From: Methanobrevibacter sp.
Lineage (GTDB): Archaea; Methanobacteriota; Methanobacteria; Methanobacteriales; Methanobacteriaceae
DNA: 37,626 bases
NCBI GenBank assembly: GCA_031284925.1
Contig: JAITXE010000079.1
Coordinates: forward strand, 1-37,626
Direction: 5' to 3'
Below the pieces are notes generated by a model. It was not told the DNA's origin. It searched no databases and was given only the letters and a program-made list of their open reading frames with translations. Made by a program: the position numbers and the translations under genes. This document shows, piece by piece, positions 1 to 37,626 of this stretch. How positions within the stretch are numbered: the stretch's first letter is position 1; every line of letters starts with the position of its first letter.

Positions 1-701
1 TATATTATTTTAATAATATTAACATTACTCTTTTTTAAAAAATTATTAACCCCATCAGATTTAAAAGGATTAAATCATTTCATGAAACTATTTAATTGAA
101 TCAAAAGCAATTTAAATTATATAATCACTTTTGAAGTTTAATTATAAGTTAAATTTTTAATTCTAGTATTTTTAAGAACATTACTATCATTTTATCTTTA
201 TTTTTTTTAAATTTTGGTAATATGCTACGAATTGAACAATTTAAAAGTACTCAGGATTGATAAAACATCTCTAAAACAATTAATCGGGCTAAAGTTTGTT
301 TCTCCAACACATGAGCAAAAGAATTGAAAAGAGATTTAAAACTATTAAATAAATTAGAAACAACAAAATCCCCAAGATAAAAAGATTAAACAGAAAATTT
401 GGAAATGATATAGATTTTAAGCACCGTTATTATAATTAATAATTACTTGAAGATAAATTAATAGAAATATTCCAATTATAATCATTTTTACTGGTGGAAA
501 ATTTCCATGAGGCAAGAACTTCATACTACTGATTTTTGGTAGTGGCTTTTAGTAATTTTTATTTTATCTTGTAAAAATGGGTGTTTTAATATTGTTGATT
601 CATTTTTCTGCTAAAAATATAAATAAGTAATACTAAATTTATAGGATATTATTTATAGTTCATTTTCTAAAGCAATATTTTTAAAAAAATTGGAAAATAT
701 C

Positions 702-1382
702 ATGTCTAAACTTAAAAGTAAAAAAAGCCTTGAGGTTAAAATTGAATCAATCCCAAAACACCCTAATCCAAAAGTTGAATTAGAACAGTATTCTACTCCA
801 GCAACAATAGCTGCTGATATTTTATGGAATGCTTATATTTTAGGTGATATTGATAAGAAAAATATTCTTGACTTAGGATCTGGTACAGGCATTTTTACTA
901 TTGGTTCTTTATTGTTGGGTGCAAAATATTCTATTGGTGTTGAAATTGATAAAGAATCTATAGATTTAGCTATTAAAACTGCTAAATCAATGGAATTAGC
1001 TAACTATAACTTTTTAAATGAAGATTTGTATTCTTTTACTGATCTTTCAAATGAAAATTTAAATAAAGATATTTTTAAAGAAATATTTAATCCTGTTGAT
1101 ACAGTTATTCAAAATCCCCCATTTGGATCTCAATTTAAGGGTAAAAGATCTTCTGATAGAATTTTTATTCAAGTTGCTATGCTGTTATCTCCTGTTGTTT
1201 ATTCTTTTCATATGGCAAAAACTGAAAACTTTTTAGATAGCTATTTTAAAAGTTATAATGGAAAAATCACCCATAAATTTTACTATGATTTTCCAATACC
1301 TAAAATCTATGACTTTCATAAAATGCAGAGTAAGAATATTCAAATTATTGTTTTAAGAGTTGAAAATAGAAATTTAATCTGA
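702..1382 (+). CDS. METTL5-like SAM-dependent methyltransferase (NPPFG motif)
   Basis: DLGSGTGIFTIGSLLLGA SAM-binding motif I and NPPFGSQ catalytic motif; ATG at 702 preferred over the TTG at 690. Confidence 0.8.
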   Translation: MSKLKSKKSLEVKIESIPKHPNPKVELEQYSTPATIAADILWNAYILGDIDKKNILDLGSGTGIFTIGSLLLGAKYSIGVEIDKESIDLAIKTAKSMELANYNFLNEDLYSFTDLSNENLNKDIFKEIFNPVDTVIQNPPFGSQFKGKRSSDRIFIQVAMLLSPVVYSFHMAKTENFLDSYFKSYNGKITHKFYYDFPIPKIYDFHKMQSKNIQIIVLRVENRNLI

Positions 1383-1968
1383 ATCTAATTTAATATCATC
1401 TTAATCATTATTTAAACTAATTTTTTCAATATATTTATTGATGAAAAATTAGATATATAAATTTAAGTGACTTGTTTTTTGATAGTAAACATTTAAATAC
1501 TTAAAAATTTAATATCTTTTTATTTGATATTATAATAAGTAATTTTAATTTTTTTAAAAATTTTAATGAAATAAAAATAACTTATTAAATTCTTTGAAAA
1601 GTTTTAATATAAAAATCTTTACTAATTTTACTTAATTAATATTAATGAGATACAAAGCACAATTTGTAGTTCAGTTCATTTAAATAATTAATTCTCTAAT
1701 TGGAGGGAACTTATATTAATGGGATTTGAATCTACCAGTATTATAATTGATATAATACTTGTTTGTATTTGCTTATCCCAGTTTCACTATTTTTAGTTAT
1801 TCTTACTATTAATTTAGTATTTTGTGCTTTTAGTGCTATTTGAATTGCTTGTTAAATGAATATTAATAATATTAAATCTTATTTCGATTATATTAAATAT
1901 TATTATAATACTTTCATTTATTATAAAATAGTAATAGTTTATATATGAATAAATACATATTTTTTTAA

Positions 1969-2826
1969 ATGTACAATGTAGGCTTAACTGTTTTTTTACC
2001 TGATTCATTTTTATCTGAAACTAAGGATTTAAAACTTAAAACTTCTAAAGTAGGAATTATTGGAAGAGCTTTGGCAGTTTTTAATGTCAATCAAGTTGTT
2101 ATTTATAGAGATACTACTAAAAATCAATTTGATACCCATAATGACATTGATAGAAATTTTTCGGATGGAAATTTTATCTCTAAACTCCTAAAATACATGG
2201 ATACACCTCAATATCTTAGAAAAAGTGTTTATCCTATTCAATCTGATCTTAAGTATGTAGGAATACTTCCTCCTCTTAGAACTCCAAATCATCCAGTTGA
2301 TGAAGCTGAATTAGGAGATTATAGGCAAGGATTCACTGTTAAGAGAAATAAAAAAGGAACATTTGTAGATATTGGAATGAAAGACTTAGCTTTTTGTAAG
2401 GATCAACTCACAGTTAATAAAGTTTTTAGCTTTAAAGTGACAAAGATAGCTAAAGAAGTAATTGTTATACCTGATGAACCAGATGATATATATTGGGGAT
2501 ATAAAACTTTATATAATCAAGAAACTCTTAAAAATAGTTTAAAATCAGTTAATTTTGATTTTGTCATAGTCACTACAAGATATGGTTCTGATATACGGTT
2601 TATTTTCAATGAGTTAAGTTCTGAAATTAAAAATCATGAGAATGTAGCTATATTATTTGGAAGTCCATACCATGGAATTTCTGAAGATATATTTAAAAGC
2701 ATTGAAAGTTCTTCACCAAATATAATTAAGCTAAATTCTATTCCAAATCAAGGAACAGAAACTGTTAGAACCGAAGAAGCCTTAATTTCAACATTAGCTA
2801 TTTTCAATATGATTTATAATGGATAA
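1969..2826 (+). CDS. SPOUT-superfamily putative RNA methyltransferase (MTH1-like), upstream of L3
   Basis: Protein pattern (LRTPNHP, IFGSPYHGI, NSIPNQGTETVRTEEAL knot region) and conserved position before rpl3. Confidence 0.8.
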   Translation: MYNVGLTVFLPDSFLSETKDLKLKTSKVGIIGRALAVFNVNQVVIYRDTTKNQFDTHNDIDRNFSDGNFISKLLKYMDTPQYLRKSVYPIQSDLKYVGILPPLRTPNHPVDEAELGDYRQGFTVKRNKKGTFVDIGMKDLAFCKDQLTVNKVFSFKVTKIAKEVIVIPDEPDDIYWGYKTLYNQETLKNSLKSVNFDFVIVTTRYGSDIRFIFNELSSEIKNHENVAILFGSPYHGISEDIFKSIESSSPNIIKLNSIPNQGTETVRTEEALISTLAIFNMIYNG

Positions 2827-3327
2827 TTAGAATAAATAAATGTTTTTTGTGGTAAGTAGCGTTTTATATTGAGTAGTAATTAATTATAAATAAGATTTGT
2901 AGTAAAAAATATTCATAATAAAATAAAAGGCTTGTAATATATTAAACTATAAAAATATGATTCATAAAATTAGATAGGTTTATATATATTTATTTATAAA
3001 TTATTATTTTATTATGTAAATCGATTTTTTTAGATTTTAATATTAATTATTAAAATAAATTTTCTTTAATTTAAAATTATTTTAAAATTAAAGTAATACT
3101 ATATATCAAATAATAATCTAAAATATTATATCCTAAAATTATAATTCAAATTAAAAATATTAAATTTGATATTATTAAAAATAAATTAAGCTTATATTTT
3201 TAAGGCATGTTTAGAAATTAAATTATATTATTAAATCTATAATCAATATAAATGCTGATTAATAAATACAATATAATTAATTTATAAGTAAAGTGATGTT
3301 TTTTAAAATAAAAGGGGGTAAAATAAA

Positions 3328-4338
3328 ATGACAAGACATCATCAACCAAGAAAGGGATCAGTTGCTTTTAGTCCAAGAAAAAGAGCAGCTAAAGAGACAC
3401 CAAGAATTAAGTCATGGCCTCAAAAAGACCAGCCAAAACTTTTGGGTTTTGCTGGATATAAAGTAGGTATGACTCATTTGATTTTAGTGGACAATGAAAA
3501 GAATTCACCTACAGAAGGAATGGAAATTGTTACTGCAGTAACTGTTTTAGAAGCACCACCTATGGTAGTAATGGGTGTAAAAGCTTATCAAAGAAATACT
3601 AAAGGGTTAGAGGTTATCACTGAAGTATGGGATGATAATTTAGATGAAACGCTTTCAAGGAAGATATCACTTCCTAAAACTTACAAAAAATCTGATGCAA
3701 TTAAAAGAATTAATGACTTATCAGATGATATAGTAGAAATAAAACTTTTAGTTCATACTAATCCTAAGTTAACAAGCTTACCTAAAAAGAAACCTGAAAT
3801 ATTCGAGTGTGGAATCGGTGGAAAGAATGTCGAAGAGAAATTAACAACTGGTCTTGAATTATTAGGTAAAGAAGTTAAAGCATCCGATGTTTTCTCACAA
3901 GGACAAGTTGTCGATTCAATAGCTGTTACAAAAGGTAAAGGATTTCAAGGACCTGTTAAGAGATTTGGAGTTAGAATTCAATATGGAAAAGCTGCCAGAA
4001 GTAGTAAAGGAAGACATGTTGGTTCTATAGGTCCATGGTCTCCTTCAAGAACTATGTGGACAGTTGCACAAGCAGGTCAGATGGGTTATCATAAAAGAAC
4101 TGAATATAATAAGAAAATCCTAAAAATCGGGGATGTTTCTCAAGTGGATGAAGTTAATCCCGATGGAGGATTTCTTAAATATGGGCTTCTTAAAAATGAT
4201 TTTATATTAGTTAAAGGATCACTTCCAGGATCAACTAAAAGATTAGTTATTCTAAGAGAAGGTATAAGAAATAAAGGTAAATCAAATGAAGCACCTCAAA
4301 TAAATTATATTAGTACAAAATCTAAACAAGGTGTCTAA
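3328..4338 (+). CDS. rpl3: 50S ribosomal protein L3
   Basis: MTRHHQPRKGSVAFSPRKRA, GKGFQGPVKRFGV; GGGGG Shine-Dalgarno. Confidence 0.97.
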   Translation: MTRHHQPRKGSVAFSPRKRAAKETPRIKSWPQKDQPKLLGFAGYKVGMTHLILVDNEKNSPTEGMEIVTAVTVLEAPPMVVMGVKAYQRNTKGLEVITEVWDDNLDETLSRKISLPKTYKKSDAIKRINDLSDDIVEIKLLVHTNPKLTSLPKKKPEIFECGIGGKNVEEKLTTGLELLGKEVKASDVFSQGQVVDSIAVTKGKGFQGPVKRFGVRIQYGKAARSSKGRHVGSIGPWSPSRTMWTVAQAGQMGYHKRTEYNKKILKIGDVSQVDEVNPDGGFLKYGLLKNDFILVKGSLPGSTKRLVILREGIRNKGKSNEAPQINYISTKSKQGV

Positions 4339-4358
4339 TTCATAAAAAAGTGATTGAT

Positions 4359-5123
4359 ATGAAAGTTAATGTTTATTCAATTGAAGGAAAGGTTAAAGGA
4401 GAAATTGATTTACCTGATATTTTTGAGGAAGAATTTAGACCAGATCTTATAAAAAGAGCGGTTATTTCTTCACAAACAGCAAGAGTACAACCATGGGGTC
4501 CTGATCCTATGGCGGGAAAAAGAACATCCGCTAAGTCTTGGGGTTCTGGTAGAGGAGCTGCTAAGGTTCCTAGGATAAAAAATGGTTCAAGGGCAGCATT
4601 TGTTGCTCATACTGTAGGTGGTAGAAAAGCACATCCACCAAGACCTCAGAAAAATTATCATGAGAAAATCAACATTAAAGAAAGAAGATTTGCTATAAGA
4701 TCAGCTATTGCAGCAACTTTAAATTCAGAGGCTGTTAAAAATAGATGTCATAAATTAGATAATGTAGCAGAAGTACCTTTAATTGTTGAAGATGAATTAG
4801 CTACTATTAGGAAAACTAAAGAAACTCGTAGAGTATTCCAGAACTTAGGCATTTATGATGATATAGAACGGGCCAAAAAAGGAAGACATATTAAAGCTGG
4901 TAAGGGTAAAATGAGAGGAAGAAAATACAGAACTCCTAAAGGTCCACTAATTGTCGTAGCTGAGGATAAAGGTATAGGATTGGGTGGAAGAAACCATGCT
5001 GGTCTTGATATAGTATCTGCTCAAAATTTAAATGCTGAATTACTCGCACCCGGAACTCAACCTGGAAGATTAACTGTATTCACAACTTCTGCTGTAGAGA
5101 AATTAGGTGGTTTATTCCAATAA
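4359..5123 (+). CDS. rpl4: 50S ribosomal protein L4
   Basis: Archaeal L4 pattern (WGSGRGAAKVPRIKNGSRAAFV); ATG 4359 follows GTGAT, so the ORF-track start at 4350 is probably too early. Confidence 0.96.
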   Translation: MKVNVYSIEGKVKGEIDLPDIFEEEFRPDLIKRAVISSQTARVQPWGPDPMAGKRTSAKSWGSGRGAAKVPRIKNGSRAAFVAHTVGGRKAHPPRPQKNYHEKINIKERRFAIRSAIAATLNSEAVKNRCHKLDNVAEVPLIVEDELATIRKTKETRRVFQNLGIYDDIERAKKGRHIKAGKGKMRGRKYRTPKGPLIVVAEDKGIGLGGRNHAGLDIVSAQNLNAELLAPGTQPGRLTVFTTSAVEKLGGLFQ

Positions 5124-5206
5124 GATTAATAAATCAAAGATAATAATACTAAAAATAATAATAAGTATAATATAATAATAATAAAAAATAATTATATGGT
5201 GAATTT

Positions 5207-5467
5207 ATGGATTCATATTCAGTGATTGTTAGACCTCATGTTAGTGAAAAAACAACAAATCAAGTTGATCAAAATAATGAGATTTCGTTTGTTGTTTTAA
5301 GAGAAAGCAATAAAAGTGAGATTAAAAAAGCTTTTGAACATTTGTTTGAAGAAGATGTTGAAAGAGTCAATACACATATAAACCATAAAGGTTTAAAAAT
5401 TGCTTCTATTAAACTCTCACAAGCAGGTAAAGCTGATGATATTGCTATTAGAATTGGAATATTCTAA
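5207..5467 (+). CDS. rpl23: 50S ribosomal protein L23
   Basis: RPHVSEKTTNQV motif, operon position. Confidence 0.95.
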   Translation: MDSYSVIVRPHVSEKTTNQVDQNNEISFVVLRESNKSEIKKAFEHLFEEDVERVNTHINHKGLKIASIKLSQAGKADDIAIRIGIF

Positions 5468-5481
5468 TTGGAGGATTTTTT

Positions 5482-6207
5482 ATGGGAAAACGTTTAATAC
5501 ACCAAAGGAGAGGTAGAGGAACACCTAAATATCGTAGTGCCTCTCATAGGTTTAAAGCTAAGATAAGATATAGAATACAAGATGAAATAGAAAAAGAAAG
5601 TGTTTTAGAAGGTAAAATTGTGGATATAGTTCATGATCCTGGAAGAAATGCACCAATTGCAGACGTTAAATTTAAAAATGGGGAAAGAAAATATATATTA
5701 GCCCCTGAAAGTATCCAAGTTGATGATGATATAGAATGTGGTGCTTTAGCTTCAATAAACTTAGGTAATACCTTACCTTTGGGTAAAATTCCAGAAGGAA
5801 CTCCAATATATAATATTGAAAATAGACCTGGAGATGGAGGACGATTTGTTAAGTCTTCAGGAAATTATGCTTCTTTAATTACTTTAGATTCTGAAAAGGC
5901 AGTTGTTGAACTACCTTCAGGAGAATTAAAATCCTTAAATCTTAACTGTAGAGCTACTATCGGTGTAGTTGCTGGTGGAGGAAGAAAAGAAAAGCCATTC
6001 CTTAAAGCAGGAACAAGATGGCATGCATTTAAAGCGAAAGGCAAACGATCTATGACTGTTAGAGGTGTAGCTATGAATGCGGTTGACCATCCTCATGGGG
6101 GAGGAAATAGGCAGCATCCTGGACGACCAACGACTATTTCAAGACATGCACCACCAGGAAGAAAAGTAGGATCTATTGCAGCTAAACGGACTGGAAAAAG
6201 GAGATAA
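5482..6207 (+). CDS. rpl2: 50S ribosomal protein L2
   Basis: MGKRLIHQRRGRGTPKYR, VDHPHGGGNRQHPGRPTTISRHAPPGRKVGSIAAKRTG. Confidence 0.98.
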   Translation: MGKRLIHQRRGRGTPKYRSASHRFKAKIRYRIQDEIEKESVLEGKIVDIVHDPGRNAPIADVKFKNGERKYILAPESIQVDDDIECGALASINLGNTLPLGKIPEGTPIYNIENRPGDGGRFVKSSGNYASLITLDSEKAVVELPSGELKSLNLNCRATIGVVAGGGRKEKPFLKAGTRWHAFKAKGKRSMTVRGVAMNAVDHPHGGGNRQHPGRPTTISRHAPPGRKVGSIAAKRTGKRR

Positions 6208-6225
6208 TAATTAGGAGGTGACTTA

Positions 6226-6642
6226 TTGGCAAAGAAAGAATTTAATTATCATGGACATACATTAAAAGAACTTCAAAAATTGTCTTTGGAAGAATTAGGT
6301 AAATTATTACCTGCAAGACAGAGAAGATCTTTAAAAAGAGGATTTTTACCAAGGCAACAAATTGTGCTTGATAAAATGAGAAAATTAAACGAGAAAAATA
6401 ATAAGACAAAAGGTGGAAAACCTGTGGTTATAAAAACCCATTGTAGAGATATGATCGTACTTCCAGAAATGGTGGGTACTACTTTTGGAATATATAATGG
6501 CAAAGAATTTGTTCAAGTTACATTTACTTCAGAGATGATAGGTTCATATTTTGGAGAATTTGCACCTACAAGACAAAAAGTTCAGCACGGAGATCCTGGT
6601 ATGGGAGCTACAAGGTCTTCAATGTTTGTGCCTCTTAAATAG
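6226..6642 (+). CDS. rps19: 30S ribosomal protein S19 (TTG start)
   Basis: [35 protein letters not shown] Shine-Dalgarno. Confidence 0.96.
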
Positions 6643-6653
6643 GAGATTAAATT

Positions 6654-7121
6654 ATGGGAAATAAATATGTTTACAATGGAGCTGATAATTCTAAAACAGC
6701 TCGTGCGATGGGTAAAACCCTCAAAATTTCTCCTAAACATTCTATTGAGATTTGTAGAGAAATAAGAGGAATGAAACTTGATAGTGCTAGAGATTATTTA
6801 GATAAAGTTATTAATATGAAGAAACCAATTCCATTTAAAAGACATAATAAAAAAGTTGGACATAGAAAAGGATTAAAAGGATGGCCAACTGGTAGATATC
6901 CTATTAAAGCTTCTAAGGCAATATTGAAAGTTTTAGAAAATGCAGAAGCAAATGCTGAATATAAAGGTTTAGATACAGAAAATTTATTAATTGAACATAT
7001 CTCAAGCCATAGAGGAATTGTCTTTAGAGGTTTTATTCCAAGAGCTTTTGGAAGATCAACTCCTTCTAATATGACATCAACCCATATCCAAGTGGTTTTA
7101 AAGGAGTTACAAAATGATTGA
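6654..7121 (+). CDS. rpl22: 50S ribosomal protein L22
   Basis: Archaeal L22 pattern, [21 protein letters not shown]; overlaps S3 start. Confidence 0.95.
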
Positions 7122-7896
7122 GAAAGATTTTGTTACAGAAGGTCTTAGAAGAACCAAAATTGAAGAATATTTGGAAAATAAGCTTGAAAGAGCTGGATAT
7201 GGTGGAATGAGTGTTCAAGTCAATCCTCTCGGTACAATGATTATAGTTTTTGCAGAAAGACCTGGTATGGTGATTGGAAGAGGAGGAAAAACTGTTCGTG
7301 GAATTACTCAAACTTTAAAAGATGATTTTAAGCTTGATAATCCTCAAGTTGAAGTTAAAGAAGTTGATGTTCCAGAACTTAATCCAAAAATCATGGCTCA
7401 TAAAATTGCATCTATGTTGCAAAGAGGTATGCACTTTAGAAGAGTCGCTTATTCAACATTACGTAGAATAATGGGAGCTGGTGCACAAGGTGTAGAAGTT
7501 ACTATTTCTGGTAAAATAAGAGGTTCAAGATCAGCAACAGCTAAATTTGTCGACGGATACATAAAAAAATGTGGTGAGCCTGCAACTAGATTTGTTAAAG
7601 AAGGTTTTTCAACCGTCCAATTAAAACCAGGAGTTTTAGGAATATTTGTTAGAATAATGCCCCCAGGTGTAGATTTACCAGATAAAGTTGATATCTTAGC
7701 TCCTAAAATTGAAGAAGAAAAAGTCGCTGATGATCCAAAATTATCTAAGGATGAAGGTCTTGATGAAGATATTGATAGTATTGAAGAAGTTGAAGAACTT
7801 GTAGATTTAGATGATGAAAATCTTGAGGAAATAGAAGATATTAAAGATACTGAAGAAGTTGAAGAACTTGTAGACTTAGATAAATCAAATAATTAA
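7114..7896 (+). CDS. rps3: 30S ribosomal protein S3 with acidic C-terminal extension
   Basis: KH domain [40 protein letters not shown]; acidic tail from about residue 205. Confidence 0.96.
7783..7881 (+). repeat. Direct repeat pair in the S3 tail (7783-7812 and 7852-7881)
   Basis: GAAGAAGTTGAAGAACTTGTAGA[T/C]TTAGAT twice, 29/30 identical; both encode [10 protein letters not shown]. Confidence 0.9.
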
Positions 7897-7937
7897 TAAA
7901 ATATTAACTTATACTAAAATCAATAAAGGTGTGCTAA

Positions 7938-8144
7938 ATGGCAATTTTAAGAAGTAAAGATATTTGGGAAATGGATGTTGATGATATCCAAGATAAATTA
8001 AATGAACTTAAAAAAGAATTGTCCAAAAATATCTCCAAAAGTTCTGCAAGTGGAGTTAATGATAATCCTGGCAAAATAAGAGAATTAAAAAGAACTATAG
8101 CTCGTGTTATTACAATTTTGAGCCAAAAACAGAAGGAGAGATAA
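7938..8144 (+). CDS. rpl29: 50S ribosomal protein L29
   Basis: MAILRSKDIWEMDVDDIQDKLNELKKEL; GTGT-ATG context. Confidence 0.93.
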   Translation: MAILRSKDIWEMDVDDIQDKLNELKKELSKNISKSSASGVNDNPGKIRELKRTIARVITILSQKQKER

Positions 8145-8480
8145 ATGAAAATTTGTGATGTTTGTGGTCTTCCAGAAGAACTTTGTGTTTGCCAAGAAAT
8201 TGCAAGAGAAGTTCAAACTGTTAAAGTCTATACTGTGAGAAGACGTTTTGGAAAGCTCATGACTATTGTAGAAGGTATTGATGAACATGATATTGATGTA
8301 AAAGATCTTACTAAAGAACTTAAAGCTCGTTGTGCATGTGGTGGAACAGCTAAAAAAGGCCAAATTGAACTTCAAGGAGATCATAAGAGTAAGGTTAAAA
8401 AAATATTATCTGATATGGGATTTTCATCCGATACAATTGAGATTAAAGAGTCAAATAGAAAATTCAATAAAAGAAAATAA
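8145..8480 (+). CDS. Translation initiation factor SUI1/aIF1 homolog
   Basis: [52 protein letters not shown]. Confidence 0.95.
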
Positions 8481-8522
8481 AAGTTTGTAAAAAGATTAAT
8501 ATTAAACTTTTTTTTGATTATT

Positions 8523-8831
8523 ATGATACTTACAAATAATATATTTCGTCATGAGTTAATTGGATTATATCTTGAAGTTGTAAATAGCTCTAATAAATCA
8601 TTAATTGGGTTATGTGGAAATGTTGTGGATGAGACAAAAAAAACTTTATCTATTGATCTATGTGGTGCTGAATTAAAAGATCACAATTTAAGTTTTAGTC
8701 AAAAAATGATTCCTAAGAAAAATTCTATTTTTCATTTTAAGATTCCGAATGGTAAGTGGGTTGAAATTGAAGGAAAAATTTTACTTAGCTCTCCAGAAGA
8801 TAGAATTAAAAAAAAATTTAAAAAAATATAG
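8523..8831 (+). CDS. rnp1: Ribonuclease P protein component 1 (Rpp29/Pop4 family)
   Basis: [34 protein letters not shown]; position between SUI1 and S17; exact start uncertain. Confidence 0.87.
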
Positions 8832-8842
8832 CTGGTGATAAA

Positions 8843-9163
8843 ATGATAGGATTAGATGTTCCAGAACCAGAAAATGTATGTAATGATCCTAATTGTCCAT
8901 TTCATGGTGCTTTACCTGTTAGAGGACAAGTAATTGAAGGCATAGTTGTTAGTAATAAGGCAGATAGGACAATTACTATAGAAAGAAGTTATTATAAATT
9001 TATTAAGAAATATGAAAGATATGAAAAGAGAAAATCTAAACTTAGTGTCCATAAGCCAGATTGCTTGGATGTTGATGTAGGAGATTCTGTAAAAGTTGCA
9101 GAATGCAAACCTTTAAGTAAAACAAAACATTTTGTTTTAGTTGAAGTTAAAGGAGATGAATAA
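8843..9163 (+). CDS. rps17: 30S ribosomal protein S17
   Basis: [35 protein letters not shown]. Confidence 0.96.
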
Positions 9164-9562
9164 ATGAAGCCAATCAAATCAAATATATCTAAATCTTTAC
9201 CGATAGGAGCCAATCTTCACTGTGTTGATAATACTGGGGCTCGTGAAATTGAAATTATAGCAGTAAAAGGATATAAAGGGGTTCGTAGGCGTCTTGCTGT
9301 AGCTGGTGTTGGAGATCTCATTGTAGCCTCCGTTAAGAAAGGAACTGCTGACATGAGACGTGAAATAGTTAATGCGGTAATTGTAAGACAAAAAAAAGAA
9401 TATAAACGTGCAGATGGAATACGAATAAAATTTGAAGATAATGCTGCGGTTATTATAACTCCTGAAGGTGTTCTTAAAGGCTCTGAAATAAGGGGTCCTG
9501 TAGCTAAAGAAGCTGCTGATAGATGGTCAAGTGTTGGTAGTGTTGCAAGTATTTTAGTTTAA
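9164..9562 (+). CDS. rpl14: 50S ribosomal protein L14
   Basis: [39 protein letters not shown]. Confidence 0.97.
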
Positions 9563-9573
9563 GGTGAATTAAT

Positions 9574-9927
9574 ATGTCAAAACAACCAAGAAAACAAAGA
9601 AAAGCTCTTTTTAATGAATCTTTACACAATCGAAAAAGAAGAATTAGTGTTAATTTAAGTAAAGATCTTCAAGATGATTATAGTAGAAGATCTTTGCCTG
9701 TAAAATCAGGAGACACAGTTGAAGTAGTTCGAGGTGATTATAAAGGTGACAAAGGGAAAGTACAAAAAGTAAATTATAATAATTATAGTGTTATAATTGA
9801 AGGAGTTACTAAAGCTAAAACTGATGGTACTGATACATTTTTCCCAGTACATCCTTCAAATCTCGTGATTGTTAGTGTAGATATGAAAGATGATTTTAGA
9901 ATTAAAATTATAGATAGGAAGTCATGA
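9574..9927 (+). CDS. rpl24: 50S ribosomal protein L24
   Basis: [24 protein letters not shown] motif [18 protein letters not shown]. Confidence 0.96.
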
Positions 9928-9928
9928 T

Positions 9929-10657
9929 ATGGCAAATATGGGTTCAAGAAAACATTTAAAAAGATTTAAGGCACCAAAAAATTGGTCTCTTCATAGAAAA
10001 GAAAAAAAATGGGTTGTTAAACCATCTCCAGGATCTCATTCTATCCAAAATTCCTTATCTTTATTATTTGTTATGAGAGATGTATTAAAATTATCAGACA
10101 ATGCAAGAGAAGCTAAAAGAATTATTAATACGGGCAATATTTTAGTAGATGGAAGAGTTATTAAGGATTATAAATTCCCTGTTGGCTTTATGGATATAAT
10201 TCAGATTCCAAAAACTGAAGATGTTTATAGGGTTCTCCCTGATTTAAAAGGTAGATTAACTCTTCATCCTATTGTTAGTGAAAATGCAAGTTTTAAAATA
10301 GCTAAAGTTCTTAATAAAACTATTCTAAAAAAAGGTTTAAAGCAAATTAACTTACATGATGGTAGAAATATAAATTCTGATGAAAATGTAAATGTTGATG
10401 ATGTTGTTAAATTGCAAATTCCTGAACAAGAGATTCAAGAAGTTTACAAATTTGAAGAAGGAGCAACAGTTTTAGTAACCTCTGGTAAACATACTGGAGA
10501 AATTGGAATTATTAAAGATATCATAATTAATAAATCTTCTAATAAAAATACAGTTGTAGTTGAAAATGACAAGAAAAAAGAATTTTTAACTTTAAGAGAT
10601 TATGTGTTTGTTATAGGTAAAGATAGCCCTGTAATTTCACTTCCTGGAGGAAATTAG
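9929..10657 (+). CDS. rps4e: 30S ribosomal protein S4e
   Basis: [17 protein letters not shown]4-like and KOW domains. Confidence 0.96.
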
Positions 10658-11164
10658 ATGAATCCGATGGAAAATGTCAAAATATCAAAGACAACATTAA
10701 ATATTGGTGTTGGTGAATCTGGAGATAGATTATCTAAAGCAATTAATTTACTGGAAACTTTAACAGGACAGAAACCTGTTAGAACATTTTCTAAAGTTAC
10801 AAATCCTGAATTTGGTATTAGAAAGCACCAACCTATTGCATGTAAAGTGACTCTTCGAGGAAAAAAGGCAAATGATGCAATTAAATTAGTTTTAGATGGT
10901 ATTGGAAGTAATATAAGAAAAACTCAATTTGATGCACAAGGAAATCTTTCTTTTGGAATAGAAGAACATATTGATATGCCAGGAATTAGATATGATCCAG
11001 ATATAGGAATTTTTGGGATTAATGTTAATATTACTTTTGAAAAGCCAGGTTATAGAATTAAGCATAGAAAAATACAGGAAAAAAAGATTCCTAATAGACA
11101 TAGGGTTAAAAAAGATCAAACTATTAAATTTATGGAAAATAATTTTCAGGTTAATATTGAATAA
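10658..11164 (+). CDS. rpl5: 50S ribosomal protein L5
   Basis: [36 protein letters not shown]. Confidence 0.96.
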
Positions 11165-11214
11165 ATTTTTCATGATTACATATAAAATAAATGAAAATTT
11201 TAAAGGTGATAAAT

Positions 11215-11358
11215 TTGCCAAGAAAATACGGGAAAGCAGCAAGAAAATGTAGCAGATGTGGAGATCACTCTGCAATGATAAGAAGATATAATCTTATGTT
11301 ATGTAGGCAATGTTTTAGAGAAATTGCTTCCAAAATAGGATTTAAAAAATATAACTAG
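11215..11358 (+). CDS. rps14: 30S ribosomal protein S14 type Z (47 aa, TTG start); absent from the supplied ORF track
   Basis: Manual translation [47 protein letters not shown]; CxxC...CxxC zinc ribbon; AGGTGAT upstream; between L5 and S8. Confidence 0.95.
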
Positions 11359-11368
11359 AGGTGTGTTA

Positions 11369-11761
11369 ATGACTCTTATGGATTCACTTGCCAATGCTCT
11401 TACAAATATTAGAAATAATGAATTACAAGTAAATAACTCAGCTACCATTGTTCCAGCTTCTAAGCTTATTGGACGGGTGTTAACTACAATGAAAAATGAG
11501 AATTATATTGGTGAGTTTGAATATGTTGATGATGGAAAGGCAGGAAAATTCTTAGTTGAATTAGGAGGTAATATCAATCATTGTGGTGTTATCAAACCTC
11601 GTCATTCTGTGAAAAAAGATGAATTTGAAAAATTTGAAAAGAGATTTTTACCAGCAAAAAATTTTGGTATATTAATTGTTACCACTCCTGAAGGTATAAT
11701 GACTCATTCAGAAGCTAAAGAAAAAGGAATTGGCGGTCGATTACTAGCTTATATGTATTAG
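11369..11761 (+). CDS. rps8: 30S ribosomal protein S8
   Basis: [21 protein letters not shown] 11369 after AGAGGTG. Confidence 0.95.
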
Positions 11762-11770
11762 GTGATAAAA

Positions 11771-12307
11771 ATGGTATTAGCAACTGTTATTAAAGAAGAA
11801 GTTTCAATTCCTGAAGATGTTGAAGTTACATTAAAAGATACCAACATAAATATTAAAGGACCTAAAGGGGAAGTATCAAGAGAATTTACTTATCCCAATG
11901 TTAGCATTGATAAAAATGACGATATTTTATCTTTGGTGACTCGTTTTCCTAAAAGAAAAGATAAATCCCTGATTGGTACAACCAAAGCACATTTATCAAA
12001 TATGATACTTGGGGTAACCAATGGATTTACATATCATATGAAAATTGTTTTTGCTCATTTTCCCATGACTCTTAAGGTTGAGGAGAATAAGGTAACAATT
12101 GAAAATTTCATTGGTGAAAGAAGCCCAAGAAATGCTAAGATTATTGGTTCTGCTAAAGTTGATGTTAAAGGGGATGAAGTAATAGTATCTGGCATCAATA
12201 AAGAAGAAGTTGGTCAAACTATGGCTAATCTAGAGCAAGCCACTAAAATTAAAGGGAAAGATCCTCGTGTTTTCCAAGATGGTATATATCTTGTAGATAA
12301 AAAATAA
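11771..12307 (+). CDS. rpl6: 50S ribosomal protein L6
   Basis: TLKDTNINIKGPKGEVSREF, NFIGERSPRNAKI; ATG 11771 after GGTGATAAAA. Confidence 0.95.
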   Translation: MVLATVIKEEVSIPEDVEVTLKDTNINIKGPKGEVSREFTYPNVSIDKNDDILSLVTRFPKRKDKSLIGTTKAHLSNMILGVTNGFTYHMKIVFAHFPMTLKVEENKVTIENFIGERSPRNAKIIGSAKVDVKGDEVIVSGINKEEVGQTMANLEQATKIKGKDPRVFQDGIYLVDKK

Positions 12308-12318
12308 TGGTGATATAA

Positions 12319-12708
12319 ATGAGCAAAAAATTTAAAAGACAAGAGTATGCAAGGTATAAAAAACTCGGTGAAAAATGGAGAAGACCGAGAGGAAAAACCA
12401 GTAAAATGAGAAGATATGAAGCTGGAAAACCTGCAATGCCTGCTATTGGATATGGCTCTAATAGATTAACAAAATATCTTCATCCATCTGGCTTTAAAGA
12501 TATACTTATTTACAATATTGCTGATTTAGAAAAATTAGATCCGTCTAATGAAGCTGCAAGAATCAGTGCTTCAATTGGTAATAAAAAGAGATTAATAATT
12601 ATAGAAAAAGCATCTAAGTTAGGTATTAAAATACTAAACAAACGACTAATAAAATCAGATCTTGACACATTAGAAACTGATGATTTTGAAGATGATATAA
12701 AGTCATGA
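12319..12708 (+). CDS. rpl32e: 50S ribosomal protein L32e
   Basis: FKRQEYARYKKLGEKWRRPRGKTSKMRRYEAGKPAMPAIGYGS; acidic C-terminus. Confidence 0.95.
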   Translation: MSKKFKRQEYARYKKLGEKWRRPRGKTSKMRRYEAGKPAMPAIGYGSNRLTKYLHPSGFKDILIYNIADLEKLDPSNEAARISASIGNKKRLIIIEKASKLGIKILNKRLIKSDLDTLETDDFEDDIKS

Positions 12709-12738
12709 CTTAATTAGTTTGTTGATTTAATAAGTCAT
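12705..12738 (+). terminator. Hairpin overlapping the L32e stop (ATGACTTA-18 nt-TAAGTCAT)
   Basis: Perfect 8-bp inverted repeat, then A/T-rich sequence and a 382-nt gap; terminator or processing role is inferred. Confidence 0.35.
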
Positions 12739-13090
12739 AAATAAACAGTAAAAAAATTATGGCTTGTTTTATATGATATTAAGAAATTTTAAAATAATTT
12801 TTATTTATAATAAATTAAATAATATGGTATTTATTAGTATCTTAGATTAGTTATATAATCATGACTGAATATTAACTAAATAAATTAAGAAACAAATAAT
12901 AACCTAAAGACTAATAAAATTAAAGCTTAGTGATAAATAATTTAAGAATAATTTACAATATATTAATGCTCATTATTTAATTTAATATTATTTAAGAATC
13001 ATTGTTTATTACTTACTTTATTTAAATTTATTAGAATTTATTCAGTTTAATAGTATATCATTATATATTTATATTAAAGGAGGGATTATC

Positions 13091-13537
13091 GTGAATCTCA
13101 CAACTCAAAAAAGATTAGCTGCAAGCATACTTAAAGTCGGGGTTAATAGGGTATGGATTAACCCAGATAAATTGGAAGTAGTATCCGAAGCTATTACACG
13201 AGAGGATGTTAATAAGTTAATACTTTCAAATGTTATAAAAGCTAAACCTAAAAAAGGGATTAGTAGTTACAGATCTAAAAAATTAGCTATTCAAAAGAAA
13301 AAAGGGCGAAGAAAGGGGAGAGGTAGTATAAAAGGAGCAAAAAATGCCCGTAATCCTAAAAAGAAAGCATGGATGACTACTATCAGGGCTTTAAGAAGAG
13401 ATCTTAAATCAATGCGCGAGTCAGAAGAAATTAATTCTACTACCTATCGTAAATTATATAGGATGGCTAAAGGTGGAGCATTTAGGAGTAAATCTTACAT
13501 GAAGACTTATGCTAAGGATCATGATTTGATTAAATAG
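13091..13537 (+). CDS. rpl19e: 50S ribosomal protein L19e (GTG start)
   Basis: TTQKRLAASILKVGVNRVWINPDKLEVVSEAITREDVNKLI; AAAGGAGGG Shine-Dalgarno. Confidence 0.96.
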   Translation: MNLTTQKRLAASILKVGVNRVWINPDKLEVVSEAITREDVNKLILSNVIKAKPKKGISSYRSKKLAIQKKKGRRKGRGSIKGAKNARNPKKKAWMTTIRALRRDLKSMRESEEINSTTYRKLYRMAKGGAFRSKSYMKTYAKDHDLIK

Positions 13538-13548
13538 GAGGAATTATT

Positions 13549-14127
13549 TTGGCACAGGGATCAAGATATAAAGTACCATTTAAAAGAAGAAGAGAAGGAA
13601 AAACTGATTATGCTACAAGAATAAAATTAATAGATTTAGATAAATATAGGTTAGTAGTTAGGATTTCTAATGGTAATGTAATAGCACAAATAGTTTTTAT
13701 AGGTTCTGATGGGGATGAAACTGTTATTTCTGCCCATACTAAAGAATTACAAAAGTTAGGATGGCTTGGAGGAACTAAAAATACAAGTGCAACTTATCTA
13801 ACTGGATATATATGTGGTAAAAAAGCACTTAATGCTGGAATTACTGAAGCAATTTTAGACATAGGTTTAAAGCAACCAATAAAAGGTTCAAGAGTTTTTG
13901 CAGCACTTAACGGAGCTATTGATGCAGGATTAAATGTTCCACACAGTGAAAGTATTTTACTTGATGATTATAGAATCTCTGGTAAACATATTTCTGATTA
14001 TGCTGAAAGTTTAGGTGAGGATGATTTAAAGAAGAAATTCTCAAAATACCTAGAAAGAGGATTAAAACCTACAGATTTACCAAAACATTTTAATGAAATT
14101 AAATCCCGGATTGATGAGGAATTTTAA
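13549..14127 (+). CDS. rpl18: 50S ribosomal protein L18 (TTG start)
   Basis: AQGSRYKVPFKRRREGKTDYATRIKLI; GGAGGAA Shine-Dalgarno. Confidence 0.96.
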   Translation: MAQGSRYKVPFKRRREGKTDYATRIKLIDLDKYRLVVRISNGNVIAQIVFIGSDGDETVISAHTKELQKLGWLGGTKNTSATYLTGYICGKKALNAGITEAILDIGLKQPIKGSRVFAALNGAIDAGLNVPHSESILLDDYRISGKHISDYAESLGEDDLKKKFSKYLERGLKPTDLPKHFNEIKSRIDEEF

Positions 14128-14144
14128 TTATAGGAGTTTAGATT

Positions 14145-14789
14145 ATGAGTTTTGATAATAAAGAAAATTGGATACCTAAAACAAAACTTGGAAATTTAGT
14201 TAAAGATGGAATCATAACTGATATTGATGAAATTTTTGAAAAAGGTCTTCCAATAATGGAATTAGGTGTTATAGATGCTTTACTTCCAAATTTAGAAGAA
14301 GAGGTCATGGATGTTAACCTTGTTCAAAGAATGCACAAATCAGGAAGAAAGGTTAATTTCCGAGTAGTTGTTGCAGTCGGTAATAAAGAAGGTTATGTTG
14401 GATTAGGTCAAGGTAAAGCTAAAGAAGTAGGTCCAGCAATCCGAAAAGCTGTTGATAATGCGAAATATAACATTATTAAAGTTAAAAGGGGTTGTGGAGA
14501 TTGGGGATGTGTATGTGGTAGACATCATACTGTTCCTTTTAAAGTGGATGGGAAGACTGGTAGTGTGAAAGTTACTTTAATACCTGCTCCTGCTGGTGTG
14601 GGTCTTGCAATAGGGAATGTTGGTAAAACTATTATGAAACTTGCAGGTATTCAAGATTTATGGTCTCAAACAATGGGCCAAACTCAAACAACTGTGAACT
14701 TTGCTAATGCTACTTTTGAAGCATTAAAGAATTTAAACAAGTTTAAATCAACTGATAAATCACTTAAAAATCAGCTTGCATTTTCATAA
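14145..14789 (+). CDS. rps5: 30S ribosomal protein S5
   Basis: [48 protein letters not shown]. Confidence 0.97.
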
Positions 14790-14802
14790 AAGGAGGATTT
14801 AA

Positions 14803-15261
14803 ATGTTTTTCGTAGTTAGAGTTAGAGGAACTACAGGTGTAAAAAGAGATATTGCTGATACTTTAGAGAAGCTAAGACTCAATAGAATAAATCATGGAGT
14901 TTTGATTAAAGACAATCCTAGTTACAGAGGAATGCTTCAAAAAGCAAAAGATTACATCACTTGGGGTGAAATTACTCCTGAAGTATTAATTGATTTAATA
15001 CACAAAAGAGGAAGATTGCCAGGCAATGTAAAAATTACTGATGAATATATTAAAGAAAGTACTAATTATTCATCCGTTAAAGAATTAGCTAATGCTTTGT
15101 TAAATTCTGAAATTAAAGCTGAAGATATTGATATGAAACCAATTTTTAGATTACATCCTCCAAGAAAAGGTTATGAAGGAATTAGGTATTCCTTTAATGA
15201 AGGTGGATCTGCTGGTTTCAGAGGAGATGCTATCAATAATCTTTTAAAGAAAATGGCTTAA
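14803..15261 (+). CDS. rpl30: 50S ribosomal protein L30
   Basis: [34 protein letters not shown]. Confidence 0.95.
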
Positions 15262-15272
15262 TTGGTGAAAAT

Positions 15273-15713
15273 ATGATTAGAATTAAACGAAAAATTAATA
15301 AATTAAGAGGTTCAAGGTCTAATGGTGGCGGATGCACTAAAAAAAGAAGAGGTGCAGGCCATAAAGGAGGTAGAGGTCAAGCTGGTGGTAAAAAGCACCA
15401 TTGGTCTTGGATTGTTAAATTTGACCCTAAACATTATGGAAAATATGGTTTTAAAAGAAATAAATCAACTGTTAAACAAGTTAGTACTGTTAATTTAGAT
15501 TATTTAGATCTTCATTCTGATAAACTCTTACATGACGGTACAGCATCTAAACAAGGAGATTCAATTGTTATTGATGTTACTAGTTTAGGCTATAATAAAG
15601 TTCTAGGAAATGGTAAGATTTTAAAACCGTTAATTATTAAATCACCTTCTTTTTCAAAATCAGCTCAAGTGAAAATTCAGGAAGCTGGAGGAGAAGCTAT
15701 ATTATTAGAATAA
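15273..15713 (+). CDS. rpl15: 50S ribosomal protein L15
   Basis: KLRGSRSNGGGCTKKRRGAGHKGGRGQAGGKKHHW. Confidence 0.96.
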   Translation: MIRIKRKINKLRGSRSNGGGCTKKRRGAGHKGGRGQAGGKKHHWSWIVKFDPKHYGKYGFKRNKSTVKQVSTVNLDYLDLHSDKLLHDGTASKQGDSIVIDVTSLGYNKVLGNGKILKPLIIKSPSFSKSAQVKIQEAGGEAILLE

Positions 15714-15775
15714 TTCATTTTTTAATATACTTATAAATCTTATATTATATATTTTTGGATTAATGTGGAGAAAAA

Positions 15776-17134
15776 ATGTTTTTGGAAAAGTTTAAGCCTT
15801 TATTTGCACTGATACCTCAGGTTAAGTCACCAACTTATAGGCAAGGATTTAAAGATAAGATCAAATGGACGGGTATTATTTTAATACTGTATTTCTTTTT
15901 ATGTCAAATACCTTTATATGGTTTGAGTAATACTGCAGTTGATCAATTTCAGAGTTTAAGAGCGGTATTAGCTGGTAGTTTTTCATCTATAATGACTTTA
16001 GGTATAGGACCAATTGTTACCTCATCTATTGTTCTTCAGGTTCTTGTTGGAACTAAAATCTTAAATTTAGACCTTTCAAAACATGAACATAAATCATTAT
16101 TTCAAAGTACCCAAAAAGTTCTTGCAGTAATTATAACTGTTTTTGAAGCATTAGTCTTAGTTAAAACTGGAAACTTAACTGCCATAGATTCAAGTTATGA
16201 ATGGATAATGTTACTTCAACTTGTTATTGGGGCTATTTTAATTCTTTATTTAGATGAAGTTATTTCTAAATGGGGTTTTGGTAGTGGTGTAGGACTTTTC
16301 ATTGCTGCAGGTGTTTCACAAACAATTGTTATAAGATCATTTAATTTCATGCCTAATCCATCTTCACCAGATCAATTGCCTGGTATGATTCCACATTTTA
16401 TACAGTCTATTATTTCAGGATCTCCAGACCCATCTGTACTTGTGCCCTTAATTGCAACAATAGTAGTATTTCTAATTGCCGTATATGGGGAGAGTATGAG
16501 AGTAGAAATTCCTATTTCTCATGGGCAAATGAAAGGTCATGGAAGAATTCGTGGAAATGTGGGCAAATATCCTCTTAAATTTATTTATGCAAGTAATATG
16601 CCAGTTATATTAACCAGTGCATTACTTGTCAATGTTCAGCTCATGGCAGCCACTTTTCAAAGAATGGGTTTCCCTATTTTAGGGACGGTTTCTTTAGGAA
16701 GGCCAATTAGTGGTATTGCACTTTACCTTACTACTCCTCAATTTGATATATTAATGACTAATCCATTAAGAGTTTTGGTTTATGCAATATTTTTTTTGGC
16801 ATGTTGTATAATCTTCTCTATTTTGTGGGTAGAAATTGGAGGATTAGGTGCTGATAAAATCGCCGAACAACTTCATAGTTCGGGAATTCAAATTCCAGGG
16901 TTTAGAAGCAGTAAAACTCAACTTAAAAAAATAATGAGGAGGTATATACCTGCTTTGACAGTTTTAGGTGGTGTTTTTGTAGGTTTACTTGCTTTTGGTG
17001 CAGATTTAACTAATGCTGCTGGTGGAGGAACTGGTGTTTTACTTACAGTTGGTATTGTTTATAAGCTTTATGAAGAAATTGCTCAAGAACAACTCATGGA
17101 TATGCATCCATTGTTTAGAAGATTCTTAGAATAG
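15776..17134 (+). CDS. secY: Preprotein translocase subunit SecY
   Basis: Ten-TM-like hydrophobic profile, VEIPISHGQMKGHGRIRGNVGKYPLKFIYASNMPVI. Confidence 0.97.
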   Translation: MFLEKFKPLFALIPQVKSPTYRQGFKDKIKWTGIILILYFFLCQIPLYGLSNTAVDQFQSLRAVLAGSFSSIMTLGIGPIVTSSIVLQVLVGTKILNLDLSKHEHKSLFQSTQKVLAVIITVFEALVLVKTGNLTAIDSSYEWIMLLQLVIGAILILYLDEVISKWGFGSGVGLFIAAGVSQTIVIRSFNFMPNPSSPDQLPGMIPHFIQSIISGSPDPSVLVPLIATIVVFLIAVYGESMRVEIPISHGQMKGHGRIRGNVGKYPLKFIYASNMPVILTSALLVNVQLMAATFQRMGFPILGTVSLGRPISGIALYLTTPQFDILMTNPLRVLVYAIFFLACCIIFSILWVEIGGLGADKIAEQLHSSGIQIPGFRSSKTQLKKIMRRYIPALTVLGGVFVGLLAFGADLTNAAGGGTGVLLTVGIVYKLYEEIAQEQLMDMHPLFRRFLE

Positions 17135-17160
17135 ATAAGAAAATTCTTAGACATGATGAT

Positions 17161-17213
17161 TTATTATAAATATAAAAAATTATTATAAATATATTAAGTA
17201 AAAATTATTATAA
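17161..17213. repeat. Short AT-rich direct repeats after secY (TTATTATAAATATA x2 plus partial TTATTATAA)
   Basis: Identical 14-mers at 17161-17174 and 17180-17193; partial copy 17205-17213. Confidence 0.6.
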
Positions 17214-17278
17214 GAAATGATTGGAATCAATAAATTAATAGTTATTTTATAATTTATTAAATAAGGTAGGGGATTAAA

Positions 17279-17839
17279 TTGAAATTGGTAGTTTTAACTG
17301 GAATTCCAGGTTCTGGAAGTACAACTGTTCTTAATAAAACTTTAGAGAATGTTGATTATCTTCATATAAATTATGGGGATATGATGATAGAAATAGCTAA
17401 AGAAAAGAACATTGTTGATAATAGAGATGAAATGAGAAAATTATCTCCAGATGTTCAAAAAGAGCTTCAACTTGCAGCAGCAAAAAAAATTAAAGAAAAA
17501 TCAAAAACTGAGAATGTTATTGTAGATACTCATTGCACGATAAATACTCCATCAGGTTTCCTTCCAGGACTTCCTGAATGGATTTTAAAGGAATTAAAAC
17601 CAAATCAATTTATCATAATTGAAGCAAATCCTGATGAAATTTTAATCAGGCGTTTATCTGATGATACAAGAAATCGTGATAAGGAAATGACAAAAATTAT
17701 AGCATTACATCAAGAAGTTAATAGAGCAACTGCAATGGCTTATGCCACATTAACTGGAGCTACTGTTAAAATATTAGAAAATCATGATAATGAACTCGAG
17801 ATAATAGTTTCTAAGATGGTGGAAACATTAACTATTTAA
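17279..17839 (+). CDS. adkA: Archaeal adenylate kinase (TTG start)
   Basis: KLVVLTGIPGSGSTTVLNKTLE P-loop; position after secY. Confidence 0.93.
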   Translation: MKLVVLTGIPGSGSTTVLNKTLENVDYLHINYGDMMIEIAKEKNIVDNRDEMRKLSPDVQKELQLAAAKKIKEKSKTENVIVDTHCTINTPSGFLPGLPEWILKELKPNQFIIIEANPDEILIRRLSDDTRNRDKEMTKIIALHQEVNRATAMAYATLTGATVKILENHDNELEIIVSKMVETLTI

Positions 17840-17876
17840 AATCTAAATTCTTAATTTTTTTAAACTGTAAGGTGAT

Positions 17877-18476
17877 ATGATGGATATTTTAGCAGGGATT
17901 TTTGGTTATTTCAATCAAATTTTTGACCCCATTATTGCATTGGATCCAAATCCAAAAAATCCATTGTTAACCATATTTTTAGTTGCTCTTATAATTTCCT
18001 TTATCACTCAAATTGCTCAGAAATATTTAATGGATCATGAGAGATTGGATACATTAAAGAAGGAAATAGCCGAATTTCAGAAGAAAATGAATGATGTTCG
18101 TAAATCTGGTGATACTAATGCAACGAATAAGTTACAATCACAACAATCAGATTTCATGAAAGCTCAAAGTGAAATGATGATGATGTCTTTTAAACCAATG
18201 CTTGTTACATTTGTCCCAATATTGTTAATTTTTTGGTGGATGAGAAGTTCTCCACTTGCCAATGTTTACATTTCATTACCATTACTTCCATTTTGGAATA
18301 TTTTAGCACCTATTTGGCAACCTCTTTTGCACTGGGCTCCAAATCCAGATGTAGTATTCACTGCTGTTGGTTATCATTTACCTAATGCTGTAGGATTCTT
18401 TTGCTGGTACTTCTTATGTTCACTTGCATTATCTCAAGTTGTTAGAAAATTGGTAGGATTAAAATCAGCATTTTAG
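17877..18476 (+). CDS. DUF106/EMC3-TMCO1 family membrane protein (YidC/Oxa1-superfamily insertase-like)
   Basis: Three-TM pattern with a charged coiled-coil (LDTLKKEIAEFQKKMNDVRKSGD); secY-adkA-DUF106 context. Confidence 0.85.
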   Translation: MMDILAGIFGYFNQIFDPIIALDPNPKNPLLTIFLVALIISFITQIAQKYLMDHERLDTLKKEIAEFQKKMNDVRKSGDTNATNKLQSQQSDFMKAQSEMMMMSFKPMLVTFVPILLIFWWMRSSPLANVYISLPLLPFWNILAPIWQPLLHWAPNPDVVFTAVGYHLPNAVGFFCWYFLCSLALSQVVRKLVGLKSAF

Positions 18477-18637
18477 AATAATTTTAAATTATTTCAATTC
18501 ATAATTAATATATTAAACTAAATAAATTATTTTTATAATATCCATTGCAATTATTATTAATTTTAAGAATAAATTATATATATCATAAATTTAATATCTT
18601 TAAAGATACTCTATTATTTGTTAAAGGAAGTGAAATA

Positions 18638-19012
18638 ATGCCTGAATTAAGGTATAGATCTAGATCATATAAAAGAACTTTTAAAAAGACTCCTGGTGGA
18701 GTTAATGTTTTAAGATATAAAAAAAAAAAGTCCAGTAAGCATGTATGTGCTGAATGTGGAAAACTATTACATGGTGTTCCAAGAGGAAGATCTTATCAGA
18801 TAAATAAATTGACAAAATCTAAAAAAAGACCAAATAGGCCTTTTGGAGGAAATTTATGCTCACAATGTGCTAGAAAGTTTTTCAAAGATGAGGTCAGGAC
18901 AAAAAGTGAACTAAGTACAAAGGACGAAGTAACTTTAACTGATGAGATAAGTACAAAAGAAGAGGAAAATATAAATGATGAGGTAGCTACAAAGAATGAG
19001 GAAAGTGAATAA
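18638..19012 (+). CDS. rpl34e: 50S ribosomal protein L34e with repetitive acidic tail
   Basis: [48 protein letters not shown] 18638 after AAAGGAAGTGA, so the ORF-track start at 18545 is too early. Confidence 0.93.
18887..19012 (+). repeat. Degenerate 18-nt tandem repeat (about 7 units) encoding the hexapeptide tail of L34e
   Basis: [41 protein letters not shown], all in an 18-nt register. Confidence 0.85.
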
Positions 19013-19530
19013 TGATTATTACTATCGGCGGATTAGCAGGTACTGGAACTACTACATCTTCTGAGATATTATCCAAAAAACTTAAAATACCTTATATTTC
19101 TGCAGGAGATATTTTTAGACAAATGGCTAAAGAATATGATATGTCAATTTTAAAGTTTAGTGAATTTGCTGAAAATAATATTGATATAGATCTTGAAATA
19201 GATAAAAGACAAAAAGAAATAGCCAAAAATTCTAAAAATTTAATTGTAGAAGGTAGACTTTCAGCATATTTTGTTGAATCTGATCTTAAAATTTGGATGA
19301 TAGCCCCACTAACTGTTAGAGCTAAAAGAATTTGTGAACGAGAGTCTAAATCTTTTGATTTAGCAACGAGCGAAATTAAAATCCGTGAAGATAGTGAAGC
19401 TAAAAGATATTTAGAAATACATAATATTAATATTAATAATTTAGATATTTATGATTTAATAATAAATACTAACAGCTTTAACCCTGGTAGTATAGTTGAA
19501 ATTATAAATTCAACATTAAAGGTGATATAA
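19012..19530 (+). CDS. cmk: Cytidylate kinase
   Basis: [39 protein letters not shown]. Confidence 0.95.
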   Translation: MIITIGGLAGTGTTTSSEILSKKLKIPYISAGDIFRQMAKEYDMSILKFSEFAENNIDIDLEIDKRQKEIAKNSKNLIVEGRLSAYFVESDLKIWMIAPLTVRAKRICERESKSFDLATSEIKIREDSEAKRYLEIHNININNLDIYDLIINTNSFNPGSIVEIINSTLKVI

Positions 19531-19751
19531 TGGCATCAATTGAAGTAGGAAGAGTTTGTGTTAAGACTGCTGGAAGAGAAGCAGGAGAAAAATGTGTAAT
19601 TTTAGAAATTGTGGATGAAAATTTTGTAGAAATTGTTGGAAATTCTGTTAAAAACAGAAGATGTAATATAAATCACTTAGAACCTATTGAAAAATCAATA
19701 GAAGTTTCAAATGACTTAGAATTGGTTAAAAAATCCTTGGAAAATTTATAG
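19530..19751 (+). CDS. rpl14e: 50S ribosomal protein L14e
   Basis: VGRVCVKTAGREAGEKCVILEIVDENFVEI..RRCNINHLEP. Confidence 0.94.
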   Translation: MASIEVGRVCVKTAGREAGEKCVILEIVDENFVEIVGNSVKNRRCNINHLEPIEKSIEVSNDLELVKKSLENL

Positions 19752-19888
19752 GATATAATTTTCATGAGTATATATTTATAATAATCTTTTATAATTATTA
19801 AAACTCTTTTTTAACTTAAAATTTTCATTAATTAATATTTTAATTAATTCATTAATTTAAGAATATTTAATTTTTAAGATATGGTTTT

Positions 19889-20857
19889 ATGAATGAACTC
19901 TTTATTAAATCTAAAAGTAAAACAAACCCAGAATATGGGTATATCCCTGAAAATAGACCTATTCTTGATTATTTAGATAAAGGAGTAATTAATTTAGATA
20001 AACCATCTGGTCCAACATCTCATGAAATTGACTCATGGGTTAAAATAATTTTGGGTGTTGGAAAAACGGGGCATGGTGGCACTTTAGATCCTAAAGTTAC
20101 AGGAATATTACCAATAGGATTAAATTCAGCTACTCGAGTAATGCAACTTTTATCTTATGCTTCAAAGGGATATGTTGCAATAATGACCTTACATGATGAT
20201 GTTGATGAAGAAAAGATTTACAATATATTTAATGAGTTTCAAGGAAAAATTTATCAGACTCCACCACTTAAATCGGCTGTTAAAAGAGAGTTAAGAGTTA
20301 GAACGGTTTATACTTCTAAAATTTTAGAAATATCTAAAAGAAATGTTCTTTTTAAAATAGATTGTGAAGCTGGAACTTATGTAAGGACATATATTCATGA
20401 TATTGGTGAAGCATTAGGTGTTGGAGCGCATATGGCTGAACTTAGAAGGACTCGTGCTGGTTCATTTGATGAATATAAAAACATGATTACCTTGCAAGAG
20501 TTAACAGATGCATTTTATTATTGGCATGAAGAAGGAAATGAATTATATCTTAGAAACTGCATAATGCCTATGGAAAGAGCTACAGAAGATTTACCAAAAG
20601 TTATTATCAAAGATTCTGCAGTTGAAGCAATATGCAATGGTGCTAATCTTGCATTAGGCGGTATCAATGAAATTTCTGCTGAAATAAAGAAAAATCAAAG
20701 AGTAATAATTGAAACCATAAAAGGAGAATTGGTTGCATCTGCAAAGTCACTTTTTGATTTTGAAGAAATCTTAATATCCAATCCCAAAATAGTTTTTGAT
20801 ACAGAAAAAGTCTTCATGAAAATAGGAATTTATCCTAAAATGTGGGGAAAATCATAA
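19889..20857 (+). CDS. cbf5: tRNA/rRNA pseudouridine synthase Cbf5/TruB
   Basis: GVINLDKPSGPTSHEIDSWVKIILGVGKTGHGGTLDPKVTGILP; C-terminal PUA region. Confidence 0.96.
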   Translation: MNELFIKSKSKTNPEYGYIPENRPILDYLDKGVINLDKPSGPTSHEIDSWVKIILGVGKTGHGGTLDPKVTGILPIGLNSATRVMQLLSYASKGYVAIMTLHDDVDEEKIYNIFNEFQGKIYQTPPLKSAVKRELRVRTVYTSKILEISKRNVLFKIDCEAGTYVRTYIHDIGEALGVGAHMAELRRTRAGSFDEYKNMITLQELTDAFYYWHEEGNELYLRNCIMPMERATEDLPKVIIKDSAVEAICNGANLALGGINEISAEIKKNQRVIIETIKGELVASAKSLFDFEEILISNPKIVFDTEKVFMKIGIYPKMWGKS

Positions 20858-21000
20858 TATCATAATTTTTTATATAATTAATTAATCTGAATCATAATTT
20901 TCACAAATTTTGTAACTAAATATTATAAATAGATTATTAATAAACATGAAAAAATTAAAATATGGGCATTCTATAATTTAATATTATTAATTTTTTTACA

Positions 21001-21013
21001 AAAGGTTTAAATA
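21001..21013 (+). promoter_or_regulatory. Candidate archaeal BRE/TATA element (AAAGGTTTAAATA)
   Basis: Resembles BRE/TATA consensus in the gap upstream of the tRNA, but about 170 nt from it, so assignment is weak. Confidence 0.25.
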
Positions 21014-21130
21014 GTTTAAAATCAAATACGTTTTTATTAATTAATTTTTTTTTAATTTCATTCGCTTAAGGATATTTAAATCTAATATTTTTAATTAATA
21101 TTTTAATAAAATAAATTAAGTCACATGTTA

Positions 21131-21171
21131 ATTCAATAAAGAATTAATTTAATTGAAATAAAGAATTAATT
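21131..21171. repeat. 22-nt-period tandem duplication upstream of the tRNA
   Basis: Identical AATAAAGAATTAATT at 21135-21149 and 21157-21171, with similar flanks (ATTC / ATTGA). Confidence 0.75.
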
Positions 21172-21182
21172 AAAAATATATT

Positions 21183-21267
21183 GCCTGGATAGTCTAGCAT
21201 GGTAAGGCGCAAGACTGGAAATCTTGTGGGGATTTTCCCCTCCTGGGTTCAAATCCCAGTCCTGGCG
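21183..21267 (+). tRNA. tRNA-Ser (anticodon GGA), class II with long variable arm
   Basis: D stem GTC/GGC, anticodon stem CAAGA-CTGGAAA-TCTTG, variable arm GGGGATTTTCCCC, T arm CTGGG-TTCAAAT-CCCAG, acceptor GCCTGGA/TCCTGGC, G discriminator. Confidence 0.96.
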
Positions 21268-21368
21268 TTTATTTTTACTATAAAATTTATATAACTATAT
21301 CTAAATCTTTAATTACTTAATTGTTTAACATAATTAGTTAAATATACTAATAAATATTTTATATTAAT

Positions 21369-21510
21369 GTCCATATTAAATGGATTTTATCATACTGCTT
21401 GTTTTTTTAATAATAAGCAATATTTAGCATATTAAAATAAAAATATAAAGCTGTGTTTTTTAAACTGCATGTTTATTAAGCATTCGAATCTACTTGTCTT
21501 TGTAGGTTTG
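21369..21510 (+). promoter_or_regulatory. Hairpin-rich segment in the tRNA-Ser/S13 gap, candidate structured 5' leader of rps13
   Basis: Stems GTCCAT/ATGGAT (21369-21385), TGCTTGTT/AATAAGCA (21396-21419), CGAATCTAC/GTAGGTTTG (21485-21510, two GU pairs). Confidence 0.35.
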
Positions 21511-21531
21511 CTCTATAAGTGAGGTTATTTA

Positions 21532-21981
21532 ATGGAAGACGAATTTAAGCATTTAGTACGTATTTCAAGAAAGGATGTTAAGGGAAATAAAACCATTAAA
21601 CATGGTTTAACTGACATCAAAGGTGTTGGATTATCTCTATCAAGAACCATAGGATTAGTTTTGGGCTTTGATTTAGATTCTAAAATTGGATATATATCTG
21701 ATGATGATATTGTAAAAATTGAAAAGTTATTAGATAATCCTTTAGACTATAATATTCCTTTATGGATGTTAAATAGGCGTGAAGATTATTCTACTGGAGA
21801 ACCTGTTCATTTATTTGAATCTGATCTTACTATGAGTTTAAGAGATGATTTAAATAGAATGAGAAAGACCAGAAGTTATAAAGGAAGAAGACACGAAGTT
21901 GGATTACCTGTTAGAGGTCAAAGAACTAAATCTACTTTTAGAAAAGGTTCGTCTGTAGGTGTAAGGCGTAGAAGAGGATAA
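21532..21981 (+). CDS. rps13: 30S ribosomal protein S13
   Basis: [54 protein letters not shown]. Confidence 0.97.
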
Positions 21982-22111
21982 ACATTTAAACTTAATAACT
22001 TTTAATAATTGTATTAGTTATTTTATAACGGTTACGATTAATAGTTATTTATTTTTAAAATTATTATATTCTAAAATAATTTTACTATTTAATATACAAA
22101 GGAGAATTTTT

Positions 22112-22633
22112 ATGGGACATCCAAAAAAAGCAAGGAAGAAGTATGATACTCCACCTCATCCTTGGAATGCTGAAAGAATTAAGGAAGAAAATAAATTAAT
22201 GACTAAATATGGCTTAAAAAACAAGAAAGAAATTTGGAAAGCCGATACACTTGTTAGAAGATTTGGTAGAGATTCAAGATACCTACTTGGAGCTTCATCT
22301 GAGCATGCAGATAATGAAAGAACCAAGTTATTAGGTCATTTGGTTCGTATTGGTGTGCTTGAAGAGAGTGCTAACTTAGAAGATATTCTTAACTTAACAG
22401 TTGAGGATATATTAAGAAGAAGATTACAAACTGTTGTTCATGAAAAAGGTTTGGCAAGAACATCTAAAGAAGCAAGAATGTTTATTGTTCATGGTCATAT
22501 AGCTATTAATGGGAGAAAAGTTAACTCTCCAAGTTATGTAATCAGAAAAGGTGAAGAAGAACTTGTTGGTTATTACTCATCTTCTCCTGTAGCTAAGCAG
22601 ATTAAAAAACAAGATAGTGAAAAAACTGAGTAG
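22112..22633 (+). CDS. rps4: 30S ribosomal protein S4
   Basis: [27 protein letters not shown]4 domain. Confidence 0.96.
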
Positions 22634-22644
22634 AAGGTGTTTTA

Positions 22645-23037
22645 ATGGCAAAAAATGAGAAATGGGGAATAGCTAATGTCTATTCATCATTTAATAATAC
22701 AATTATTACTATCACTGATATCACTGGTGCGGAAACAGTTTGTCAATGGTCTGGTGGAAGGGTTGTTCGTGCTGATAGGCAAGAAGCATCTCCTTTTGCA
22801 GCTATGGAAGCAGCAACTCGAGCAGCAGATGATGCTAGAGAAAAAGGGTTCATTGGTTTACATATAAGAGTAAGAGCTCCTGGAGGAAATGGACCAAGAA
22901 GTCCTGGACCTGGTGCTCAAGCTACAATTCGTGCTTTAGCTCGTGCTGGAATTAGAATTGGAAAAATCGAAGACAGGACTCCTGTTCCTCATGATGGTAC
23001 TGGAAGACCTGGTGGTAAAAGAGGAAGAAGACAATAA
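22645..23037 (+). CDS. rps11: 30S ribosomal protein S11
   Basis: [43 protein letters not shown]. Confidence 0.98.
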
Positions 23038-23138
23038 TAATTAGAAAAAACAAATCTAAGCTTAAAAACGAGTATAATACTTCTTGCTTTGAGCATATTT
23101 TTTATTTTAAAACAAATTGATAATGGGAATGGTAGATA

Positions 23139-23999
23139 ATGGAAATTGAAGTGAAAGAAAATAGTGAAAATGAGATGGTTTTCGTTCTTAACAATGTAGA
23201 TTTAGCTTTTGCCAATGCCATACGCAGAATTGGAATGATGGAAGTTCCTAAAATAGCTATTGAATATATAAATGTTATTAAAAATGATTCAAGAATGTTC
23301 AATGAAGTCTTAGCTCATAGATTAGGTTTAGTTCCAATTACATCTGATAGTGAAGCTATTGAATCTTTAATTCCACATGAAGAATGTGATTGTGAGGATT
23401 ATTGCTCTAAATGTAGTGTTTCTTTCACCTTAAATAAAACTTGGGATGATTTACCTAAAGATGAAAGTAAAGATAAAGATATTCAACGAATTGTTTATTC
23501 TAAGGATTTACACTCAACAGATTCAAAAATAAAACCTGTTTTTGATACAATCCCTCTTGTAAAACTTAAAGAAGATCAAGAAATTGAACTTGAGGCAATA
23601 GCTATGATTGGTAAAGGTAAATACCATGCAAAATGGATGCCTACTACTGTTTGCTCATATAAACAATATCCAATAATAACTTTTGATGGTGAAAAGGAAT
23701 TGTCCAATGATGTTATTGATGCATGCCCAAATAATGTACTTAAGTTAACTAAAAATAAAAAACCATCAGCACAACATCTTAAAAAAAATATTGAAAATTG
23801 TACATTATGTAAATCTTGTGTAAGAGCAAGCGAAAATGATGCTATTGATGTAAGCTATGAAGATAATAAGATTATATTTAAGATTGAAACTGATGGGTCA
23901 ATGAATCCTAAAGAAGTTTTATTAAGGGCTTGTGATGTTTTATATGATAAAGCAGATAAAATCAGTGAACAGACAGAAGAAGAGATAAAATCATCATAA
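23139..23999 (+). CDS. rpoD: RNA polymerase subunit D (Rpb3-like) with ferredoxin-like insertion
   Basis: NNVDLAFANAIRRIGMMEVPKIAIEYI; CPNN...CTLCKSC; rps11-rpoD-rpl18e context. Confidence 0.96.
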   Translation: MEIEVKENSENEMVFVLNNVDLAFANAIRRIGMMEVPKIAIEYINVIKNDSRMFNEVLAHRLGLVPITSDSEAIESLIPHEECDCEDYCSKCSVSFTLNKTWDDLPKDESKDKDIQRIVYSKDLHSTDSKIKPVFDTIPLVKLKEDQEIELEAIAMIGKGKYHAKWMPTTVCSYKQYPIITFDGEKELSNDVIDACPNNVLKLTKNKKPSAQHLKKNIENCTLCKSCVRASENDAIDVSYEDNKIIFKIETDGSMNPKEVLLRACDVLYDKADKISEQTEEEIKSS

Positions 24000-24041
24000 A
24001 ATATAGAAGTTATTAAATTTTTTTAAAGGGGGAATAATTTA

Positions 24042-24407
24042 ATGGGAAAACGAATTACTAAAACTAATCCTAACCTAGTTGAACTTATAAGAGCTCTTAA
24101 AGATAAATATGCAGTTGAGGGTTCAGCTATTTGGGAGGATGTAGCTAAACGACTTGAAAGAGCAACTCGTAGAAGAGCAGAGGTTAATTTATTTAGTATT
24201 AATAGGAATTCTGCTGAAGATGAAACCGTTTTAGTGCCAGGCAAAGTCTTAGCAAGCGGATTTTTAGATCATAAAGTTAAAGTTGTAGCTTTAAACTTTT
24301 CAAGTCTTGCTAAAGAGAGAATTGAAGGTATTGGTGGAGAATGTATTTCTATTAAAGATATAATGGAACTGAATCCTAAAGGTAGAAATATTAGGATATT
24401 GGAGTAG
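24042..24407 (+). CDS. rpl18e: 50S ribosomal protein L18e
   Basis: KTNPNLVELIRALKDKYAVEGSAIWEDVAKRLERATRRRAEVNL. Confidence 0.95.
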   Translation: MGKRITKTNPNLVELIRALKDKYAVEGSAIWEDVAKRLERATRRRAEVNLFSINRNSAEDETVLVPGKVLASGFLDHKVKVVALNFSSLAKERIEGIGGECISIKDIMELNPKGRNIRILE

Positions 24408-24425
24408 CTTATTTAAGGTGTTATT

Positions 24426-24848
24426 ATGATTATTAATGGAGAAGGACATATTTTAGGTAGGTTGGCAAGTCTAATCAGCAAAAAACTTCTTGAAGGAGAA
24501 GAAATAGTTGTTGTAAATGCTGATCAGATTGTAATCACTGGATCTAAAGATTGGATTTATGCAAGATATAAACAAAGACGTGATAGAGCAAGTATTTCTA
24601 ACCCTCGCGATATGGGACCAAAATATCCAAGAAGACCAGAAGATATTTTTAGAAGAACTGTTAGAGGAATGTTACCTTATAAAAAACCCAAAGGAAGAAC
24701 AGCCTACAAAGGACTAAAAGCATTTGTTGGTGTTCCAAAAGAATTCACTAATGCAGAAACCCAAACATTAGCTCAAGCTGAGTATAAAAATATTAAAAAG
24801 GGTCTTAAGTTAAGTGAAGTTTCAAAACTTTTAGGTGCTAAATTTTAA
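24426..24848 (+). CDS. rpl13: 50S ribosomal protein L13
   Basis: [48 protein letters not shown]. Confidence 0.96.
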
Positions 24849-24871
24849 ACTAATATGTTGGAGGAACCAAT

Positions 24872-25273
24872 ATGGTAAAAGTTATTCATACAAGCGGAAA
24901 AAGAAAAACAGCTATTGCAAGAGGAACTATTAAAGAAGGTAAAGGTAGAATTAGAGTTAATAAATCCCCAATTGAACTTTATTCTCCAGAGTTAGCAAGA
25001 TTAAAATTACAAGAACCTTTAATAATAGCTGGAGATATTGTAAATGATGTAGATATTAATATTAAAGTTTTTGGTGGTGGAGTAATGGGTCAAGCAGAAG
25101 CTGCCCGTATGGTCATTGCAAAAGGATTAGTTCAATGGTCTCAAGACATGGATCTTAAAGAGAAATACATACAATATGATAGAACTATGTTAGTAGGAGA
25201 TCCAAGACGTTCAGAACCTAAAAAATACGGTGGTCCTGGAGCTCGTGCAAGAAAACAGAAAAGTTACAGATAA
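24872..25273 (+). CDS. rps9: 30S ribosomal protein S9
   Basis: [56 protein letters not shown]. Confidence 0.97.
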
Positions 25274-25308
25274 TTGTATTGATTTTAATAAATTAATGAG
25301 GATGTAAA

Positions 25309-25479
25309 ATGATTCCAATAAGATGTATGAGTTGCGGAAAACCAATTTCAGCATATTTTAAAGAATATCAACAAAGAATAGCTGATGGTGAAGCTTCAAA
25401 AGCTATTTTTGAGGATATGAAGATTAAAAGATATTGCTGTAGGCGAATGTTTATATCTCATGTTGAAACATGGGAGTAA
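25309..25479 (+). CDS. rpoN: RNA polymerase subunit N (Rpb10-like, 56 aa); absent from the supplied ORF track
   Basis: Manual translation MIPIRCMSCGKPISAYFKEYQQRIADGEASKAIFEDMKIKRYCCRRMFISHVETWE; CxxC...CC zinc motif. Confidence 0.96.
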   Translation: MIPIRCMSCGKPISAYFKEYQQRIADGEASKAIFEDMKIKRYCCRRMFISHVETWE

Positions 25480-25588
25480 ATTACAATACCTAAATCATCA
25501 TATATTTTAAATTCATATCTTAAAAATCATATAAACTTGAAATAAGACTACCAATTAATTAGCAAGGTTATATATTAGGAGAACTAAA

Positions 25589-25783
25589 ATGAGCATTGAT
25601 ACAAGGTTTGAAAAAGCAAGAATCATTGGAGCAAGAGCTCTTCAAATTTCTATGGGTGCAAAACCTAAGGTTAAAGTTGAAGAATCTATTGACCCAATAG
25701 ATATTGCACTGGAAGAGCTTAAAGAATCTGAAGATAAGAAAAAGAAAGTCACATTTCCATTAGATATAAAGAGAATTGAATAA
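25589..25783 (+). CDS. rpoK: RNA polymerase subunit K (Rpb6-like)
   Basis: [43 protein letters not shown] Shine-Dalgarno. Confidence 0.95.
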
Positions 25784-26000
25784 TTTCTTACTTAAGATTT
25801 AGAGTTAGATAATATTAATTTAATAATTTTGTTAAATTAATGTATAATTAATTATAAATTTTAATTTTTAAATCTTATAAAAAGTAAAAATAATTTATAA
25901 AATATAATAACTTAAAGATGAACATAATCTAATTTCAATTAATCTATAGAAAATACTATTAATAATCAAACCACTCATTTTATATTTATAAAAAATAGGA

Positions 26001-26021
26001 TTCTATAGTTTTGCCATAGAA
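26001..26021. terminator. Candidate hairpin after rpoK (TTCTAT...ATAGAA)
   Basis: 6-bp inverted repeat in the 469-nt rpoK-eno gap. Confidence 0.25.
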
Positions 26022-26270
26022 AAAATACACACACATGCAAATTATTATATTACTTCTTACATTAAAATAATCAAACGTTTAGTTAGTTTAATTATTAATT
26101 TATTTAATAATTTTATTAATTTAAAAATAGAAGTTTTAAAATATTAAATTATCATTTGTAGTTATAATAATTATGTGCCAGTGGTTTTGTTAGATTATTT
26201 GTTATTAATTATTGAAATTTTTATATATTTATTTATCATTAAATAATTAGATATGAAGTATGGTGTTTTT

Positions 26271-27521
26271 ATGGATAGTATAATTGAGGATATTCGCGTT
26301 AGAAAAATATTAGATAGTAGAGGTAATGCTACTGTAGAAGTAGATGTAATTACTTGGAATGGATTTGGAAGAGCTGCAGCACCAAGTGGTGCAAGTACAG
26401 GCTCTCGTGAAGTTGTTGCTTTCCCAGAAGGTGGAGTTGACAGAATAATTACAGAAATTGAAGATTTAATATCTTCAGAGATTATTGGAATGGATAGTGA
26501 AGATTTATCTGAAATTGACACAGTTTTAAAAGAAATTGATAGTACAGAGAATTATGCATCAATTGGTGGAAACACTACTGTTGCAGTATCTATGGCAGTT
26601 GCAAAAGCTGCTGCTGATTCTTATAATCTTCCTCTTTATAGTTTCTTAGGAGGGAACTTTAGAAATGAAATTCCTACTCCTTTAGGTAATATGATGAATG
26701 GAGGAGCTCATGCAGGTATCAATGCACCCGATATTCAGGAATTTTTAGTAGTTCCTGTTGGTGCTAGAAATATAACTGATGCTATTTTTGCAAATACTTC
26801 TGTTCATAAAAGACTAAAAGAACTTATTCAAAAAAAAGATTCTCTTTTCACTGGAGGAAAAGGTGATGAAGGAGGATGGGTTCCAAACATTACAAATGAA
26901 GCTGCTTTAGAAATTCAATCTCAAGCTTGTGAAGAAGTCGGTGATGAGATTGGAATTGCAATTAAACCATCTTTAGACATGGCATCATCTGAATTATGGG
27001 ATCAAACCCAAGAGAAATATGTCTATGCTCAAGATAATATTGCAAGAGATACAGGTGAACAGATTGAATATGTAAAAGATGTAATTGAAACCTATGGCAT
27101 GTTTTATGTAGAAGATCCGTTTGATGAATCTGATTTTGAAGGGTTTGCTCAGTTAACTAAATTAGTAGGTGATAAATGTTTAATATGTGGTGATGATTTG
27201 TTTGTCACAAATAAAGACATTTTAGCTAAAGGCATTGAAATGAATGCAGCAAATGCTATTATTATTAAACCTAATCAAATTGGTTCTTTAACTGCAACTT
27301 ATGAAACTGTTAAGTTAGCTAAAGAAAATAATGTTGTTCCTGTTGTTTCACATAGATCTGGTGAGACTACCGATGATACCATTGCTCATTTAGCTGTTGC
27401 ATTTGCATCACCACTTATTAAAACTGGAGCTGTTGGTGGAGAAAGAATAGCTAAATTAAATGAGTTAATTCACATTGAAGAAGAATTATCAAGTCCATCT
27501 ATGGCAGATTTAAGCAGATAA
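26271..27521 (+). CDS. eno: Enolase
   Basis: [35 protein letters not shown]-type region; [36 protein letters not shown] 26271 preferred. Confidence 0.97.
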
Positions 27522-27684
27522 ATAATTTAATTTAGTTAAAATCAATTTTTTTAGTAAATAATTTTTTTTATTTAAAATTAATAATTATTAAAATATTATT
27601 AAAATTCATGTAAATTATTAAAAATTAATATATTCTTTTAAAAATGAAATAAAATATAAACTTATAATTTGGAGATTGTGTAAT

Positions 27685-27879
27685 ATGGTGAAAATTGTTT
27701 TAAATCAGGATGATTGCAATGGATTAGAAGCTTGTGGTGAATGTATTGATACATGCCCTTTAGAAATTTTTAAGCCCTATGGAGATAAAATAGTCATTGA
27801 GCATCCTGATGAATGTATCATCTGTGAAGCATGTGTTGATATTTGTCCTAACCAATGCATAAGTGTTAAAAGTGATTAA
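27685..27879 (+). CDS. 4Fe-4S ferredoxin
   Basis: Cysteine-rich ferredoxin pattern [14 protein letters not shown] and [16 protein letters not shown]. Confidence 0.9.
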
Positions 27880-27892
27880 TCAAGGTGATAAA

Positions 27893-28489
27893 TTGTCAGA
27901 ATTATTAATACCATTAGAACAATATTTGGCTTCTGGTTTACATATCGGAACCCAACAAAAAACTAAAGACATGGAAGAATATATCTTTAGAGTTAGAGCT
28001 GATGGTCTATATGTGTTAGATATTAGAAAAACTAATGATAAAATTGCAGCAGTAGCTAAATTTTTAGCTAAATATGATGCAGATGATATTTTAGCTGTAG
28101 CTACAAGACAGTATGGTCAAGCCCCAGTTAAGAAGTTTGGTGAGATGATTGGTTGTAAAACTATCCCTGGAAGATTTATTCCTGGAACTTTAACAAACCC
28201 TAATTATTCTAAATTCATAGAACCAAAAGTAATCTTAGTCACTGACCCAAGATCAGATTCACAAGCAATAATTGAATCTAAACAAAACGGAATTCCAATT
28301 GTAGCATTATGTGATAGTGAAAACTTAATTAGTTTAGTTGACTTATTAATACCAGTTAACAATAAAGGAAGAAAATCTATAGCATTAGTTTATTGGTTGC
28401 TAACAAGAGAAATTTTAAGAATTAAAGGAATAATAGGCGAAGATGAAGAATTAGATGTTGATTCATCAGATTTTACTCTTAAATTCTAA
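27893..28489 (+). CDS. rps2: 30S ribosomal protein S2 (TTG start)
   Basis: [60 protein letters not shown] Shine-Dalgarno; ORF-track start at 27863 overlaps the ferredoxin and is probably too early. Confidence 0.96.
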
Positions 28490-28531
28490 TCAATATTTTT
28501 AATTGTAAAGTAAATTTTTGCATTGATAAAG

Positions 28532-29397
28532 ATGATAAGAGAGCCTGTTGTTTCAGGATTGTTTTATAATAATGGTCCTGACACTTTAAGTAAAGAGATT
28601 GAAAATTGTTTCTTGAATAAGGATTTAGGTCCTGGGAAAATTCCTAACTTAAGTGTAAAATCTCAAAGTAAAGATTACTCTAAGATTTATGGTGCAGTTG
28701 TTCCACATGCAGGATATATCTACTCTGGTGCACTAGCTTCAAATAGCTATTATGAATTAGTTGAAAATGGATTTCCAGAAACATTTATTATATTATCCCC
28801 TAATCATACAGGGGAATGTTCTTCTAATATTTCAATTTTTAATGAGGGATATTGGAAAACACCCTTTGGCAATGTAAATGTTGATAGTTGATTTTGCAAA
28901 TAATCTAATTTCAAAGCTTTTGGTTGCTAAAAGTGATTTAAGAGGACATTTAAATGAACATGGTTGTGAGGTTCATCTCCCATTTCTTCAATACTTTAGC
29001 AATGATTTTAAAATAGTTCCAATTATTATATCCTTGCAGAATATGGAAACCTCTCAGGAGTTAGCTGATGGAATCATTAAAACGATTAATAATTTATCAA
29101 AAAATGTTTCAGTTATTGCAAGTACAGATTTAACCCATTATCAACTTCATAATTTAGCATCTAAGCAAGATTTAGCTATATTAAATTCAATTTCTAGATT
29201 AGATGAAAATGAATTAAATGGGATTGTTAAAAAACATAACATTTCAATGTGTGGTTATGCTCCAACTATCACTGCTATTAAAGTTTGCAAGCAAGTTAGG
29301 TGCTAAGCAGTTTCAAATTTTAAAATATGCATCAAGTGGAGATGTTTCTGGAGATTATAATTCTGTTGTCGGATATGGTTCTGGGATATTTAAATAA
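28532..29397 (+). pseudogene. MEMO1-family gene disrupted by two +1 frameshifts
   Basis: Three frames together rebuild a full-length MEMO protein: PHAGYIYSG, LSPNHTG | NEHGCEVHLPFLQ, ASTDLTHY, MCGYAPT | LGAKQFQILKYASSGDVSGDYNSVVGYGSGIFK; breaks near 28888 and 29290. Confidence 0.85.
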
Positions 29398-29571
29398 AGG
29401 TTATTTAAAAAGAACTTATAGTTGGTAATTACTTATTTAAAAATTAAATAAATTTAAGAAGTTTAATTAGTTATACATTAAACAATGAGATTTACTTTAT
29501 ATTAATTTATAAATGATATTTTCATTAGGAATAAATATTAATTTAATACTATTAAATTAGGCAATGATAAG

Positions 29572-30534
29572 ATGGAATCTATAGCATCTGCTCCTGGAAA
29601 GATTATATTATTTGGAGAACATGCAGTTGTTTATAACCAACCAGCTATTGCAGCTGCAGTAGATAAAAGAGCTGTAGTTTCTGTTAAAAAAAGTGAAAAT
29701 AATTATACGACTTTAAAATCTTATGATTTAGGATTTGAAGCTATATTAAATACTAAAGAGAAAAGCTATGAACTTGTCAGTGGAAAACCTGGTATAATTC
29801 GCTATATTTTAGAGGCATTTTTTAATGCTCATGATCATAGTCCAGTCGATATTCTTTTATCATTGGCTTTTCCTGTTGGTTCAGGATTAGGTTCATCTGC
29901 AGCAGTCACAGTAGCAACACTTGCTGCTTTATATGGTTATCATAATAAAAAATTTACTAAAAAGACATTGGCTCATAATGCTTATATAGTTGAAAAGAAA
30001 GTTCAAGGAATGGCAAGTCCATTGGATACATTAATTTCTACAAATGCTGGTTTAATATACTTAAATAGGGATAAAAAGGTTTCAAGATTTAAGGTAGATT
30101 TGAAACCAACATTTGTAATTGGCTACACATCAAAAAAAAGAAGTACTCAAAAAATGGTTAAAAAGGTTTCTGAGTTAAGAAAACGAAATCCAATTGTTGT
30201 TGATTCTATTATACAAACAATGGGGTTACTTACTGAAGAAGCTAAAAATGCTATTTTAAAAATGGACAATGATAAAATTGCTCAATTATTGAATATTAAT
30301 CAAGGATTATTAGATTCTATTGGAGTAAATACAGTTGAACTTTCAAGAATGGTTTTTCGTGCAAGAAAATATGGTGCTTCTGGTGCAAAAATTACTGGTG
30401 CTGGTGGCGGTGGCAGTATGATAGCATTTTGCCCAAATCGATCTGGTGAAGTTTATCATTCTCTTAAAAATCGTGATAATGGACTTAAAGTGAATATTTC
30501 TAATGAAGGAATTATTTTAAAAACAAGAGTATAA
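29572..30534 (+). CDS. mvk: Mevalonate kinase
   Basis: ASAPGKIILFGEHAVVYNQPAIAAAV; FPVGSGLGSSAAVTVATLAAL; KITGAGGGGSMIA. Confidence 0.96.
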   Translation: MESIASAPGKIILFGEHAVVYNQPAIAAAVDKRAVVSVKKSENNYTTLKSYDLGFEAILNTKEKSYELVSGKPGIIRYILEAFFNAHDHSPVDILLSLAFPVGSGLGSSAAVTVATLAALYGYHNKKFTKKTLAHNAYIVEKKVQGMASPLDTLISTNAGLIYLNRDKKVSRFKVDLKPTFVIGYTSKKRSTQKMVKKVSELRKRNPIVVDSIIQTMGLLTEEAKNAILKMDNDKIAQLLNINQGLLDSIGVNTVELSRMVFRARKYGASGAKITGAGGGGSMIAFCPNRSGEVYHSLKNRDNGLKVNISNEGIILKTRV

Positions 30535-30628
30535 ATCCATTAGAAATCTTAAATTTAAGATTTTTATTAAATTAATTAAAATTATTAAAATTATATAAGT
30601 AGTTATTAATACTTATAGGGGCAATTTC

Positions 30629-31444
30629 ATGATTATTTTAAAGTTAGGAGGAAGTATATTAACAGAAAAAGATTCTTTAAAACCCAAAGTTAATCTTGAA
30701 AATTTAAACAGAATAGCTATTGAGATTAAAGATTTTTTAAAAGATCATGACTTAAAAAATAATGGTTTACTTATAATTCATGGTGCTGGTTCTTTTGGAC
30801 ATCCTTATGCTAAGGAATATGAGATTGGAGAACCTTTCTCAAATGAAGTCTATCCCAGCAAAAGAATTGGATTTTCTTTAACTCATAATTCTGTTAACGA
30901 GCTAAATAATATAATATCTGAGATTTTCATTGAAAATAAACTTCCAGTTATTTCAATACCACCATCATCATCCATAAAATCATTTAATAAGAGAATTAGT
31001 TATTTTAACTTGGATTTAATTAAAGACTATATTTCACAAGGTTTCTTACCTATTCTTTATGGGGATGTTGTTTTAGATGATAAACTTAAGATGGCAGTTA
31101 TATCTGGTGATCAAATACTAAGCTATTTAGCTAAAAATCTAAAATTTAAAAAAGTTATATTAGGAACCGATGTTGATGGAGTTTTTGATAAGAACCCTAA
31201 TTTATATGATGGTGCAAAATTAATCACTTCTTTAAATTCTATTAAAGATTTAAGCCAAGAACATTCAACTACAAATGTGGATGTTACAGGTGCGATGTTT
31301 GGTAAGATTCAAGAATTAGTTGAACTTGCTGATTCTGGTATTGAATCCAAAATTATAAATGCTCAAATTCCAGATTTGATTAAAAATGCTTTAAAAGGTA
31401 AAGATGTTAAAGGAACAGTAATAAAAGCAAAAATTATTAAATAA
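30629..31444 (+). CDS. Isopentenyl phosphate kinase (amino acid kinase fold)
   Basis: IILKLGGSILTEKDS, HGAGSFGHP, GTDVDGVFDKNP; between mvk and fni. Confidence 0.93.
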   Translation: MIILKLGGSILTEKDSLKPKVNLENLNRIAIEIKDFLKDHDLKNNGLLIIHGAGSFGHPYAKEYEIGEPFSNEVYPSKRIGFSLTHNSVNELNNIISEIFIENKLPVISIPPSSSIKSFNKRISYFNLDLIKDYISQGFLPILYGDVVLDDKLKMAVISGDQILSYLAKNLKFKKVILGTDVDGVFDKNPNLYDGAKLITSLNSIKDLSQEHSTTNVDVTGAMFGKIQELVELADSGIESKIINAQIPDLIKNALKGKDVKGTVIKAKIIK

Positions 31445-31497
31445 TAATTTAAATTTGCACTGAATACTAAATTTATATTTATTTGGAGTAAGATTAA

Positions 31498-32565
31498 ATG
31501 ACAAATAGGATTTCAGATAGAAAGTTAGAACACTTATTAACATGCGAACATTATGATGTTCAATTTAAGAATAAGAAATCTGGCTTTGATGATATTGATT
31601 TCATTCACCATGGATTGCCTGATATAGATATGGAAAAAATAGACCTTTCCACTAAAGAGTTTGGGAAAAAATTGGACATTCCCTTATTTATAACGGCTAT
31701 TACAGGAGGTCATCCAAAAACAGCAACCATAAATAAAGACTTAGCTATTGTAGCTGAAAATGAAAAAATAGGGCTTGGACTTGGAAGTCAAAGAGCAGCT
31801 ATTGAAAATCCAGAACTAGAATATACTTATAATATTGCACGTGAGAATGCTCCTTCAACTATTCTAATTGGTAATATTGGGGCTTCTCAAGTTGAGTATG
31901 CTAGTAAGGCAGTTGAGATTCTTGATGCAGATATTTTAGCTATTCATCTAAATCCACTTCAAGAAGCTATTCAACCAGAAGGGGAGGTTGATTCAATAGG
32001 AGTTGCCGATTCAATTGAAAAAATTGTTGATAGTGTGGATGTTCCTGTTATGGTTAAAGAAACTGGGTCAGGAATTTCAGCTGAAAATGCTAAACTACTT
32101 GAAAGTAAAAATATAAATTTTATAGACCTTGCTGGTGCTGGTGGTACAAGCTGGGCTGGTGTTGAAACCTATAGATTAAAAGATAAATATCTTGGTGAAT
32201 TATTCTGGGATTGGGGTATTCCAACTGCAGTTAGTACAGTTGAACTATCTAATTCAGTTAATATACCAATAATTTCATCTGGAGGAATTCGTTCAGGTTT
32301 GGATGCTGCTAAAGCAATAGCTTTAGGTGCTGATGCTGTAGGAATGGCACTCCCATTTCTTAAAAATGTAGCTGTTGGCGAAGATGCTCTTATTAAGCTT
32401 ATTCAAAACTTTAAACAATCTTTGAAACTCGCAATGTTTTTAGTTGGCGCTTCAAATATTAATGAACTTAAAAAATCTAATTTAGTAATTAAAGGCGAAA
32501 CGTGGATGTGGTTAAATGAAAGAGGATTTAACACAAAAAAATATACTAGGAGGAACATAATTTGA
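31498..32565 (+). CDS. fni: Type 2 isopentenyl-diphosphate delta-isomerase
   Basis: [63 protein letters not shown]. Confidence 0.95.
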
Positions 32566-33920
32566 CTGTAGAAGTAATTGCAATTGGTGGTTATGAAGAA
32601 GTTGGAAAAAACATGACTGCCGTAAAGATAGGTGATGAAGTAGTCATCTTTGATATGGGTATTCATTTAGATAGGATTAATCTTCATGAGGATACTGATA
32701 TAGATAGAATGCATAGTTTGGATTTAATTAAAAAAGGAGTGATTCCTGATGATCAATTGATGAGAGAAGTTGATGGTAAGGTAATAGGAATAGTCTTTAC
32801 CCATGGTCACCTTGACCATATTGGTGCTGTTGCTAAACTTGCACATAGATATAACGCACCTATAATAGCTACACCTTATACAACAGCCCTTATAGAAAGG
32901 ACTATTAAAGGGGAACGTAAATTTGAGGTGAGAAATCCAATACATCCTTTAAATTCAGGAAGTAAACTAAAATTGTCTGATAAAATAACTTTAGAATTAA
33001 TACGAGTTACTCACAGTATTCCTCAAGCAGCTATTGCAGCACTTCATACTCCTGAAGGAACAATTGTATATGCAAATGATTTTAAATTTGATAATCATCA
33101 AAAAATTTCTCCACCACCAGATTATGATAGATTAAGAGAAATAGGTAAAAAAGGAGTTTTAGTTCTTATTGTAGAATCAACAGATATTAATCGTTTTGAC
33201 CAGGTTAGAACCCCCTCTGAAAGAATAGCTAAGAATTTACTTGAAGATTTAATGGAAGCACCTCTTGTTGAGAAGAAAGGAATGATAATAACAACATTTT
33301 CCTCACACATTGAAAGAATACAAACTATTGCAGATATTGCTAAAAATTCTGATAGAGAAATTTTATTCTTAGGTAGATCAATGGAGAGATTTTGTGGTTT
33401 AGCACAATCTTTAGGTATTTTAGATTTACCTGATAATGTAAAAATTATTGGAAAATCAAGATCAATTAATGAAGCACTTAGAATGGCTAATGAAAACAGA
33501 GAAAAGTATTTGATTGTTGCAACAGGACATCAAGGAGAACCAGATGCATTACTTCCAAGAATTGCAAAAGGAAAAACTCCATTTGAGATAAAATCAGGAG
33601 ATAACGTTATTATTTCAGCATCAATCATACCAAGTCCAACTAATGCAGCAAATAGACATCTTATGGAAAGAAGATTAAAGCTTAAAGGTGCAAGAATTTA
33701 TCCAAATGCACATGTTTCAGGACATGCTGGACGTGAAGATCATAGAGATTTCATAAGAATGCTCAAACCACAAAATATAATTCCTGCTCATGGTGATTTA
33801 TCAATGTTATCATTATATGGCGAATTAGCAGAGGAAGAAGGATACAGAATAGGAGGTAATGTATATATATTAAGAAATGGTCAAGCACAAGTTTTCAATG
33901 ACACACTTGGTGGATATTAA
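32562..33920 (+). CDS. RNase J-like metallo-beta-lactamase/beta-CASP ribonuclease (TTG start)
   Basis: [44 protein letters not shown]; overlaps fni stop, AGGAGG upstream. Confidence 0.93.
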
Positions 33921-33968
33921 TGCCTTCATATTTCTTAAAAATCATTTAGATTATAATTTAAATATAGT

Positions 33969-33988
33969 TTAGAATTTATATATTCTAA
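33969..33988 (+). terminator. Candidate terminator hairpin after the RNase J gene (TTAGAAT-TTATAT-ATTCTAA), then a T-rich run
   Basis: Perfect 7-bp inverted repeat with ATTTTTATT downstream; A/T-rich, so weak. Confidence 0.35.
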
Positions 33989-34393
33989 TAACAATTATTT
34001 TTATTAAATTTAATATATTCTATTTGTGCTATTTATTTGTTGGATACATTCGTTAAAATATAATTATTTTTAGTAATTATAGTTTATTTTATTTTTAAAA
34101 TAAGTTATTTACAAATATAAACTTAATATATTAATTTCAAACATTAGTATATTTCTTATATTAAAGAGATTATTAGAGTTGTTATTTTTAATATCAATAA
34201 ATTTAAGGAAAAAATTTAGTTTTAAATCTATCTTATAGTGAAAAGGGGCAATAATTAACTTTAAAAAACATGAAAATAAGAAAGTTCATAGCTCAGATTT
34301 TTTACTTCTATCAGACACCTTGGTAGTGAAAATTTTATATTGAGGGTACTGTAAACTTTAAAATAAGTTAAATATGGGGTGTAATTTATCAAT

Positions 34394-36385
34394 ATGAAGA
34401 TAATAATATTTTTAATTTTTTTCATGTTCTCTCTTGGATCTTTAACTCTTTATTGTTTTAGTGTTAATAACATGGTTGATATTGATAGTATTGTTTCTAA
34501 CATGACATTAGATGAGAAAATTACACAGAAAATTATGCCTGCATTTAGAACATGGAATGAATCAAATGAGAGTGAAGAGAATGTTACTTTGATGACTCCT
34601 GAGTTAGAATCTTATTTAAGAGAATATAAGTTTGGTGGTGTGATTTTATTTGGTATGAATACGAATAAAATTGAAGATATTGTGCATCTTACTTATGATT
34701 ATCAAAGAATATCAGTAAACTCAAGTGGCATACCTATGTTGATTTGTACAGATCAGGAAGGTGGTAATGTTGCTCGTATTGGTGGGGGAACAATGACTCC
34801 GGGGAATATGGCTCTGGGTGCTACCCAAAGTTATGTGGATGGAAAACAGGCTGGTTTAATAATTGGTGAGGAACTTAAATCATTAGGTATTAACACTGAT
34901 TTTGCTCCTGTTATTGATATAAATACAAATTCAAATAATCCTGTGATTGGTCGGCGTTCTTTTAGTTCAAACTCTCAATTAGTATCTTGGATGGGTGGCG
35001 CTTTTTGTGATGGTTTGCATTCAGCTGGAGTTTTATCAACAGGAAAACATTTCCCAGGTCATGGTGATACAGATACAGATTCTCATTCTGGGTTACCAGT
35101 TATTAATAAAACATTAGATCAGTTAAATCAATCTGAATTTATTCCATTTACTAATAATGTTGCTAATTTGGATTGTATTATGACAGCTCATATTACTCTT
35201 CCAAATGTTGATAATTCAACTGGGGGCTTGCATAATATAACTTTACCTGTGACTTTATCATATAAGATTTTAAATGAAATTTTACGGGGTCAAATAAATT
35301 ATAGGGGGGTTATTGTTACAGATGCTATGGAGATGAGTGCAATTAAAGATAATTTCAATGAAAGTAACGCTTTAATCAGGGCTTTCGCTGCAGATGATGA
35401 TATTGTACTTCAACCTTTTGCAGTTTATTCTTATTCTGAAGAAAATAAAACTCAAAGGATGATTAATGATGTGAAAGAAGCTATAATGACAAATAAGTAT
35501 AATTTAACTGAAAAAGAAATAGATGAAAGTGTTAAAAGAATTTTAAAATTGAAACAAAAACAGGGGATTATGAATTTATCACAGTATCAGCAACCAGTTG
35601 AAGATAAGGTTGAAAATGCGAAGAAGATTGTGGGATCTGTTAAACATCATGAAACTGAGAGAAAAATAAGTGATGATTCTATAACTCTTCTTAAAAATGA
35701 TAAAAATCAATTACCATGGAAGAGAACACAAGAAATAGGTGAGAAAACTTTATTTTTATCACCACTTGAATCTTCAAAAAATAGTATTCAATTTGGTATT
35801 AATAGGTTAAAGAATGATAATATTTTGTCAAATAATTATAATTATGATATTGAGTACTATCAATCTGATATTGATTATTATTCATTAAATGATCAAATTA
35901 GTTTTTGGAGAGATAAATTAAAGGATTATGATAAAATTGTTTTAATTACATTAATGAATTCTACTTCACAAAACACTGATAATAGTATTCCTAAAATTAT
36001 TTTAAAAGTTGCAAAGGAAGAAAATAAAGATACTACTCTCTGCTCTTCAGGGATTCCTTATGATGTTGCAAACTATAGAGAGGATGTGGATGTGATAACT
36101 GCATGTTATGGTAATAGGGGGCATGATGTTACAGATCCATCATCATCAAGTTTATCTTATGAACCAAACATACCCAGCTTAATTGATGTTATTTTTGGTT
36201 ATTGTAAACCAGAAGGATATTTCCCTGTTGATGCTTATAAGATAAATCTAGATGGAAGTCATGATTTTAATGAAATTATTTATCCTTTTGGTTGGAGAGT
36301 AGAAATAGAAAACAATACTCCAGAAAATAACATTTTAATCTCTTCTGATTTTAATAATAATAAAAAAAATACCTTATTTAGTTAA
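34394..36385 (+). CDS. Secreted glycoside hydrolase family 3, beta-N-acetylhexosaminidase (NagZ)-like
   Basis: N-terminal hydrophobic signal MKIIIFLIFFMFSLGSLTLYCF; DQEGGNVARIGG; KHFPGHGDTDTDSHSGLP; GVIVTDAMEMSAI; C-terminal extension ending in PFGWRVE. Confidence 0.92.
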   Translation: MKIIIFLIFFMFSLGSLTLYCFSVNNMVDIDSIVSNMTLDEKITQKIMPAFRTWNESNESEENVTLMTPELESYLREYKFGGVILFGMNTNKIEDIVHLTYDYQRISVNSSGIPMLICTDQEGGNVARIGGGTMTPGNMALGATQSYVDGKQAGLIIGEELKSLGINTDFAPVIDINTNSNNPVIGRRSFSSNSQLVSWMGGAFCDGLHSAGVLSTGKHFPGHGDTDTDSHSGLPVINKTLDQLNQSEFIPFTNNVANLDCIMTAHITLPNVDNSTGGLHNITLPVTLSYKILNEILRGQINYRGVIVTDAMEMSAIKDNFNESNALIRAFAADDDIVLQPFAVYSYSEENKTQRMINDVKEAIMTNKYNLTEKEIDESVKRILKLKQKQGIMNLSQYQQPVEDKVENAKKIVGSVKHHETERKISDDSITLLKNDKNQLPWKRTQEIGEKTLFLSPLESSKNSIQFGINRLKNDNILSNNYNYDIEYYQSDIDYYSLNDQISFWRDKLKDYDKIVLITLMNSTSQNTDNSIPKIILKVAKEENKDTTLCSSGIPYDVANYREDVDVITACYGNRGHDVTDPSSSSLSYEPNIPSLIDVIFGYCKPEGYFPVDAYKINLDGSHDFNEIIYPFGWRVEIENNTPENNILISSDFNNNKKNTLFS

Positions 36386-36649
36386 TAATTCATAGATTAA
36401 TCTTAAAAATACTAGTTGTTCCATGATTATCTTATTAATTATATTGTTTTTAATATGTTTTGTTATTCTGAAAAAGAAGTTTTAACTAATATTCCTTCTT
36501 GATGATTATTTATAGTTAAATTTTTTTACTCTCATGATAAATTATTTATAGTAAAAATAATATCATTAATATATATTTAATAAGTAAAAAAAGTTAAATA
36601 ATATTGATTTGGTAGGAAATTTATATATTGTTGAAGTTAAATCTAGGTA

Positions 36650-37032
36650 TTGTGTAGTATAATACTATTTTTAATAGTCATTAATATAAATTGTTTATTT
36701 GCACTTAGTGAGGATAATATCAGCTTAAGGGGATCTAATTATTTTGAATCATCTATTTTAATGGAATGTGGTTGTGGGGTTCTCATATGAACAAAACTAA
36801 TTTAAATGAGCTTAAATCGTACGGAATAGATAATATACTAATTCATGAAGATGCTTTCACACGAAATTCTCCTGATAATGTTAAAAAATGGATTGATGAA
36901 GCTAATGGTTTAGATATTAAAGTTCATATATGGATTCAATGTTTTTATAAAGATGAGAACTGGTTGAAACCTATTTTAGAGAATAGATCTATTAATCGGA
37001 CACGTTTTGATGAGATTATTGATAAGTTGTGA
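36650..37032 (+). pseudogene. Frameshifted, truncated secreted-protein relic (glycosidase-like TIM-barrel N-terminus)
   Basis: Frame 1: signal-peptide-like CSIILFLIVININCLFALSEDNISLRGSNYFESSIL; shifted frame: NGMWLWGSHMNKTNLNELKSYGIDNILIHEDAF...KVHIWIQCFYKDENWLKPIL, stops at 37032. Confidence 0.55.
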
Positions 37033-37278
37033 ATTATAATCTATTGGAAAAAATAGTTAAGCATCTTTATTACAGGATATATGCATTCTTAATGAGGAAT
37101 TTTAAAAGATTTTTTTTCTTTTACAAACATTTGATTTATTTTATCAAATTTATTCTTAAAAAAATTGTACATCAATTTTTTTGCATTGAAAACTTTTATT
37201 CAATTTATTTATTTTAAAAATTCTAATTCATAAAATTAACAATATTTAATAAAAATAATTATCAAAAAAATTAGTTGT

Positions 37279-37626
37279 TCATGAGAGAATTATTAAAAGG
37301 ATTTCTATTGCTCTGATAATTATAAATAATGAGCTTAGATGGATTATTAATATAAATGGGGATCCTGGTGTTCTAAACATTTCTGCTTTTGTAGCAAAAA
37401 ATGGAGCTATCCCTGTTTCACCTGCTATTCCTATGAGAAGTAGTATGGATCCAAAGATAAGCATGGGAGTTGCTGTGATATGGGAAAATTCAAATAGGCT
37501 TAAAGTTCCTGTTGTAGCTAATATTATGGCACCTCCACCGAATAGTGGTAGTGAAGATATCATTGCGATTAATCCATATTGAAATGCAGCATTAAGAACA
37601 CTTATTTGTTTAACAGATGAAACTAT
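37279..37626 (-). CDS. Multi-TM membrane protein, 5' part outside the window; possibly an energy-converting hydrogenase (Eha/Ehb) membrane subunit
   Basis: Minus-strand frame stays open to the window edge ([32 protein letters not shown]...[23 protein letters not shown]...); family assignment is a weak recollection. Confidence 0.5.

Follow-up and report, generated by a model that had tools for sequence, protein, structure and literature searches.

A MEMO gene split by two single-base insertions, a probable recent pseudogene in an eroding Methanobacteriaceae genome

The ancient gene MEMO (AmmeMemoRadiSam system protein B) appears to be a genuine, recently inactivated pseudogene in the eroding genome described here, a reading to which we assign a probability of about 0.88. 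The window, i.e. the whole stretch of 37,626 nucleotides that was analysed, is contig C59 of a 1.17-Mb draft genome (G000) of 93 contigs, estimated to be 63.6% complete. The closest named match at the MEMO locus is a Methanobrevibacter MAG, with 58% identity, which together with the gene content points to the Methanobacteriaceae. Three reading frames taken in order at 28532-29397 make up a complete MEMO protein of 287 residues (PF01875; TIGR04336), split by two +1 insertions. The features of the locus are as follows.

27863-28489, + strand: rps2, intact, left flank of MEMO (profile match and synteny)
28532-28891, + strand: MEMO fragment 1, 119 aa from ATG to TGA, with the histidines of PHAGY and PNHTG, which correspond to H49 and H81 of human MEMO1 (alignment)
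28878-29306, + strand: MEMO fragment 2, an ORF of 142 aa whose homologous part starts at 28890, with ASTDLTHY and the CGYAPT cysteine
28888-28889, + strand: first +1 lesion, a surplus T within AGTTGA (frame comparison)
29284-29286, + strand: second +1 lesion, a surplus T within GTTTGCA (homologue alignment)
29287-29397, + strand: MEMO fragment 3, 36 C-terminal codons and the stop, ASKLGAKQ...SGDVSGD...VGYGSGIFK
29572-30534, + strand: mevalonate kinase gene (mvk), intact, right flank of MEMO (profile match and synteny)

The frame starting at 28532 matches positions 1-98 of the PF01875 profile (81.9 bits), the frame ending at 29306 matches positions 99-240 (110 bits), and the third stretch (29170-29385) corresponds to positions 199-268. 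Once joined, the frames score 245 bits over positions 1-268 of 269 of PF01875 (cut-off 27) and 287.8 bits with TIGR04336 (cut-off 26), and thus exceed the curated cut-offs over the full profiles. Given these scores, the match to MEMO is not due to chance, and the preliminary description of a complete protein reassembled from three frames across two +1 shifts is borne out. The locus does not form one continuous ORF, with stops at 28889-28891 and 29304-29306. The full-length match of the joined frames and the conserved positions of the iron ligands place this copy in the MEMO family, as does its location between rps2 and mvk, which is common to many Methanobacteriaceae members. In contrast, the two frameshifts, one extra codon and three changes at otherwise invariant residues set it apart.

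The first fragment ends in GTT GAT AGT TGA, and skipping one T of 28888-28889 restores VDSDFANN, exactly as first proposed. The second lesion had initially been located at approximately 29292, but correction at that site leaves the mismatched stretch VCK, and we rejected it. If one T is left out of the TTT at 29284-29286 (AAAGTTTGCA), the reading becomes IKVASKLGAKQ. As this sequence aligns without gaps to the homologous IKASRSLGAKK, we placed the second lesion there. Both lesions are therefore single extra Ts, in runs of two and three Ts, respectively.

The iron ligands of human MEMO1 are H49, H81 and C244 (PMC11081632). An alignment with 31 homologues showed that their equivalents are kept in the PHAGY and PNHTG motifs and in the cysteine of CGY, though on different fragments. 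The human protein (PDB 3BCZ, 7KQ8), whose own primary function is unresolved (PMC11081632), is a distant homologue that matches the joined protein over its residues 54-285 (E=4e-14). Judging from the positions, the first break would leave the cysteine on a different fragment from the two histidines. With the reading frame split by the two single-T insertions, translation would give no more than two fragments, one of 119 residues with the histidine equivalents and one of 142 residues with the cysteine, and normal MEMO would most likely not be made.

Synonymous sites have diverged too far among the relatives for a dN/dS analysis, and we used instead a leave-one-out count of changes at invariant residues. 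Three of 48 MEMO residues otherwise invariant among the 31 homologues are changed (G97S, S144G and G243A). The same count gave no change in 22 homologues, one in five, two in two, three in one and five in one. In addition, the loop that follows the metal-ligand motif PNHTG probably contains a one-codon insertion (TGECSSN vs TG-xGxxx), an extra codon absent from the seven homologues printed alongside. The kept metal-site residues and the small number of invariant positions changed would suit a recent loss.

A recent loss, as the preliminary description had suggested, is also supported by the genomic context. The search for a second intact MEMO gene proposed at that stage was performed, and none was found in the 63.6%-complete assembly. 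The locus thus combines disabling lesions with intact homologues elsewhere and no functional copy found in this partial genome, as is typical of a pseudogene of an eroding lineage. MEMO is present in 104 of 120 genomes of the family, nearly all as open frames, and in 78 of the 84 genomes that are at least 90% complete, both counts including the broken copy described here. Not all of the other copies look intact, as G055 and G089 have split matches. In G055 (C41:35210-36033) two overlapping stretches match MEMO close to the C-terminus and may represent a second frameshifted MEMO gene.

The comparison with relatives at the locus, also suggested earlier, detected no MEMO in any of the five genus mates; these are draft genomes (84-93% complete), and a gene missing from them need not have been lost. 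In the two mates whose rps2-mvk junction was read, G001 and G003, the order eno-rps2-mvk-IPK-idi-RNase J is kept and MEMO is cut out. The gap between rps2 and mvk measures 264 bp in G001 and 100 bp in G003, vs 1082 bp in the present genome, and tblastn detected no MEMO remnants in the two shorter gaps. mvk is present in the other three mates (G002, G004 and G005); a candidate rps2-mvk region in G005 (L132, contig C175) turned out to be unrelated. In a GTPase tree the present genome falls outside the five mates, with low support (47). Its identity to the mates is lower than that of the mates among themselves, both for the GTPase (five mates) and for six genes of the window (two mates). On the basis of the tree and these identities, the loss of MEMO in this genome is likely, though not proven, to be recent and independent of that in the genus mates.

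To look for other broken genes, we compared 600 ORFs of the relative G030, from 0.8 Mb of its genome, with ~1.06 of the 1.17 Mb of the present assembly. We found 224 intact genes and 12 flagged as broken, of which ~8 remained after doubtful cases had been removed. The gene for methanogenesis marker 8 (L162, 4725-5524, contig C24) is interrupted by four in-frame stops along its main stretch and also changes frame, whereas all five genus mates have it intact. A pirin-like gene is spread over three frames with five stops, and an aldo/keto reductase gene has three stops. Frameshifts were found in the genes for RecQ (~3492) and a P-type metal ATPase (~6232), with one each relative to G030 on L267 (contig C84), as well as in a MoaB-like gene and one more gene. 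Among the cases set aside, the reference ORF of a gene near window position 21439 looks N-terminally extended, and that at 5846-6265 of L165 looks like a spurious antisense ORF. Two further cases with one stop each were discarded after the alignments had been read, and the short truA-like and trpF-like hits were rejected because they seem to reflect an insertion or fusion on the reference side and not a break in the present genome. A gene with several stops is better explained by decay than by error. In intestinal Methanobrevibacteraceae, genome erosion with lower coding density and more pseudogenes has been reported, the excess being greatest in arthropod-associated and endosymbiotic lineages (PMC13135261; PMC11287868). 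The present genome, with a GC content of 26%, resembles them in belonging to the same broad group, in its AT richness and in its scattered broken genes. In contrast, the terms MEMO and AMMECR1 are absent from the main text of these two studies.

These broken genes also bear on the possibility that MEMO is intact and that both extra Ts arose in sequencing or assembly, which we consider improbable. The assembly is an incomplete draft in many contigs, and the genome has a few other isolated frameshifts. Two of the single frameshifts lie at runs of A, nine in the MoaB-like gene and six in the RecQ gene, and some of them could therefore be errors. However, the MEMO lesions lie in runs of only two and three Ts in a genome that has many longer runs. 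The 204 kb of coding sequence that were checked contain ~4 isolated frameshifts; at that rate, a gene of 866 bp would receive two with a probability of ~1.4e-4 (0.03 over 236 genes), which is suggestive rather than decisive. In addition, base-insertion errors do not explain the several in-frame stops of other genes, and the lack of MEMO in the searches of all five mates also speaks against an error. The initial argument from the short runs thus holds and is strengthened by the genes with several in-frame stops.

Programmed recoding, in which two +1 frameshifts would produce full-length MEMO, is far less probable still. Both shifts are indeed +1 and the joined protein looks well preserved, but two such events would be required within one gene, and the protein departs from its homologues at three otherwise invariant residues and in a conserved loop. 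Furthermore, the genus mates seem to manage without MEMO. The preliminary description had left recoding open; it is now strongly disfavoured, since nearly all other MEMO genes of the family are single open frames. It is equally hard to accept that MEMO has become two coupled ORFs with cooperating products, as the ATG at 28878, in the frame of fragment 2 and 11 bases upstream of the stop of the overlapping ORF 1, may be there by chance given that the homologous region starts at 28890, and the second lesion breaks ORF 2 as well, so that it stops at 29306 and does not reach the conserved block SGDVSGD...VGYGSG of the C-terminus.

With MEMO most probably a recent pseudogene, the state of the other AmmeMemoRadiSam components is of interest. 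AMMECR1 is intact in the present genome (192 aa). It was not found in the five genus mates, nor beside its GTPase neighbour in them (in G003, the contig ends close to the GTPase gene). Among the 119 other genomes of the family, 16 have no MEMO, 16 no AMMECR1 and 12 neither (Fisher p=3e-10); with the genus mates excluded, the numbers are 11, 11 and 7 (p=2e-6). These p-values overstate the evidence, the genomes being related and many of them incomplete. In the set at least 90% complete, six genomes have no MEMO, six no AMMECR1 and five neither, in three genera. Across the family, genomes without MEMO thus tend to be without AMMECR1 as well, 12 of 16 absences being common to both.

The 63.6%-complete genome gave no match to TIGR04337, the family of the radical SAM partner, so that the three intact components of an AmmeMemoRadiSam system are not found together in it. 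The five mates gave weak matches at most (best E=2.6e-8). Some genomes that have MEMO and AMMECR1 (e.g. G011 and G027) also have no strong TIGR04337 match, and the radical SAM link therefore looks looser. G043 and G047 (97-98% complete) gave no MEMO or AMMECR1 match and retain a radical SAM match that does not reach the cut-off of that family. Our literature search on the function of archaeal MEMO or AmmeMemoRadiSam returned nothing direct.

MEMO and AMMECR1 have apparently been lost in the five other sampled species of the genus, as judged from searches of incomplete genomes. The present genome is seemingly on the same path independently, with MEMO broken, AMMECR1 intact and the radical SAM partner not found; the order and independence of these steps are deduced from the comparisons above. 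It looks like an intermediate state, ordinary gene decay caught part-way. More tentatively, MEMO and AMMECR1 might belong to one shared pathway that several lineages of the family have discarded, and this genome might show the order of loss, with the radical SAM partner gone, MEMO broken and AMMECR1 next.

As a separate observation, the window also encodes, at 34394-36385 (+ strand), a protein of 663 aa that is hydrophobic at its start and carries a domain of glycosyl hydrolase family 3 (PF00933, 275 bits). Such a protein is unexpected in a methanogen; its best NCBIfam match, below the cut-off, is beta-N-acetylhexosaminidase.

Genome erosion of this kind has already been described; the new elements are the present case and the apparent loss of MEMO together with AMMECR1. 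A MEMO pseudogene in an eroding genome is otherwise ordinary, and the wider interest lies in the joint absence of the two genes in the family. MEMO is conserved from archaea to humans, and its primary molecular function is unknown (PMC11081632). Natural, apparent losses of MEMO and AMMECR1 would indicate that MEMO can be dispensable and point to the partner with which it tends to vanish, and a half-lost MEMO may offer an opening for studying the former role of the pathway.
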